Shown in pieces: positions 1 through 64,000 of a DNA stretch of 64,000 bases; within the stretch, counting starts at the first letter, position 1; every line of letters begins with the position of its first letter. Position numbers and translations under genes: made by a program. Location: positions 1 to 64,000 of the forward strand of contig CACIKF010000004.1 in assembly GCA_902587165.1 (NCBI GenBank), read 5' to 3'. Under the pieces are notes generated by a model. It was not told the DNA's origin. It saw only the letters and a list, made by a program, of their open reading frames with translations, and did no database searches. This stretch comes from Puniceicoccaceae bacterium. GTDB taxonomy: Bacteria; Verrucomicrobiota; Verrucomicrobiia; Opitutales; Coraliomargaritaceae.

Positions 1-774
1 TGCGAACTGACCTGCGATAAATCTATCGGAAATGGAGTGACCTGCCAATGTTGCTACCGTGCGAACTTCTTCCATCAGAGTTTGAGCACGAGTTACTAGT
101 TCGGACTGAGCAACAATTTTGTCTGTCGCGATACCACCAGCCACGATTGACAAACCATTAAATGGAATGTTCCAACAGAGCTTTCTCCACAGGGCTGAAT
201 CGAGTTTATCCGCGTGCGAAGTCACCACGCCCGACTCTTTAAATACTTCGACTGCGGCTTTGGACGCTCCTGGCCAGCGGTCGCCAAGCGACCCGATTTC
301 CACACGTCCTGCATGATAGTTCTCGACTACCCCAGGTTTTGTGCGGTTGACGCAAACAAAACATAAGCCTGCTAAAATCGGATTTTCTGGAAAATGTTGA
401 GCGAAAAATTCTGCGTTACCCAATCCATTTTGTAGGGAAAGGAGGGCGGTATGTCCTGGTTCAACGATTGATTTAAGCGACTCGATTAATTCATGATTAA
501 CGGTTGATTTCGCAGCGATGACGACACAGTCAGTCGCCGCTATTTCATCTGCTTTACGCCTCACGCATTCAATCGGTGCGGTAAACCTCTCTTTCAACTG
601 ACTGGTTTCGGGATTGATCATCTCGACGCAAATACCATTCGCCTGAAGTTCCGTCGCGTCGCTACGGGCAAGCACACATAGATACCGCCCAGAATACGCG
701 ATACGACCACAATAATAGAGGCCGACTGCTCCGGGCCCAACTAATGTCCACTTAGCGAGATCTGATGTTTTCAT
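1..774 (-). CDS. panE: 2-dehydropantoate 2-reductase, 3' end cut by window edge
   Basis: Reduces ketopantoate to pantoate with NADPH, in the pantothenate/CoA pathway (cytoplasm). I translated it by hand from the ATG at 774; the frame is open to base 1, so the C-terminus is missing. The N-terminus reads MKTSDLAKWTLVGPGAVG, a Rossmann dinucleotide-binding start with GPGAVG. A central NGLGN motif and the later WRKLCWN motif with its helical Lys/Asn residues match the ApbA/PanE family. It lies 79 bases downstream of nadB on the same strand, and panC begins the group, so co-transcription is likely. ApbA/PanE homologues sometimes act on other 2-keto acids, but the panC neighbour supports pantothenate synthesis. 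Confidence 0.88.
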   Translation of the reverse strand, partial: MKTSDLAKWTLVGPGAVGLYYCGRIAYSGRYLCVLARSDATELQANGICVEMINPETSQLKERFTAPIECVRRKADEIAATDCVVIAAKSTVNHELIESLKSIVEPGHTALLSLQNGLGNAEFFAQHFPENPILAGLCFVCVNRTKPGVVENYHAGRVEIGSLGDRWPGASKAAVEVFKESGVVTSHADKLDSALWRKLCWNIPFNGLSIVAGGIATDKIVAQSELVTRAQTLMEEVRTVATLAGHSISDRFIAGQFA

Positions 775-853
775 CTTATTAGATATTTAAAAAAAGCATC
801 CTAGGCATATTCTTAGATGGGCAAATACTAGAAGTATACTCGAGCTACACAGA

Positions 854-2458
854 CTATAATCTACGAGCCATTGTATTGATCGCTTCGTCAAGTTTGTCTA
901 CGTGATCGAGCACATAATGCAGGCCTCGGCTTTCTTTACGTTGTAGAGCGCAGTCGATGACAAGTCCCGCCACTGAGATCATGTTTCGTAATTCGAGTAG
1001 GCTTTCATCTACCTTAAAATTCCAGTAATACTCATTAATTTCTCGGTCCAATGTTTGGATGCGATTACGGGCACGCTCCAAGCGCTTCGTTGTCCGGACG
1101 ATGCCGACATAGTCCCACATTGTGCGTTTCACCTCGTCCCAATTATGTAGTAGGACGACTCTTTCGTCAGAGTCGCGGACGTCTCCATCTTGCCACGCAG
1201 GTAACTCGCCTAGGTCGCTTGTATTCTCCTCAAGATATTTGCTTACCGCGCCCGCTCCACGGTTTGCCATGACCACGGCTTCTAATAGTGAATTACTTGC
1301 CAGGCGGTTGGCTCCATGTAAGCCAGTGCAAGCGACCTCACCGCAAGCATAGAGGCCAGACAGTGAAGTCTCACTGTTCAGATTTGTTTTAACGCCCCCA
1401 CACAAATAGTGCGCTGCTGGCACTACAGGGATCATATCTTTTTCCAGGTCAATACCATGTGACCCGCAGTAAGCGTAGATATTAGGAAAGCGGCTGAAGA
1501 GTTCTTTGCGGCCAATCTCTCGAGTATCAAGCCATACGTGCCGCGCACCTGTTTGCTTCATCTCGTAGTCGATAGCACGGGCAACTATGTCACGTGGAGC
1601 GAGGTCTTTACGCTCGTCGTATTTAAACATGAATGCCTCACCATTAAGATTGCGCAAGATAGCACCCTCCCCTCGAACTGCTTCAGATATGAGAAATCGA
1701 TCCGAGGAGTTTTTTGAATAAAAGGCAGTCGGATGGAATTGAATAAATTCCATGTTCTGCACTTCGACCCCCGCACGATAGGCCATTGCGATTCCGTCAC
1801 CAGTCGCGATGAAAGGATTAGTGGTGTATTGGTAAATTTGACCAATTCCGCCTGTAGCCATCAGCACTGCACCCGCTCGAAATGTTTCCACCATACCGCG
1901 CTGAGTGTCGAGCGCATAAAGTCCTAAGACACGGTTCGTTTGGGGTAAGGATAGTCCTTTTCCTCCTATTTTCTGCGAGGTGATTAACTCGACTGCAAAA
2001 TAATGTTCCAGTGTGTCAATTTTCTCTGAGATTTCGATAGAGTTCACAAGCGCCTGTTCTATGGCTTTACCGGTGATATCTCTTACATGTAAAATGCGGC
2101 GCTTTGAATGTCCGCCCTCTTTGCCCAGAGATACACGCCCATCGCCGAGTTGTGAAAAGTCGACGCCCCGTTTAATCAACTCATCAATGCTGGAGGAGCC
2201 GTCTTTAAGAATTTCGCGCACTGCTTGTTCATCACAGAGACCATCTCCAGCATCTAAAGTATCGGCTACGTGCATCTCGACATCGTCGGTCTGTGAGGTG
2301 ACGGCCGCGATGCCACCTTGTGCATAATTTGTATTCGATTCAGCTGAGTTTTTCTTTGTGATGATCGCCACGCGATAACCTGCTTCAGATACTTTTAGTG
2401 CGAAGCTGAGTCCAGCAATTCCGCTGCCGACAACGATAACATCGTAAAATTTCGACAT
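854..2458 (-). CDS. nadB: L-aspartate oxidase
   Basis: FAD enzyme that oxidises L-aspartate to iminoaspartate, the first step of de novo NAD synthesis. The 534-residue length fits the family. The N-terminus holds the dinucleotide-binding motif VVGSGIAGLSFALKVSEAG (about residues 9-27). The NTNYAQGGIAAV motif, the FHPTAF motif, the SEAVRGEGAILRN segment, and the GLYACGEVACTGLHGANRLASNSLLE block typical of NadB and succinate dehydrogenase flavoproteins follow in order; the GLHGANRLASNSL form points to NadB. The C-terminal helical domain is present. Its start lies 4 bases after the panC stop, so the two are probably translated from one message. nadA and nadC are not in the window. Confidence 0.95.
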   Translation of the reverse strand: MSKFYDVIVVGSGIAGLSFALKVSEAGYRVAIITKKNSAESNTNYAQGGIAAVTSQTDDVEMHVADTLDAGDGLCDEQAVREILKDGSSSIDELIKRGVDFSQLGDGRVSLGKEGGHSKRRILHVRDITGKAIEQALVNSIEISEKIDTLEHYFAVELITSQKIGGKGLSLPQTNRVLGLYALDTQRGMVETFRAGAVLMATGGIGQIYQYTTNPFIATGDGIAMAYRAGVEVQNMEFIQFHPTAFYSKNSSDRFLISEAVRGEGAILRNLNGEAFMFKYDERKDLAPRDIVARAIDYEMKQTGARHVWLDTREIGRKELFSRFPNIYAYCGSHGIDLEKDMIPVVPAAHYLCGGVKTNLNSETSLSGLYACGEVACTGLHGANRLASNSLLEAVVMANRGAGAVSKYLEENTSDLGELPAWQDGDVRDSDERVVLLHNWDEVKRTMWDYVGIVRTTKRLERARNRIQTLDREINEYYWNFKVDESLLELRNMISVAGLVIDCALQRKESRGLHYVLDHVDKLDEAINTMARRL

Positions 2459-2462
2459 ACGT

Positions 2463-3305
2463 TTAGAGTTCGATGTTGTCGATCAAGCGGGTTTGGTCTA
2501 CCCATGCAGCAACGCACAGTCGCTGAGTACCTAGCGAAATTTCGCGAGCAGGTTCCATCGTGTTGCGATCCACAACTTGCACGTAAATCACACGGATACG
2601 GCGGGAGAGCGATAGATGGTGAATGACTTCCGCTACTATACGGTCCACGCTTTTGGTACCTGAATTGACCATATCTTTCGCGATTTGAAGCGACATGGAA
2701 ATATTGAGTGCTTCTTTTCTCTGCTTATCAGACAGGTATACATTACGCGAACTTGTGGCCATGCCGTCATCGTCCCGTTGGGTTGGTCCGACTACGATCT
2801 CAGTGGATATGTTCAGGTCGACTACCATTTTGCGGATGACCGCGCATTGCTGTGCATCCTTCTGACCAAAAACTGCAATGTCAGGTCGAGTGATATTAAA
2901 AAGTTTCAGACACACTGTGGTCACTCCGCGTAAATGGTGCGGACGAGATACTCCGCAAAGACCGGAGCTAATTTGCTCCTCCGCAACGTAGGTTGAGTAG
3001 CCATTTGGATACATTTCCTTTATTGTGGGATTGAAGACAATGTCGGCCCCTCGTTCACGGCATTTCTCGACATCCTCCTCTAGCATACGTGGGTATTTAT
3101 CAAAATCTTCGTTGGGACCGAACTGGGTGGGGTTGACAAAGATCGAAACGATGACCTTATCAGTCTTTTCTTTAGCAATATCAATTAATGACAGATGCCC
3201 TTCGTGCAGAGAGCCCATTGTAGGCACAAGTCCAATCAAGTGACCACTCGAGCGTAAAGCAGTGGCGTGAGATTGCATTTCGTTGATCAATTGGATAGTA
3301 TGCAT
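2463..3305 (-). CDS. panC: Pantothenate synthetase (pantoate-beta-alanine ligase)
   Basis: Joins pantoate and beta-alanine using ATP, the last step of pantothenate synthesis. The 280-residue length is normal. The HIGH-like motif is visible in PTMGSLHEGHLSLI (residues 28-41), followed by SIFVNPTQFGPNEDFDKYPR, the pantoate-binding segment. FGQKDAQQCAVIRKMV and the KMSKS-equivalent loop MATSSRNVYLS are also present. It is the first gene of the minus-strand run panC-nadB-panE and is divergent from dapL, with 88 bases between the two start codons that must hold both promoters. No clear Shine-Dalgarno sequence was seen. Confidence 0.96.
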   Translation of the reverse strand: MHTIQLINEMQSHATALRSSGHLIGLVPTMGSLHEGHLSLIDIAKEKTDKVIVSIFVNPTQFGPNEDFDKYPRMLEEDVEKCRERGADIVFNPTIKEMYPNGYSTYVAEEQISSGLCGVSRPHHLRGVTTVCLKLFNITRPDIAVFGQKDAQQCAVIRKMVVDLNISTEIVVGPTQRDDDGMATSSRNVYLSDKQRKEALNISMSLQIAKDMVNSGTKSVDRIVAEVIHHLSLSRRIRVIYVQVVDRNTMEPAREISLGTQRLCVAAWVDQTRLIDNIEL

Positions 3306-3393
3306 AGTTTTAATTTCGCACAGATTACCTAGCTTATCCAGACATCCACAATAAAAAATAGCAATTTACAAGCATAACGACGACACGACAAAC

Positions 3394-4638
3394 ATGAGCG
3401 ATCCTTACATCCAAGAACTCTTTGCAGAACGCATTGGCGGTAATCAATATGGCAAATCAACTGCCATCTATAAGTTTGAGAAAATTAAGCGCGCGAAAAA
3501 GGCGGCTAAAGAAGCTAAGCCTAATGTTGACTTGATCGACATGGGCGTGGGAGAGCCAGACGAAATGGCTTTCCCAATCGTGATTCAGTCGCTACAAGAA
3601 GAATCAGCCAAACCAGAAAACCGGGGCTACGCAGACAACGGTGGCGAGGAGTTTAAAGAAGCAGCGGCCAAATACATGGGAGAGGTCTTTGGTGTATGCG
3701 ACATTGATCCGCGCACAGAGGTCGTTCATTCCATAGGCTCTAAGACTGCGCTCTCAATGGTGCCCGCATGCTTTATTAACCCCGGTGACTACGTCTTGAT
3801 GACGGTGCCCGGCTATCCTGTGCTTGGCACTCATGCTAAATACCTTGGCGGTCATGTGCACAACATGAAGCTCGAAGAGGATAGTGATTTCCTTCCTGAA
3901 CTTGATGCTGTCCCTGCTGAGATTGTGGCTAAGGCTAAGATCCTAGTGCTTAACTACCCGAATAACCCCACCGGCGCCTCAGCTACACTTGATTTTTTCG
4001 CTAAAGCTGTGGCTTTTGCCAAAGCCAACAGTCTGATCATACTCCAAGATGCAGCTTACGCCTCGCTCATTTTTGAAGGAAAACCTGTCTCCATTTTCCA
4101 AGTGCCTGGCGCGAAGGATGTCGCCGTCGAACTACACTCGTTATCCAAAAGCTACAACATGACAGGCTGGCGCATTGGGTTCGTCGTAGGTAATTCGCTC
4201 ATTGTGCAAGCATACGCCGACATGAAGGATAACTCTGACTCCGGTCAGTTCCTCGCCATTCAAAAAGCGGGTGCAGTCGCACTAGCCAACCCGCAAATCA
4301 CAGATGAGATAGCAGAGAAGTATTCTCGCCGTATGGATCTGCTTATATCTGCGCTAGAGCAAAATGGCTTCAGCGCGAAAAAGCCCAAGGGAAGTTTCTT
4401 TCTCTACGTGACCGCGCCTAAGTCAGCCACCTCTGATGGCTTGAGCACTGAGTTTGATTCAGGCGAAGCATTCAGCCAATGGCTCATCACTAACGAACTG
4501 ATCAGCACCGTTCCTTGGGATGACTGCGGCAACTTTGTCCGATTCTCAGTGACCTTCGATGCCAAGGGCAAAGCAAAGGAAAAAGAGATCGTTGATGAGA
4601 TTGCTCAGCGCTTGGCTAAGTATGAGTTTACATTTTAG
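3394..4638 (+). CDS. dapL: LL-diaminopimelate aminotransferase
   Basis: PLP enzyme converting tetrahydrodipicolinate directly to LL-diaminopimelate, for lysine and peptidoglycan synthesis; it bypasses the DapD/C/E steps. At 414 residues it has the DapL length. The N-terminal segment MGVGEPDEMAFP, the NYPNNPTGA motif (about residues 187-195) and the PLP lysine in SLSKSYNMTGWR (Lys252) mark a fold-type I aminotransferase. The GGNQYGKSTAIYKFEKIKRAK opening is typical of the DapL group rather than general aspartate aminotransferases. DapL is known from Verrucomicrobia, Chlamydiae and plants. It is transcribed divergently from panC and converges on the M24 peptidase. Confidence 0.88.
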   Translation: MSDPYIQELFAERIGGNQYGKSTAIYKFEKIKRAKKAAKEAKPNVDLIDMGVGEPDEMAFPIVIQSLQEESAKPENRGYADNGGEEFKEAAAKYMGEVFGVCDIDPRTEVVHSIGSKTALSMVPACFINPGDYVLMTVPGYPVLGTHAKYLGGHVHNMKLEEDSDFLPELDAVPAEIVAKAKILVLNYPNNPTGASATLDFFAKAVAFAKANSLIILQDAAYASLIFEGKPVSIFQVPGAKDVAVELHSLSKSYNMTGWRIGFVVGNSLIVQAYADMKDNSDSGQFLAIQKAGAVALANPQITDEIAEKYSRRMDLLISALEQNGFSAKKPKGSFFLYVTAPKSATSDGLSTEFDSGEAFSQWLITNELISTVPWDDCGNFVRFSVTFDAKGKAKEKEIVDEIAQRLAKYEFTF

Positions 4639-4676
4639 CAGTCTTCTCAACTAGCTTATCTACTAAGAGAATCATT

Positions 4677-5822
4677 TTAGCGAATCTCCCAGCGATAGTG
4701 CAGGTTCGAAAGCTTTTCATAACCATCTTTTGTCACACGAACAACATCCTCGATACGGCATGCACCGATCTCAGGATAATAGAGACCCGGCTCGATTGTG
4801 ATGACGTGACCTGCTTTTAGCTTGGGCGCACCTTTGGAAACTCTTGGCGCTTCATGCACCTCTAGACCGAGACCATGCCCTGTTGAATGGACGAAGCCAA
4901 CAAAGTCCTTATTGCGACGCTCCGAGACAAAGCCTTGTTTCTCGAAGGCGGACTCAGCGGCCGCATGCACGGCACCGCCTTTGATCCCAGCTCTGACTGT
5001 TTCCATTGCAGCACGCTGTGAAGCTAAAACGGCTTTGACTAGAGCGCGTTGGGCTGGCGTGGCACGACCTTTTAGAAAGGTACGAGTCATGTCCCCATGA
5101 TAGCCCGTCTTTTGAACGCGCGGAAAGACATCGATGATGATCAACTCATTGGCACGAAGTAAGCCTCGTCCAGTTTCGTGTGGGTCGCAAGCTTGCCGGC
5201 CACCAGCAGCGATCGTGTGGCTAGCAATCGCGCCTTTTTTCAGGCATGCTTGATCGATAATGCTTCGTAGTCGTTTGGAAGTGAGCGCGCTACCTTCGTA
5301 GATGATACGATCTCCATCGATTGTTGCTGCACGCAGCACCGCCTCGGCAGCGCGGATACCCGCAGCGGAGGCCGCATTTCCCTGCCTGATCATCCACGCT
5401 TCAGTATCAGTCTTTTTCAAACGTTTTGGAAAAAATGCGCCCTCGACGATGCGTATGCGGTAACCTGCTTTGAAAAGTATTGCGTAATAAACAGCTGGGA
5501 AGTCAGAAGGCACTTCGATTTTTTTCGCTACGAAGCGCTGCGCGAAATAAACCATTAATTCCCCCGCGCCGACCTCACCGATGGAAATCCGGAGGTTCTC
5601 GGCTGCTTTTTCACGAATCGTCTCCAGCAGCATGACCTCGTCGAATTTTGACTGTTTGGCTACGCGATTATACTCTAACTGACTGACGACGGCGTAGCTC
5701 TTTTTATGGGTAATGATCGCCAGAAACGGATCGGGAACAAAAACACCAGATAAATAAAGTGCGTCCGCTGAGGTATCAGATGCAGCATAAAGAAAGCGGA
5801 TTGTGGAGGATTTACTTTTCAT
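4677..5822 (-). CDS. M24 family metallopeptidase (Xaa-Pro aminopeptidase-like)
   Basis: Likely cleaves the N-terminal residue before proline. It has a creatinase-like N-terminal domain (about 1-150) and a C-terminal pita-bread domain. The metal ligands can be followed: Asp in IIIDVFPRVQKTGYHGDMTRTF (two Asp), His in VHSTGHGLGLEVHE, Glu in ITIEPGLYYPEIG and Glu in CRIEDVVRV. I chose the ATG at 5822 (MKSKSSTIRF) over an upstream in-frame ATG at 5885, because the longer form adds 21 residues of no family likeness and would overlap the divergent DUF192 gene. It converges on dapL. The precise substrate is uncertain; M24 contains several specificities. Confidence 0.85.
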   Translation of the reverse strand: MKSKSSTIRFLYAASDTSADALYLSGVFVPDPFLAIITHKKSYAVVSQLEYNRVAKQSKFDEVMLLETIREKAAENLRISIGEVGAGELMVYFAQRFVAKKIEVPSDFPAVYYAILFKAGYRIRIVEGAFFPKRLKKTDTEAWMIRQGNAASAAGIRAAEAVLRAATIDGDRIIYEGSALTSKRLRSIIDQACLKKGAIASHTIAAGGRQACDPHETGRGLLRANELIIIDVFPRVQKTGYHGDMTRTFLKGRATPAQRALVKAVLASQRAAMETVRAGIKGGAVHAAAESAFEKQGFVSERRNKDFVGFVHSTGHGLGLEVHEAPRVSKGAPKLKAGHVITIEPGLYYPEIGACRIEDVVRVTKDGYEKLSNLHYRWEIR

Positions 5823-5872
5823 TAGTATAAAATGTCTTATCAAAATATTAAAAGGATACAAACTGTCACGCC

Positions 5873-6397
5873 TTGAACCTAACAATTACTGCATTGAAGC
5901 TACAATTAAACATATTCATAGCCGTAATGTGGCTTTCTGGTGTCGCTTGCCAGCCCGTAGATGCACCAGTAGAACCGGTAGGTAGTCAGACCTATTTTCC
6001 GATTTCCATTGGTGGGAGCGAACTTCAGCTGCAGCTCGCGCTCAAACCCGCAGAGCAACAAAAAGGGCTTATGTTCCGTGAAAGCTTAGATAATGACCAT
6101 GGCATGTTGTTTATCTTTGATCGTCCCGACAAGCGCGGCTTCTGGATGAGGAATACACGTATACCTCTCGATATTGGCTACTTCGACTCGAGTGGCCAAC
6201 TTCTTGAAATCCATAAGCTCTTTCCCTTTGATGAAACTGTAGTCAATTCCCGCAGCCGCGAGGTATTGATCGCGGTCGAAACAAATCGAGGATGGTATGC
6301 CGCTAATAGTATCCAAGTCGGTGACCGAATCGATATGAGTTCACTCGCCTTTGCGCTCGAAGGTCTCAATTATAACAACACCTCGATCAAACCATAA
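5873..6397 (+). CDS. DUF192 (COG1430) exported protein
   Basis: The mature part, from about residue 45, matches the DUF192 family: QKGLMFRESL, then HGMLFIFDRPDKRGFWMRNT, IPLDIGYFD and GDRIDM near the end. Family members are small beta-rich envelope or periplasmic proteins of unknown function. The start is TTG at 5873, preceded by AAAGGAT at 5851. This start gives a hydrophobic leader ending near SGVAC, which could be a non-canonical lipobox; an alternative is the ATG at 5927. Its TAA overlaps the ATG of the next gene by one base, so it opens a likely operon that reaches to 14775. The start codon is the least certain point. Confidence 0.8.
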   Translation: MNLTITALKLQLNIFIAVMWLSGVACQPVDAPVEPVGSQTYFPISIGGSELQLQLALKPAEQQKGLMFRESLDNDHGMLFIFDRPDKRGFWMRNTRIPLDIGYFDSSGQLLEIHKLFPFDETVVNSRSREVLIAVETNRGWYAANSIQVGDRIDMSSLAFALEGLNYNNTSIKP

Positions 6398-8010
6398 TGG
6401 CTGAAGCTGAAGCTACACCTCAGGACCTGCTCCGCCAGCGCAACCTAATCATACCGCCTGCGGATGCGAGTGATGCTGAACTTGTTCGCCGCAGGCGATT
6501 CAAAGTCCCTCCGTTTAAACCCGTAGGATGGCTCGCTTATATTGTCTTGGTCTTACTAACGGTTATCAGCTACTCACCCATTTTTCTATCAAGTCTCGCA
6601 TGGTCAGAATACGACCAAGTCGAGCGAAGTCCCTATCAGTCAATGGACGCATGGACAGAAGCCTGGACCCTAGAGATGATTCGCGCAGAAGACCCCATCA
6701 CACTAAGTTCTTATTTTATAGAGCAGAAAATTCCGTTTGAGCCATCTGACGTTCATCACGCAATCAATCTTTTGCTTCATATCACAGCTGCAATACTTTT
6801 ACTAAAAAATTTAGAAGCACTTAAACTGTCCGCAGCCTTTCCAGTCGCACTTATCTTCGCGCTTCATCCGACTGCATTGCAAACGATTTTTTGGTCAGGC
6901 TACCGTGAAGAAATAATCGGTCTCATATTGATTCTCGCTGCTTTGTATTTTGGTATTCAGAACCGAAATATGAGGGACTTCTTTATGCATACAATGATTT
7001 GTGTCATTGCTTATATCTCACATCCTGCCACACTAGTTATCCCTCTGCTGCTTGGTCTTTGTATTTTTTATAAAAATGGATCATCCAGCTTCAAAGACTA
7101 CAATCGCTTGCTTCCTTTACTTTGCCTCGCATTGTTTATTGGTGTGTGGACTCAGGGCGGTAGCACAATTGTTGAGCTTGAATTTGGCGAACGTCTTGGG
7201 ATCAGCGCACAAAACTTTTTCTTTTATCTAAAGCAAGCGCTATTTCCATTCGAGAAGGCTCTCTTTTATCCTTTCTATCAGTCTAAGGGATTTAGCTTGG
7301 GTGTGCAAAATAGCTTTCTTCCAATCCTACTCTTAATTCCGTTCTACATATTGATTGCGATGAATCTACGCAAGACATGGGCAAGGGGCCTCCTGCTAGG
7401 CCTCACTGCCTATTTACTGCTCATATTTTACGGAATTAGTCAGGTGGGTATCTTTATTGACGGTAGTCTCGCTCTAGAGGATCATTTACAATATGTCGCG
7501 TTGCCTATCATTATCGCTATGTTCATATGCTCACTAGATGGCATCACACGCATCATGGGATTAAGAGGTATAGTACTTTCGCGCCTAGTTTTTAGCATAT
7601 TTACTGCTATTCAAATATTCTTAACCGCATCTTACGCTTACAGTCTAAGTGACCGCACCCAGATGTGGTATCATCTATCCGAGCAATGGCCAAACGCTTG
7701 GCTACCCAAATACGCCCTTATTGAAATCATTGAAAAAAGTGGTAAGGAGAGTGATCTTTTGACAAATAATGAAATGATCAATATGCTTAATAATATTTTA
7801 GATCAACAACCTGAACGCATAGAATTACGCGAGAAGTTAATCGACATCTACCGCAAGGAGGGACAAAATTCAAACGCACTACGTCAATACAAACGCATCC
7901 TACGCAGCTCAGAACCCAATGATGAATTTCTTCTTGAGGCTGCTGAATTTTACGATCGACAAGGCCTTTCTTGGGACGCCAAAAACGCACGAGATCGCAT
8001 TATACAATAA
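6397..8010 (+). CDS. Multi-pass membrane protein with C-terminal TPR region
   Basis: A 537-residue protein with a cytoplasmic-looking basic N-terminus, then about nine to ten hydrophobic segments between residues 45 and 415 and a soluble C-terminal part (about 445-537). The latter has tetratricopeptide-like pairs, including the stretch [19 protein letters not shown] and [16 protein letters not shown]. The early loop with SYFIEQ...[11 protein letters not shown] and the [19 protein letters not shown] segment resemble the TMTC-type or GT-C-like TPR membrane proteins common in Verrucomicrobia and Planctomycetes. I cannot identify catalytic residues. It is translationally coupled to the DUF192 gene upstream and lies 20 bases before metY. 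Function is unknown; a role in protein or polysaccharide glycosylation is a guess. Confidence 0.75.
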
Positions 8011-8030
8011 ACTCACCCAACTATAATATT

Positions 8031-9338
8031 ATGACTACACCCAAAAATCCCGGCATAGGCACACTCTCACTTCACGCAGGACATACGCCTGATAAAGAAA
8101 CTGGCTCGCGTGCTGTGCCTATCTATCAGACCACTAGTTTCATATTCAACGATACAGCGCACGCCGCACGCCTCTTTGGCCTTGAAGAGTTGGGTAATAT
8201 ATACACGCGCATCATGAATCCCACTACCGATGTGCTAGAAAAACGCGTCGCTGCACTCGAAGGCGGTGTTGGTGCACTCGCTCATTCCAGTGGCCAAGCG
8301 GCAATCACTAGCGCTATCCTCAACCTTGCATCAGCTGGTGATAATATTGTCTCTGCTTCACAACTCTATGGCGGCACGTATACTCTCTTTAAATACACTC
8401 TGCCCAAGCTTGGTATCGAGGTGCGCTTTGCTGACGCGGAGGATCCTGCAAGCTTCGAGCCTCTAATTGACGATAAGACTAAAGCCATCTACGGCGATAC
8501 GGTCGGTAATCCTAAGCTCAATGTTTTTCCCTTTGTCGAAGTCTCCAAGGTCGCCAAAGAAGCCAAGCTACCGCTTGTCATCGATAGTACTGTAGCCTCG
8601 CCCGCAGTCTGCCGCCCAATCGAACACGGTGCCAACGTAGTCATACATAGCTTGACCAAATTTATTGGCGGGCATGGCACTAGTATCGGCGGCATCGTCG
8701 TCGACGCGGGCAACTTTGATTGGGGCAGCGGACGCTTCAACGAGTTCACCCAGCCTGACCACAGTTATCATGGCCTCGTCCATTGGGATGCCTTCAAAGC
8801 CTTCGAGCCTGCAGGTGGCGCCAACATCGCCTATATCATGAAAATGCGCCTACAATGGCTACGAGATATAGGTAATTGCGCAGCACCCTTCAATTCATTC
8901 CAGCAGCTGCAAGGCCTCGAAACACTACACCTACGAATGGAGCGTCATTGTGAAAACGCACACAAGGTCGCCGATTTTCTTGAAGCGCACGACTCAGTGA
9001 CTTGGGTCAACTACCCTGGCCTAAAAAGCAACATACACCACGCATCTGCAAAGCAATACTTTGACACGGATAAATACGGCGCACTGGTAGGTTTTGGAGT
9101 CAAGGGCGGTCTCGCGGGAGGCAGTAAGTTTATCGACAAGCTCCAGCTCTTCAGTCACCTAGCCAATATCGGTGATGCCAAATCGTTAGCGATTCATCCA
9201 GCCACGACTACACACTCCCAGCTGGATGAAGCCGATCAGTTAGCCGCTGGTGTCACGCCTGACTTTGTTCGACTCTCCGTTGGCATTGAAGATATCGAAG
9301 ACCTCCTGGCCGACCTCGATCAAGCGCTGAAAGCATAG
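8031..9338 (+). CDS. metY: O-acetylhomoserine aminocarboxypropyltransferase (sulfhydrylase)
   Basis: PLP enzyme that makes homocysteine (or cysteine) from O-acetylhomoserine and sulfide, feeding methionine synthesis. The ATG at 8031 gives [21 protein letters not shown] and a 435-residue product of family length. An upstream in-frame start at 7971 would overlap the previous gene. The Cys/Met-metabolism PLP fold shows in [28 protein letters not shown], and the Schiff-base lysine in [13 protein letters not shown] (Lys210). The C-terminal block [19 protein letters not shown] is diagnostic of the MetY subgroup rather than cystathionine synthases. No SAM riboswitch is possible in the 20-base gap upstream, so control must come from the operon promoter. 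Confidence 0.93.
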
Positions 9339-9343
9339 TCGTA

Positions 9344-12178
9344 TTGGCAAATGAAGCGCCTGAGTTCGCTCAAGATAACCAGACTGCAGTGCCCAAACTC
9401 AATCATCTCACCGCAGCTAGCCCATTGTGCCAGCAAGTGGCGCAATTTCTATCGATTGCAGAAGAGCCTGGGACTCTTTTGATTACGCCAACTGCGGGTG
9501 CAGCACGTAACGTCGTTAATTGTCTCGATAGTCCTAAGTCACGGTCACTTGTTACTTGTCAACCGATGCAAGCGCTTCTGCCTGAGCGCGAAGATATCGC
9601 TACGCCCATCGAGCGATGCCTCGCTTGGGCAAATGCCTTACGGAATCTACCAGTATCGAAATTAAGTTCACTCTTCTGGAAAGAGAGTCCGCAAAGTACT
9701 GCAGAGCTGCTCAAAGCTGGGCGTAATTTTAACGGTCTCTGTGATCGACTGGCTGAGGCCGGCTTATCACCTTTAACTTTTAAATTGCCAGCGCAAGCAA
9801 GCTGCAGCTTCGATCAAGGTCGGTGGTCAGCCATTGCTGCACTTTATCTAAACTACATCAAGTGTCTGGCTAGTTGGAGTCTGCGTGACCCCAACGATCT
9901 GCGTCTGAATCAAATCAAAGAGCCTACGACTGTCCCCTCCCGCATTATCATTGCAGGCGTATCCGACTTGCCCCTCGCCTTTCAGTTGTATGCCGATCAA
10001 ATCGAAAAGCACGATACAACTGTCGACGTGCTAATCTGGAACCCGCGTAATGTACCCGAAAGCAGTTTTGATGATTGGGGTCGGCCTATTACCGAATTCT
10101 GGAATACACGGCAGATTGACCTTAGCAAAGAACAAATTCACGTAAGCGCATCCGCCCAAGATGAAGCCCGCAATGCCGTTCAGGTCTGCATTCAAAACAA
10201 TACAAAGCTCGTTGCTGTCGACCCAAAATTACATTCACTTCTAACTAGTGAAATTTTGACTCAAGGCCATAGACCCTACCTGCCCGAAGGCGAAAGCCTA
10301 ATCAACTGCGAGGCTGCCAAAATGGCACTCGGCTGGGAAGACTTTCGCCAAGGAAAAGATTTACGCTGCTTGCGTCGTTTACTTGAGTTGCCCTCATTCT
10401 GCAGCGCAATCGACACCGATCATCCCCTATCACAAAGCGACGCGCTGATTGCTATCGATCATTTACTTGGTAAGACCATTACATCCACTCTCGATGAGGC
10501 TTGGAAGGCGTCACCCAGCATAACCGAAGCTACCCACGAGAAAGATAGGCAAATACGTGGAAAAACTCGCCGCTTGCTCGGTTCCATTCGTGGGCGGCTT
10601 GGCGTGAGTGCACTAGAAATGATTGAAGCCGCTTTTCCGGACGAAAGCACGCGACCAAAATCCGCAAAACGCGTTTTAGAAATCGGTCGCAAGCTAGAAA
10701 AATCACCTGCTCTCATAAACTGGCTTGGAGGAAGCGCTGGCACTAAGCTACCTGTGCAGATTTTCACTCAAGCCATCAGCCGTGAGCAATTACAAATACC
10801 TGCCATCGACGAAGTCATTACTCTCAACGGTTGGCTCGAAGCCCCTTGGCTACCCGAAGCAAAACTCATGCTTTGTGGCCTAACAGATGGGCAACTACCG
10901 CAATCGCTTGATGGGGACCCCTTTCTCCCTGACTCCATCTGCCCCGCGCTGGGTTTAAATCACAACGAGCAGCGCCTAGCTCGTGATGCCTACCTGCTCG
11001 ATGCTTTGCTTGCCACCCATTCGGCCGATGGCCTCTGCCTATCTTTCAGTAAATATAATAAAAACGGCGACCCCAATAAGCCATCGCGCCTCCTTTTTCG
11101 CACTAAGCTAGAAGAACTGCCCTTGCGGGTTCAACAGCTGACCCAGCCCAGTGCATCGTCTCGCACTCGTCCACGCCGTCAGACCGAGTGGCGATGGCAA
11201 TTACCCGACGAGATACCACCTGTTACCAAAATCAGCCCCACTCAGTTCGAGTCCTATCTCTCCTGTCCCTTTCGCTTTTGCCTCGAAAAAGTGCTTAAAT
11301 ACACAAGCTCTCCTAAAGCCACTTACGAGATGGATGCTGCCGCGTTCGGAAACTTAATACACCATACTCTGGAAAATTTCGGCCGTGAGATCATTCCCAT
11401 GTATAAGGCCATGCTTGATCTCGACGAGTCAACTATTCGTCAACGAGTGCAACAATTATTAGAACAACAGACTCGCTTGCAATTTGGCACGCAACCAACA
11501 CCCGCCGTGCAGGTTCAATTAGCTAGCGCCGTCGTCCGACTTCATGCCTTTGCCCGCATTCAAGCACAGTGTTTTGCCGAGGGCTGGATCATACGCGATG
11601 TGGAGCGTAAACTTGATGTAGACGTCGATACCCCACTCGCTATCGGCTCACTTCAGCTTACTGGGACCATCGATCGCATTGAACAAAATGCGACAACAGG
11701 GGTGCTTAGAGTGATCGACTATAAAACTTTCAGCTCCGCAAAAAAACCAGCTCAGACTCATTTCGCCCCAGTTTCTCACAACTGGTTTTCAGCTGCACAA
11801 GTCGAAGTATTGACTAACCGAGGCATTGCCAAGAAGACATGGAAAAACCTTCAACTTCCGCTCTATCGTAAAATCCTAGAACACTGTTATCCCAAAGAGT
11901 GCGCCAAGCATCCACCCGAAACTGCCTACTTTGTATTACCATCCGATCCAAACGAGAGCGGTATCTACACCTTTAATGAATTAAGCGAAGAGCTTTATGT
12001 GGAAGCAATCGATTGCGCAGAAGCGATTAGTCAAAAAATTACTGAGGGTCATTTCTGGCCGCCGCAAGCTTTCCGGGGATCGTGGGATGATCCATTCGCG
12101 CCGCTCTTCGTTAATGGCGCGCCCGAAAATTGTATTGCTCCCGAGACTATCGAAAAGCTGAAAGGAGGCCTCTCGTGA
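9344..12178 (+). CDS. AddB-like PD-(D/E)XK nuclease subunit
   Basis: Probable partner of the helicase encoded next, acting at double-strand breaks in recombination repair. The first ~600 residues resemble an inactivated UvrD-like helicase: the place of Walker A reads TPTAGAARNVV, without GK(S/T). The C-terminal RecB-type nuclease is complete: KISPTQFESYLSCPFRFC (about 628), GNLIHHTLENF with the motif His (about 668), GTIDRIEQ (about 774), RVIDYKTF (about 786) and a QLPLY match to QxxxY (about 836). The C-x2-C-x5-C cluster of the iron-sulfur-type AddB is not seen. Start is TTG at 9344, five bases after metY; no in-frame ATG lies nearby. The TGA overlaps the next GTG. Confidence 0.85.
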   Translation: MANEAPEFAQDNQTAVPKLNHLTAASPLCQQVAQFLSIAEEPGTLLITPTAGAARNVVNCLDSPKSRSLVTCQPMQALLPEREDIATPIERCLAWANALRNLPVSKLSSLFWKESPQSTAELLKAGRNFNGLCDRLAEAGLSPLTFKLPAQASCSFDQGRWSAIAALYLNYIKCLASWSLRDPNDLRLNQIKEPTTVPSRIIIAGVSDLPLAFQLYADQIEKHDTTVDVLIWNPRNVPESSFDDWGRPITEFWNTRQIDLSKEQIHVSASAQDEARNAVQVCIQNNTKLVAVDPKLHSLLTSEILTQGHRPYLPEGESLINCEAAKMALGWEDFRQGKDLRCLRRLLELPSFCSAIDTDHPLSQSDALIAIDHLLGKTITSTLDEAWKASPSITEATHEKDRQIRGKTRRLLGSIRGRLGVSALEMIEAAFPDESTRPKSAKRVLEIGRKLEKSPALINWLGGSAGTKLPVQIFTQAISREQLQIPAIDEVITLNGWLEAPWLPEAKLMLCGLTDGQLPQSLDGDPFLPDSICPALGLNHNEQRLARDAYLLDALLATHSADGLCLSFSKYNKNGDPNKPSRLLFRTKLEELPLRVQQLTQPSASSRTRPRRQTEWRWQLPDEIPPVTKISPTQFESYLSCPFRFCLEKVLKYTSSPKATYEMDAAAFGNLIHHTLENFGREIIPMYKAMLDLDESTIRQRVQQLLEQQTRLQFGTQPTPAVQVQLASAVVRLHAFARIQAQCFAEGWIIRDVERKLDVDVDTPLAIGSLQLTGTIDRIEQNATTGVLRVIDYKTFSSAKKPAQTHFAPVSHNWFSAAQVEVLTNRGIAKKTWKNLQLPLYRKILEHCYPKECAKHPPETAYFVLPSDPNESGIYTFNELSEELYVEAIDCAEAISQKITEGHFWPPQAFRGSWDDPFAPLFVNGAPENCIAPETIEKLKGGLS

Positions 12179-14775
12179 GCCTGCCGGTTTCTTTTAATCA
12201 CGAAATGCTGGTTGCTAATGCGGGTAGCGGGAAAACCTTTGCTCTGACCACGCGTATTATTCGTCTGCTCCTAGCTGGTGTGAGTATGGACCGTATCGCC
12301 GCACTGACTTTCACCCGTAAATCAGCGGGCGAATTTCTCGATGAATTACTCGTTCGCCTAGCCGAAGCTGCGAGCGATAGAAAAAAGTTAGCGGCTTTAG
12401 CTGAAGCATGCGATAAGCCTGAACTCTCTGCCACAGACTGTTGTGAATTACTGCGCCATATCATCGACCATTTCGGTCGACTCGGACTAAGCACCATTGA
12501 CAGCTTCTTCGCCCGTATCGCGCGACAGTTTCCTCTCGAGTTAGGCTTGCCCGAAGAATTCGTCATCGCTGATAGAGCAAGCTTAGCAAGTGCTCGCGAA
12601 CGTGCCCTAGCCATGAGCTTTGCACTTGGAGCGAAGGGAGATCAGGGACTTACCTCCATGATCGAGCAATGCCAACAGATCAGTCGTCAACGCGGCGAGC
12701 GTAATGTCTTCGCCATGTTGCTTGATCAGATTAGCACACTCCACCAACGATACCTTGAAACACCTGTGGACTGCACCTGGGGGGATGCCGCTGCCATTTG
12801 GAATAAGCAAGAGCCTCCATTTCAAGGAGCTATCGAAATCGGTTCGGCCATCGATAATTTTGCTCAGGAAGTAAGCATATCCAATCCGATGCTTTCTTCA
12901 GAAGCTCTTGCAAATTTGGAATCAGGACTAGAAGCCATGCGGGAGCTCAAGCCAGGCCAAGCTTGGAGTAAAGATATACAAAAATTTGTTGATCAAAAAC
13001 TGATCAGCGAACCGAAGGATAATCACATCCGTTTCGCCTCGAAAAAATTAGGTGGCTGGGTTGAACTAACTCCAACGCTGCGCTCAAGTAGGAAAGTTCT
13101 TACCGATACGCTTTTCGCAGATGCCCTTCAGCAGATTCTCGCACGCGCCAAAGGCCTTTACGCTTTCGTTCAACTATACGAAAGCGCTTACGCCGAGCTA
13201 GTACGAAGCGCGGGACTGATCAGCTTTGCCGACATCACGACTCTACTCGCGGAACGAGCAAGCGATGGCGACCAAGTCGATGCGCTAGACTGGCGCAGCC
13301 AAGTCGCCTACCGAATCGACCAGAACTTCGACCACTGGCTACTCGACGAGTTTCAAGATACCAGCCGCGCGCAATGGACAATCCTTCGCACCTTTATCGA
13401 TGAAGTTTTGATGGATGACGAGTTACGGCGTTCTTTCTTTTACGTTGGCGATACCAAACAAGCAATTTATAGCTGGCGGGGTGGTAATGCTGAGCTCTTC
13501 AGTGAAATTTTTGATTATTATGAAAATATTCAGAAAGGCGATGCCTTAACCGACTCATGGCGTTCCACCAAACCAGTGATTAACATGGTCAATAGCGTCT
13601 TCGGTTCCATGGACGCTATCGCCGATGTACTCAAATTACCAGAAGCGACACTGGATCGCTGGAGAACAGGATGGAATAAGCATGAAGTAGCAACAGCAAT
13701 CCGTGAGGTCTCCGGCTATGCCTCATTATACCTTGCTTCCGAAGATCTAGAAGAAGATATATTACCTCAGCACGCCAAGGTGCGTCGTATCATCGAAGAG
13801 GTCGACCCACTGACTCGCGGTATCGAATGTGCCGTGCTATTGCGGCAGAATAAAGACGCCGCTGAACTCGCTACTTATTTGCAATCATCGGGTATCGCTG
13901 TTGCACTCGAAGGCAAGTCGAACCCCTGCACTGACAATCCCTTTGGTAGTGCCGCGCTCGCCGCGCTTCGTGCAGTCGCCTATCCTAGCGATAGCCTCTC
14001 ATCCGCCATCGCACGCGGCCTACCCTGCGCCACTGCATGGGGACTGAATGACCTGGATAATTTTCGTAAGCAAACTTTACAATCCATCGCCGAGTACGGC
14101 TATGCCAATACCCTAAAGACTTGGATTGAACTAGCTGGATTCAATAAAGCTAGTGAAATTACAAGCCCAAGCTCGTCTGTCGCAGTAGCCAATAACGATA
14201 CAGGTATCAATACGTCCCAAAAACCCCATGCCGATGAGTCTTTCCTTAAAAATCGATCCGAAGCAATTCTCGCAGCTGCAGAAAATTTTGATGCCGCAAA
14301 CAATGCTAGCGCAGGTATAGACGCTTTCATCGCTGCCGTAGAAAGCACTGAAGTGCAGGAAGCCGAAGCGACTGAGGCCATCCGCATCATGACGATACAC
14401 CAAGCCAAAGGTCTCGGCTTCGACATGGTCATCGTAAGCGGACTCGATAAAACCTCGCCTAGTCGTACCGCGGACGAGCTCGTATTGGGCCCCGACGAAA
14501 AAAAACCGCGATGGGGCGTATTACTTCCAAGAAAAGATATCGCCGAAGCCGAAGCCGTCCTCCGCCAACAGACCGAGCGCCTCAAGGCCGAATCTAGAAC
14601 AAACGAGTTGTGCAGCGCCTATGTAGCACTGACCAGAGCCAAACGCGCACTCTATGTAATCAGCGATGAACTCGCGGAAACATCTAAGGCTACCCACTTT
14701 GGTCGACATCTGCAACTCACTCTAGGAGAGAGATGGTCGCAAGGTGATACGAAGTGGTTTGAGGAGTGCCCATGA
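12175..14775 (+). CDS. AddA-like UvrD/Rep superfamily 1 helicase without nuclease domain
   Basis: ATP-dependent DNA helicase for break processing. The GTG at 12175 is chosen because AAAGGAGG (12161-12168), one of the few strong Shine-Dalgarno sites here, sits at correct spacing; it overlaps the upstream stop as GTGA. Motifs in order: Walker A VANAGSGKTFALTTR (about 12-27), Ia ALTFTRKSAGEF, the SFFARIAR segment, Walker B LLDEFQDTSRAQW, motif III FFYVGDTKQAIYSWRGG, motif V IMTIHQAKGLGFD and motif VI YVALTRAKRALYV. The protein stops about 40 residues after motif VI at 867 residues, whereas typical AddA is about 1,200 with a C-terminal nuclease domain. This pair therefore has one nuclease, in AddB. 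Confidence 0.9.
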   Translation: MSLPVSFNHEMLVANAGSGKTFALTTRIIRLLLAGVSMDRIAALTFTRKSAGEFLDELLVRLAEAASDRKKLAALAEACDKPELSATDCCELLRHIIDHFGRLGLSTIDSFFARIARQFPLELGLPEEFVIADRASLASARERALAMSFALGAKGDQGLTSMIEQCQQISRQRGERNVFAMLLDQISTLHQRYLETPVDCTWGDAAAIWNKQEPPFQGAIEIGSAIDNFAQEVSISNPMLSSEALANLESGLEAMRELKPGQAWSKDIQKFVDQKLISEPKDNHIRFASKKLGGWVELTPTLRSSRKVLTDTLFADALQQILARAKGLYAFVQLYESAYAELVRSAGLISFADITTLLAERASDGDQVDALDWRSQVAYRIDQNFDHWLLDEFQDTSRAQWTILRTFIDEVLMDDELRRSFFYVGDTKQAIYSWRGGNAELFSEIFDYYENIQKGDALTDSWRSTKPVINMVNSVFGSMDAIADVLKLPEATLDRWRTGWNKHEVATAIREVSGYASLYLASEDLEEDILPQHAKVRRIIEEVDPLTRGIECAVLLRQNKDAAELATYLQSSGIAVALEGKSNPCTDNPFGSAALAALRAVAYPSDSLSSAIARGLPCATAWGLNDLDNFRKQTLQSIAEYGYANTLKTWIELAGFNKASEITSPSSSVAVANNDTGINTSQKPHADESFLKNRSEAILAAAENFDAANNASAGIDAFIAAVESTEVQEAEATEAIRIMTIHQAKGLGFDMVIVSGLDKTSPSRTADELVLGPDEKKPRWGVLLPRKDIAEAEAVLRQQTERLKAESRTNELCSAYVALTRAKRALYVISDELAETSKATHFGRHLQLTLGERWSQGDTKWFEECP

Positions 14776-14792
14776 GCGCACTTCTTGATCAT

Positions 14793-14812
14793 AGTTCTAC
14801 TTCCGTAGAACT
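14793..14812. other. Perfect 8-bp hairpin after the addA-like gene
   Basis: AGTTCTAC, loop TTCC, GTAGAACT forms a perfect 8-base stem with a four-base loop, 18 bases after the helicase stop codon. There is no U-tract after it on the plus strand, so it is not a standard intrinsic terminator. It may end or stabilise the 3' end of the long plus-strand transcript. The rest of 14776-15040 shows no gene. Confidence 0.4.
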
Positions 14813-15040
14813 CCTAGACTGATTGCTTGAGTCCTCCTGCCAACAGATTAACTCGGTAACGTATCGTATCAGCGCAATTAGAGTACTACATTTAATGTAA
14901 AGAAAATTACTAGGCAACTTTCATTTCTATCGCAGAAGTGAAGAGCAGGTTAGGATCATCACAGGCACTCTCCATGCGCGGAGTATACGTAACTAAATGT
15001 TTGAGATGAAGATACTCATTTTGACAGTATCAGCAAGTAA

Positions 15041-15427
15041 CTAAGGCGCCTTTTTGTGCTCCGCTTCGATCGAATAAACGGTAATCAAAAACGGCGTGCG
15101 GTGGTGTCCTGTGTGAGCTTCCCAAGCCATACCTTTGACCTGAACCATCTTTCCTAGGCAGCGACTCAAAGTCGCGAACTTTTCTACTTCGTCATCGAGA
15201 ATAACCAAATGAAAGCGTTCCGCCTTTGCCGACGTCAAAATCCATGCTTCCTCGCGCACATCGCCACTTTTGATGCTCTCGTACTTTGGCGGTCCCGGAA
15301 ATACTTCTAAGCTGACAACACCACTAACAAGTATTGGCCTCTCTTCGAAGAGAAGCTTCTCTTCAAACTGCGCTCTAGCCATAGATGTAAGGGCGATGAA
15401 CGAGAAGATTGTGAATAAAGTTTTAAT
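15041..15427 (-). CDS. DUF4431-like secreted protein, probable AUU start
   Basis: Small protein whose core GVVSLEVFPGPPKYESIKSGD followed by EEAWILT resembles the DUF4431 family, known as small periplasmic proteins of unknown function. The nearest ATG is at 15382 (MARAQFEEK), but the open frame upstream encodes IKTLFTIFSFIALTSMARA, a textbook signal peptide with an ARA cleavage site before QFEE. No ATG, GTG or TTG occurs upstream before an in-frame TGA. The most sensible start is therefore ATT at 15427, giving a 128-residue precursor; a base change from ATG is the alternative. The conservative coding region is 15041-15382. It reads in the same direction as the repeat protein upstream. Confidence 0.6.
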   Translation of the reverse strand: MKTLFTIFSFIALTSMARAQFEEKLLFEERPILVSGVVSLEVFPGPPKYESIKSGDVREEAWILTSAKAERFHLVILDDEVEKFATLSRCLGKMVQVKGMAWEAHTGHHRTPFLITVYSIEAEHKKAP

Positions 15428-15484
15428 GTTATGGATAAGGGTTTGTGAATTAAATCAATTAAAATGAGGCAAAGGCTTTTATAT

Positions 15485-15913
15485 TTAGTAAATATAATTT
15501 AAAGCATGAATTGTAGTCGCTAATTTAGCTCTATCTAAGTATCCGTCTCTTATAGTATAAAGAACATCATATCCCGTCCCCTTACATACTTTGCCATCTC
15601 TAATTGTATATATAACATCATATCCCGTCCCCTTGAACACTTTGCTATCTCTAATTGTATAGATGACATCATATCCCGTCCCCTTACATACTTTCGAATC
15701 CCTTATAGTATATAAGACGCTGTATCCAGTCCCATTGCATACCTTTGAATCTCTTATTGTAATAAGAACATCATGCCCAGTGCCTTTACACAATTTTGAG
15801 TCTCGCCAGGTAAACTTGATATCATAGCCTGTTCCCTTACAGATTTTCTGTGCTATTCCTAAATGACTAAAAAATATTGATGAAGTTATCAGTAAAAACT
15901 TAATTGTTTTCAT
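15485..15913 (-). CDS. Secreted protein of six 17-residue repeats (beta-flower-like)
   Basis: A 142-residue protein with a signal peptide (residues 1-22, ending LGIAQ) followed by six tandem 17-residue units (23-124) and an 18-residue tail. The consensus is KVCKGTGYDVIYTIRDS; Gly at positions 5 and 7, Tyr/His at 8 and the IRD at 14-16 are nearly fixed, and the Cys at position 3 is missing only in unit 5 (Phe). The alternation of an IRD turn and a short hydrophobic strand recalls the 4- or 5-fold beta-flower repeat proteins, but this is a resemblance by eye. With one Cys per unit in five units, disulfides or metal binding are possible. The gene is AT-rich beside its neighbours. Function unknown. 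Confidence 0.7.
   Translation of the reverse strand: MKTIKFLLITSSIFFSHLGIAQKICKGTGYDIKFTWRDSKLCKGTGHDVLITIRDSKVCNGTGYSVLYTIRDSKVCKGTGYDVIYTIRDSKVFKGTGYDVIYTIRDGKVCKGTGYDVLYTIRDGYLDRAKLATTIHALNYIY
15542..15847 (-). repeat. Six tandem 51-bp repeats inside a coding region
   Basis: These are the DNA units behind the 17-residue repeats of the gene at 15485-15913. The units are close copies; the middle and later ones (units 3-6) are nearly identical, for example the block ATCATATCCCGTCCCCTT recurs. The lack of sequence drift suggests recent duplication or gene conversion, and copy number may vary among strains. Confidence 0.85.
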
Positions 15914-16083
15914 AACTATTTATTTTACTGGTGTAGCTATCACTTTTTTATAGTTTATATAATGTGCTTGATGGGGGTCGAAAACCTACTGAACAGTTCT
16001 TAAATTAGGCATATATGAGAGTAATTTATACGAGTTAGAATTGAATAGCGATCCTAACGTAGCCTAGTGGACTTAGTTTACTC

Positions 16084-17262
16084 CTAGCCTGCACTGGGAA
16101 GATCGAGTTCGACTTCAACATCTTCATCATAATCGACGCCAGGGAGTTCAAAACCAAAGAGATTGAGGAAGTTTTTCTGGTAACCGGCGTAGTCGGACTG
16201 GGTGCAGAGAGTATCAGTGCTAATGTTTGGCCAAATGTCGGCAACGGCTTGCTGCACGTCAGGCTCCATCTCCCAGTCGTCGACGCGGATGCGGCCTGCG
16301 CTGTCTAGCTGGAGATCGTCGCTGTAGAGACGGTCGTTGAAGAGGCGCACCATTTGCTCGATGCAATCTTCGTGCGTGCCTTTGGCTTTCATTACTTTGA
16401 TGAGGATGGAAATGTAGAGAGGTACCACGGGAATAGCTGAGCTGGCTTGAGTGACGACGGCCTTGTTCACTGCGACGTAAGCGGCGCAGTCGTGCTTTTC
16501 AGTAATAGCGGTAGCAGCGCGCTCTACGTCCTTCTTAGCTTGGCCGATAGTGCCGTTGGTATAAACGGGCCAAGTGATCTCGGGGCCAATGTAGGAATAT
16601 GCCACGCTTTTGGCGCTGGGTGCGAGGACGCCGGCTTCGTCGAGCGCGTCCATCCAGAGTTCCCAGTCTTGGCCGCCCATAACGTTTACAGTGTCTGCTA
16701 CGTCGTCACCTTCAGCAGGCTCGATAGTCATTTCGGTAACGAGATCCTTATCGGTATCTAGGGTCCGGTTAGTAAAAGGTTCACCGATAGGTTTGAGTAC
16801 AGATTTGTAGGTCTCGCCGGTTTTGGGATCTGTGCGACGAGGAGATGCGAGGCTATAGACAACAAGATCGACTTGGCCAAGGTCGGCTTTAATCGTTTCG
16901 ATTGTTTGCGCCTTGATCTCGTCGGAAAAAGCATCGCCGTTAATGCTTTTGGCGTAAAGGCCTGCTTCGTGGGCTGCCTTCTCGAAGGCAACAGAATTAT
17001 ACCAACCAGCGCTAGCGGGCTTACCTTTCATTGAGGGGCGCTCGAAAAAGACGCCGAGAGTGGCGGCATCATGACAGAATGCAGTGGCAATACGGCTAGA
17101 AAGGCCGTAGCCAGTAGAGCTACCGAGCACGAGGACTTTCTTTGGGCCGCCATCCTTTTTGGCAGCTTGTGCGACGTCAATTTCTTGTCGAACTTTGGCA
17201 GCGCAACCCTTTGGGTGCGAGGTGATACAGACAAATCCTCGGATGCGTGGCTTAATAATCAT
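16084..17262 (-). CDS. fabV: Enoyl-[acyl-carrier-protein] reductase / trans-2-enoyl-CoA reductase
   Basis: Reduces trans-2-enoyl-ACP or -CoA with NADH in fatty-acid elongation. At 392 residues it fits FabV, which is much longer than FabI. The N-terminus MIIKPRIRGFVCITSHPKGC and the cofactor loop VLGSSTGYGLSSRIA (about 45-59) are typical. The catalytic pair is in the FabV Y-x8-K arrangement, Tyr234 and Lys243 in WPVYTNGTIGQAKKD. PRRTDPKTGETYKSVLKPIG is also a family signature. It is transcribed alone on the minus strand; 162 bases separate it from the UDP-glucose dehydrogenase gene end. FabV enzymes are often triclosan-tolerant, but this cannot be read from the sequence. Confidence 0.95.
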   Translation of the reverse strand: MIIKPRIRGFVCITSHPKGCAAKVRQEIDVAQAAKKDGGPKKVLVLGSSTGYGLSSRIATAFCHDAATLGVFFERPSMKGKPASAGWYNSVAFEKAAHEAGLYAKSINGDAFSDEIKAQTIETIKADLGQVDLVVYSLASPRRTDPKTGETYKSVLKPIGEPFTNRTLDTDKDLVTEMTIEPAEGDDVADTVNVMGGQDWELWMDALDEAGVLAPSAKSVAYSYIGPEITWPVYTNGTIGQAKKDVERAATAITEKHDCAAYVAVNKAVVTQASSAIPVVPLYISILIKVMKAKGTHEDCIEQMVRLFNDRLYSDDLQLDSAGRIRVDDWEMEPDVQQAVADIWPNISTDTLCTQSDYAGYQKNFLNLFGFELPGVDYDEDVEVELDLPSAG

Positions 17263-17424
17263 ATACGTTCTCAGTAGGTGTTTTGGACATTAAATCACCC
17301 AGAAAAGAGAGCGTTTTGGCGTCTGGCAACCGGTAATTCGTTGGGCATAGACCCTTAGGCCTTTGTGAAGGCTCAGCCAATCGAATAAGAACTCTAAGCT
17401 CGCAACAATATCTTGTCAACTAGA

Positions 17425-18783
17425 CTACCCTTTACCGACACCACTGGCTTCGAAGCCAATCTCACGAAGAGCCTCAAGGTCGAGTAAGTTGCGGCCATCA
17501 AAGAGGAAGGCGGGTTGGTGCATCTCGTCGTAGATCTTTTTAAAGTCGAGGGCCTTGAACTCATCCCAGTCGGTCAGAATGAGAATGGCGTGCGCATCTT
17601 TGGTTGCTTCATAAGCGCTTTCGCAATAGCTGACGAACCCGTTGTCGGCGCAGATACCGAGATCTTTCTGAATTTGATCAATCTCCACCTTTGGGTCATA
17701 GATCGCGATCTTAGCCAGCTCTTCGATAAGGTCTTTACATATATAGATGGCGGCGGATTCGCGGGTATCATTGGTATCCTTTTTGAAGGCGAAGCCTAGA
17801 ACGGCGATCTTTTTATCCGAGACTGTGTTAAACATCGAAGAGATGACTCGGCGACTAAAGCGCCGCTTCTGGTAGTCGTTCATTTCGATCACACTGTTCC
17901 AGTAGGCGGCGACTTCGGGCAGGCCAAAGTGTTCGCTTAGGTAGACGAGATTAAATATGTCTTTCTGAAAGCAGGAACCCCCAAAGCCAACAGAGGCTTT
18001 GAGAAACTTGGGGCCGATCCGGCTATCAGTACCAATGGCATGAGCGACTTCGTCGACGTCGGCCTCGGTCGCCTCGCAAAGCGCAGAGACAGCGTTGATT
18101 GAAGAAATGCGTTGGGCGAGGAAGGCGTTTGCAATTAGCTTGGAGAGTTCGGAAGACCAAAGATTTGTCGTGAGAACGCGGTCTCGAGGAACCCAAGTCG
18201 CATAGATGTCGACCAGTTTTTGAATGGCGGCTTTGCCCTCGGTAGTTTGGGCGCCACCAATGAGCACGCGGTCGGGTGCGTCGAGGTCCTCCATCGCGGT
18301 GCCTTCAGCGAGGAACTCCGGATTTGAAAGAATCTGGAATTTGCGCCCCTTAGAATTCGAATCAAGGATTCTCTTGACTGACTCTGCAGTGCGCACGGGT
18401 AAGGTAGACTTCTCAACCACAATCTTATCGTCTTCAGCGACTTCTGCTATCTTGCGTGCACATTTTTCAATGTAGCGAAGGTCGGCAGCACGGCCTGCCC
18501 CAACACCGTAGGTCTTGGTTGGTGTATTGACACTGAGGAAGATCATTTCCGCTTCGCGAATAGCGGCGTCAATGCCGGTAGAGAAGAAGAGGTTTTTGCC
18601 ACGGGCGCCTTGCACGATATCATTGAGACCAGGCTCGAATACGGGTAGCTTATCCGAATTCCACGCATTGATGCGCTCTTGGTTAATGTCCACCACAGTA
18701 ACAGTGTGGTCTTTACACTTGTGGGCAATCATAGCCATGGTGGGTCCACCGACGTATCCTGCTCCTATGCAACAAATTTTCAT
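17425..18783 (-). CDS. ugd: UDP-glucose 6-dehydrogenase
   Basis: Oxidises UDP-glucose twice with NAD to UDP-glucuronate, a precursor of uronate-containing polysaccharides. The ATG at 18783 ([15 protein letters not shown]) places the Rossmann motif at the N-terminus; an upstream in-frame ATG at 18819 adds 12 residues without likeness. The product has 452 residues. The catalytic Cys271 is in [14 protein letters not shown], and [14 protein letters not shown] and [14 protein letters not shown] mark the central and C-terminal domains. The NLFFSTGI and [10 protein letters not shown] segments recall the animal-like UGDH group, also found in Bacteroidetes and Verrucomicrobia. It is divergent from lexA with 265 bases between starts. 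Confidence 0.94.
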
Positions 18784-19009
18784 GCTCGAATAAGTGATAG
18801 CATCATAGGACCCTGACAAGGTAATTCCCCGAAACAGTGGCGGCTGAAACTGCGAATAATGTTGGATGTTCTGTTCTTTCTATAAGCCTTGCAGAGGTTT
18901 GTGGAAATATGCAATTGGCGAAGGACACTGGTTCTGAGTGTGCGCTCATACCTATTGAAATTTATAGAGTATTAGTATATGCCATTATTAAAAAATCGTG
19001 GCTCTCGTC

Positions 19010-19038
19010 TTGACAATGGACACTTGTTCACCTAAACA
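19010..19038 (+). promoter_or_regulatory. lexA promoter and LexA operator (SOS box)
   Basis: TTGACA at 19010-19015 is a perfect -35 element; 17 bases on, TAAACA (19033-19038) is a weak -10. TGTTC-ACCT-AAACA at 19025-19038 matches the TGTTC-N4-GAACA motif that I recall being reported for Verrucomicrobia LexA, with one mismatch, and covers the spacer and -10. A further GTGAACA half-site follows at 19040-19046. Placement predicts autorepression and a transcript start only a few bases before the ATG at 19049. Confidence 0.72.
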
Positions 19039-19048
19039 AGTGAACACT

Positions 19049-19690
19049 ATGAAAGATCTGACTACTCGCCAGCAAGAAATCCTTACTTTTATTGAACACT
19101 ACGAATGGAGAAACGGCTACTGGCCCAGCATTCGTGAGATCCAAGAAAGGTTTAATTTTAAAAGCACGAATGCCGTGATGGGTCATCTCCGTGCGCTAGA
19201 GCGTAAAGAAGTGATTGAGCGGATACCTGGGCAAGCCCGCACTTTTCGCATTAACCACCCCGATGCTCCAGAGATGAATGAGATTCCTGAGGACGCCACT
19301 GAAGTCGTCGACATCCCAGTGATGGGAGATATTGCTGCAGGTTATCCGGATCGCGTCGAACCTGCAGGCGAGATTGGCCGCCTTCAGGTAGACATTGCCA
19401 ACGCAGGATACTCCAGCAGGCGCCGCAGTTTCGCTCTTCAGGTGCGAGGTGATAGTATGGTCGACGCAGAAATTTACGAAGGGGACATGGTTATTATTGA
19501 GCCTCGTGATCCTTACGATGGCGACATCGTAGCCGCGCTCATCGACGGTGAGACCACACTTAAGCGCTACATGAAAAAAGGCAACGAACCGCCCTACCTA
19601 AAGGCGGAAAACAAATTTTACCCTGAACTCTATCCGATCAATGAATTGACCGTACAAGGGGTCGCAAAAGCCGTCGTGAGAAGTTTGTGA
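19049..19690 (+). CDS. lexA: LexA repressor
   Basis: SOS-response repressor that binds operators and cleaves itself with RecA-ssDNA. The ATG at 19049 gives 213 residues and a winged-helix N-terminus opening LTTRQQEILTFIEHY with the recognition region STNAVMGHLRALERK. The self-cleavage site is Ala97-Gly98 in DIAAGYPD, the catalytic Ser is in RGDSMVDAEI (Ser136), and the Lys is in TTLKRYM (Lys172). Longer in-frame starts at 18998 and 19016 would bury the operator inside the gene, so 19049 is preferred. No Shine-Dalgarno precedes it, consistent with a very short leader. Of the repair genes here, I saw an obvious box only upstream of lexA itself. Confidence 0.95.
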   Translation: MKDLTTRQQEILTFIEHYEWRNGYWPSIREIQERFNFKSTNAVMGHLRALERKEVIERIPGQARTFRINHPDAPEMNEIPEDATEVVDIPVMGDIAAGYPDRVEPAGEIGRLQVDIANAGYSSRRRSFALQVRGDSMVDAEIYEGDMVIIEPRDPYDGDIVAALIDGETTLKRYMKKGNEPPYLKAENKFYPELYPINELTVQGVAKAVVRSL

Positions 19691-19821
19691 GGTAGTTGTG
19701 TAAATGCTTGTTAATGGAAAGTTGTGAGTTGTTGTTGAAAGTTGGTCGATACGATACAATGTAATGTTAGTATTTCACGGCAATCGCTACATAGTGTTAC
19801 AAAAATTCGCTAACTAAAACC

Positions 19822-20208
19822 ATGGCTGTCACCTTTGATCACACACGTATTCGGGTATCTAACATTGAATCATCCATCGATTGGTATAGTAAGACTTGTG
19901 GCTTTCAAGTGCTCAAGCGTACGGAAAAATCTCCTAGTGGAAACCAGTTAGCGCACCTTCAAATCCCTGGAAGTACTCATAATTTGGAGCTCACACATTC
20001 GCCTGATTATGAGCTTAAGGTGCCTGAAGACTTGGTCCACACATGTATCCGTGTTGATGATATTGTCGCCTACTGCGAAATGCTGGAGAGCCTCAATCTA
20101 GCAATCGATCTTTGGCCAAGCAACTGGCGCGAAAAATTCGTAGAAGGGAGGAAAATGGCCTTCATTACCGATCCAGACGGTTATGAAGTTGAGATCCTCG
20201 AACACTAA
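19822..20208 (+). CDS. gloA: Glyoxalase I-like VOC family protein (lactoylglutathione lyase)
   Basis: A 128-residue vicinal-oxygen-chelate protein. The four metal ligands of glyoxalase I are in the expected places: His7 in FDHTRIRV, Glu56 in NLELTH, His73 in VHTCIRVDD and Glu124 in DPDGYEVEIL. The opening HTRIRVSNIESSIDWYSKTCGFQVL is the classic GloA form. The likely reaction is isomerisation of the methylglyoxal-glutathione hemithioacetal; specificity for another thiol or substrate in the VOC superfamily cannot be ruled out. It stands alone, 131 bases after lexA and 109 before the desaturase gene. Confidence 0.82.
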   Translation: MAVTFDHTRIRVSNIESSIDWYSKTCGFQVLKRTEKSPSGNQLAHLQIPGSTHNLELTHSPDYELKVPEDLVHTCIRVDDIVAYCEMLESLNLAIDLWPSNWREKFVEGRKMAFITDPDGYEVEILEH

Positions 20209-20317
20209 TACGGCATTAAATTATACACAAAACTATAATTTGAATTCAAAATTACATAGGGCACGACTGGAATTGGTAGAATTTTTTTTTTGACTGCACA
20301 AAGTAATACAAAAAAAC

Positions 20318-21301
20318 ATGAAAACAGGTAAAGAACTAATATTAGCGACACGTGAATACGCTAAAGACGATAGTGCACAAAGCTGGGCTGCCGTTGCTTC
20401 CACGGCCTTACTTTTACTTGTATTGGCACTGGTCGTTGCACTTCTACCCTATTGGTTTCTCAAACTTCCAGCGGCGTTCCTACTGGGCATGGTTATGGTG
20501 CGGATGTTTGTCATCTATCATGATCACCAACATCATGCTATCTTACCCAAATCTAAGGTGGCTAAACTTCTTATGCGCCTTTGGGGAATATTTGCTTTGA
20601 CCCCGAGCTGCATTTGGCAGCACTCGCATAACCATCACCACAACCACAACTCAAAACTGCGCAGCTCGCATATCGGCTCTTATCCAGTGATGACTAAGGA
20701 GCGCTATAAGAATTCATCCAAAGGTGAACGGACGAAGTATTTATTTATGCGCCATCCGATAACGATTCTCTTTGGTTACTTCACAGTATTTATCACGGGC
20801 ATGTGTATCGTCCCGATGTTGGAAAATATTAAAGCGAATAAAGACTCACTGATTGCGTTGTTTTTGCATGGGCTTCTCTACGCTACTGTCATTATCAATA
20901 TCGGAGTGATAGCTGCATTTTTTGTAATATTCATTCCTTTCTTCGTTGCAAGTGCGATGGGCTCCTACCTCTTCTATGCACAGCACAATTTTCCTCAGGT
21001 CATCTTTAAAGATAAAGACGGATGGTCCTACGAGGGTGCCGCGCTTGATTCATCAAGTTACTGCCAAATGGGAGCTTTAATGAATTATATAACTGGTAAT
21101 ATCGGCTATCATCACATTCACCATTTAAACGCAAAAATACCATTCTACCGTCTGCCTGAAGCTTACGATAAGCTGCCAGAGTTGCAGACGGCTCGTGTCA
21201 CAAGCTTGCGCCCAAAGGAAATACTGCGCTGCCTCAGTTTGAAAGTATGGGATACAGATTCACAAAAGCTTCTATCATTAAAAGAAGCGTTCCCTAGCTA
21301 G
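20318..21301 (+). CDS. Membrane fatty acid desaturase family protein
   Basis: A 327-residue integral membrane di-iron enzyme. Three histidine boxes are visible: HDHQHH (68-73), HSHNHHHNHN (102-111) and YHHIHH near residue 270, with hydrophobic hairpins between (about 27-65, 85-100, 147-168, 175-215). The first box follows a long transmembrane segment, and the third sits in NIGYHHIHHLNAKIPFYRLPEAY, as in acyl-lipid desaturases. Substrate and double-bond position are not predictable; carotenoid hydroxylases share similar boxes, but the length and third box favour fatty acids. A ten-base T-run precedes the gene. It converges on the DUF2071 gene. Confidence 0.85.
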   Translation: MKTGKELILATREYAKDDSAQSWAAVASTALLLLVLALVVALLPYWFLKLPAAFLLGMVMVRMFVIYHDHQHHAILPKSKVAKLLMRLWGIFALTPSCIWQHSHNHHHNHNSKLRSSHIGSYPVMTKERYKNSSKGERTKYLFMRHPITILFGYFTVFITGMCIVPMLENIKANKDSLIALFLHGLLYATVIINIGVIAAFFVIFIPFFVASAMGSYLFYAQHNFPQVIFKDKDGWSYEGAALDSSSYCQMGALMNYITGNIGYHHIHHLNAKIPFYRLPEAYDKLPELQTARVTSLRPKEILRCLSLKVWDTDSQKLLSLKEAFPS

Positions 21302-21346
21302 CTAAAATGGAATAAGTTGACGATTAAAAGTGTTGCGACAAAACTT

Positions 21347-22114
21347 CTAGTCGACTTTAAGCATTGGTGATATTTGTACATCAACTCCAGCCGAGGCTAG
21401 AACTGAAACTGGCGAATTTTCTGGTTCAGGCAGTCCGTTGAGGGCAAAGAGTCGCTTAGAATTACACTCGAGATTTACCTTCTGAAGGAGGTAAGGATCG
21501 TGATGAACTTGTCCCGACATTAATTGTTCCTTTTTTTTATTGTAAGCAAAGAGACGATACCGCTCGGCGAGGAAGAAATCTAAACTACCTGGCTCAGCGG
21601 TAAAAGGTTCGCCCACTCTTTCCCATTTGTATTCCTGTGACGTATCCCATTCTGTCTCCATCCTAAGCTCAGACCGATAGAAACGGAGACTTCCTTTTTC
21701 TTCGATCTGGATTCGTGCAAGCCGGTAATTCAGATGAAAGAAAGTGCGCGCGATCCAGTTGGGTAGACGCTTAGGTGTGTCTAGAGAGTAAAACCAAACC
21801 CCTGGTCTTCCATGCTCATCGACTACGTAAGTACGGAGATTGAGCTCAGGGAAGTTAGATATGCCAGGAACGGAAGGCAAGAACCGAGGGCGAACATTTC
21901 GCATAGAAAAAGGCACTACCCCTATCCAGGCCTTGCCCTCAAAAGTGTCTACTCGTAAGCTAGGTGGTAAAACCTTCGCTATAATTTGAGGCTCAAATGT
22001 CCAGTGAAGGAAGAGCAACTCTTCCCATCGCTGATGCATGACAGTTGGCAGTTTCGGTAAGTCCCGCTGCGCTAAACGATTTTCTATTGGCAGTATGTCA
22101 GAACCTAATTGCAT
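21347..22114 (-). CDS. DUF2071 (YqjF-like, COG3361) protein
   Basis: A 255-residue soluble protein with the DUF2071 signature: MHQRWEELLFLHWTFEP near the N-terminus, LRVDTFEGKAWIGVVPFSM, NFPELNLRTYV and GVWFYSLDT, ending with a basic/hydrophobic C-terminal region. The family has the acetoacetate decarboxylase-like fold and no well-established reaction. It follows the citramalate synthase gene on the same strand with an 80-base gap, so co-transcription is possible but the spacing does not demand it. The start ATG at 22114 is the only good choice. Confidence 0.8.
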   Translation of the reverse strand: MQLGSDILPIENRLAQRDLPKLPTVMHQRWEELLFLHWTFEPQIIAKVLPPSLRVDTFEGKAWIGVVPFSMRNVRPRFLPSVPGISNFPELNLRTYVVDEHGRPGVWFYSLDTPKRLPNWIARTFFHLNYRLARIQIEEKGSLRFYRSELRMETEWDTSQEYKWERVGEPFTAEPGSLDFFLAERYRLFAYNKKKEQLMSGQVHHDPYLLQKVNLECNSKRLFALNGLPEPENSPVSVLASAGVDVQISPMLKVD

Positions 22115-22194
22115 AGAAAACTATCGAGACTAAAGACGGAACATAACAACCTAACATTAAAGGAAGACCGATGTGCGTGTAAGGATACGCGATA

Positions 22195-23772
22195 TTACTT
22201 CTCAGATTCGAGAAGGATTTTGTATTCTACTGAATCAACGAGGGCTTCCCAGGTCGCTTCAATAATGTTATCACTCGCACCGACGGTGCCCCAAATTTCA
22301 TTACCATCCGTGGACTCGATTTGGACACGGATAATAGCGTCCGCGCCGTGTTGGCTTTCCAATATGCGTACCTTAAAATCAATCAGTTCAACGTCCATAA
22401 TCTCAGGAAAAACTGGAGCGATTGCTCTGCGCAGAGCATCATCAAGTGCACCGACAGGGCCGTTGGCCTCAGCTACCGTATGATGAATTTGGTCGCCGAT
22501 CTTAACTTGCACAGTCGCCTCTGAAACGGTGCGTTTGAGTGCTGACTGGTGACCGACCATGACGCGATAATCGATTAGTTCAAAATCATTCTTCTTACCT
22601 TTGAGGAATCGATTAAGTAGAAGTTTAAAAGAAGCATCTGCGGCCTCGTAGCCATATCCGCGGAACTCTAACTCCTTTAGTTCAGCGAGAAAATCTTTCA
22701 GTTCAGGAGAACGAGCATCGAGATCGACTCCGATTTCTTTGGCTTTCATCATGACGCTACTTCGACCCGACATGTCGGAAACTAATACACGAGTACGATT
22801 GCCAACAAGTCCGGGTTCGATGTGCTCATAGCTATTTTTAACTTTTGCAGCAGCATCGGCATGCACTCCGCCTTTGTGAGCAAAAGCAGCAGGTCCAACA
22901 AAAGGAGCCGAATTATCCGAGGAGCGATTTGCCATTTCATCAATAAAGAGCGAAAGGTCACGAATTTGATTTAGATTGGCAGCACAGTTTAATTCCTTGT
23001 TCATCTTGAGGATCAAATTGGGAATGATCGTAATGAGGTTGGCATTACCGTTACGTTCACCAACACCGTTGATCGTGCCTTGCACAAGGCTTGCGCCAGA
23101 TTCGACTCCCGCTAGCGATACAGCCACACCAAGCCCGGAGTCATTGTGACAGTGTACACCGATGGGTGTATCAGGGAAGTGCGCGACGACTTTAGCAACG
23201 ATTTCGTTGACCTCACGAACAAGCTTGCCGCCATTAGTGTCACAAAGTGTGAGATTGATCGCGCCACCACGCTTAGCCGATTCGAGTGTTTGCAGAGCAT
23301 ACTCTGGGTTATCGCAAAAGCCGTCGAAAAAATGTTCTGCATCGTAGATGACATCGCGTCCATTGTCGGTCAGGAAAAGGACGGAATCTTCAATCATTTT
23401 TAAGTTTTCCTCTGCACTCGTGCGAAGGATCTCAGTGACGTGCAACAGCCAAGTTTTGCCGAAGATAGTAACGACAGGAGTGTTTGCATCGAGCAAAAGT
23501 CTGAGTTGCGGGTCATCCTTGGCACTGAGGCTGGCACGACGAGTCGAACCGAAGGCGGCGATTTTTGCGTGTTTAAGGTCTAACTTTTTCGCTTCTTCAA
23601 AAAAGGCCATGTCGCGTGGATTCGAACCAGGCCAGCCACCTTCAATATAATCAACACCAAATTGATCCAATTTCTCCGCAACTCGTATCTTTCCTGCGAC
23701 AGTGAATGAGACTCCCTCGCCTTGCGTGCCGTCGCGTAAGGTCGTGTCATAGATTTTAATGGATTCTGTCAT
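22195..23772 (-). CDS. cimA: (R)-citramalate synthase
   Basis: Condenses pyruvate and acetyl-CoA to citramalate for the threonine-independent isoleucine route. The ATG at 23772 gives MTESIKIYDTTLRDGTQGEG, the HMGL-like metal and substrate motif; the longer form from 23808 adds 12 unlikely residues. The TIM barrel shows CHNDSGLGVA and GTINGVGERNGN, where the His and Asn/Arg residues belong to the active site. A C-terminal LeuA-like regulatory domain (from about 390) ends at residue 525. The CimA-type subgroup, rather than 2-isopropylmalate synthase, is supported by EGVSFTVAGKIRVAEKLDQFG and GGWPGSNP. Inhibition by isoleucine is expected from the domain but not shown. Confidence 0.9.
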   Translation of the reverse strand: MTESIKIYDTTLRDGTQGEGVSFTVAGKIRVAEKLDQFGVDYIEGGWPGSNPRDMAFFEEAKKLDLKHAKIAAFGSTRRASLSAKDDPQLRLLLDANTPVVTIFGKTWLLHVTEILRTSAEENLKMIEDSVLFLTDNGRDVIYDAEHFFDGFCDNPEYALQTLESAKRGGAINLTLCDTNGGKLVREVNEIVAKVVAHFPDTPIGVHCHNDSGLGVAVSLAGVESGASLVQGTINGVGERNGNANLITIIPNLILKMNKELNCAANLNQIRDLSLFIDEMANRSSDNSAPFVGPAAFAHKGGVHADAAAKVKNSYEHIEPGLVGNRTRVLVSDMSGRSSVMMKAKEIGVDLDARSPELKDFLAELKELEFRGYGYEAADASFKLLLNRFLKGKKNDFELIDYRVMVGHQSALKRTVSEATVQVKIGDQIHHTVAEANGPVGALDDALRRAIAPVFPEIMDVELIDFKVRILESQHGADAIIRVQIESTDGNEIWGTVGASDNIIEATWEALVDSVEYKILLESEK

Positions 23773-23941
23773 AATGATCGTAAAATTGGAATGGCGGATG
23801 AAAGACAATGTCTAGCAGTGACGGGCGCAAACAAAAAGTCTACTACTCTCAAAACCGTTGAGTATTTCCAGGAAAGTCTCCAATAGGACAGTCAAATCCT
23901 TTAATAAATTAAATAGCCAAGTAGCTGAAGATTTTTCAAAG

Positions 23942-23971
23942 AAAAAGACGCTCCGTAGAAAACGAAACGTC
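23942..23971 (-). terminator. Intrinsic terminator of tRNA-Gln
   Basis: On the minus strand, a 10-bp stem (GACGTTTCGT against ACGGAGCGTC, with G-U pairs) and a five-base loop are followed by a T-run. It lies 8 bases past the tRNA 3' end. Confidence 0.75.
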
Positions 23972-23979
23972 CTTAATAG

Positions 23980-24053
23980 TGGCAGGCTCACAGGGATTTG
24001 AACCCCGACTGACGGTACCAAAAACCGAAGTGCTACCATTACACCATGAGCCT
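23980..24053 (-). tRNA. tRNA-Gln(UUG)
   Basis: The minus strand folds into a 74-base cloverleaf with CCA encoded. The acceptor stem pairs AGGCTCA with TGAGCCT, the D-stem GTG with CAC, and the T-arm CGGGG/CCCTG encloses TTCAAAT. The anticodon loop TTTTGGT gives UUG, reading CAA. The anticodon stem has a T-T at its outer pair. A terminator follows directly. Confidence 0.95.
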
Positions 24054-24228
24054 AATGAAGATCGGGAGAGTAGAAAAGGAGACCCTCTCGTCAAGGATAG
24101 TATTTAATAATTTATCTCATATTGCTCGCAAAGATCTAGTGAAGTATTGGCGGCTTGATATTGACGCATCGCTCACTGATCCAGAATCTTTTCCTAGGAG
24201 ACCATCCTAAGCAAAGGCCTCTAATTTA

Positions 24229-24849
24229 ATGAATACGACTCTCATACTCATTCTCACTCCATTCATTACAGCTGGCATCGGCTGGCTAACGAATTGGGTG
24301 GCCATACAAATGCTTTTCCATCCACGCAAATCGATTTGTGTATTCTTTTGGCATTGGCAAGGGCTCATTCCGCGTCGCCAGAAGCAGTTGGCTGCAGAAT
24401 CAGCGGAAATAATTGAGCGAGAAATTCTCCAGCAACACATGATTCTGCATGAAATAAAGAAAATAGAGCTCGGTCCTTACTTAGAAGATACCGCCAAAAC
24501 AATTGTCTGGGAGCGCATTGGTCCCCAACTTCGCGCCATCCCGCTACTTGGTGGCTTTATTAACGACGGCACCCTTGCGAAATTCGAAGTTATTGCCGCA
24601 GCATCGATGAAGGAAGAAGCTGGTCCACTGATGGAAAAAGTGGCCACCCAATTTGAAGATTCGGTCAATTTAAAGCAAATGATTGAGGATAACATTGCTG
24701 CATTCGATCTAGACCGTCTCGAGGCTATCGTTAAGCAAGTCGCCAGCAGCGAGTTTCGTACTATCGAACGCCTCGGTGCCCTCCTAGGCTTTGTTATAGG
24801 TTGCTTACAAGTCACCCTCTTCTGGGTAACTGGTTCGATACAATTTTAA
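24229..24849 (+). CDS. DUF445 family membrane protein
   Basis: A 206-residue protein with an N-terminal transmembrane segment and the DUF445 hallmark GIGWLTNWVAIQMLFHP (about 16-33), then RKSICVFFWHWQGLIPRRQ, a long soluble helical region and a C-terminal transmembrane helix (about 183-202, FVIGCLQVTLFWVTG). Family members sit in the inner membrane; function is poorly known. The stop is 9 bases before ispG, so the pair is probably co-transcribed. It is shorter than many relatives but has both membrane ends. Confidence 0.85.
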   Translation: MNTTLILILTPFITAGIGWLTNWVAIQMLFHPRKSICVFFWHWQGLIPRRQKQLAAESAEIIEREILQQHMILHEIKKIELGPYLEDTAKTIVWERIGPQLRAIPLLGGFINDGTLAKFEVIAAASMKEEAGPLMEKVATQFEDSVNLKQMIEDNIAAFDLDRLEAIVKQVASSEFRTIERLGALLGFVIGCLQVTLFWVTGSIQF

Positions 24850-24858
24850 ATTATTATA

Positions 24859-26934
24859 GTGATGATAAGCTCCAGCACATCCAATTTGCTTTACTGCGAT
24901 TCTCGATTTCAAACCCGTCGCCGCGCCTCTCGAGCGATTAATGTCGGTGGCATCTACATGGGCGGAGACAATCCAATCCGCATCCAGTCGATGACGACTA
25001 CGAAGACGCAAGACATTGATGCTACAGTTGCTCAAACTCTAGCACTGGCCGAGGCGGGATGTGAGATCGTTCGTATTACTGCGCCAAATAGGGCTGCTGC
25101 CACAGCTTTGGGAGAAATCTCCAAAAAAGTCCGCGCCGCAAAATGCGAGGTACCGCTCGTCGCCGATATCCACTTCCTTCCATCTGCAGCGATGGAAGCC
25201 GCCAAACATGTCGAGAAAATCCGCATCAATCCTGGTAATTACGCTGACAAGAAAAAATTCGCCATACTCGAATATAGCGATGCCGCTTACAACGAAGAAT
25301 TAGAGCGCCTACATGAAGCCTTTTCCCCTATTGTTCTTCGCTGTAAAGAACTAGGTCGCGCGATGCGAATTGGCACCAATCACGGCTCACTCTCAGACCG
25401 TATCATGAATCGCTACGGCGACAGTCCCTTAGGCATGGTCGAGTGCGCGCTTGAATTTATCCGTATTGCCGAGAGCCACAATTACCAAGAAATCTGCCTC
25501 TCTATGAAAGCCAGTAACCCGAAGGTCATGATCGAAGCCTACCGCTTGGCGGTGGCTCGTATGGATCAAGAAGGTATGAACTACCCCCTCCACCTTGGAG
25601 TGACCGAAGCTGGTGACGGCGAGGACGCCCGGGTTAAAAGTGCTATCGGTATCGGCACCCTACTCAACGATGGCCTCGGCGACACAATCCGTGTCTCCTT
25701 GACTGAGGACCCTATCTATGAGGTGCCCGTTGCTCGTGAGCTAGCGGATAAAGCAATGACCCTTTGGAAGCAACAGCTTGAAACGCCTTTATCTGAGACC
25801 ACGCACGATAGTATCAACCCTTTTGATTACAACAAACGATCGACGCGTGTTGTCCAGCTTAGTTCGAAATGTGCTATAGGAGGCGAGAACACTCCCGCCG
25901 TTATAATCAAAACGCATCATGCGATCACTAACATGCAGGCGATTATTAAGGATGTTTGCGCGACTCAGATGAAGCTCAAAGAGATTAAAATAGAGGGCCT
26001 CCACATCGTCGTTAATGCCACCAATGATCTGGATCAATTCACCCTACTTTACGAAGCCCTCAATACAGTTGTAGAATTCTTTGTCCTCGAGCTCGGCTGC
26101 GCAGTCGATGTGTCTGAACTTGAAACTTTTATTTGGCCAGAAAATGGCTTAGCGGGTATTACATTACTTCAGCATATTCCCAAAGAGGATGCCTATTATG
26201 CAGCGGCATTCTTACAATTTTGCCGCGAAAAGAAATTTACCTGCGCCATCGATTGTACCGCAGTTGACCTGCGTGAAGAGATCGGTGCGCAACTCTCGCC
26301 TATGGGTACAGAGGGCCTCATTTTATGCAGTGGTATTACTTATGACGGTAGTATTAGTCATGGTAAGCACCCCATTGGTACTTATCGCGCACTTGCCGAG
26401 ACTACCCGAAACTTTCTTCCCGACGTCCCCATCTGGATACGTAATACAGCTTGTAACACACTTGAACCCAAAGACTACTTTTCTGACCGCCTACTTGAGG
26501 CTAGCATGCTAAGTGGCGCGATACTGTGCGATGGAATCGGTGACCTTATTAGCGTAGAGACCGAGCCGCTGCTTGATAAGGCTACAAGCCTCGCTTATCA
26601 GGTATTGCAAGGCGCACGGGCACGCATTACAAAGACCGAATTTGTCGCATGCCCTAGTTGCGGTCGGACTCTTTTCGACCTGCAGAGTGTCACTCAAAAT
26701 ATTAGAAGTCGTACAGATCATCTCAAAGGGGTGACCATCGCGATCATGGGTTGCATCGTCAACGGCCCTGGTGAAATGGCTGATGCAGACTTTGGCTATG
26801 TTGGCGGTGCGCCCGATAAGATAAATCTATACGTGGGCAAAAAGTGCGTCAAATACAATGTCCCATCCGCGGAAAGCCTAGATCGGCTAATCGATCTAAT
26901 TAAGCAACACGGTAAGTGGGTCGAACCAAACTGA
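24859..26934 (+). CDS. ispG: 4-hydroxy-3-methylbut-2-enyl diphosphate synthase, long form
   Basis: Iron-sulfur enzyme of the MEP isoprenoid pathway (GcpE). At 691 residues it is the long form known from plants, Chlamydiae and Bacteroidetes, about 300 longer than the E. coli enzyme. The TIM barrel opens with VGGIYMGGDNPIRIQSMTTTKT and includes CEIVRITAPN, VADIHFLPSAAM and KIRINPGNY. An inserted domain occupies about 290-575. The C-terminal [4Fe-4S] domain has CPSCGRTLFDLQ (about 597) and GCIVNGPGEMADADFGYVGG (about 631), so all three expected Cys are present. It probably forms an operon with the DUF445 gene. Confidence 0.95.
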   Translation: MMISSSTSNLLYCDSRFQTRRRASRAINVGGIYMGGDNPIRIQSMTTTKTQDIDATVAQTLALAEAGCEIVRITAPNRAAATALGEISKKVRAAKCEVPLVADIHFLPSAAMEAAKHVEKIRINPGNYADKKKFAILEYSDAAYNEELERLHEAFSPIVLRCKELGRAMRIGTNHGSLSDRIMNRYGDSPLGMVECALEFIRIAESHNYQEICLSMKASNPKVMIEAYRLAVARMDQEGMNYPLHLGVTEAGDGEDARVKSAIGIGTLLNDGLGDTIRVSLTEDPIYEVPVARELADKAMTLWKQQLETPLSETTHDSINPFDYNKRSTRVVQLSSKCAIGGENTPAVIIKTHHAITNMQAIIKDVCATQMKLKEIKIEGLHIVVNATNDLDQFTLLYEALNTVVEFFVLELGCAVDVSELETFIWPENGLAGITLLQHIPKEDAYYAAAFLQFCREKKFTCAIDCTAVDLREEIGAQLSPMGTEGLILCSGITYDGSISHGKHPIGTYRALAETTRNFLPDVPIWIRNTACNTLEPKDYFSDRLLEASMLSGAILCDGIGDLISVETEPLLDKATSLAYQVLQGARARITKTEFVACPSCGRTLFDLQSVTQNIRSRTDHLKGVTIAIMGCIVNGPGEMADADFGYVGGAPDKINLYVGKKCVKYNVPSAESLDRLIDLIKQHGKWVEPN

Positions 26935-27002
26935 GGATTAATTATTTTAGGCAGCTCTTACGTATTTTTATAAGGAAGTTTCCGTAAACCCGTTTCATAA
27001 GT

Positions 27003-28178
27003 GTGTTTAATTCAAACCTAGAGGCCGCACACAATGCTCTTCATACTTTTTTGCCACGTGCCGGCGGCGAATATGCTAGGACTAGAAACTATGACTATGG
27101 ATCCATGCAGCGTGAAAACGTGTCTATGTTGTCCCCATGGATACGACTTCGCTTACTTTCGGAATGGGAAATTATAAATGCCGTTTTACAGTTTCACTCA
27201 AAGTCATCTGCGTCTAAGTTCATCGACGAGGTTTGTTGGCGTACTTATTGGAAAGGCTGGCTAGAGTTAAGGCCCTCGGTTTGGGAGGATTATCTAGTAG
27301 AATTAGCTAAGGATCGAGAACGCTGCGAAAAAAATATAGGCTACATTCAGATGATTGAGGCACGTAGCGGTATACCCGCAATGGATGCTTGGACTAGTGA
27401 GTTGATCGAGACTGGATACCTACATAACCACGCTCGTATGTGGTATGCTAGTATCTGGGTTCACACACTCAAGTTACCTTGGACGCTAGGCGCGGAATTT
27501 TTTTTAAGACACTTACTCGATGGTGATGTCGCCTCTAATACACTAAGCTGGCGCTGGGTGGCAGGGCTTCACACTTTAGGTAAATTTTACCTAGCGCAAA
27601 AATCAAACATTTGTAAATTCACAGCGGGACGTCTTGAAGTTAATATACCTTTAGCAACTGAGTCGGCGCTGGTTGAGACTAGTCACAGAGTCGTTACACC
27701 CAAAAGATTACCAAGCTATGATAAGGCAATCCCCAATTGCCGCATCGGCCTACTTGTACACGAAGAGGACCTGTCGGCAGTAAATTGGCTGTCCGATGGA
27801 TGTGAATTAGTTGCAGTCGCAGGTCTGCTTTCATCTGCTGCCTATCGGAAATATGGTATTGAAGAAAGAGTGATAAAATTCCGCTCTGACTGCATGCGTT
27901 CTGCGTTACCAAAAAAAGCAGAAATATTTATTTGCCCTAACAAATTCGCCGAATGGGCTCATATTCAAAACTTAGATGCAGTCCTAATGGCTGAAGTCCC
28001 CGTTGGTATCTGTAAAGATGTAATTTCAGATTTGGAGTCTTCGCTCGCCCCATATGAGATTAAAATTATCAAACGACGTCATTGGTGGGATACTCATTTT
28101 TATCCAGCGGCGCGTGCGGGGTTTTTTAATTTCAAAAAATCGATACCTTCAGCGCTTGCTAAACTTAAGCAAACATGA
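27003..28178 (+). CDS. Photolyase/cryptochrome-like FAD-binding protein with swapped domain order
   Basis: Residues 1-220 are the helical FAD-binding domain of photolyases: LPRAGGEYARTRNYDYG, a FIDEVCWRTYWKGWLE stretch, then HNHARMWYASIWVHTL and LDGDVASNTLSWRWVAG, the FAD/lesion-binding core. The usual N-terminal alpha/beta (antenna) domain is absent in front. Instead residues about 240-391 form an alpha/beta region (CRIGLLVHEEDLSAVNWL to the RRHWWDTHFYPAARAGFFNFKK end) that looks like it could replace it, as in a circular permutation. Relatives exist in marine bacteria annotated as FAD-binding domain proteins, as far as I recall; repair activity is not established. GTG start at 27003; the end overlaps the next gene as ATGA. 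Confidence 0.78.
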   Translation: MFNSNLEAAHNALHTFLPRAGGEYARTRNYDYGSMQRENVSMLSPWIRLRLLSEWEIINAVLQFHSKSSASKFIDEVCWRTYWKGWLELRPSVWEDYLVELAKDRERCEKNIGYIQMIEARSGIPAMDAWTSELIETGYLHNHARMWYASIWVHTLKLPWTLGAEFFLRHLLDGDVASNTLSWRWVAGLHTLGKFYLAQKSNICKFTAGRLEVNIPLATESALVETSHRVVTPKRLPSYDKAIPNCRIGLLVHEEDLSAVNWLSDGCELVAVAGLLSSAAYRKYGIEERVIKFRSDCMRSALPKKAEIFICPNKFAEWAHIQNLDAVLMAEVPVGICKDVISDLESSLAPYEIKIIKRRHWWDTHFYPAARAGFFNFKKSIPSALAKLKQT

Positions 28179-29161
28179 GCTATTCTATGAAAGAAATTTA
28201 CAAAAATTCTATGCTAGGTTCACTTGCTGCCGATGCACTATCCATGCCAGTACACTGGTATTACGACACTCAAAAGCTAGATCGTGACTATGGCCGACTG
28301 ACTGGCTACGTGGCGCCTCAAAATCCACATAGCGACAGCATCCTTTGGCGCTCACGCTACATCCCTCGCAACGCGCGGGGTAACATACTGCACGACCAAA
28401 TCAAATATTGGGGCCAACGCGAAATCCACTATCATCAGTTCTTGGCTGCGGGAGAAAACACGATTAACTATCAATTAGGCAAAGAACTTTACCTGACTAT
28501 ACTTGAATATGGTGTCTACGATTCTGACAAATGGCTGGAGCGCTATATTAAGCGCATGCTCGATGGCGGATGGCATAAGGACACCTATCTAGAAGAATAT
28601 CACAGGGCTTTTTTTGATAACTATGCCAAAGGCTTAGCTCCTATAGATTGTGGGATTGACGATCTTCATATAGGTGGACTCAGTCATGTACCCTGTCTTT
28701 TATCAGGACTTACTGAAATAGGCGTGGTCGATCTCGATGAGCAATTATTGCAGGTGGAAAAGCACGTTCGATTGACGCATCGTAACCAACATGTGAGCGA
28801 TGCCGCCGCAGCAATGACTCATATCCTTTATTCTCTTAGAGAAGGCCTTGACCTGCGAAAGGCACTGGACAGCCATGCGAAACCTTGGGCGTCTGCAGGG
28901 CAGTTTGACACATGGACCCATTTTTCAGATAGGACTGTCATCGGGCGCCAGCTCACGATGGCTTGCTACTTGCCTGAATCATTCACTGCGAGTCTCTATT
29001 TGTGTTGGAAATACGCGGAAGACTTTAGCGCAGGTATCATAGCGAATGCACATTGTGGCGGCGATAATTGCCATCGCGGTGCAGTGGTTGGCGCATTACT
29101 TGGTGCGGCCAATGGCGTGCCGAAAAAATGGATAAAGGGTTTAATTAAAGTTCCTTTCTGA
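28175..29161 (+). CDS. ADP-ribosylglycohydrolase family protein with altered metal site
   Basis: A 328-residue protein with the ADP-ribosylglycohydrolase fold: NSMLGSLAADALSMPVHWYYD at the N-terminus and NAHCGGDNCHRGAVVGALLGA near the C-terminus. In active DraG/ARH enzymes the first metal motif is T-D-D-T and the last is a D-x-D (GGDTDT-like). Here the matching places read AGENT (about 91-95) and GGDNC, so two or more metal-binding Asp are replaced. It may therefore bind or hydrolyse a different substrate, or none. The ATG lies inside the stop region of the photolyase-like gene (ATGA), a strong sign of coupled translation and shared function. Converges on parC. Confidence 0.82.
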   Translation: MSYSMKEIYKNSMLGSLAADALSMPVHWYYDTQKLDRDYGRLTGYVAPQNPHSDSILWRSRYIPRNARGNILHDQIKYWGQREIHYHQFLAAGENTINYQLGKELYLTILEYGVYDSDKWLERYIKRMLDGGWHKDTYLEEYHRAFFDNYAKGLAPIDCGIDDLHIGGLSHVPCLLSGLTEIGVVDLDEQLLQVEKHVRLTHRNQHVSDAAAAMTHILYSLREGLDLRKALDSHAKPWASAGQFDTWTHFSDRTVIGRQLTMACYLPESFTASLYLCWKYAEDFSAGIIANAHCGGDNCHRGAVVGALLGAANGVPKKWIKGLIKVPF

Positions 29162-29230
29162 CCTAAAAACTAGTCATTGTTCTTTGGACTCAGCTAACGC
29201 TAATTTCTCTAATATACGGTCTTTGAGTCA

Positions 29231-31306
29231 TTAAACACTCTCTTCACGCGCAGCCTTCGGCAATCGTACAACGTTACGAATTGCATTTTTAGTGACAATG
29301 TTACCACCTGTGCCGCGACCCCGCACGGAAAAGTCCACAAAGCGCACTACTTCTTCAATTTTGCGAAGTCTCGGTGCCGGTTTGAGATTGACCTTCACCG
29401 CGTCAGGTTCGCCATTTTCAGTTGGATAGCATGAGATATAGAAAACACGTGAGCCGGGCTTACCTTTGGTCAAATCGTATTCTTTATCGCGCGTGACGCC
29501 TCCAATAGTGAAGTGCTTGGCTAGAGTCGGGCCCGTTCTTCCGTCGCGATATACCATGCAATAGGTCAATGCGTTGGCTTCAGCGCGATTGAAGACATCG
29601 ATGTGTAAAATATTCTTACCGAAGAACGCTTTATCGCTAACCTTACTGACGATGAGTTTGCCCTCTTGGTTAATCGCTAGGACGTCGTCGAGGTTCGAGC
29701 ACTTACAGACGGCTTCGTCCTTCTTCATGCTTGTGCCTGCAAAGCCTTCCTTTTTATCCACGTAAAGGGTCTCGTTGGCGATGACAACGTCTTGAGCGAC
29801 CACTTTTTTGAAGGATGACAGTTCGGTCTTACGCTCGCGACCCTTACCGTATTGCTTTTTAAGATCGGTAAACCATTTGATGGCATACTTTGTTAGGTAT
29901 TTGAGATTCTTTTGGGTCGCCTCGATGTCTTCTTCAAGGCTATTGATTTGTTCATCGGCACGAAAGGTATCGAACTTAGAGATGCGCTTAATCTTGATTT
30001 CGAGCAAGCGAAGTAGGTCATCTCTAGTTATTTGACGCTTAAAAATCTTTTTGTAGGGCTTGAGACCTTCATCTACCGTGGCAATAACGGCTTCCCAAGT
30101 CTCTTCTTCTTCGATCCTGCGGTAGATGCGTTTCTCGATGAAGATCTTCTCGAGAGAACTGAAGTGCCACTTCTCCTCAAGTTCCTTGAGTTGGATTTCG
30201 AGTTCGAGCTGGAGAAGGTCACGCGTTTTCTCAGTTGCTAGATAGAGCAAATCTTGCGCAGAAAAGAAATGCGGCTTCTCATTTTCGATTACGCAGATGT
30301 TAGTCGAGACTGAGAGTTCACAATCGGTAAAGGCGTAGAGAGCTTGCTCCACCGTATTAGGATCGGATCCGGACGGCAGATAAACGAGGATTTCTACGAG
30401 GTCAGCGGTGTTATCCTCTACGCGCTGAATCTTGATTTTACCCTTTTCGTTGGCCGAGATGATTGAGTCGATCAGGCTGGTCGTAGTTTTGCCAAAGGGC
30501 AACTCGGTGATAGCGAGTACGTTTTTCTTGCGAGCTATGATCCTTGCGCGAACTTTTACGCGACCACCACGTCTGCCGTTATTATATTCGGAGATGTCAG
30601 CGATACCGCCACTAGGAAAGTCAGGCACAAGTTCGGGTTTCTTTTTTCGAAGTAGCGCGATGCAGCCATCGAGTAGCTCGATGAAATTGTGAGGTAAAAT
30701 CTTACAGGAAAGCCCCACTGCGATGCCTTCAGCACCTTGAGCGAGGAGGAGTGGGAATTTAACAGGGAGTGTGTCGGGCTCTTTATTACGACCGTCATAT
30801 GAGGACAACCAATTTGTCGTCTTAGGATTAAATACTACATCCAAAGCAAACTTAGAAAGGCGGGCTTCAATGTAGCGAGAGGCAGCAGCAGAGTCACCTG
30901 TTAAGGTGTTACCCCAGTTACCCTGCATATCGATCAGTAATTCTTTTTGGCCTAGCTGTACCATGGCGTCGGCAATTGAGGCATCACCGTGAGGGTGATA
31001 CTTCATTGTGTTTCCGATCACATTGGCCACCTTATTGTAACGACCATCTTCCAACTCATGCATAGAGTGGAGGATTCGGCGTTGAACGGGCTTAAGGCCG
31101 TCATTCGCATGGGGTACTGCACGTTCTAGAATGACATAGCTTGCGTAATCTAGGAACCAGTCGCTGAACATCTCGTCGACATGTCCAGAGTCCGTCTTAA
31201 GCGCAAAAATGTCATCGTTTGAGAGAGGCTTTGTCTGGCCAGACTGGGAAGCTTCGTCGAACTCGAGTTCAAAGTTGTCTTTCTGGGGCGTCTTTTTACG
31301 TGGCAT
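29231..31306 (-). CDS. parC: DNA topoisomerase IV subunit A / gyrase A-like
   Basis: Type II topoisomerase subunit that cleaves and rejoins DNA. The winged-helix and tower region includes DYASYVILERAVPHANDGLKPVQRR, KYHPHGDASI, and the catalytic Tyr145 in AAASRYIEARLS. The C-terminal beta-pinwheel is short and ends RGTGGNIVTKNAIR. At 691 residues and with this opening, it resembles the ParC-like A subunits of Bacteroidetes, shorter than GyrA (about 850). The ATPase partner (parE) is not adjacent, since the upstream divergent gene is pckG. An alternative is a second GyrA-type paralogue. ATG at 31306; 174 bases separate it from pckG. Confidence 0.88.
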   Translation of the reverse strand: MPRKKTPQKDNFELEFDEASQSGQTKPLSNDDIFALKTDSGHVDEMFSDWFLDYASYVILERAVPHANDGLKPVQRRILHSMHELEDGRYNKVANVIGNTMKYHPHGDASIADAMVQLGQKELLIDMQGNWGNTLTGDSAAASRYIEARLSKFALDVVFNPKTTNWLSSYDGRNKEPDTLPVKFPLLLAQGAEGIAVGLSCKILPHNFIELLDGCIALLRKKKPELVPDFPSGGIADISEYNNGRRGGRVKVRARIIARKKNVLAITELPFGKTTTSLIDSIISANEKGKIKIQRVEDNTADLVEILVYLPSGSDPNTVEQALYAFTDCELSVSTNICVIENEKPHFFSAQDLLYLATEKTRDLLQLELEIQLKELEEKWHFSSLEKIFIEKRIYRRIEEEETWEAVIATVDEGLKPYKKIFKRQITRDDLLRLLEIKIKRISKFDTFRADEQINSLEEDIEATQKNLKYLTKYAIKWFTDLKKQYGKGRERKTELSSFKKVVAQDVVIANETLYVDKKEGFAGTSMKKDEAVCKCSNLDDVLAINQEGKLIVSKVSDKAFFGKNILHIDVFNRAEANALTYCMVYRDGRTGPTLAKHFTIGGVTRDKEYDLTKGKPGSRVFYISCYPTENGEPDAVKVNLKPAPRLRKIEEVVRFVDFSVRGRGTGGNIVTKNAIRNVVRLPKAAREESV

Positions 31307-31480
31307 GGAGCGTTTCTAAGGTCTGAAAAGTGAAAATTCACATTTGAAAATTCAATATAATTAGAAAAATGAAAAAGGTAGAATAGCGGGTCTGACTCAA
31401 GGAGATTCGTTGAAGAATATATTTTCGGATGACAGAGGCTTTTTTCTTATCATTGGCATGCCCAGTGCTAAACTATATAA

Positions 31481-33283
31481 ATGTCAAAGTTACCTTCATC
31501 ACATACTTCCCATAAAGCACTACTTAAATGGGTCAAAAAGATGGTCTCCATGTGCGAACCAGAGGCTGTTCATTGGTGCGATGGTTCTCAAGAAGAGGCT
31601 GATTTAATTTTCGAGATGATGGTCGAGCGGAATATGTGTATCAAGCTCAACGAGGCAAAGCGGCCGAATAGCTACCTGTTCCGATCGAATCCTGCCGACG
31701 TGGCTAGGGTTGAATCTAAGACATTTATCTGTTCGCAGAGCAAAGATACTGCAGGGCCGACTAATAATTGGGAGGAACCGCGTGTCATGCGACGCAAACT
31801 GAAGCAACTATTCAAAGGCTGCATGCATGGACGCACAATGTATGTCATTCCATTTAGTATGGGCCCAATCGGTGGTCCGATCTCTAAGATTGGCGTCGAA
31901 TTGACGGATTCGCCCTATGTGGTCGTCAATATGCGGATTATGGCACGGATAGGCACTCCTGTGCTCGACGTGCTCGGTTCGGATGGATTCTTCGTGCCTT
32001 GCTTACACTCAGTGGGATGCCCCTTGGATGAGGGTGTTGAAGATGTTGCTTGGCCTTGTAACCCCAAGGATACTTATATCGTTCACTTTCCAGAAGAGCG
32101 CACCATTGTCTCCTACGGTTCTGGCTACGGAGGCAACGCCCTGCTCGGCAAAAAGTGCCTCGCACTGCGCATCGCATCCACTCTCGCCCGCGATGAGGGA
32201 TGGATGGCCGAACATATGCTCATTCTTGGAGTGGAAGAGCCGGATGGCACCAAGACTTATGTGACGGCGGCTTTTCCCAGTGCTTGCGGGAAGACGAACT
32301 TTGCCATGCTTATTCCGCCCCGAGAAATGAAGGGCTATAAGGTCACCTGCGTAGGCGACGATATCGCTTGGATCAAGCCAGGCAAGGATGGCTGTCTTTA
32401 TGCGATCAATCCTGAGGCTGGTTTCTTTGGTGTTGCACCAGGAACATCCGAGGGTACGAATCCCAGTGCAATAGCTTCTTGCTCAAAAGATACTATTTTT
32501 ACCAATGTCGCGCTCACTGACGACGGTGACATCTGGTGGGAGGGTATGACCGACGACGTACCCTCACATTTGATCGACTGGAAAGGCAAGGACTGGTCGC
32601 CTAGTAGCGAAACTCCCGCTGCGCACCCGAACAGTCGCTTTACTGCACCCGCCGCGAATTGCCCTGTAATGGACCTTGACTGGGAGAAGCCCGAGGGAGT
32701 GCGCGTCCATGCAATGATTTTTGGGGGTCGCCGCATGAAGGACGTGCCACTCGTTACGCAGTCATTTAATTGGGGTCACGGCGTTTATCTGGGTGCCACT
32801 ACTGGCTCAGAGATCACAGCGGCATCTGAAGGTAATCTTGGCCAAATACGCCGTGATCCTATGGCGATGCTTCCTTTTTGTGGCTACCATATGGGCGACT
32901 ACTTTAGTCACTGGATTAAAATGCAGCGAACGCTTAGCGAGACCCCACTTATTTTTAATGTGAACTGGTTCCGTAAGGATTCAGATGGAAAGTTTATGTG
33001 GCCTGGTTTTAGCGATAACATGCGACCACTACGCTGGATTGTTGAACGCGCTACAGGTCGTGCCGGAGCGATAGAAACGGCTATAGGTTGGATGCCTCGT
33101 TATGGTGATCTTGACTGGCGCGGTCTCGACATAAGTGAAGAGGATTTCAACGACATCATGCATATCGACCGTCAACGTGCTCGTATGCAGACGCTACCCC
33201 ATGAAGAACTTTTTCTGAAGTTACATAGTAATCTACCCAAGGAAATGATCTTTCAGCGAGAGTTGCTAATTTCTAGGCTTTAG
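31481..33283 (+). CDS. pckG: Phosphoenolpyruvate carboxykinase (GTP)
   Basis: Interconverts oxaloacetate and phosphoenolpyruvate with GTP, the key gluconeogenic step for growth on organic acids or amino acids. The 600-residue length and the P-loop [13 protein letters not shown] (from residue 265), with the reactive Cys typical of the GTP-type, identify it. [16 protein letters not shown] (about 211-226), GDDIAWIK and [14 protein letters not shown] lie in the expected order. [11 protein letters not shown] and [16 protein letters not shown] are in the C-terminal half. The ATP-type enzyme lacks these. An earlier out-of-frame ATG at 31410 is ignored. It is divergent from parC. Confidence 0.96.
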
Positions 33284-33463
33284 AATGAGTATGAAGGAAA
33301 CCACGCTTGCCGGTCCGCAGAGACTCTAGTAGTGATCTGTGCAGGCAGAGTGTTCTCCTCAATTTTTATTTAGTCTCGGTTTCAGGACTAGGATATGTTG
33401 TGTGTATAATTACCATAATTAAAGTTGGAAATAAGCAGTTATATAGTTGAACTTGCTATTACC

Positions 33464-34591
33464 ATGCCTCGCATTTACTTGTCACCGCCCGATATTAGCC
33501 CTCACGATCATGCGAGCGTAGATGCTGTATTGACTTCTAATTGGGTTGCTCCGGCTGGCCCCGCACTCAATTTATTCGAGTCGGCAGTCGCGGATCACGC
33601 CAATCGCCAGCACGCAGTTGCACTTAACTCAGGTACGGCCGCTCTTCATCTCGCCCTGCAAATACTAGGCGTTGGTCCAGGCGATGCTGTCATTTGCCCC
33701 ACCCTTACTTTTGCTGCGAGTGCCAACCCAATCTGTTATCTTGGCGCAGAGCCGATTTTTGTCGATAGTGAGCCACGCACATGGAACATGGATCCGGTTC
33801 TCCTGCAGCAGGCTCTCGAGCAAGGCAACAATATCAAAGCTGTCATCGTCGTACATTTATACGGACAATGCGCCGAAATGAGAGCGATTCTCTCAATTTG
33901 TGAGCAATACAATATACCTGTAGTTGAAGACGCAGCCGAAGCACTCGGTGCAAACTACTGCGGAATCCCGGCGGGTTCAATGGGTGCCTATTCCTTCTTC
34001 TCTTTTAATGGCAACAAAATTATCACCACTTCTGGCGGTGGCATGCTACTTTCGAACGATGGTGAGGGCATCGAGCAGGCCCGCTACTTGGCCACTCAAG
34101 CTCGTGAAGCCGTAGTCCACTACGAGCACAAAGCAGTTGGCTATAATTATCGTATGAGTAATTTACTCGCAGGGCTTGGAAACAGCCAATTAGCGGATCT
34201 TCAGCGTCGTATTGACACTCGCCGCGCACACTTTGAGGCCTATTACGACGAGCTCGGATCGCTGCCAGGGATCGAGTTTATGCCTGTCGTGGATCCTGAT
34301 GCCGCAAACTATTGGCTCACCTGCCTGACTGTAGACAGCGAAACTAGCGGTAGTTCACGTGAGGCGCTAATAGCTGCGTTGGAAGTAGCCGATATCGAAG
34401 CTCGTCCACTCTGGAAGCCGCTGCATCTTCAGCCTGTATTCAAAGACAAAATATGCTATGGCGGCGAACTGGCGGCAGGACTCTTCAAAAACGGCCTTTG
34501 CTTACCTAGTGGCTCTGGTATGCATCAATCCGAACGCGAAGCAGTGATTAAGACAATCAAAGATACTTTGTCTCTAGGTCGATCGCAATAA
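33464..34591 (+). CDS. DegT/DnrJ/EryC1/StrS aminotransferase (UDP-4-keto-sugar type)
   Basis: PLP enzyme that aminates a nucleotide-linked keto sugar. From the ATG at 33464 (MPRIYLSPPDISPHDH) the protein has 375 residues; a TTG 39 bases upstream adds a tail of low likeness. The cofactor residues are NSGTAALHLAL (about 55-65), HLYGQCA, VVEDAAEALG and the Schiff-base Lys185 in SFNGNKIITTSGGG. The ending CLPSGSGM is typical of PglE/LegC-like transaminases. The downstream dehydratase gene starts at its stop, so a UDP-4-amino-4,6-dideoxy sugar (bacillosamine-like) is the likely product. A promoter-like AT-rich region precedes it. Confidence 0.88.
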   Translation: MPRIYLSPPDISPHDHASVDAVLTSNWVAPAGPALNLFESAVADHANRQHAVALNSGTAALHLALQILGVGPGDAVICPTLTFAASANPICYLGAEPIFVDSEPRTWNMDPVLLQQALEQGNNIKAVIVVHLYGQCAEMRAILSICEQYNIPVVEDAAEALGANYCGIPAGSMGAYSFFSFNGNKIITTSGGGMLLSNDGEGIEQARYLATQAREAVVHYEHKAVGYNYRMSNLLAGLGNSQLADLQRRIDTRRAHFEAYYDELGSLPGIEFMPVVDPDAANYWLTCLTVDSETSGSSREALIAALEVADIEARPLWKPLHLQPVFKDKICYGGELAAGLFKNGLCLPSGSGMHQSEREAVIKTIKDTLSLGRSQ

Positions 34592-36459
34592 TGAGTGGCA
34601 ATATTACAGTTAAATATCTCAATCTTAGGACGCTCTCTCTGTTTGTTCTTTATGCCATTGTTTCACTTGCAAGCTACTGGATTGCCTACGAATTACGCTT
34701 CGATTTCAACATTCCAGAGCATCATGCGGTCGATCGTATCAATATGGTAGGCTGGGTGGTTGGCCTTCAGTTGATGCTGCTTTTAGCCAGTGGACAGTTT
34801 GACTCGGTCCTATCTTATTTCCGTTTACCAGACGTGTTTCGCTTGTTAGCTGGCCTTTCTTCAAACGCACTCATCCTGCTGTTAATGTGGTATGTTTATA
34901 AAGGAATAAACGTTCCCCCTCGCGCCGTCATCCTAAGCTACTTCTTAATCAGCTTCATGTCTATCGCATCCTTTCGAGTCCTGATGCGCATTAAATCCAG
35001 CAGGGACATCGAAGATTGGTTCGTGATGGACGCCTCTGAGAGCGTGATCATCATTGGTGCAGGTGAAGTCGGTGCCGGTCTTTGCTCTGACTTGATCAAT
35101 AAGACTCGTCTTGGTATGCGTCCAGTCGCCTTTCTTGATGATGACGCTAATAAGATCGGTCGCTATGTTCACGGCGTTTTAGTTGCCGCCAAAGTCGATG
35201 AATTAGCCTCAGTAGCCGAGCGCTATAATACATCCAAGGTAGTCATAGCATTTCCATCAGCATCGACTAAACGTGTGCGCCATGTCGCCAATCTCGCCCG
35301 TGACGCAGGGCTTTCTGTCGAGACTGTGCCGGCCCTGACTGATCTCGTTAGTGGACGTGCTGAGTTCTCTCAACTTCGTCCAATCCAGCTCGAAGACCTC
35401 CTAGGTCGTGACGCGGTCAACCTTAACTCAGAAAGTATCCATACTATGCTTCACGGTAAACGTGTCATGGTTACAGGAGCAGGTGGCAGTATCGGTGGTG
35501 AATTGGTCGCTCAAATACTCGACTATTCGCCCGAAAGTTTGCTTTGTATTGATCAAGCGGAAATTGCTATTTTCAATCTCCAGCAGAATGTTTTAAAAGT
35601 AAAAGCTACGACTAAGACGCGAGTCACCACTCAAGTGCTCGACATTCTTAATGCCGAGCAACTAGAAAATACCTTTGCTAAAGATAAAACAGAAATCGTC
35701 TTTCACGCAGCTGCACATAAACACGTTAATTTAATGGAAACTCAGCCTGCCGAGGCACTGAGTAATAATTTCTTTGCCACCCAGCAACTCGCGCGCATTG
35801 CCAGCCAGTGCAAAGTCGAGCGTTTCATCTTAATTTCTACTGATAAGGCAATTAACCCGTCCAGTGTGATGGGCGCGAGCAAACGGCTGGCTGAACTTTC
35901 ACTGATTGCGCAACAGAATGCAGATGCCAACACCACGAAGTTCATGGCTGTTCGCTTTGGTAACGTACTTGGTTCATCTGGAAGTGTTGTTACCATCTTT
36001 CGTCACCAAATCGCATCAGGTGGACCAGTGACGGTGACTGACCCTAATGTCACTCGCTTTTTTATGACGGTTGAAGAAGCCGTTGGCCTCGTCTTGCAGT
36101 CAGCCACGGAAGGTGATGGCGGCGACATTCTTGTGCTAGACATGGGAGATCCTGTTAAAATCATCGATATAGCACGTCAAATGATCGCCTTGAGCGGTCT
36201 TCGAGAGGGCACTGATATAGACATTGAGCTTACAGGCCTTCAGGCCGGTGAAAAATTATTTGAAGAAGTGCAGCATCTCAGTGAAACATTACAAGCCACA
36301 GAGCATCCTAGCGTCATGCGCTTTGTCGCCTTGAATGATTCGCAAATCAATATGAGCCTAATCTCTCAAGATTTAGAATCTGCGATGTTCGATGCGGATG
36401 TAGCAGCCATAAAAGACACCATAAAAAAACATATTCCCGAATACACGCCTTCGGTATAA
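34591..36459 (+). CDS. NDP-sugar 4,6-dehydratase, PglF/WbpM/CapD type
   Basis: A 622-residue inner-membrane enzyme that makes the 4-keto-6-deoxy form of UDP-GlcNAc, the substrate for the aminotransferase. There are four transmembrane segments (about 10-120), a first Rossmann-like domain (GAGEVGAGLCSDL, about 151-163) and a catalytic SDR domain (VTGAGGSIGGELVAQI, about 294-309). The active-site segment LISTDKAINPSSVMGASKR carries the family MGASK, where Met replaces the usual SDR Tyr. RFGNVLGSSGSVV and the C-terminal GLQAGEKLFEE are conserved. The ATG overlaps the preceding TAA by one base. Confidence 0.92.
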   Translation: MSGNITVKYLNLRTLSLFVLYAIVSLASYWIAYELRFDFNIPEHHAVDRINMVGWVVGLQLMLLLASGQFDSVLSYFRLPDVFRLLAGLSSNALILLLMWYVYKGINVPPRAVILSYFLISFMSIASFRVLMRIKSSRDIEDWFVMDASESVIIIGAGEVGAGLCSDLINKTRLGMRPVAFLDDDANKIGRYVHGVLVAAKVDELASVAERYNTSKVVIAFPSASTKRVRHVANLARDAGLSVETVPALTDLVSGRAEFSQLRPIQLEDLLGRDAVNLNSESIHTMLHGKRVMVTGAGGSIGGELVAQILDYSPESLLCIDQAEIAIFNLQQNVLKVKATTKTRVTTQVLDILNAEQLENTFAKDKTEIVFHAAAHKHVNLMETQPAEALSNNFFATQQLARIASQCKVERFILISTDKAINPSSVMGASKRLAELSLIAQQNADANTTKFMAVRFGNVLGSSGSVVTIFRHQIASGGPVTVTDPNVTRFFMTVEEAVGLVLQSATEGDGGDILVLDMGDPVKIIDIARQMIALSGLREGTDIDIELTGLQAGEKLFEEVQHLSETLQATEHPSVMRFVALNDSQINMSLISQDLESAMFDADVAAIKDTIKKHIPEYTPSV

Positions 36460-36533
36460 GTTTGGATTCCAGATGTTATGCGGGCGAGATCCTTCAGCTG
36501 TTCCTATGCAGTCGCATCAATAGCTCTTGTAAA

Positions 36534-37331
36534 TTATACGACAGGAGAGTCATCGCGCCCCTCATCTCGATCTACGAGCGTATTGTTTGATACAGGTGAT
36601 GGTCGCTTAAATACCTCCATCTTTTTTTTATAATAGAGCACTGCGGCTTGCCAAATGATCCTTGGCATACTGTTTAGTGCAGTATCAAAGGGATGTAGTA
36701 ATACATATCGAAAAATACTTCTATTCGTTACGGATTGCCCTTGTCCCTGTATCCAAGTTTTCATGATACAGGTGTCATTCTGATAGAGGTCAATGCCTAG
36801 AAAGATTTTATTTTCATCGATGTTAAAGGTAAATCGATACTCTCCAGACATGTCGTTGAAGGGGGATACGTGGAAGTCTTTCATACAGCGCGCCCTCCAA
36901 GTTTTATTGTTTATTTGTTCCAGCTCTTTAAGCGGATAAACATGCCGATCCCCAAAGGTATTATTGACCTCTGCTACGGCACAAAGTAATCGCTCCCCCT
37001 CCATACGCAAATGGAAGTTCACAGGATTAAAAGCATAGCCGAAATATTTAGGCGAGCTAACTAGTATTGTGCTCTGCCCAGGTTCTTTAATGGGCAGTAA
37101 TCGATCCAGTTGCTCAATGATTGGCTCAGAGCTGCCATGTAAATAGTCACTATCATTTAAACGTAAAGGCTTTGCTTCGTTGTAGCCGAAAATAGATGCC
37201 TGCGCATCGATATCCTTTAGTTCAGCCAGGTCAAATCCGAAGAAGCTCATTGGGTAGCTGAATTTGTGTGACTTCGGGCTAAACCTCTCGTGCACGACAA
37301 CACCGCGAAATATTTGCGAATTTAAAATCAT
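36534..37331 (-). CDS. DUF1365 family protein
   Basis: The core matches DUF1365: GVVVHERFSPKSHKFSYPMSFFGFDL, then SPKYFGYAFNPVNFHLRM and AEVNNTFGDRH, ending in a basic membrane-associated tail. I choose the ATG at 37331 (MILNSQIFRG) rather than the upstream one at 37556, which would overlap the previous gene by about 150 bases and has no family likeness. No biochemical role is firmly established for the family, but DUF1365, COG2907 and CFA-synthase-like genes recur together. Here it is the third gene of that run, 76 bases after the flavoprotein. Start is moderately sure; function unsure. Confidence 0.8.
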   Translation of the reverse strand: MILNSQIFRGVVVHERFSPKSHKFSYPMSFFGFDLAELKDIDAQASIFGYNEAKPLRLNDSDYLHGSSEPIIEQLDRLLPIKEPGQSTILVSSPKYFGYAFNPVNFHLRMEGERLLCAVAEVNNTFGDRHVYPLKELEQINNKTWRARCMKDFHVSPFNDMSGEYRFTFNIDENKIFLGIDLYQNDTCIMKTWIQGQGQSVTNRSIFRYVLLHPFDTALNSMPRIIWQAAVLYYKKKMEVFKRPSPVSNNTLVDRDEGRDDSPVV

Positions 37332-37407
37332 GCGATGAAAAAGTGTTGTATCGCTAGATGCTCCAAAATTACGTGACAAACCATGACTGCTTAATTCCTC
37401 TTTAATA

Positions 37408-38685
37408 TCACAGTTCGATTCCAAATCCTCGGGCAACTTCGACTGCAGAGCGAACGGCATCTTCGTGAAAGCCATAGCCAAAATAGCTTCCGCAAAACCA
37501 AGTGTTCTGTCTTCCGTTATTAAGGCGAAGTTTGTCTTGCGTATCCATCGATTCAAAGGAGTAGAGCGGATGCGTTAGTGTCGTTCGGTTGATCACACTC
37601 GCCTCAGGTATCTCAATGCCTGGGTTGAGTGTCACGATGTAATCACTCTGTGTCTGGAGGTTCTGCAAGCGGTTCATATAATAACTCACTGAAACTGGAC
37701 GTGCGTCCGATTGACCTGGTTCTCTTATAAAGTTCCACGATGCCCAGAGTTTACGATCAGGCGGTAGATGCGTTGGACTCGTGTGTAGAACTATTTCATT
37801 CGGCTGGTAGCGCCATGGGGAGAGCAGCTTTTCTTCATTCTCGCAGGGGTCTATCAGTAACTTGAGCGCCTCATCTGCATGAGCACCGATTACCACATGA
37901 TCGAATTCCAGTGATTTACCCTCGTGCGTGACTAATGTAACACCATCGTCGTGTCGGCGTATGCCTGCAGGCGCGGCATTCAGACTCGGCGCGTTTTCAA
38001 ACTGGCTGAGCATTGCTGTTACATAGCTGCGGCTACCTCCCTTAATAAACTTCCATTGAGGACGATTTGTTAGGCGCAGCAAACCATGGTTTTCCAAAAA
38101 GTGTAAGTAGGGTTGCGCAGGAAAACGATGCATCTCTTCGATTGGTGAAGACCATATGGCTGCACCCATTGGATAAAGGTAATTATTCAAGAAGGCCTGG
38201 CCAAAGCGTCGTTTCTTACAGTAAATACCTAGGCTCTTGCCTTCGAGATAGCCACTATTCAGATCTCTATATCCGATTCGCGCGAAACGCATAAGATCCC
38301 AGACAAAGCTTATGTGCTTCTGCTTAAAGTAATAGCTAACTGACGGAAAGAGTGTCTTCAGACTATTGCCCGCGTAGCTATAATCTGTTTGATGATCGTA
38401 AAAGCTAAACGTCATCGAGCTATCTTCGACCACTACGCCGAGCTGCTCTAATACCTTGGTAAATAGAGGATAGTTACGATGATTCATTACTATGAATCCA
38501 GTATCAACGAATGTCCCCGAATCCGCACCGTTTGGGACTTTGAGAGTGCGCGTGTGCCCGCCAGCGTAGTCGTTTTTCTCAAATAGGTGCACATCGTGTT
38601 TACGCCCGAGCAACCAGGCAGCCGTCAGTCCAGCTACGCCGCAGCCGACAACAGCTATCTTCAGAGGTTTATCATATCCAGACAT
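37408..38685 (-). CDS. FAD-dependent amine-oxidase-like oxidoreductase (COG2907)
   Basis: A 425-residue flavoprotein with an N-terminal dinucleotide motif IAVVGCGVAGLTAAWLLGRKHDVHLFEKND and GGHTRT (residues 9-46). It also has the mid-domain EEMHRFPAQPYLHFLENHG (about residues 180-200), SVSYYMNRLQN and a C-terminal FAD contact WFCGSYFGYGFHEDAVRSA. This is the COG2907 type. A relative in Rhodobacter acts as the acyl desaturase/dehydrogenase in the furan fatty acid route, as far as I recall. It starts 6 bases after the methyltransferase stop, so the set is probably one operon. Substrate is inferred from context only. Confidence 0.85.
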   Translation of the reverse strand: MSGYDKPLKIAVVGCGVAGLTAAWLLGRKHDVHLFEKNDYAGGHTRTLKVPNGADSGTFVDTGFIVMNHRNYPLFTKVLEQLGVVVEDSSMTFSFYDHQTDYSYAGNSLKTLFPSVSYYFKQKHISFVWDLMRFARIGYRDLNSGYLEGKSLGIYCKKRRFGQAFLNNYLYPMGAAIWSSPIEEMHRFPAQPYLHFLENHGLLRLTNRPQWKFIKGGSRSYVTAMLSQFENAPSLNAAPAGIRRHDDGVTLVTHEGKSLEFDHVVIGAHADEALKLLIDPCENEEKLLSPWRYQPNEIVLHTSPTHLPPDRKLWASWNFIREPGQSDARPVSVSYYMNRLQNLQTQSDYIVTLNPGIEIPEASVINRTTLTHPLYSFESMDTQDKLRLNNGRQNTWFCGSYFGYGFHEDAVRSAVEVARGFGIEL

Positions 38686-38691
38686 TGCTTA

Positions 38692-39735
38692 TTACGGCTT
38701 GGCGAAGAGGTAATGCATTACAGGCCATTCTTCACCATCATTGAATGCGAAGAGCTCCGAGCAGGCCATGTAAAAAATGCGCCAACGTTGCACCCATATT
38801 TTCGCATCTTTTTTACCATAGCACTTATGGAAGATTTCTAACACAGCATCTGCATTCTGATCCTGCTTTTTCAACCATGCTTCTAGAGTGCGACTGTAGT
38901 GCTTGCCGTTCACCGTCCAGCGAGCCTCTTCTACCAATGTCTCTGCAGCGGTCGGTAGCAAGTCAGCTGAAGGCATGATGCCACCCGTGAAAAAATATTG
39001 CGACATCCAGTCCTTCGCACTCTTGGCTTCAAATAAATAGCTGTGCTCTTTGTGAGTAAAGATATGGACGAATAGCTTACCACTCGGGTTCAACCAGTCA
39101 GCGATCAGCCCTAATAATGCGCGGTGATTACGAACATGCTCAAACATTTCAACCGATACGACTCTATCGAAGCATCCTGCGGGTTCGAAATCGTTAATGT
39201 CGCAAGTCACGACCTCAATATTCGTCAGCTGACGTTTCACCGCTTGAGACTTTATGTACTCACGCTGGCTGTTTGAATTACTAACTGCGACGATCTGACT
39301 GCTTGGATAATTGGTTGCCATCCAAAGGGACAGTGAACCCCAGCCACAACCAATTTCTAAGATTCTTTGCCCGTCAATCAGCTCAGCGCGCTGACAAGTG
39401 CGCTCCAGCATGGCGGCCTCCGACTCGTCAAGACTCTCTGATCCTATTGGCCAAAGACCGCTGCTATATTTCAAATGTTTACCCAAAACAGTCTGGAAAT
39501 AGGCTGTAGGGATCTCGTAGTGCTGCTCATTGGCAGCACGGGTATCAACCGCTAATGAGCTCGATTCGAGTTCGGCAATCCACTCGTATTGTGTCATCGA
39601 TTCAAGTTGTATTTGATCTAGACGATCTTGCAGGAGCTTGCGTATGCCATACCGTATTATTGTATCTGTGGCAAAGCCACGTTCTGCTAGTTGAATTCCA
39701 ATACTCATCATTAAGTTGTATAATTTAAACGCCAT
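38692..39735 (-). CDS. Cyclopropane-fatty-acyl-phospholipid synthase family methyltransferase
   Basis: SAM-dependent methyltransferase acting on lipid acyl double bonds. The SAM site is in ILEIGCGWGSLSLWMA, and the preceding HYEIPTAYFQTVLGKHLKYSSGLW has the family HYD-like bicarbonate region. The chain ends with YMACSELFAFNDGEEWPVMHYLFAKP. From the ATG at 39735 (MAFKLYNLM) it has 347 residues; an upstream TTG at 39774 is less likely. Product could be a cyclopropane or a methyl-branched/methyl-ene acyl chain, as in furan fatty acid methylases. It is the first gene of the minus-strand trio and is divergent from the NTF2-like gene. Confidence 0.88.
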   Translation of the reverse strand: MAFKLYNLMMSIGIQLAERGFATDTIIRYGIRKLLQDRLDQIQLESMTQYEWIAELESSSLAVDTRAANEQHYEIPTAYFQTVLGKHLKYSSGLWPIGSESLDESEAAMLERTCQRAELIDGQRILEIGCGWGSLSLWMATNYPSSQIVAVSNSNSQREYIKSQAVKRQLTNIEVVTCDINDFEPAGCFDRVVSVEMFEHVRNHRALLGLIADWLNPSGKLFVHIFTHKEHSYLFEAKSAKDWMSQYFFTGGIMPSADLLPTAAETLVEEARWTVNGKHYSRTLEAWLKKQDQNADAVLEIFHKCYGKKDAKIWVQRWRIFYMACSELFAFNDGEEWPVMHYLFAKP

Positions 39736-39873
39736 ACTAGAAGCGATCCTTACTCGCGTGTGTAAGGTTTTCAATCATCTCACGGTTGTTTTAGTGTTCA
39801 CAATTTGCTAACTTCAAACTTAGACCATCACTTTCATCGCTTTCAGCCTAACATTTGTTCGACCCCACCCTTT

Positions 39874-40395
39874 ATGCACACACAGACCATTCCTGACACA
39901 CGCTACTTGCAAGCCCTCACTCAATCTGAGTCAAACCTTCTCGGGTCGCCCCAACCTGGTTCGCAAGCAGAGACTGCTATGCTTGAACGAGTGAATTCGC
40001 TATACAGCGACTACACTTACGAGAATCTCTCAGAAAACTTGACGAAAGTTTACGCAGAGAAGACCTATTTCCGGGACGCCTTTAAGCAGTTCGAAAGTGC
40101 TGAAGCCATCCGCGAATACATGCTCGACGGGCTAAAGCCACTCGAGGGTGCTGAATTCGTCTTTAACCGTACAGCTAGAAGCGGCAGCGATTACTACTTA
40201 GACTGGACAATGCGCTTAGATTTTAAAAAGACCCCTACTGGCACTTGGGAAGAGTCCATCGGTATGACCCACATGCGCTTCAACTCGGATGGAATGGTCA
40301 TCTTCCATCAAGACTACTGGGATCCCACCGATATTGTCTACCGTCGCATCCCCATTGCCAAACAGCTAATCGCCTTCGTTAAGGGCAAAATGTGA
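39874..40395 (+). CDS. NTF2/SnoaL-like protein
   Basis: The stretch MLERVNSLYSDYTYENLSENLTKVYAEKTYFRDAF and the pair TMRLDF...HMRFNSDGMVIFHQDYWD suggest the NTF2-like cone-shaped alpha/beta fold of SnoaL-type proteins. The ATG at 39874 (MHTQTIPDTRY) gives 173 residues; a TTG at 39805 would add 23 poorly conserved residues. Such proteins often bind small hydrophobic ligands. It is divergent from the CFA-synthase-like trio with about 140 bases between the starts. Similar proteins occur near COG2907/DUF1365/CFA gene sets, so an accessory lipid-binding role is plausible but unproven. Confidence 0.72.
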   Translation: MHTQTIPDTRYLQALTQSESNLLGSPQPGSQAETAMLERVNSLYSDYTYENLSENLTKVYAEKTYFRDAFKQFESAEAIREYMLDGLKPLEGAEFVFNRTARSGSDYYLDWTMRLDFKKTPTGTWEESIGMTHMRFNSDGMVIFHQDYWDPTDIVYRRIPIAKQLIAFVKGKM

Positions 40396-40417
40396 GTTCG
40401 GTTTGAGGCTGTGCAAC

Positions 40418-40444
40418 AAAAAAAGGCCGCCCTTACGGACGACC
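40418..40444 (-). terminator. Intrinsic terminator of tRNA-Tyr
   Basis: On the minus strand the stem GGTCGTCC/GGGCGGCC with loop GTAA (two G-U pairs) is followed by seven T. It begins 6 bases past the tRNA 3' end. Confidence 0.75.
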
Positions 40445-40450
40445 CTAAAA

Positions 40451-40535
<85 letters not shown>

Positions 40536-40793
40536 AAAAAGTTGAGAAGTCGTGGACTGTAGGTCCCAATCGCACGATGCCAAGTAGTTTTTTGAATATT
40601 ATTCTGTATCACTCGGGGTGCCTTTTGTCGAAAATACTTGGCTACATACTCGCTGCACAGCTTTTGGCTATGCCCAAAAGCCACCAAGGACCGTGATCCT
40701 TTCAGACTAAGCAAATTGTTTCGTTGAGTGCTTATGAGAACAACTTCTGTGTCCTAAAACTAAATCTACAAAAGACTACGTCCTTAGGTGTGA

Positions 40794-41729
40794 TTATGGC
40801 GTCAAAAAATTAAACACGAAATCTGCAAAATAGGCGTCCACATAAAGGTGGAAACCCAGAAAGTATATTAAGCCGGCAACGGCAAGCATGGGGCCGAAAG
40901 GAACATGCGTTCCAAAGGGAACATCTTCTTCCTCCGCACCATCCACCTTAGGTAAATTCTCCTCTTCAGTCTTTTTCTTAGCCGACTTATTTCTGCTACA
41001 CAATCGACTTATGAGTAAAATAGGCAACAACACGACAGTGCCCATTAACGCACCCCCAAACATTGAGAAAACAGCACCTTGCCAGCCGCAAAAAGCACCA
41101 ATAAAGCCAACAAACTTCACGTCGCCCTCTCCCATTGCAGGTTTACGAAAGATAATCTCACCGAGCACCGCGATCCAATAAACCAAGCCTGCACCGATCA
41201 GTGCGCCGATAATGGCGCTCACACCTGAATGGATATTTGAAACTAAGGGCAAGCCCTCTAGCCCATGAAGTGAAGGAAAAATAAAGGATAGAATCACGCC
41301 GATAACCATGCCTCCAATCGAGAATCGATCAGGTATAATCATATGATCCAGATCAATGAAAGTTGCGCAGATCAAGAAAGCCACAAATAGCATTCCAATG
41401 ATTGCCACGATGGGCGAGTAGATCGTCCATACCCAAAAGAAAAGTATTGCGGTGAGTAACTCAATCGCTGGGTAGCGTATGCTAAACCTCTCTTCACAAC
41501 AATTCGCTCTTCCACGAAGAATAATCCACGTGAAAATCGGAATGTTATGATAAAACGGGATCGGTCGGCCGCATGCACAACTTGATCCTGGGAATATGAT
41601 CGATCGGCCCACAGGGATACGATAAATACACACATTTAGAAAACTGCCTGTCACCGCACCAAAAACCGCTGCTAAACTAGCAAAAAACCAAGGAAAGTCC
41701 TCGTTAATAAATTCAAAAGTCTCAAACAT
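40794..41729 (-). CDS. Prepilin peptidase / leader peptidase (A24 family)
   Basis: Inner-membrane aspartic protease that trims type IV prepilin or type II secretion pseudopilins. The 311-residue protein has eight or so hydrophobic segments. The catalytic Asp are in FIDLDHMIIPDRFS (about 126/128) and the GEGDVKFVG motif (200-203). The N-terminal domain GSFLNVCIYRIP and RYPAIELL are typical. The cytoplasmic Cys pairs, usually C-x2-C twice, appear here as C51-x-C53 and C77-C78, so zinc binding is altered. No pilin or secretion genes are adjacent. Methyl-transfer function was not assessed. Confidence 0.9.
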   Translation of the reverse strand: MFETFEFINEDFPWFFASLAAVFGAVTGSFLNVCIYRIPVGRSIIFPGSSCACGRPIPFYHNIPIFTWIILRGRANCCEERFSIRYPAIELLTAILFFWVWTIYSPIVAIIGMLFVAFLICATFIDLDHMIIPDRFSIGGMVIGVILSFIFPSLHGLEGLPLVSNIHSGVSAIIGALIGAGLVYWIAVLGEIIFRKPAMGEGDVKFVGFIGAFCGWQGAVFSMFGGALMGTVVLLPILLISRLCSRNKSAKKKTEEENLPKVDGAEEEDVPFGTHVPFGPMLAVAGLIYFLGFHLYVDAYFADFVFNFLTP

Positions 41730-42018
41730 AGGAAGTCCTGTAGAAAAAGGATGAAATGGTCTTTTGTCGTATTTATATTTGGTCGCTCTTGAAAGCTCAA
41801 AGCTAAAAAGAGCAATTAGCAGGTATGAGATTGGAACTACTATCGGAAGATCAACTGTTTGTGCTCCAGTAATTATTTCTTAAGTAACTAATCAATAACA
41901 AATTAAATCCAATTAATCGGCTCTAACTTATTTTGCCTAATGCGACTACCCGACAAGGTCTTCATTGCATAAAAAAACGCGTGCAAGTTACGCAGAGATA
42001 TCTACCATTTATGATAAG

Positions 42019-42480
42019 ATGTCAGCAGATATATTGCGTAATCCAGGAGGCTTTAAGCCTGTCATTCAATTTTCGATTCATGCTGACAATAAGGTTGGGC
42101 GGCTAAACGAGATTATTGGCCTGTTCTCGGTGCACGAAGTCCACATCATGGCTCTCTCGATTCTCGATACGACTGATAGCTCAATTATTCGGCTGATCGT
42201 CGATTACCCTGAAGAGGCGCAAAAACTCTTGATTGAGCACCAGTTTTCCTACGTTCAAAGTGAACTCACCGCAGTCGAACTGGATAGCGAAGATCAGATT
42301 AAGATTATTACTTGTGCCCTCGTGCAGGCAGAAATCAATATACACTACATCTACCCATTCCTTATTCGTCCTAATGGACGCTACGCGCTGGCCATCAGTC
42401 TAGAGGATAACGAACTCGCTGCTGATACCTTAAGGCGCAGCCAGCTAAACGTGATTGGGCAAGACGACATTGCACGCTGA
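42019..42480 (+). CDS. ACT-domain protein
   Basis: A small protein with two ACT-like halves: [37 protein letters not shown] and, in the second half, [25 protein letters not shown] domains bind amino acids or related ligands and often regulate enzymes. I use the ATG at 42019 ([10 protein letters not shown]); the TTG at 41965 would add 18 residues. It is not next to an amino acid biosynthesis gene, so its ligand is unknown. It could be a stand-alone regulator. Confidence 0.7.
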
Positions 42481-42667
42481 TCATGAAATTGTAATAGCTT
42501 GCGATCACCATTGCGATTTCCAGATAGCCAAAGTTTTTCAGCTTTTGCATGCCAGCATCGACATCCTGTTACCTTCCTGTAAGCAGGTGAAACTTTATGC
42601 TTTCTACAGCGATTTAAGTTCAAGCAGTATTTCCCGCTGTGAATACAATCCATAAATATATAATAAC

Positions 42668-43138
42668 ATGAATGCTCAATCTCTACTCCTTTTCGTCTTA
42701 TCCGCAGCTATACTCCCTTTGCTAATTCAAGCAAAGCCTGACGGCGCTCAGCGCGATGGAGACAATGCCAGGCAGCTTCCTAGCATTGAACAGGTTTTTG
42801 CGCGTCTAGATGCCAATGCGAGTGGCGGTATATCTGTAGATGAAGCCGAAGGCCCGCTAGAAGGACATTTCGACCAGATTGATACAGATGGTAATGGCGA
42901 GATTACTGGTGCAGAGCTCAAAGCATCACGAGCTAAGCGCTTCGTGCGCGGTATAGAAATGCGTGAAAGAATAAAAGCTGCTGACGCCGACGGCAATGGA
43001 GCTATTTCTAACAACGAAGCCAATGAAGCTAGACTCAATAAACTCATCGAGCATTTCGACAAGATCGATAGCGACGGTGACGGTGAAATTACCAAGAAAG
43101 AATTGAAGAATCTCAGCAAGAAGCACAAGTCGAAGTAA
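42668..43138 (+). CDS. Secreted EF-hand calcium-binding protein
   Basis: A 156-residue precursor with a signal peptide (1-22, cut near IQA) and four EF-hand loops: DANASGGISVDE (48-59), DTDGNGEITGAE (72-83), DADGNGAISNNE (106-117) and DSDGDGEITKKE (134-145). The last three have full Asp/Asn-Asp-Gly calcium ligands; the first lacks position-5 Asp. Proteins with this arrangement are common in Planctomycetes and Verrucomicrobia and are probably extracytoplasmic calcium binders. A hairpin terminator follows. Role is unknown. Confidence 0.85.
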   Translation: MNAQSLLLFVLSAAILPLLIQAKPDGAQRDGDNARQLPSIEQVFARLDANASGGISVDEAEGPLEGHFDQIDTDGNGEITGAELKASRAKRFVRGIEMRERIKAADADGNGAISNNEANEARLNKLIEHFDKIDSDGDGEITKKELKNLSKKHKSK

Positions 43139-43169
43139 TTAACAGGTTTTTTGAAGAAACCTCTTATCG

Positions 43170-43196
43170 GCCCGAACAGAAATGCTCGGGCTTTTT
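43170..43196 (+). terminator. Intrinsic terminator of the EF-hand gene
   Basis: GCCCGA and TCGGGC pair across a ten-base loop and are followed by TTTTT. It stands 32 bases after the EF-hand stop codon. Confidence 0.75.
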
Positions 43197-43315
43197 CTTT
43201 GCAAGTCAGCTAAGACCCTATTTCGTATTATGCTTATCTCTTAGAGCTATGTTCGATATAGCTGCGCATCTTCTATTAGTTATCTCGAAAACTGATATCC
43301 GGCATACCTTTCAAA

Positions 43316-44944
43316 ATGATCACAATTAATCAAGTCACCCATAACTTCGGCAAGAAGGTTCTTTTCAACAAGATCAACTGTGTCATTAACGCGCATGATC
43401 GCATCGCTCTCGTAGGCTCAAACGGATCGGGTAAAACTACCCTGCTCCGCATGCTCATGGGTGAGCTCGATAGCGATGGTGGCTCTATCGATAAAGCTGG
43501 CTATGTTAGTGTTGGTTACCTGCCTCAAGACGGTATCTCAGTTTCAGGAAAAACTCTTTTTGCGGAAGCAGAAAGTGCATTTGGCGATATTCTAGAGCTA
43601 CAGAAAAATCTTGAGAAAGCCGAAGAGGAGATGCTCGAAATGGATACCTCAGCGGATGAATACTACGACCTGATAGATTTAATGGGAGAATGGGAGCAGC
43701 AACTCGAAGATCATGAGCCTACCAAAATGAAGTCTCGGATCGAACGCATTCTTCTCGGCATGGGCTTTAACGAGAGCGACTTTGAGCGAGACACTGGAGA
43801 GTTTTCAGGCGGCTGGCAGATGCGTATCGCATTAGCCAAACTTCTCTTGCAGAATCCATCGCTGATCATACTCGACGAGCCGACCAATCATTTGGACATC
43901 GTCTCTCAGCACTGGGTCGAGCAATACCTCAAACACTACCAAGGCGCACTCATCGTGATCTCCCACGATCGGGCCTTCCTCGATGAGGTGACTAACCGCA
44001 CTCTGGAGCTCAAGCTCGGCAACTTAACCACTTTTAAAGGTAACTACAGCTACTACGTAGACGAGAGTGACAAGCGCCTTGAAACTCTACGTAAAGCCTA
44101 TGCAAATCAGCAAAAGGAGATCAAGGAAGTCAAGGACTGGATCAACCGTTTCCGTTCTAATGTGAAAAAGGCCAGTATGGTCCAGAGCCGGATCAAGGCC
44201 CTCGAAAAGATGGAATTGATTTCCATTCCGCGCGACGAGAAGAAGATGTTTTTTCGTTTCCCAAAATCTCCTCCTGCTAGTGCAAAAGTAATCACGATTA
44301 GTGATCTGCATAAAGCCTATGGGGACAATGTCATCTTTGATGGTCTTGACCTACGCATCGACAAAGGCGACCGTATCGCGGTAGTCGGTGTCAATGGCGC
44401 GGGTAAGTCCACCTTAGCCCGTATTATGGCAGGCACCGAACCCTACCAAAGCGGCGAAGTCGAAAAAGGCATCAACACGGTACTCGGCTACTTCGCCCAG
44501 TCACAGGCTGACGAACTCGACCCTAACAACAGCGTTCTTGAGGAGGTCGAAAAAGCTGCCGTTGGCAATGATGATGCTAATCCACGCGGCGCACTCGGTG
44601 CTCTCCTCTTCTCTGGGGATGAAGCCCTCAAGAAGACTTCAGTCCTCTCTGGTGGCGAGAAGAACCGCGTCGCACTAGCTAAAATGCTCATGCACCCAGC
44701 CAACTGTATGGTTTTGGACGAACCAACTAATCATTTGGACATAAAATCAAAGGAAGTCCTCCAGGAGGCGATTAATCTCTATGAAGGCACCGTAATTCTA
44801 GTGAGTCACGACCGTGCCTTCCTTGACGGCGTAGTGAATAAAGTGCTCGAAGTGTCCCCTGGTAGCACCCGAATGCTCACTTGTAACGTATCTGAATACA
44901 TCCAACGGCTCGAGCAAGAGACAGCAGAAAAGCTAGACGGATAA
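43316..44944 (+). CDS. ABC-F family ATP-binding protein
   Basis: Soluble twin-ATPase that acts on ribosomes in translation control or rescue. Two Walker A motifs are seen, GSNGSGKTTLL (about 34-44) and GVNGAGKSTLA, with signature motifs FSGGWQMR and LSGGEKNRV and two Walker B segments ending LDEPTNHLD. The linker between the domains carries the ABC-F arm, LRKAYANQQKEIKEVKDWINRFR. There is no transmembrane part, which separates it from exporters. The YbiT/Uup-like subgroup is likely, but the exact subgroup is not decided. The gene converges on accA. Confidence 0.93.
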   Translation: MITINQVTHNFGKKVLFNKINCVINAHDRIALVGSNGSGKTTLLRMLMGELDSDGGSIDKAGYVSVGYLPQDGISVSGKTLFAEAESAFGDILELQKNLEKAEEEMLEMDTSADEYYDLIDLMGEWEQQLEDHEPTKMKSRIERILLGMGFNESDFERDTGEFSGGWQMRIALAKLLLQNPSLIILDEPTNHLDIVSQHWVEQYLKHYQGALIVISHDRAFLDEVTNRTLELKLGNLTTFKGNYSYYVDESDKRLETLRKAYANQQKEIKEVKDWINRFRSNVKKASMVQSRIKALEKMELISIPRDEKKMFFRFPKSPPASAKVITISDLHKAYGDNVIFDGLDLRIDKGDRIAVVGVNGAGKSTLARIMAGTEPYQSGEVEKGINTVLGYFAQSQADELDPNNSVLEEVEKAAVGNDDANPRGALGALLFSGDEALKKTSVLSGGEKNRVALAKMLMHPANCMVLDEPTNHLDIKSKEVLQEAINLYEGTVILVSHDRAFLDGVVNKVLEVSPGSTRMLTCNVSEYIQRLEQETAEKLDG

Positions 44945-44997
44945 TTGTCGCACCGAATTTCACCTTTAGACTAAGCTAGATCGTGTGATTTAGATGC

Positions 44998-45981
44998 CTA
45001 GGCTTTAGCACTTTTTTCAGTTTCGGCAAACTCTCCGAGATGACGAAATTTTGTATATCGATCTTCCAACAGCTTCTTGGTGCTCTTCTTTTTAAGCTTA
45101 GCCAGTGAGTCAACGATAGCATCTTTCAGCGCCTTAGCTGCTAAATCGAAATCGCGATGTGCGCCTCCCATCGGTTCAGAGATCACACGATCGACGACAC
45201 CAAACTTCTGTAAATACTCAGGGCTAAACTTGAGTGCATCGGCTGCCTGAGGTGCCGCCGCACGATCTTTCCAGAGGATCGCCGCGCAACCCTCAGGTGA
45301 AATTACTGAATAGTAGCCGTTTTCCAAAATCATGACCTCGTCGGCTACGGCCATGCCAAGCGCACCGCCACTACCGCCCTCACCGATCACGATGGACACG
45401 ATGGGGACTTTGATAGCACTCATATCACGGATATTCACCGCGATGGCTTCAGCCACATGGCGCTCTTCAGCTCCGATTCCTGGGTAGGCACCGGGTGTAT
45501 CGATCAAAGTGACCACAGGCATAGCAAACTTTTCTGCCATTTCCATCAAGCGCATCGCCTTGCGGTAGCCTTCAGGGTGTGGACAGCCAAAATTACGCTT
45601 CAAATTATCACGAGTGTTGCGACCTTTCTGCTGGCCGAGCACCATTACAGGTTGTCCGTCGAGGAAAGCAGGGCCACCCACAATGGCAGCATCCTCTCGG
45701 AAGCGACGGTCACCATGGAGCTCCTCGAAATCGGTAAAAATCAGATTGATGTAATCAAGAGAATAAGGGCGTTTTGGGTGCCTCGAGAGCTGCACTCGCT
45801 GCCAAGCGGTCAAATTGGAGTAAATATCCTCTTTAATTTTTTCGATCTTGGTTTCGATCGCCACAATTTCACTCGACACGTCCACCTTCGACTCCTGCGA
45901 GACTTGGTTTAATGTAATTAATTGTTTCTCAAGCTCACGTAAGGGCTTTTCAAATTCCAGCGTGTAGGTGACATCTTCCAT
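44998..45981 (-). CDS. accA: Acetyl-CoA carboxylase carboxyltransferase subunit alpha
   Basis: Transfers carboxyl from carboxybiotin to acetyl-CoA with AccD, giving malonyl-CoA. At 327 residues it has the standard length. WQRVQLSRHPKRPYSLDYI, FGCPHPEGYRKAMRLM, VTLIDTPGAYPGIGAEER and GEGGSGGALGMAVADEVMILENGYYSVISPEGCAAILW are conserved AccA blocks with the oxyanion-hole glycines. accD is not adjacent. It is the last gene before the ABC-F on the opposite strand, with the TPR gene upstream 44 bases away on the same strand. Confidence 0.97.
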   Translation of the reverse strand: MEDVTYTLEFEKPLRELEKQLITLNQVSQESKVDVSSEIVAIETKIEKIKEDIYSNLTAWQRVQLSRHPKRPYSLDYINLIFTDFEELHGDRRFREDAAIVGGPAFLDGQPVMVLGQQKGRNTRDNLKRNFGCPHPEGYRKAMRLMEMAEKFAMPVVTLIDTPGAYPGIGAEERHVAEAIAVNIRDMSAIKVPIVSIVIGEGGSGGALGMAVADEVMILENGYYSVISPEGCAAILWKDRAAAPQAADALKFSPEYLQKFGVVDRVISEPMGGAHRDFDLAAKALKDAIVDSLAKLKKKSTKKLLEDRYTKFRHLGEFAETEKSAKA

Positions 45982-46025
45982 GTAATTATGGATTTAGGTG
46001 GCTAGATTCGGGGCTGTCAATGCCA

Positions 46026-46382
46026 CTAAATGCCGTCATTTTGTGGGGGTGACTTGAGTTCATCTTTCCAGCCTAGCATACGTGCCTGTGCGCCAAAATA
46101 TTCTGCCTTATCCTTGTCACCACGCTCGACCCAGATACGGGAAAGGCTAGTATTAATATGAATGTCGCTAGGGCAAAGCTCGAGTGCCCGCTCGCCTGTT
46201 TGGAGTGCGGCGTCATAATCACCCTCTGAAAAATAGATTTCGGTCAAAGCATGTAAAACACCGAAGGACTCGGGATGAGTTTCTTTGAGTTGAGAAAGTT
46301 TTGCGATAGCCGCCCCACTCTCACCGAGGGTGAAGTCGAGAGTGGCATCGTCGATCTGGTCCTGAAGAGAAGTGTCGCTCAT
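46026..46382 (-). CDS. Small TPR protein
   Basis: A 118-residue soluble protein with about two to three tetratricopeptide-like repeats (ATLDFTLGESGAAIAKLSQLKETHPESFGVLHALTEIYFSEGDYD and ALQTGERALELCPSDIHINTSLSRIWVERGDKDKA). Such repeats mediate protein contacts. The gene ends 44 bases before the accA start on the same strand and is divergent from the zinc-ribbon gene. No catalytic motif is seen. Confidence 0.78.
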   Translation of the reverse strand: MSDTSLQDQIDDATLDFTLGESGAAIAKLSQLKETHPESFGVLHALTEIYFSEGDYDAALQTGERALELCPSDIHINTSLSRIWVERGDKDKAEYFGAQARMLGWKDELKSPPQNDGI

Positions 46383-46444
46383 AGTCGCTTTTGTGTTGCT
46401 CTGTTAGTAAGCCTGCTTTGTGTGCTTTAAGAGATATCCTACTT

Positions 46445-47149
46445 ATGCCTGACCCGCAAATCGAAAAACTCCTAATTGTTCAAGACCGCGACGTCGTGCT
46501 CCAAAAGATAGAGCAAGAGCTCGCTCGTATTCCCCAGGAGAGGAGCGCGCTCGAGGGGCACATTACTGCCGAAGAGGCCAACATTGAAGCGGCTAGCCAT
46601 GCACTCAAAGAGAAAGAGGTCGAGCGCAGCGAACTTGATACTGAGATCAAGAAAAAGGAGGAAACTATAGCGCGTTTTCGTACACAGCAACTAGAGGTTA
46701 AAAAGAACGACGAGTATCGCGCCCTCACCCACCAGATCGAGCAAACTAAGCAAGAGATCTCTGATCTCGAAGAGCGCGGAATCGAACTGTTGATCGAAAT
46801 CGATGAAAGCTCTGAAACTTTTCAAGACGAAAAAAGCACGATAGAAGCCAGGATCGTGGAAGAGAGAAAGCAGATTACCTTGCTCAGCGAAAGGGAAGAA
46901 AATCTAATAGCTTCGATTGATGAGGCCAAGGCATTACTCAAAGACGCGCGATCCGTCGTTGAAGAGCAATACGTGAGTCACTACGACCGCGTGAAGAAAC
47001 TTTCTAAGCGTCCGCCCTATGTAGCCAAGGTCGAAGCACACAAATGCGAGAGTTGCCACTTACGTGTCTCGAATGAGGTCAACAGTAGCGCCCCTGTTGC
47101 GGGCGAACCACATTTTTGCGATCAGTGCGCCTGTATGGTCTATGCCTAG
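46445..47149 (+). CDS. Coiled-coil zinc-ribbon protein (CdsZ-like, COG1579)
   Basis: A 234-residue protein of long heptad coiled coil (about 1-175, rich in Glu/Lys) followed by a C4 zinc ribbon: CESCH and CDQCA near the C-terminus with loops NEVNSSAPVAGEPHF between. COG1579 proteins, including the chlamydial CdsZ family, are common in this phylum-level group. I use the ATG at 46445 (MPDPQIEKL); the longer 46391 form adds an unrelated leader. A nucleic-acid or secretion-related regulatory role has been suggested for relatives, but not here. Confidence 0.82.
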   Translation: MPDPQIEKLLIVQDRDVVLQKIEQELARIPQERSALEGHITAEEANIEAASHALKEKEVERSELDTEIKKKEETIARFRTQQLEVKKNDEYRALTHQIEQTKQEISDLEERGIELLIEIDESSETFQDEKSTIEARIVEERKQITLLSEREENLIASIDEAKALLKDARSVVEEQYVSHYDRVKKLSKRPPYVAKVEAHKCESCHLRVSNEVNSSAPVAGEPHFCDQCACMVYA

Positions 47150-47167
47150 CGGTAGGATGTAAGTAAC

Positions 47168-47207
47168 AAAAAAACGCCTCGCAAACATAGAGATGTAGAG
47201 CGAAGCG
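47168..47207 (-). terminator. Intrinsic terminator of tRNA-Arg
   Basis: On the minus strand CGCTTCGC pairs with GCGAGGCG (one G-U) across a 17-base loop, then seven T. It begins 10 bases after the tRNA 3' end. Confidence 0.7.
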
Positions 47208-47216
47208 CTAAAATGC

Positions 47217-47293
<77 letters not shown>

Positions 47294-47368
47294 ATTTGAG
47301 AAATGCGGGATAAAGACAAAGCTAGGCACGCAATTCAAGCAGAAGTTTCAAAAAAGTAAGCTTTCTCG

Positions 47369-47737
47369 TCAAGCTGCCGAGAAGCGCACGACATAAACCA
47401 TAATCGCTGCAATCGCACTCAGTGCAATGAGCAGGCACCAGAGTAGCATGGCAAGCTGTGGCTTACGATTGATGAGAACGATGAGCCCGCCCAATAGTAG
47501 CCATATTACGAATTTAACCAGAATCCAAGTTTCGGTATAATTGTAGCCTAACTTTGCGACTAGACCAAAGCCAGCTACCAGAATCAATAATAGGCCAATG
47601 CCACTCGTTATAGAACCAAGCTTGCGCACCGAGACATTTTCTGGTGCTATCATGCTGCGAGCGAGTAAAGCACCATAACCGAGGAAAACCATAGAAATGC
47701 CGACAATATGAAGAACTTGGTAGAAATTAGGGTCCAT
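47369..47737 (-). CDS. Four-helix membrane protein of unknown function
   Basis: A 122-residue protein with four clear transmembrane helices (about 8-26, 44-62, 72-86 and 97-115) and short loops. The pattern DPNFYQVLHIVGISMVFLGYGALL and LVKFVIWLLLGG resembles small SirB-like/unknown integral membrane proteins, but I cannot name a family with certainty. It stands alone between tRNA-Arg and the hpf gene. Predicted location is the cytoplasmic membrane. Confidence 0.72.
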   Translation of the reverse strand: MDPNFYQVLHIVGISMVFLGYGALLARSMIAPENVSVRKLGSITSGIGLLLILVAGFGLVAKLGYNYTETWILVKFVIWLLLGGLIVLINRKPQLAMLLWCLLIALSAIAAIMVYVVRFSAA

Positions 47738-47839
47738 ATTTACAAGTTAAACCAAAGTTTAGAAAATGGAAGTCTCTTTTTGTTAGCGTGCATTGCTTTA
47801 GCAAGGTCATCAAAGACTATCAACGATTCCCGTAAAGAA

Positions 47840-47867
47840 AAAGCCCGACAGATATCTGCCGGGCTTT
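47840..47867. terminator. Intrinsic terminator of hpf (bidirectional)
   Basis: AAAGCCCG and CGGGCTTT pair around an inner CAG/CTG with loop ATAT (one A-C mismatch). It lies 22 bases past the hpf stop on the minus strand; the hairpin is symmetrical. Confidence 0.65.
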
Positions 47868-47889
47868 AAAATGATCACAGATCAAGAAG

Positions 47890-48255
47890 CTAGACCGCCT
47901 TTGGTATTTGCGCGGGTATATCAATTAAATGAGTATCCTTACGTCTGACCTTATTCAAGCGAGAGCGACGGCGCAACATGCGGTCGAGCTTTTGCACTAG
48001 GTCATCGATTGATTTGTAAAGATCGTCGGTGTCTGCGGATGCAAAGTGGTCGTTTCCCCTGACCTCGAGTTGTCCTTTAGCAATAAATTCTCTCTGGTGG
48101 GTGGACTGATGGTGGTCATATTCTAGCTCTACGCGCATCCGTATGATGTGATCGTCGTGCTCGAAGAGTTTATCCGCTTTTTCGTGAACCATATTTTTGA
48201 TCGCCTCGGTTAATTCCATGTTCAAACCAGAGATGATAATGTCATGTTGCTTCAT
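47890..48255 (-). CDS. hpf: Ribosome hibernation promoting factor (HPF/RaiA-type)
   Basis: Binds idle 70S/100S ribosomes in slow growth. The ATG at 48255 is decided by AAAGGA ten bases upstream and by MKQHDIIISGLNMELTEAIKN, the family opening; the upstream ATG at 48351 adds 32 unrelated residues. The protein has 121 residues, longer than the minimal HPF. Conserved HH and basic residues, KLDRMLRRRSRLNKVRRK, lie near the end. It is divergent from the SDR gene. Terminator and start both support this reading. Confidence 0.9.
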   Translation of the reverse strand: MKQHDIIISGLNMELTEAIKNMVHEKADKLFEHDDHIIRMRVELEYDHHQSTHQREFIAKGQLEVRGNDHFASADTDDLYKSIDDLVQKLDRMLRRRSRLNKVRRKDTHLIDIPAQIPKAV

Positions 48256-48362
48256 ATATGTTTTTCCTTTTTTAGTGGTTCCAATTAACGGAGCCGATTG
48301 ACCCCGCTGCTCCTCTAAAAGTGAGCATAAAAAAAGCCAATCCGTGAACACATGCTAAAAAC

Positions 48363-49190
48363 ATGAAGCAATTCGAATACTTCAAACGATTCTCCGTAAT
48401 CATTATCACGGGTGGTTCCTCCGGGATTGGCTGCTCAATTATCAAAGCAATTTTAAATATAGTCCCTGACGCCCAGCTGTGCAACCTTTCTCGCTCGAAA
48501 CCGGACATTTCTCTAAGGGAAAAGGGGCAACACTTCCCCGTCGATTTAAGTGATGCGCAGGCACTTGCTGAGGTCGCTGAGGTGCTTAAGGCTAAAATCG
48601 AGTTCGCCCCCGAGGGAGAGATCTTGCTAGTGAACAACAGCGGCTTTGGTGACTACGGCAGATTGCCCGATTTAGAAATACGTAAACAACTATCAATGAT
48701 TGATTTGAATGTAAGGGCTGTGGTCGATTTAAGCGCGCGACTATTACCCGTAATACTGCCTAGAGGCGGTACTATCGTGACGATTGCATCCACCGCAGCC
48801 TTCCAGCCGACACCTTATTTAGCCACCTATGGCGCGACGAAAGCTTTTGTCCGGAACTGGTCACTCGCGCTTGGCGAAGACCTCCGCGGGACTAAAGTAC
48901 GCACACTCGCGGTCTGCCCAGGTCCCACCCGCTCTAATTTCTTCAAAGCAGCTGGATTTGAGACCCCTCCCATGGATCAAGGCGCCAATCAGGGCCTCAA
49001 TATGACATCAGATCAAGTGGCTGCTTACACCCTTCGCGCCATTGCCAAAGAGCGATCCCTCGTCGTAACTGGTTGGAAAAATCGCCTAATCAGCTTTTTC
49101 GGCAGTCAACTACCCCTCGTCGCTGTGACGCGAGTCGGTGCGATTATTCTTCGAAAGATGCGCCTCGAAAAACACAAAGCTGCGAAGTAA
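48363..49190 (+). CDS. Short-chain dehydrogenase/reductase
   Basis: An NAD(P)-dependent oxidoreductase with the classical SDR motif TGGSSGIG (16-23), NNSG (91-94), catalytic Ser143, Tyr156 and Lys160 in the Y-x3-K pattern, and CPGPT after the core. The C-terminal 40 residues are hydrophobic/basic (ISFFGSQLPLVAVTRVGAIIL) and may attach it to the membrane, as in YqjQ/DltE-like or sterol-like SDRs. Substrate is unknown. It is divergent from hpf, and the following pseudouridine synthase gene starts 26 bases after its stop. Confidence 0.85.
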   Translation: MKQFEYFKRFSVIIITGGSSGIGCSIIKAILNIVPDAQLCNLSRSKPDISLREKGQHFPVDLSDAQALAEVAEVLKAKIEFAPEGEILLVNNSGFGDYGRLPDLEIRKQLSMIDLNVRAVVDLSARLLPVILPRGGTIVTIASTAAFQPTPYLATYGATKAFVRNWSLALGEDLRGTKVRTLAVCPGPTRSNFFKAAGFETPPMDQGANQGLNMTSDQVAAYTLRAIAKERSLVVTGWKNRLISFFGSQLPLVAVTRVGAIILRKMRLEKHKAAK

Positions 49191-49215
49191 TTTATTTCAC
49201 GTTTTGCCACCATAT

Positions 49216-50010
49216 ATGAAAAATCCTTACGACGAAGAAGCCCCACTGGTTGACCTTGCAGATTTGCCGAGCTGGATCGTGCAAGAGGATGAGAATCTAC
49301 TGATCATTAACAAGCCCGGTTGGTTAGTCTGCCATCCTTCCAAGAATGGTCCCATGTCGAGTCTAGTCGGCGTTGTGCGAGAATATACTGGAGTAGAGAA
49401 GCTACATTTAGTCGCCCGCCTGGACCGTGAGACAAGTGGCCTTGTCATCTTCGCAAAACGTCCCTCGGTCGCACGCAAATTTCAGATGGCGATCCAGAAC
49501 CGCATCGTCAAGAAGTCCTACATTGCTCTCCTTGAGGGTGAATTCAGCGAACCTATCCACGTCGACCTTCCTATCGCTCGCCGACGTAAAGGAGGTGGCC
49601 CCGTGATCGTAAAATCCGAAGTCAGTGACGACCGCAGCGCTCAAGACGCCGTAACCGACTACATACCCCTAGTATCCAAAAATGGATTTACCCTTTGCCG
49701 CGTAGAGCCCAAGACTGGCCGCAAACATCAGATCCGTGTGCATGCCGAACACCTTCAACACCCAGTGGTCGGCGATAAAATCTACGGTCCAGATGAGACG
49801 CTCTACATCGAGTTCATTGAGAAGGGCTGGACAGAGCGACTCGCTACCGCCCTCCCCACACAGCGACAAGCGCTCCACTGCTACCGCTACGACTTTAAAT
49901 TCTATGAAGGCAAGGTCAGTTTCACCGCGCCTCTGCAGGCAGACATCATAGACTTTTGCTTGAAGCACATGGGCCTGAACTCGGAAGAAATTAGCGATTT
50001 GTGTCCATAA
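49216..50010 (+). CDS. RluA-family pseudouridine synthase
   Basis: Converts uridine to pseudouridine in rRNA or tRNA. The catalytic Asp70 is in VARLDRETSGLVIFAK, preceded by LLIINKPGWLVCHPS and followed by KTGRKHQIRVHAEHLQHPVVGDKIYG. The ATG at 49216 (MKNPYDEEAP) is used in place of the in-frame 49138 start inside the SDR gene. There is no N-terminal S4 domain, unlike RluC/RluD, so it resembles RluA or a small relative. The end is followed by a strong hairpin shared with the converging gene. Confidence 0.9.
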   Translation: MKNPYDEEAPLVDLADLPSWIVQEDENLLIINKPGWLVCHPSKNGPMSSLVGVVREYTGVEKLHLVARLDRETSGLVIFAKRPSVARKFQMAIQNRIVKKSYIALLEGEFSEPIHVDLPIARRRKGGGPVIVKSEVSDDRSAQDAVTDYIPLVSKNGFTLCRVEPKTGRKHQIRVHAEHLQHPVVGDKIYGPDETLYIEFIEKGWTERLATALPTQRQALHCYRYDFKFYEGKVSFTAPLQADIIDFCLKHMGLNSEEISDLCP

Positions 50011-50040
50011 GTTATATCGCGGTAGCCTTATTATTGAGCA

Positions 50041-50090
50041 TACAAAAAAAGGCCCCGCTGCAGAAAAACTACAACGAGGTCTTTGTAAAA
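50041..50090. terminator. Bidirectional terminator between convergent genes
   Basis: AAAGGCCCCGCTGCAG (50048-50063) pairs with CTACAACGAGGTCTTT (50069-50084) over 16 positions, mostly through G-U wobbles, with an A5 loop. T/A runs flank both sides. It can end the RluA gene (plus) and the collagen-like gene (minus). Confidence 0.75.
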
Positions 50091-50104
50091 AAAACTAAGT
50101 CTTC

Positions 50105-52111
50105 TTAGTTCGTGCTAAGGCGCAGGAACAATTTATCAGCGCTCGTTGGATCTACAGATACTGAGTTACTCACTTCTGAGTTCCAGTTCTCTAAATCCGA
50201 CGAGGATTCAATGCTGTAGTTCACATTAAACGTAGCGTCACTAGGTGAGCGTTCAATGTGGGCACTGGAGCGAAGGTTTTGAATAGCAGTGGAGTCTAGC
50301 CCATCCTGTCCATCTGCGCCATCAGCACCAGGGAAACCGCGAGGACCAGGAGCACCATCAGCGCCGGGAGCACCATCAGCGCCATCAGCACCATCAGCAC
50401 CAGGGAGACCGCGAGGACCAGGAGTTAACTCAATAGTGTCAATCTGTGCCTGAAGCGAAATAATGTAGTTGTAAAGTGATGTATTGATGCCAGCTATAAT
50501 AGTGGCATCGCCATCAAATAAGCCATCACTATCAGTGTCGGCTATATTTGGATCAAAGCCTGTATCATTGGCAGACACGAAAACACCAGTTCCGCTTTCA
50601 ACACCATCGAGTAAGCCATCACTATCACTGTCGGCTGAATTTGGATCTGTGCCAGTGTTTGAAGCATCCACGAAGGTGCTGGTGTTCTTTTCAACACCAT
50701 CGAGTAAGCCATCATCATCAGAGTCATCATCATTAGGATCAGTGCCCGTATCTGTGGCAGAGACCCATGTTCCAGTGTTAGTTTCGTAGTAGTCTACCAC
50801 TCCATCACCGTCTGTGTCTGTTTCTAGGTCAGCCATTTCATACAGACCCATGGAATCAATCTTTACATTATTACTAGCAACCCAGCCGGATTGTGTTTTG
50901 AATACAATCTCGTTGAGTGAGGTGGCGCTAAAACCTTCAATTAAACCGCCTCTGATGGTAGGAAAATTATTTTCAGTCTTTGTAACATAAAATCCTGCGG
51001 TGTCGTTATCAAAATCAAATTCAACCATAGCGGTTGTCGGAAGATTTGGATCTACAAATTCATTGTTCATTACTTTATTTCGGTAGGTCCATACGGGATT
51101 ACCATTAGCAGCAGTTCCAGTTCTGATTGTAGACTGGAACCGAACTCCTTGTGTACTGTGTCTTTCGAGCTTTAACGCCACAACACGGTCACTATTATTA
51201 CCATTACCACTGTAAGCATCAAAAAGTAAGCTGCCACCAGCTAGATCGTTGTCAGCATCTAACCCCCTTGAGGAGATGTTTAAGACTAGGCGATACGTAC
51301 CAGACGTTATTTCAGGGCTGCTGGTGGGATTACCGTTCTCATCTGTGCTTCCGTATTTCAAACGCGTCTTCCGGGTTATGGATCCATCTAGGCCAGTAAT
51401 AACGAGATTACCGGAACCGTCTGTTAGTGCCTTGTTAGGTGTAGCAAAACCACCGTTATTCCACTTGCTCCCAATTTTACCCGTGTTAACAAAGCCAGGG
51501 GTGCTTCCAGCTGCGTTGTTTTCAAATGAGAGACCAGCGGCATCGTTGAATTCCCAAAGCTCTAGTGCGACGGGACTTAATACAATAACTGTTCTTGTCG
51601 ATTCGGCAGTGTTACCAGCAGCATCTGTAACAGTGTAGGTTACAGTGTATGTGCCAGGTGCTCTATCAACAGCGCCCGATGTGACGATATTGTCAGTAAT
51701 GTCAAAAGTAACACCATCTACAGTGTCAGTAGCAGTTGCTAAAGGGTCCGAGAAAGCTCTAGAAGTAGTTATTTTTAATGGGTTGGCTCCATTTAGTGAA
51801 ATTACTGGATCAACAGTTTCGGGTTCAGAGACAATAACTGTTCTTGTCGCAGTGACCGTATTACCATCAGCATCTGTAACGCTGTAGTTTACAGTGTATG
51901 AGCCAACTGTAAAGGTATCAACAGCGTGCGTTGTCGTAACAGTAATGGAACCATCTTCATCGTCTTCAGCGGTAGCCCCATTGTCTGAGAATGTAGCTCC
52001 AACAGTTAGATTTATGGGATCGGCTCCATTTAATGTAATTACTGGAATTCCAGCATGCATGACTGAAGATATAAATCCAGCCGCAAGTGTATATAAGAGG
52101 TATTTATTCAT
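50105..52111 (-). CDS. Large secreted protein with Ig-like, TSP3 calcium-binding and collagen-like parts
   Basis: A 668-residue predicted exported protein. The ATG at 52111 (MNKYLLYTLAAGFISSVMHA) gives a signal peptide; a longer frame from 52348 adds unlikely residues. Order: two DUF5011/HYR-like Ig domains (about 21-94 and 99-178, each ending in a TVTATRTVIV-like strand), a lectin-like beta region (about 180-425), repeats of the thrombospondin type-3 kind (about 430-535, DTDGDGVVDYYE, DSDDDGLLDG, DSDSDGLLDG), a short heptad helix, 14 Gly-X-Y triplets (565-606), and an ending of the SSSDLENW...KLFLRLSTN kind frequent in Verrucomicrobia. Likely surface or matrix protein. Converges on the RluA-type gene. 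Confidence 0.85.
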   Translation of the reverse strand: MNKYLLYTLAAGFISSVMHAGIPVITLNGADPINLTVGATFSDNGATAEDDEDGSITVTTTHAVDTFTVGSYTVNYSVTDADGNTVTATRTVIVSEPETVDPVISLNGANPLKITTSRAFSDPLATATDTVDGVTFDITDNIVTSGAVDRAPGTYTVTYTVTDAAGNTAESTRTVIVLSPVALELWEFNDAAGLSFENNAAGSTPGFVNTGKIGSKWNNGGFATPNKALTDGSGNLVITGLDGSITRKTRLKYGSTDENGNPTSSPEITSGTYRLVLNISSRGLDADNDLAGGSLLFDAYSGNGNNSDRVVALKLERHSTQGVRFQSTIRTGTAANGNPVWTYRNKVMNNEFVDPNLPTTAMVEFDFDNDTAGFYVTKTENNFPTIRGGLIEGFSATSLNEIVFKTQSGWVASNNVKIDSMGLYEMADLETDTDGDGVVDYYETNTGTWVSATDTGTDPNDDDSDDDGLLDGVEKNTSTFVDASNTGTDPNSADSDSDGLLDGVESGTGVFVSANDTGFDPNIADTDSDGLFDGDATIIAGINTSLYNYIISLQAQIDTIELTPGPRGLPGADGADGADGAPGADGAPGPRGFPGADGADGQDGLDSTAIQNLRSSAHIERSPSDATFNVNYSIESSSDLENWNSEVSNSVSVDPTSADKLFLRLSTN
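50294..50419 (-). repeat. Collagen-like Gly-X-Y coding repeat
   Basis: Fourteen consecutive triplets with Gly first, such as GPR GLP GAD GAP, encode residues 565-606 of the secreted protein. The nine-base units with GGT/GCT codons recur closely, so the number may vary among strains. Without prolyl hydroxylase, stability would depend on GPR and charged Asp triplets. Confidence 0.85.
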
Positions 52112-52586
52112 AATAATTATTGGGATGTGGTGTGTAGACAATAGACCCACAAGTAAGGATTTTGTAAAGTATATACGCTTCAACATTTTGCAACACGAAA
52201 TCATACAAAATACAAAAAAGTGAAAATAATCAAGTAACTGTAAATAATCTAAATTAACTAAATATATACCCTTCAATGCTTTAAACAGGTTGCATCGCTT
52301 ATCGCTGGCTTCAATTTTCATCCCAAATGGGTGAAATTCTATGGGCACAGTAGATTAATAATCTCAAGTCGATTAGCATCGATTTCAATCATCCCAAAGA
52401 CAGATTGAAAATGGTGGTGCATAGTAAAGTCGAAACCCTGTCCTATTTTATGCAATTGAGCCCGGAATTTCAAAGTAGGCTATAAGTAACCAGATGCCAC
52501 TTTCGACAAAAATAAGAACTCGACGACTACCCACATAGACGCCCTACAGAGCGACCAGTTAAAGCAGGTCACCGACTAAAAAAGTA
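52112..52586. other. Gene-free AT-rich gap
   Basis: This 475-base stretch between the collagen-like gene and the first sulfatase gene shows no convincing coding region. An open frame reading into the collagen-like gene from 52348 lacks a signal peptide and likeness. The part nearest the collagen-like gene is AT-rich (for example around 52195-52270) and may hold its promoter. I see no tRNA, repeats or transposase. Confidence 0.6.
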
Positions 52587-54053
52587 TTAGTGCCGCTGTG
52601 GCTTCACCGTAAAGTCAGCTGGACCTGGATTTTCCAGATCAAGCGGATCGTCGAGCTCAGTTTGCAGCGTCTTGAAGTCTGCCATCAGGCTTTGCAACTT
52701 CGGCGCGTATTCGGGGTTGTTAGCTAGATCCTGCATTTCCTGCGGATCTTCTTTTAAATTATAGAGGCGCAGCACGTCGATAGTTGGATAGATGACCAGT
52801 TTGTAGCCATCCTTAATAATTGCCCGCTGAAGATTCTTTTTGTAAGCGCCGTAAATCGCATCGTAGTGTTCGACAGTCTCGTCTTCTAATAATGGTATTA
52901 GGCTCTTAAACTCGACCTGCTCCGGAAGATCAACGCCTGCGAGTTCCAGTGATGTCGGCATCACATCTTGCAAGTAAATAGGAGTGTCGATTTGCGCACC
53001 AGCTTCGACATCAGGGCCAAGGACCATGAAGGGGGGACGCAAGCTGTGCTCATACATATTTTGTTTGCCGATCAAACCATGACGGCCGACCGCTAGGCCA
53101 TGGTCAGCGGTAAAGAAGATGTAGGTATTCTCACGCTGACCGCTCTTCTCGAGGGCATCTAGAATACGACCGATTTGCACATCCATGTGTGTAATGATGG
53201 CAAAGTATTCTTGGCGGTTCACCTTAATTGAATACTCGGTGCGCGGAAATGGAGCCAAACGCGCATCGCGCAAACCTTCACCGCAGCCAATCTCATCTTG
53301 ATGAGGATACTTTGCTAGGAAGTTTTCAGGCAGCTCAATCCGATCCAGTGGATACATATCGACGTATTCCTTAGGAGCCTGACGCGGATCGTGCGGCGCG
53401 TTAAAAGCAAGATACATGAAGAAAGGCGCGTCGTCGTCTTTTGTTTCGCTAAGGAAACTTTCGGCGTGCTGGGCAATCACCTCACTCCAGTGCGTGCCAC
53501 CCTCCCAAAAGCCACCGTATTTAGTTTCCCAAGGCTTCCAGCCCGCCTCATAAGCAGCCTCGTCGACTGGCCGATTATAGCCTTCCTTTACATCCATCGG
53601 CATGCCGGGACGAATATCTACAGCGACATCGAAGATTCTAGCCGCATCCATTGGCACGTGCCATTTACCAGTCATATAGGTGCGATAGCCCGCCGACTTG
53701 AGCAACTGTGACCAAGTCTCCCTTGCAGCAACAGTAGGCTTAAAATCTGGACCCTTGCGCGGCGTGCGCCAGACGAATTGCCCTGTATTGATCATCGAAC
53801 GACTCGCCATGCAAACCGCCCCAGTCCATGATCCCATGTTATAGGCATGGGTGAAGGTTGTGCCCTCCGCGACCAGACGGTCCAGATTCGGCGTATCTAT
53901 ATCGAGGTGGCCTTGTGCGCGGATGGTTTCATAGCTCAAATCATCTGCAAAAATGAATAGGATATTGGGCTGCTCTGTTTTTGCGGCAGACAATACGGAT
54001 AAGCCACAAATTGAACCTAGAAGAGCGACTTTTAAAAGGGACAAAATCTTCAT
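52587..54053 (-). CDS. S1-family sulfatase with CMASR active site
   Basis: Predicted exported formylglycine sulfatase, 488 residues, with signal peptide (1-24). The metal site opens PNILFIFADDLSYE (Asp37/38). The signature is CMASR (Cys81), a C-x-A-x-R form; FGE-type maturation accepts Pro or Ala at the third position. MTGKWHVPM, YLAFNAPHDPR, FFTADHGLAVGRHG follow in order. It belongs to the iduronate-sulfatase-like S1 branch by eye. It is last of three minus-strand genes that are likely co-transcribed (about 30-base gaps). Substrate is probably a sulfated fucan oligosaccharide by context. Confidence 0.92.
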   Translation of the reverse strand: MKILSLLKVALLGSICGLSVLSAAKTEQPNILFIFADDLSYETIRAQGHLDIDTPNLDRLVAEGTTFTHAYNMGSWTGAVCMASRSMINTGQFVWRTPRKGPDFKPTVAARETWSQLLKSAGYRTYMTGKWHVPMDAARIFDVAVDIRPGMPMDVKEGYNRPVDEAAYEAGWKPWETKYGGFWEGGTHWSEVIAQHAESFLSETKDDDAPFFMYLAFNAPHDPRQAPKEYVDMYPLDRIELPENFLAKYPHQDEIGCGEGLRDARLAPFPRTEYSIKVNRQEYFAIITHMDVQIGRILDALEKSGQRENTYIFFTADHGLAVGRHGLIGKQNMYEHSLRPPFMVLGPDVEAGAQIDTPIYLQDVMPTSLELAGVDLPEQVEFKSLIPLLEDETVEHYDAIYGAYKKNLQRAIIKDGYKLVIYPTIDVLRLYNLKEDPQEMQDLANNPEYAPKLQSLMADFKTLQTELDDPLDLENPGPADFTVKPQRH

Positions 54054-54091
54054 ATGATAATAAACAATAATCAGGTCGATAACCGCCTAAG

Positions 54092-55621
54092 CTATTGAAC
54101 TGAAGTAAGCTTTAAAGTGAAAACATGCTGACACGGTAAAGTGCTTGGATTAAAGTGCGGCAACTCTACGGCGAGCCCGCCATCGACCGCTGTGGTCTTC
54201 AGTTCGCCGTCAAAACCTAGCATTGTTACAGCGGAATCAGCGCCCAGTGCGATATCCTTGATAGTGAATATACCAGAATCAGGAAGCCTAGTGATCATGG
54301 CATAGACCGTATTGTCCTTAGCGGTGAAATAGCACTCTTTTCGTGCTTGGCCGTCGCGAGGGTATTTTGCCATTTCAACAATGGGATCTGGAATACCTTT
54401 ATGGAACTCTTGCTTAGTATATTCGCGAATCTCACCTGTGCTCCATTGGCAATCTTTCGTCCAACGACGACTGCCGTAAATCGCTTCGCCATTCACTTCG
54501 AGCCACTCGCCGATCTGAATTAAGCGGTCTTCCATCACCACTGGGATACGACCATCAGCGGTTGGGCCGATATCGAGAAGAAAGTTGCCCCCGCGCGATA
54601 CGATGTCGCACAACATGAAGATCAACAGCTCACCTGTATTGTAGTCATCGTAAGTTTCGACACGGCTATAGCCAAAGGACTTGCCGATACCACGATTCTC
54701 TTCCCATAAGATGCTGGGATCTGCGAAACCAGAACCATACTCGGTAGTGTAGTAACCGCCATGCTCTTTGCGCACTTTGCCCCAGCGGTCGTTAATCACG
54801 ACTTCGTCTTTATTCGGCGCATTGTTAAACAGCCATGCGAGCAAGGGCTTGGTCTCCCAGCGCTCGTCATCCATCCACCAGTCACCATCGGAGAAGATCA
54901 GAGATGGCTCGTACTTTTCCACGATTTCTTTAAACTGCGGATACATCACCTCATGAATATACTTTGCGAGAGTCACGTCGTTACAGGGTTTATTGCGCCG
55001 AGTCGGTTGGTCTTCCTCTGGCCAATACGGATTGAACCAATCCCAGATCGAATAGTAGAGCCCCATCTTAATACCTTCTTCGCGAACCGCATCGGTCAAA
55101 TCGCCCACCAAATCACGCGATGGGCCAGAGTCCACAGAGTTCCATGGCATGCCAAAGCTCTCGGAAGCTTCTTTGCTCGGCCACAGGCAATAGCCGTCAT
55201 GGTGCTTAGAGGTTAACACCACATACTTGGCACCACTGCGCTTGAAAACCTTCGCCCACTCGGTCGGCTCAAACATGTTGGCAGTGAATTGTGAACGAAA
55301 ATCCGAATATTCGAAATCCTCACCATAGATACGATTGTGAAATTCCTGCGTGGCGGTGGCGCGCCCCACTGCTGCCTGATGTTTGCCGGTTTGATCACCA
55401 TCTTTGGCGTGCCAATACCACTCCGCGTATGTGCCACGCGGCGCATATGCTGGCACCGAATAAAGACCCCAGTGGATGAAGATGCCGAACTTCGCATCGG
55501 GAAACCAATCAGGAGTTTCACGGGAATCCAGTGACTCCCAAGTTGCTTCGTATGTAACATCCTTAGCAGGACAAGTCGTGGCGACGGCAACGCTGATTAG
55601 GGCTAATGTGAGTTTTTTCAT
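54092..55621 (-). CDS. Alpha-L-fucosidase, GH29
   Basis: Retaining exo-fucosidase of 509 residues with a signal peptide (1-19). The family block KFGIFIHWGLYSVPAYAP (44-61), TSKHHDGYCLWPS (137-149) and the nucleophile Asp245 in PSLIFSDGDWWMDDE are intact. The C-terminal GGNFLLDIGPTADGRIP and NGEAIYGSR blocks follow. The broad-specificity human FUCA1-like branch is suggested by SDG-W. The gene is flanked on both sides by sulfatase genes on the same strand, so desulfation and defucosylation likely act together outside or in the periplasm. Confidence 0.94.
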   Translation of the reverse strand: MKKLTLALISVAVATTCPAKDVTYEATWESLDSRETPDWFPDAKFGIFIHWGLYSVPAYAPRGTYAEWYWHAKDGDQTGKHQAAVGRATATQEFHNRIYGEDFEYSDFRSQFTANMFEPTEWAKVFKRSGAKYVVLTSKHHDGYCLWPSKEASESFGMPWNSVDSGPSRDLVGDLTDAVREEGIKMGLYYSIWDWFNPYWPEEDQPTRRNKPCNDVTLAKYIHEVMYPQFKEIVEKYEPSLIFSDGDWWMDDERWETKPLLAWLFNNAPNKDEVVINDRWGKVRKEHGGYYTTEYGSGFADPSILWEENRGIGKSFGYSRVETYDDYNTGELLIFMLCDIVSRGGNFLLDIGPTADGRIPVVMEDRLIQIGEWLEVNGEAIYGSRRWTKDCQWSTGEIREYTKQEFHKGIPDPIVEMAKYPRDGQARKECYFTAKDNTVYAMITRLPDSGIFTIKDIALGADSAVTMLGFDGELKTTAVDGGLAVELPHFNPSTLPCQHVFTLKLTSVQ

Positions 55622-55650
55622 AATGTTTCGATTCCTTGAGGTAATTATCT

Positions 55651-57363
55651 TTAATTTTTCTTGGCGGAGTTCTTTACGTTGTGAGTCCAGGTTCCGTTCT
55701 TGTGTTTTTCTAAGACTTCATAAGAGAGCTCCATCGCACGAGCACGATCGTCCTCGTCGTATTCCCAAAAATCTTCAATCGCTTTGTTGTATGCGAACTC
55801 GGGGCCATCAACTTTATATTCGCTGCGCAAGCCTCTGAGTTGCCCCTTCAGCTCGGCTACGACCGATGCGTATTCAGGATTATCATACACATTGTTATCC
55901 TCGCCGGGATCATTCTTCAAATCGTAAAGTTCCCATGCCGGCGGAGTATCAGGGCTGACTTCACCTTGCCAACCAGTGCCGTAAAACATGATTAATTTGT
56001 GGCGCTTTGTGCGGATCGCTATGTGCGCGGGATTATCGTGGTGCGCCATGTGCATGGCATAGTGATAGTAGGCGGCCTTCTTCCAACTCGCTGGTTCCAC
56101 GCCACTCTCGATGATGGACTTAAAACTGCGGCCCTGCATGTAATTGGGCGTCGCCACTCCGGCAAAGTCGAGCATGGTCGGTGCAAAGTCGACATTCTCA
56201 ACGATTGCATCGCTACGAGTCTTGGCTTCAATACACGGGGGATAGCGAACAATCAGGGGCATGCGCATAGATTGTTCGTAGGCCCAGCGCTTGTCAATGT
56301 AGTCGTGCTCTCCAAGATAAAAGCCTTGGTCGCCGGTGTAGATAATCACGGTATTATTGTAGAGTCCTTCTGCTTTTAGGTAAGCAATCACACGCGCGAC
56401 ATTGTCATCCACACCCTTCACACAGCGAAGGTATGCCTTTAGGTAGAGTTGGTATGTCTGACGCTTGATATCTGCATCGTCGAGTGAATGATCCACCTGT
56501 GCAGACCATGGTGTTTTGAGATCTTCGGCATAGTTGCGACGTAGGTTACGGCGCCCGACCGACGTGCCTATATAAGGCATTAACTCGTCATTGTGACCGC
56601 GTGTAGCGATTGAGCCGTTATTCTGAATATCCCACATATTCTCAGGTTCAGGGATATCCACATCGGCAAGGTGAGACTCATAACGCGGCGCATATTCGAA
56701 GTAATCGTGTGGCGCTTTAAAATGTAGTTTCAAGAAGAAGGGTTTACTTGGATCGCGCTTATCTTGAAGCCATTCGAGCGCAGAGTCTGCGATACAATCA
56801 GTCGAGTGTCCGGTCATTTCAACTGCATCTGGCCCGAATTTTAGGGCGCGGTTTGGCTTATAAGGATTCGGGCGCTCGATTTTTCCCTTCACCCCTGACT
56901 CAAAAAAGACTGGATCAAAATAGAAGCCCTGCCCCGGCAGAACTTTGAAATAATCAAAGGTGCTTGGACGCTCTTTTAGGTGCCACTTTCCCACCACTGC
57001 TGTCTGGTAGCCAGCTTTCTTCATCTCCATCGAGAGATACTGGCGCTCGGCTGGAAGCTTTTCATTCAGCGTTAGGCAGCCGTTGATTGCACTGTATTGA
57101 CCGGTCATAATACAGGCGCGACTGGGCGTGCAGATCGCATTATGTGCAAAGGCATTTTCCAGCACCACGCCCTCGGCGGCGAGTGCATCAATCGTCGGCG
57201 TCGGATTTAGCTCAGCCAAGCGCCCACCATAAGCACCCACGGCCTGTGAGGTATGGTCATCCGACATGATGAAAATGATGTTCGGTTTCGACTGGATCGT
57301 AGCCTGTAGTAGCGAAGCAACAGTTAGTGAAATTGAAAAGACTAGGGATAAGGGGGTATTCAT
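55651..57363 (-). CDS. S1-family sulfatase with CTPSR active site
   Basis: A 570-residue exported sulfatase with signal peptide (1-22). PNIIFIMSDDHTSQ holds metal-binding Asp35/36, and the formylglycine site is CTPSR (Cys78), a canonical C-x-P-x-R. VVGKWHLKERP, LKLHFKAPHDYF, YTGDQGFYLGEHDYIDKRWAYEQSMRMP are the later active-site blocks. The C-terminus ends KNSAKKN, basic as in two neighbouring sulfatases. First gene of the minus-strand trio; it is divergent from the next sulfatase with a 142-base gap that must hold both promoters. Confidence 0.93.
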   Translation of the reverse strand: MNTPLSLVFSISLTVASLLQATIQSKPNIIFIMSDDHTSQAVGAYGGRLAELNPTPTIDALAAEGVVLENAFAHNAICTPSRACIMTGQYSAINGCLTLNEKLPAERQYLSMEMKKAGYQTAVVGKWHLKERPSTFDYFKVLPGQGFYFDPVFFESGVKGKIERPNPYKPNRALKFGPDAVEMTGHSTDCIADSALEWLQDKRDPSKPFFLKLHFKAPHDYFEYAPRYESHLADVDIPEPENMWDIQNNGSIATRGHNDELMPYIGTSVGRRNLRRNYAEDLKTPWSAQVDHSLDDADIKRQTYQLYLKAYLRCVKGVDDNVARVIAYLKAEGLYNNTVIIYTGDQGFYLGEHDYIDKRWAYEQSMRMPLIVRYPPCIEAKTRSDAIVENVDFAPTMLDFAGVATPNYMQGRSFKSIIESGVEPASWKKAAYYHYAMHMAHHDNPAHIAIRTKRHKLIMFYGTGWQGEVSPDTPPAWELYDLKNDPGEDNNVYDNPEYASVVAELKGQLRGLRSEYKVDGPEFAYNKAIEDFWEYDEDDRARAMELSYEVLEKHKNGTWTHNVKNSAKKN

Positions 57364-57505
57364 AAATTAAACAGGCGACTAATTCGCTCTGGGCGCTATG
57401 GTTTCAATCTTGTAGCAAAGTGAGATCTTGTTCAAGGCTATGAATGGCGTCGTGACAAGTAGGTCATCGTCGGTCAATTTCCAGTCAATCACAATAGACT
57501 CTTAA

Positions 57506-59020
57506 ATGCAGCCCTTCACCCGACTCATCCTTGCCCCCCTATTGACTGCAATTACAGCGCTCATTGCACAAGCGAAACTTCCAAACATAATTTACCTGAT
57601 GTCTGACGACCAGAGTACTTACTCAATGGGCTGCTACGGTAATATCGATGTGCAAACCCCAAACCTCGATCGCCTCTCAGCCGACGGCATCACCTTTGAT
57701 AATCACTATGTCAGCACCGCAATCTGTATGGCTTCACGCGCAAGCGTAATGACGGGCATGTATGAATATAAAACTGGCTGCAATTTTCAGCACGGCGACC
57801 TAACACAAGACAAATGGCTAATGTCCTACCCCGTATTACTCCGTGAAGCAGGTTATCTGACTGCTTTTGCCGGTAAGTTTGGCTTCGACATTATCGATGG
57901 TCCTGATGGCAAACGCTTACCGATGCCCGAGCACGACTTTGATCTTTGGGGCGGCGGCGAGGGCCAAACTAAATACAAAACCATGGCCAATGACTCGATG
58001 AAGAAATATGCGGACGAATACCCGCACTCCACTCTCTCCTATGGAGCCTTTGGCAGCGACTTTATCGCCCAAGCCTCGCAAACTGATCAGCCCTTTTGCC
58101 TATCCATCAGTTTTAAAGCACCACACAAACCAGCCACACCTGATTCACGGTTTGATGCTATCTACGCTGGAAAGACCTTCATCAAGCCTGCCAACTACGG
58201 ACGCGAAAACGGTAAACACTTCTCAAAGCAAAGCCGACAAGATCGCCAATACGAACGCTTCGAAAGCTGGGGTTATGCCGACAGATACGATGAAGTCATG
58301 GCAATTTACCACCAACAAATTTACGCCATCGATGTCGCTGTCGGCATGATCCGCGAAGCGCTCAACTCGCATGGCATTGCCGACAATACCGTGATCATCT
58401 ATACCTCCGATAACGGCTTCTTTTGCGGCTCCCACGGTTATGGATCCAAGGTTTTGCCTTACCAAGAATCCACTAAGGTTCCGCTCATCATTTACGATCC
58501 GCGCCATACAAACTCGGGTAAGCGACTGCGCTCTGACGCGCTCACTGCCAACATCGACTTCGCACCCACTATACTGAGCCTTGCTGGATTGCCCGTATCT
58601 GAGAATATAGATGGCACTGATCTGATGGCACTCTACGAAGACCCAACGGCCGATATCCATGAAACGATTGCCTTGATTAACGTCTGGGGGCACCCCGCCA
58701 CCCACGCGCTCGCCGTCGTCACGAAAGACATGAAATACATCCATTGGCCCTATGCCGCCGAAGGCTTCGAAGCCAGCGATGAACTTTACCATCTCAGTAA
58801 AGATCCCCACGAACTCGTGAACCAAGCGGATAACCCCGAATACGCCGCCGCTATAAAGCAGATGCGCCAACACTATGATGAACAACTAGCGAATTGGACT
58901 AAAGAAGCGGTGAGCTATAATGAATACCAAAGCTACAGCACGGCCTTTGACCGCAACGTAGAGTGGGCAGATAAATCCGATGCATTCTTAAAGGGACAAT
59001 CTACGTCCAAGAAAAAGTAA
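57506..59020 (+). CDS. S1-family sulfatase with CMASR active site
   Basis: A 504-residue exported sulfatase (signal about 1-23). [22 protein letters not shown] carries the metal-binding Asp pair, and Cys74 lies in [11 protein letters not shown], a C-x-A-x-R site. [49 protein letters not shown] follow. The C-terminus ends SKKK. It is divergent from the CTPSR sulfatase and converges on the CAPTR sulfatase. Probably an exo-sulfatase on fucose residues, by context; the S1 subfamily number was not assigned. Confidence 0.93.
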
Positions 59021-59050
59021 TATCATTAGCTAAAAAGAACCGCTGCACGA

Positions 59051-60892
59051 CTAGTTCTTTTTCTTCTGGCGGTTGTAGTTCACTCGGTCTTGATCTTTAA
59101 TCTGCGGTGGCACAGCCCCGTGGGTAGGATCATAAAGCGGAATACCCATTGCCTGGGCGGTGTTCCAGCCCTGCCTTGGCGAACGAGCGACATAGGCATA
59201 AAAGGGAGCGGTCTCTATCTCATCACTAATAAATAGTGGTGCCAAGGTAGTGATACCCGCCGCAAGTTTCACTTTGAAGGTCACTTCCTTCGCACCTTCA
59301 GGAATCGGCATGCGTGTATCAATGTCGGCAACGCGTAGTCGAGCTTCAGTGAAGTTAAAAGCTTTGCCATATTTTCCAGAATTGATAGCGGCATCGGCTT
59401 CAACTGGCCAGCGACGCAGCGATATTTCATAGTCTCCTGCCTCAGCGACTTCTACCGCCCAATGCCCAGGTTTAGCAAACGCACCTTGCATAACATGTGG
59501 TTGATACCACGGGATATTTTCGACCAGCCAATCGTGCGAGGTCAACGTGACCACGGATACTTCATTGGATCCGATGATACTATGGCTTGTCATGTCATGC
59601 TCGCTGGAGACATCGCTCCAGAAGTCTTCATAATCACTACGCAAGCGCTGGACGACTTCTGGATGTTGCGCAGCCACGTCCTTTGCTTGTCCGGAATCGG
59701 CAGACATATCATAGAGTTCTTTACCATCAATGAGACGCCATTGATTCGTCATCACAGCACATTTACGCCACTTTTCTGGATACACAATACGCTGCGATTC
59801 CACTACGAGACTGCGGTCTTTCCATGTATCGCCATCGCCGTAAATTAGGTCGCGGATACTCGTGCCGTCGAATGCAATCTTGGCTGTTTTGAGGTCACAG
59901 AGCTCAATAAAGGTCGGCAGCATATCGACATGCGCGGTTAGAGTCGGCACGCTCTTACCGGCCTCAACATTCCCCCCAGGCCAGCGCATAATCATTGGCA
60001 CACGGTGGCCGCCATCATATTGGCTGCCCTTCTGCCCACGCATACCAGCTGTAAACCCACGCCCTTTATACAGGCCGCCTGCCGTGCCATTGTCGGTGGT
60101 GTAGATTAAAATTGTGTTTTCGGCCAATCCTTCGTCATCAAGCATCTGCATCAGCTTAGCCATGTTATCGTCAATGTTCGTTACCATGCCGTAGAACTCT
60201 ATACGAGAGACATCCGGATTGCCCTCGTAGGGTGTGGTGTATTCCTCCGGACAATAGAACGGTCCATGTGGCGCATTCGGCACGATGTAGGCAAAGAACG
60301 GCTTATCCTTGTTGGCTTTAATAAATTTGATGCCCTCATCAAACCAGTTGTCCGTGCAAAACCCCTCAAATTGTTTCAACTTGCCATTCACCCAATAAGT
60401 ATCGTCGAAATAATCATTGCCCCAATAGTCTGGCGTTTGGCCTACACCGCCCGCGCTATGATAGACGCTGTGTTGAAAGCCGCGATCCTCGGGACGAAAT
60501 GGATAAGTATCACCTAGGTGCCATTTTCCAAAGATTCCAGTAGCGTAACCATTATCGCTAAAAATATCCGCCATCGTCACTTCGCGACTGCGTAGCAAAT
60601 TACGTCCCTGAACAGTGTGCCATACCCCAACGCGATTGGAGTAGCGCCCCGTCATCCAAGCCGCACGCGTTGGCGCGCAAGTTGGATCCACGTGGAAGTT
60701 GTCGAGTTGCAAACCCTGCCCACGCAGCTTATCGATATTCGGAGTTTGAATGATGCTGTTGCCATTACAACCGAGATCACCGTAGCCCTGATCGTCCGTC
60801 ATCACCACAATAACATTGGGTCGTTGCGTGTCCCCGTCCACCAGAATGATTAAAACAAATAAGTTGAGTAGAATAAGCTTGAATCGATTCAT
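59051..60892 (-). CDS. Arylsulfatase-like S1 sulfatase with C-terminal extra domain
   Basis: From the ATG at 60892 ([10 protein letters not shown]) it has 613 residues with a signal peptide. [21 protein letters not shown] (Asp33/34) and CAPTR (Cys72) are canonical. [24 protein letters not shown] and [10 protein letters not shown] complete the core. After about residue 435 a beta-sandwich-like segment, including [21 protein letters not shown], follows, as in several marine arylsulfatases. The end is QKKKN. Its neighbour on the plus strand is GH29 gene two; 207 bases separate their starts. Confidence 0.93.
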
Positions 60893-61099
60893 TTTGGCAG
60901 AGTTTAGGTGGTTTTCCACAAAGTGAATACACAAAACTCGATAATCTGGGTAGTAATTGTAAATTGCGTTGTATACGCCCCATAATTACTGGCCTCATTG
61001 TCCTAGCAGATACGCCTGACACCCTATTGGTTTAAAATATCCATCAAATGGACTAAAATCAATATTTCCACATCGCTTAAAATAAGTTAACATAAAGTT

Positions 61100-62608
61100 A
61101 TGTATTCCCCCAAAGCACTCCTCCTTGCCTTAATGATAGCCCTCTCAAACATTGGTTGCAATGCAGTTTCAGGTAGCAATGACGTAAAATACGAAGCCAC
61201 TGTAGAGTCGCTCCAGCAGTATGATTGTCCTGATTGGTTTCGAGATGCTAAATTTGGCATCTACCTCCATTGGGGTGCCTACTCGGTCGCCGAACAAGGC
61301 GAATGGTATGCGCGTAGACTCTATGACGAGAACAGACCAGAGTATAAGCACCACGTCGAAACTTACGGACACCCATCTGAGTTTGGCTACAAAGACTTCA
61401 TCCCAATGTGGACCGCGGAGAACTTCGATCCCGATGCCCTACTCGCACTATTTAAACAAGCCGGTGCCAAATATTTCACGCCTTGCGCGGTCCACCACGA
61501 CAATTTCGATCTGTGGGATTCAAAATATCAAAAATGGAACTCAGTGAACATGGGGCCGAAGAAGGATCTCATCGGTATGTGGAAAGAAGCCACACATAAA
61601 GTTGGTTTACGATTTGGCGTCACCACTCACCTCTCTCGCTCTTACAGTTGGCTCAATACCGCCAATCAATCGGACACCAAAGGCCCCATGGCTGGGGTGC
61701 CTTATGATGGCGCAGCTGGCGAAGGCAAAGGTCTCTATCCAAGCAATGACGGACAAAGCACGCATCCACGCGCTCCGTTTGATCCACCTAAAGCGTGGCG
61801 CAACAATTGGGTCAAGCGTGTGCAGCAACTTGTCGAGGACTACGAACCTGACCACCTTTACTTCGACTGTGCGGTGCCATTTCGCGGTAGCGACGAGGGT
61901 CAAGCAGGTATGGATGTGATCGCCCACTTTTACAACAATCGCCCCGAAGGCGTGATGTGTATTAAAGAACGCCCATGGCAGGGTCTGTACGCTGACGGCA
62001 TCACAACACTCGACTTCGAGCGCGGCAAAGCTGCGAGCATTCTTGAAGAGCCATGGCAAACCGATGACTCCATCGGCTCTTGGGGCTACAATCCGAGCAA
62101 GCCTTACATGACTCCAGACCTTGTAGTCGATAAGCTCATCGATATTGTTTCTAAAAACGGAAATATGTTGCTCAACATTCCTATCAAAGCAGACGGCACG
62201 CTAGATGCTGAAGCGACAACATTGCTACAAGACGTCGGCAAGTGGTTTGCGGTTAATGGTGAGGCGATCTACGGAACACGTCCATGGTATATGTATGGCG
62301 AAGGAAGAAACGAGATCGGCCACCACGACCTTGAGTCCGAAATGACAGCTAAGGACTTTCGCTACACCACTAAGGGCGACGTGCTCTATGCATTCGTGCT
62401 CGATTGGCCTAGATACGGTAGGAATCCAGTAGTCTTTCCTAACCTAGTCAAAATGAATACCCGTATTTCTAAAGTCGCCTCAGTTCAGCTCCTCGGACAT
62501 GCCGGTGAACTCAAATGGGAAAACCACGGAGACGGTCTGCATGTCACCTTTCCTAAGGAAAAACCATGCGACTACGCATACGCTTTAAAGATCACTTTTA
62601 AGAAATAA
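61100..62608 (+). CDS. Alpha-L-fucosidase, GH29, divergent subgroup
   Basis: A 502-residue fucosidase. The leader ends SNIGC20, a possible lipobox, so it may be a lipoprotein. KFGIYLHWGAYSV (51-63), PCAVHHDNFDLWDS (128-141) and the likely nucleophile Asp256 in DHLYFDCAVPF match GH29, but with FDCA in place of the SDGDW of the other fucosidase, suggesting a different subgroup or linkage. NGNMLLNIPIKADGTLD and VNGEAIYGTRPW follow. It reads towards the fucose permease (78 bases away), forming a release-and-import pair. Confidence 0.93.
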   Translation: MYSPKALLLALMIALSNIGCNAVSGSNDVKYEATVESLQQYDCPDWFRDAKFGIYLHWGAYSVAEQGEWYARRLYDENRPEYKHHVETYGHPSEFGYKDFIPMWTAENFDPDALLALFKQAGAKYFTPCAVHHDNFDLWDSKYQKWNSVNMGPKKDLIGMWKEATHKVGLRFGVTTHLSRSYSWLNTANQSDTKGPMAGVPYDGAAGEGKGLYPSNDGQSTHPRAPFDPPKAWRNNWVKRVQQLVEDYEPDHLYFDCAVPFRGSDEGQAGMDVIAHFYNNRPEGVMCIKERPWQGLYADGITTLDFERGKAASILEEPWQTDDSIGSWGYNPSKPYMTPDLVVDKLIDIVSKNGNMLLNIPIKADGTLDAEATTLLQDVGKWFAVNGEAIYGTRPWYMYGEGRNEIGHHDLESEMTAKDFRYTTKGDVLYAFVLDWPRYGRNPVVFPNLVKMNTRISKVASVQLLGHAGELKWENHGDGLHVTFPKEKPCDYAYALKITFKK

Positions 62609-62686
62609 CACCTCCACTTAACTTCACCACGCGGAGAGTTCCTATACCTAATCCCACATTATATTTACCCCAAAGTCCAACAATAT

Positions 62687-64000
62687 ATGATTATGAACCA
62701 CACTAAAAAACCAGCAATTATACCCGAGCAGTATCTGCTTTCGTTTATCCTGACCACTTGCTGTTTCTCCCTGTGGGGATTCGCCAATGACTTCACCAAT
62801 CCTTTGGTCAAGGTGTTTGAGCAAGTCTTCATCATTACCACCTCACAAGCATCCTGGTTGCAGTTCGCCTTCTACACTGGCTACTTCTGTATGGCGATAC
62901 CGGCGGTCATGTTCATCCGCAAGTTTTCCTACAAGTCAGCGATTATGCTCGGGCTCGCTCTCTATGCGGGCGGCGCATTGATCACGATCCCTGCGAGTTT
63001 GACCGCACAGTTCGCGCTCTTCTGTTTGGCATCCTACGTGATCACCTACGGACTCGCCTTTCTTGAGACTGCTTGTAATCCCTATATCCTCGCGATGGGT
63101 CCAACAGAAACTGCGACTCAACGGCTCAACCTCGCACAATCCTTCAACCCAATCGGTTCACTCACAGGAATGACTGTGGCCTCACTCATCTTGGCTCCCA
63201 GCCTCGAAGTGACCAAACTTCGCTCGCAAATCGAAGAGCAAGCACCCGCGCAAATTCAATACCTCGTAACTGGCGCAGAGACACTACCAGAGGGCGCAGT
63301 GATCGATGATGGCGGCGAAACTGCCACCCTAAAAGATGGTGAATCCGTCACTATTTATAGCGATGGAATCCCTGACTTCAAAACTGTATCCGGTGCACTC
63401 GGAGGAGCAGTACCCAACGTAATGAAAGTAATGCGCGCCAACGAGCCTGACACCTTTAATACGCTACAAGAGACTGACCTAGCGAACGTGCGTGGTCCCT
63501 ACATGGTAATCGCTGTCGTAGTATCCACTTTTTTTCTTATCTTCGCATTCACCAAGATGCCAAGCTTTAAACAGGAGCAAAAAGATGCGCCGTTCCTCGA
63601 AATTACTAAACGCCTATTTAGCCGCCCACGATTCGTTGAAGGCGTATTTGCCCAGCTCTTTTATGTCGGCGCTCAAATCATGTGTTGGACTTTCATCATC
63701 CATTACGGGATGGAGCAAGTCGGTCTGAGTCTCTCCGAGGCTCAAGGTTACAACATTGTAGCGATGGTAATTTTCCTAAGCAGTCGCTTTATTTGCACAT
63801 TCCTTATGCGTTATCTACGCCCGAGTATCATGCTGTTAATGTTCGCAATCGGTGGCTTCGGCTTCACTCTTGGAGCGATCTACCTACCAGGCGAATCAGG
63901 TTTGATCTCACTGGTGATGATATCCGCATGTATGTCACTCATGTTTCCTACCATTTACGGTATCGCACTGAACGGCTTAAAGCTTGAAGAAGCCAAGCTA
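62687..64000 (+). CDS. fucP: L-fucose permease (MFS, FucP type), 3' end cut by window edge
   Basis: Proton symporter for L-fucose. I translated it by hand: the frame is open from the ATG at 62687 to base 64000 (438 codons), so the C-terminus is missing. Multiple transmembrane helices, LWGFANDFTNPLVKVF, and FLETACNPYILAMGP, whose Glu127 corresponds to E. coli Glu135, mark the FucP family. The position of E. coli Asp46 reads Asn by my alignment, with an Asp three residues before. A 98-residue loop (about 171-268) between half-domains is about 55 residues longer than in E. coli. It follows the fucosidase gene with a 78-base gap. Confidence 0.9.
   Translation, partial: MIMNHTKKPAIIPEQYLLSFILTTCCFSLWGFANDFTNPLVKVFEQVFIITTSQASWLQFAFYTGYFCMAIPAVMFIRKFSYKSAIMLGLALYAGGALITIPASLTAQFALFCLASYVITYGLAFLETACNPYILAMGPTETATQRLNLAQSFNPIGSLTGMTVASLILAPSLEVTKLRSQIEEQAPAQIQYLVTGAETLPEGAVIDDGGETATLKDGESVTIYSDGIPDFKTVSGALGGAVPNVMKVMRANEPDTFNTLQETDLANVRGPYMVIAVVVSTFFLIFAFTKMPSFKQEQKDAPFLEITKRLFSRPRFVEGVFAQLFYVGAQIMCWTFIIHYGMEQVGLSLSEAQGYNIVAMVIFLSSRFICTFLMRYLRPSIMLLMFAIGGFGFTLGAIYLPGESGLISLVMISACMSLMFPTIYGIALNGLKLEEAKL

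Follow-up and report, generated by a model that had tools for sequence, protein, structure and literature searches.

The locus described here raises the question of whether a photolyase-like protein with apparently swapped domains and the ADP-ribosylglycohydrolase (ARH) homologue encoded directly after it are functionally related and, if so, what the second protein does. The window, that is, the whole stretch of DNA that was analyzed, comprises 64,000 nucleotides of contig CACIKF010000004.1 from a marine Puniceicoccaceae bacterium (Verrucomicrobiota; assembly GCA_902587165.1). An earlier note on this DNA had reported two open reading frames, gene 1 and gene 2, whose ATGA junction implied coupled translation. 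Both frames were found (Table 1), and the ATG of gene 2 (28175-28177) overlaps the TGA of gene 1 (28176-28178), an overlap that was kept in six other loci (L005, L008, L011, L014, L015 and L022). The pair is preceded by ispG (GcpE) and followed, on the opposite strand, by a gene that reads as a topoisomerase subunit. Upstream of ispG, positions 24229-24849 encode a 206-aa membrane protein, which in its best stretch resembles the DUF445 model at its start only.

Table 1. Position of the two genes and of their domains and motifs in the window.
Feature	Position	Strand	Basis
Gene 1, NewPHL-type (inverted-topology) photolyase, 391 aa, GTG start	27003..28178	+	ORF, PF03441, AlphaFold model
Gene 1, N-terminal FAD-binding helical domain (~residues 1-225)	27003..27677	+	PF03441, residue alignment to 1dnp, structure
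Gene 1, C-terminal Rossmann-type alpha/beta domain (~residues 246-391)	27738..28175	+	hhalign with controls, AlphaFold, structural matches
ATGA stop/start overlap of gene 1 and gene 2	28175..28178	+	Sequence
Gene 2, photolyase-associated ARH-fold protein (PF03747), 328 aa	28175..29161	+	ORF, Pfam, alignments, neighbourhoods
HWYYD motif, gene 2 residues 27-31, at the catalytic Glu flap position of canonical ARH	28253..28267	+	Orthologue alignment, distant relatives
GENTIN motif, gene 2 residues 93-98, at the place of the metal-binding TDD of DraG	28451..28468	+	Alignment to DraG (3g9d)
GGDNCHRG motif, gene 2 residues 295-302, where canonical ARH has GGDxDT/S with the bridging Asp	29057..29080	+	Alignments to MJ1187 and DraG

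The only Pfam match of gene 1 was PF03441 (residues 73-191, E 6.7e-21, model positions 1-121 of 203), and PF00875 was absent from gene 1 and from all 44 relatives scanned with Pfam. An AlphaFold2 model built from a 44-sequence alignment reached a pLDDT of 95 and a pTM of 0.92, and its residues 1-224 matched the FAD domains at the C-terminal end of photolyases and cryptochromes with Z scores of 14.7-17.3 (for example, 2j4d residues 248-497). Because a profile search of PDB sequences with the C-terminal domain gave chance matches only, this domain was analyzed by structure comparison. Folded alone from its own alignment, the region of residues 232-391 formed a five-stranded Rossmann-type domain (pLDDT 91) that superposed on the N-terminal alpha/beta domains of photolyases (1iqr, Z 10.2 over 136 residues at 3.9 A; 6kii, Z 9.4 over 142 residues). 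A Rossmann or universal-stress-protein-type domain unrelated to photolyases would account for the Foldseek search of the PDB, in which universal stress proteins and CoaD came out on top, with no match at E <= 0.001, and single-domain universal stress proteins did reach a Z of about 8.5. Their alignments, however, ended near residues 128-138, whereas those of the photolyases, which aligned best, extended to the terminal helices (model 15-160). Moreover, a profile-profile alignment (hhalign) with photolyase N-terminal domains was colinear and in the expected register along the full length of the domain (157 columns), with a score of 16.5 (P 0.0035), whereas the reversed profile and 60 column-shuffled profiles scored no more than 9.6. 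We therefore consider an unrelated domain very improbable. The matches of the FAD domain, the photolyase-first structural ranking and a profile alignment that beats its shuffles together support the view that the modelled C-terminal domain is the equivalent of the N-terminal domain of ordinary photolyases, so that the swap of domains proposed from the sequence held up. Class I, II and III, DASH and FeS-BCP photolyases have the alpha/beta domain before the FAD domain, whereas in gene 1 the order is reversed and the FAD domain begins at about residue 1.

The residues with which photolyases contact the lesion and FAD were kept in gene 1 and were invariant across its family in the 44-sequence alignment. 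In the alignment to 1dnp, E76, W79, N142, R145, M146, D173 and N179 corresponded to E274, W277, N341, R344, M345, D372 and N378 of the E. coli enzyme. W183 and W160, equivalent to W382 and W359 of E. coli, formed a Trp dyad that was invariant in 44 of the 44 aligned relatives, and C108 stood where the E. coli triad has its third Trp, W306. The earlier note regarded photolyase relatives of this form as uncharacterized; this did not hold, for the anatomy is that of NewPHL/SPL, photolyases which, according to PMC13274461 citing Emmerich 2020, act on CPDs in single strands and have their domain topology inverted, and electron transfer in DsNewPHL proceeds via a Trp dyad (PMC8948257). The literature on the class, as cited in PMC13274461, includes Emmerich et al. 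2020 NAR 48:12845 and Xu et al. 2021 MBE 38:4505, and its named members include D. shibae A8LJA9 and M. mesophilicum M7YZC8. Given the inverted domains, the Trp dyad, the invariant catalytic residues and the full-length homologues in alphaproteobacteria (Ruegeria TM1040, 39%; Asticcacaulis, 39-40%), gene 1 is, as judged by the conserved anatomy of its sequence and model, a NewPHL-class photolyase, a class whose substrate and topology have already been published, and it is predicted to repair CPDs as the published NewPHL do. It shares with NewPHL/SPL the FAD domain first, the alpha/beta domain second, the Trp dyad and the same alphaproteobacterial groups, but differs in lying in Verrucomicrobiota and in being translationally coupled to an ARH-fold gene. 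Taken alone, gene 1 thus adds one more member to a published class.

Homologues of gene 1 were found in Opitutae, alphaproteobacteria (SAR116, Asticcacaulis, Roseovarius, Ruegeria), gammaproteobacteria and planctomycetes. An assembly error as the origin of gene 1 was ruled out by 64 related loci in other genomes. A plasmid search revealed NewPHL homologues on alphaproteobacterial megaplasmids, and the phage matches to gene 1 were ordinary photolyases only. The genome of the window itself also encodes two ordinary photolyases. Two 378-aa frames with a NewPHL-like partial match to PF03441 (G267:C1:1281617-1282006 and G354:C17:35466-35858) lay about 1.3 kb, match to match, from an ordinary photolyase; they fell below the NewPHL profile cut-off and may represent a divergent branch.

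Gene 2 matched PF03747 over nearly the whole profile (residues 12-315, 129.6 bits against a cut-off of 26.2, E 2.4e-37) and resembled DraG and MJ1187 weakly by sequence. Characterized ARH enzymes all use a binuclear metal centre, and ADP-ribosyl bonds are the target of ARH-fold enzymes (PMC7050489). When gene 2 was aligned with DraG and MJ1187 and the metal site was numbered as in human ARH3 (E41, T76, D77, D78, D314, D316 and T317), only T96 and D297 were retained; E41 was replaced by H27, D77 by I/L97, D78 by N98 and D316 by C/A299, and H300 stood in place of T317. Gene 2 thus belongs to the ARH/DraG family by its Pfam score but departs from it in carrying HWYYD, GENT and GGDNCHRG and in the replacement of most metal-site ligands. 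The ADP-ribose-type chemistry suggested in the earlier note is thus not supported: gene 2 carries the family signature, but classical ADP-ribose hydrolysis by it is doubtful because most of the canonical ligands are absent from its sequence. Even so, more than 90 positions were invariant across 11 orthologues, which points to strong constraint and probably to a rebuilt site. The invariant motifs were rich in His, Asp, Glu and Tyr (HWYYD, itself invariant or nearly so, HYHQF, WHxDTYxEEYHR, CGIxDxHIGG and GGDNxHRG). Non-canonical relatives of ARH include J1-crystallin and selenoprotein J, which are jellyfish lens and fish proteins, respectively.

Analysis of gene neighbourhoods showed that gene 2 adjoins more than one kind of photolyase. 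NewPHL was followed by ARH, with the conserved ATGA, in the family of the window; ARH preceded NewPHL in two other families of the same class (G321, G363, G377 and G410); and DPRP was followed by ARH in G099 and G311, in neither of which NewPHL was found. A DASH-like photolyase adjoined ARH in G036, and in G410 it formed a run of three genes together with ARH and NewPHL. In 8 of the 26 genomes with a close orthologue, and in 4 of 10 families, the distance between gene 2 and a photolyase-family gene was no more than 3 kb, compared with expected values of 0.23 and 0.11. A chance overlap of gene 1 and gene 2 was ruled out by the conservation of the overlap and by the several gene arrangements. 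Gene 2 had no adjacent photolyase in G021, G254 and G267; it adjoined a thioesterase in G021 and an amine oxidase in G360, again with no photolyase adjacent. In G012, NewPHL was truncated to residues 2-122, the same piece being present on two contigs (L109 2425-2832 and L155 5904-6311), and in G011 (L078) it was split between two frames; ARH was intact in both genomes, indicating that gene 2 can outlive its neighbour.

To relate the presence of gene 2 to that of NewPHL, we used a sample of 387 Verrucomicrobiota genomes, in which a close gene 2 orthologue was defined by E < 1e-80. Such an orthologue was present in 26 genomes, NewPHL in 27 and both in 15. NewPHL accordingly occurred in 15 of the 26 genomes with a close orthologue and in 12 of the 361 without one (p 2.5e-13), and within the window's family (36 genomes) NewPHL was present in 18, gene 2 in 14 and both in 13 (Fisher p 4e-5), both p-values ignoring kinship and being inflated by the relatedness of the genomes. 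A PF03441 photolyase was present in all 26 close-orthologue genomes, as against 124 of 387 (32%) overall. By contrast, gene 2 was absent from the alphaproteobacterial, gammaproteobacterial and planctomycete genomes behind the NewPHL loci, so that it is not required for NewPHL as such. Inside Verrucomicrobiota the pairing thus withstands the refuting condition set in the earlier note, namely homologues that do not co-occur with the second gene, but it was not seen in the NewPHL genomes searched outside them. Searches of plasmids and of viral contigs revealed no plasmid carrying gene 2 and no viral contig encoding a relative.

Photolyases are usually seen as self-sufficient single-protein repair enzymes. 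Since the neighbourhoods of gene 2 are conserved and yet differently arranged, a functional link between gene 2 and photolyases is supported, and our preferred reading, to which we assign a probability of about 0.6, is that gene 1 is a NewPHL photolyase and gene 2 a dedicated accessory of photolyase-type flavoproteins in Verrucomicrobiota. Gene 1 would then split cyclobutane pyrimidine dimers under blue/UV-A light, probably in single-stranded DNA, with the FAD in its N-terminal helical domain being photoreduced through the dyad W183-W160 and the C-terminal alpha/beta domain closing the FAD pocket. Gene 2, an ARH fold with a putatively rebuilt active site, would serve photolyase-type flavoproteins. 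It might bind a moiety that resembles ADP-ribose, for which the ADP half of FAD or a related nucleotide product is the most plausible candidate, and might help to load, retain or recycle the photolyase flavin, or form complexes with photolyases. This mechanism is a tentative guess from fold and neighbours, more likely wrong than right. FAD handling is preferred because the three photolyase types and the recurrent amine oxidase share FAD, and the ADP half of FAD resembles the ligand of ARH.

Against the accessory reading count the NewPHL genomes outside the phylum, which do without gene 2, and the genomes in which gene 2 has no photolyase next door. It also has to be weighed against the possibility that gene 1 and gene 2 merely share a neighbourhood devoted to photo-oxidative stress, with no direct molecular relation. 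A UbiB/ABC1 kinase, an HpnE-like amine oxidase, a 4HBT thioesterase and other photolyases do recur nearby, and the genomes in which gene 2 stands beside the thioesterase or the amine oxidase point the same way; a shared neighbourhood explains less readily why the ATGA is conserved in the window's family and why gene 2 adjoins three photolyase types in differing orders, and we regard it as possible without favouring it. Somewhat less probable still is that gene 2 actively hydrolyses N- or O-glycosidic bonds in nucleotides or nucleic acids, acting through a non-canonical site on ADP-ribosylated DNA or RNA or on a photodamaged nucleoside, in the same damage response as the photolyase. The invariant residues, with many His, Asp, Glu and Tyr in motifs, suggest a real active site, and cleavage of ADP-ribosyl bonds is what ARH-fold enzymes do (PMC7050489), but several canonical metal ligands are replaced, and the PADLOC defence models had no match to either protein at E <= 0.1.

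A different parallel comes from trypanosomes. The small-subunit assembly intermediate of the trypanosome mitoribosome (7pua; also 7pub) contains a chain annotated as "DNA photolyase, putative" (Ff) together with the ARH-type mt-SAF23 (FP), to which gene 2 is related in sequence, and the gene 1 model matched 7pub_Ff with a Z of 15.4. Like gene 2, Trypanosoma brucei mt-SAF23 (6sga/7pua FP) departs from GGDxDT, with GGxxCxR in its place, and it has a photolyase-like chain in the same assembly; it differs in being a mitoribosome assembly factor with only remote sequence similarity to gene 2. Gene 2 might accordingly be a non-enzymatic structural partner, a similar photolyase-ARH pair having been recruited to mitoribosome assembly in trypanosomes. 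We consider this improbable, since FP and Ff are two among many assembly factors and may have met by chance, and the sequence relation between FP and gene 2 is weak (E ~0.001-0.008). It is equally far from our expectations, if not slightly further, that gene 2 is an ancient dedicated accessory subunit of photolyase-family flavoproteins whose rebuilt active site takes up FAD or a photoproduct nucleotide, and that the trypanosome pair is what is left of this partnership.

In the literature searched, no paper combining a photolyase with an ADP-ribosylglycohydrolase was found, and an ARH-fold protein conserved as the companion of photolyases of several types appears to be undescribed there. With members beside three kinds of photolyase, and close members only in genomes of the phylum-wide sample that have a photolyase, the gene 2 family would be a candidate accessory factor. 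If the accessory reading is true, the role of gene 2 would open a first way into the function of non-canonical ARH-fold proteins that lack the catalytic metal site.

Other genes recurred in the neighbourhoods as well. A UbiB/AarF-type ABC1 kinase gene was found repeatedly close to NewPHL, in alphaproteobacteria as well as in Verrucomicrobiota (L098, L099, L100 and L222 8822-10174). In Opitutae, a 4HBT/YbgC-like thioesterase gene recurred beside NewPHL or gene 2 (L011, L014, L017, L113, L007 and L009), in several cases together with an HpnE-like amine oxidase.
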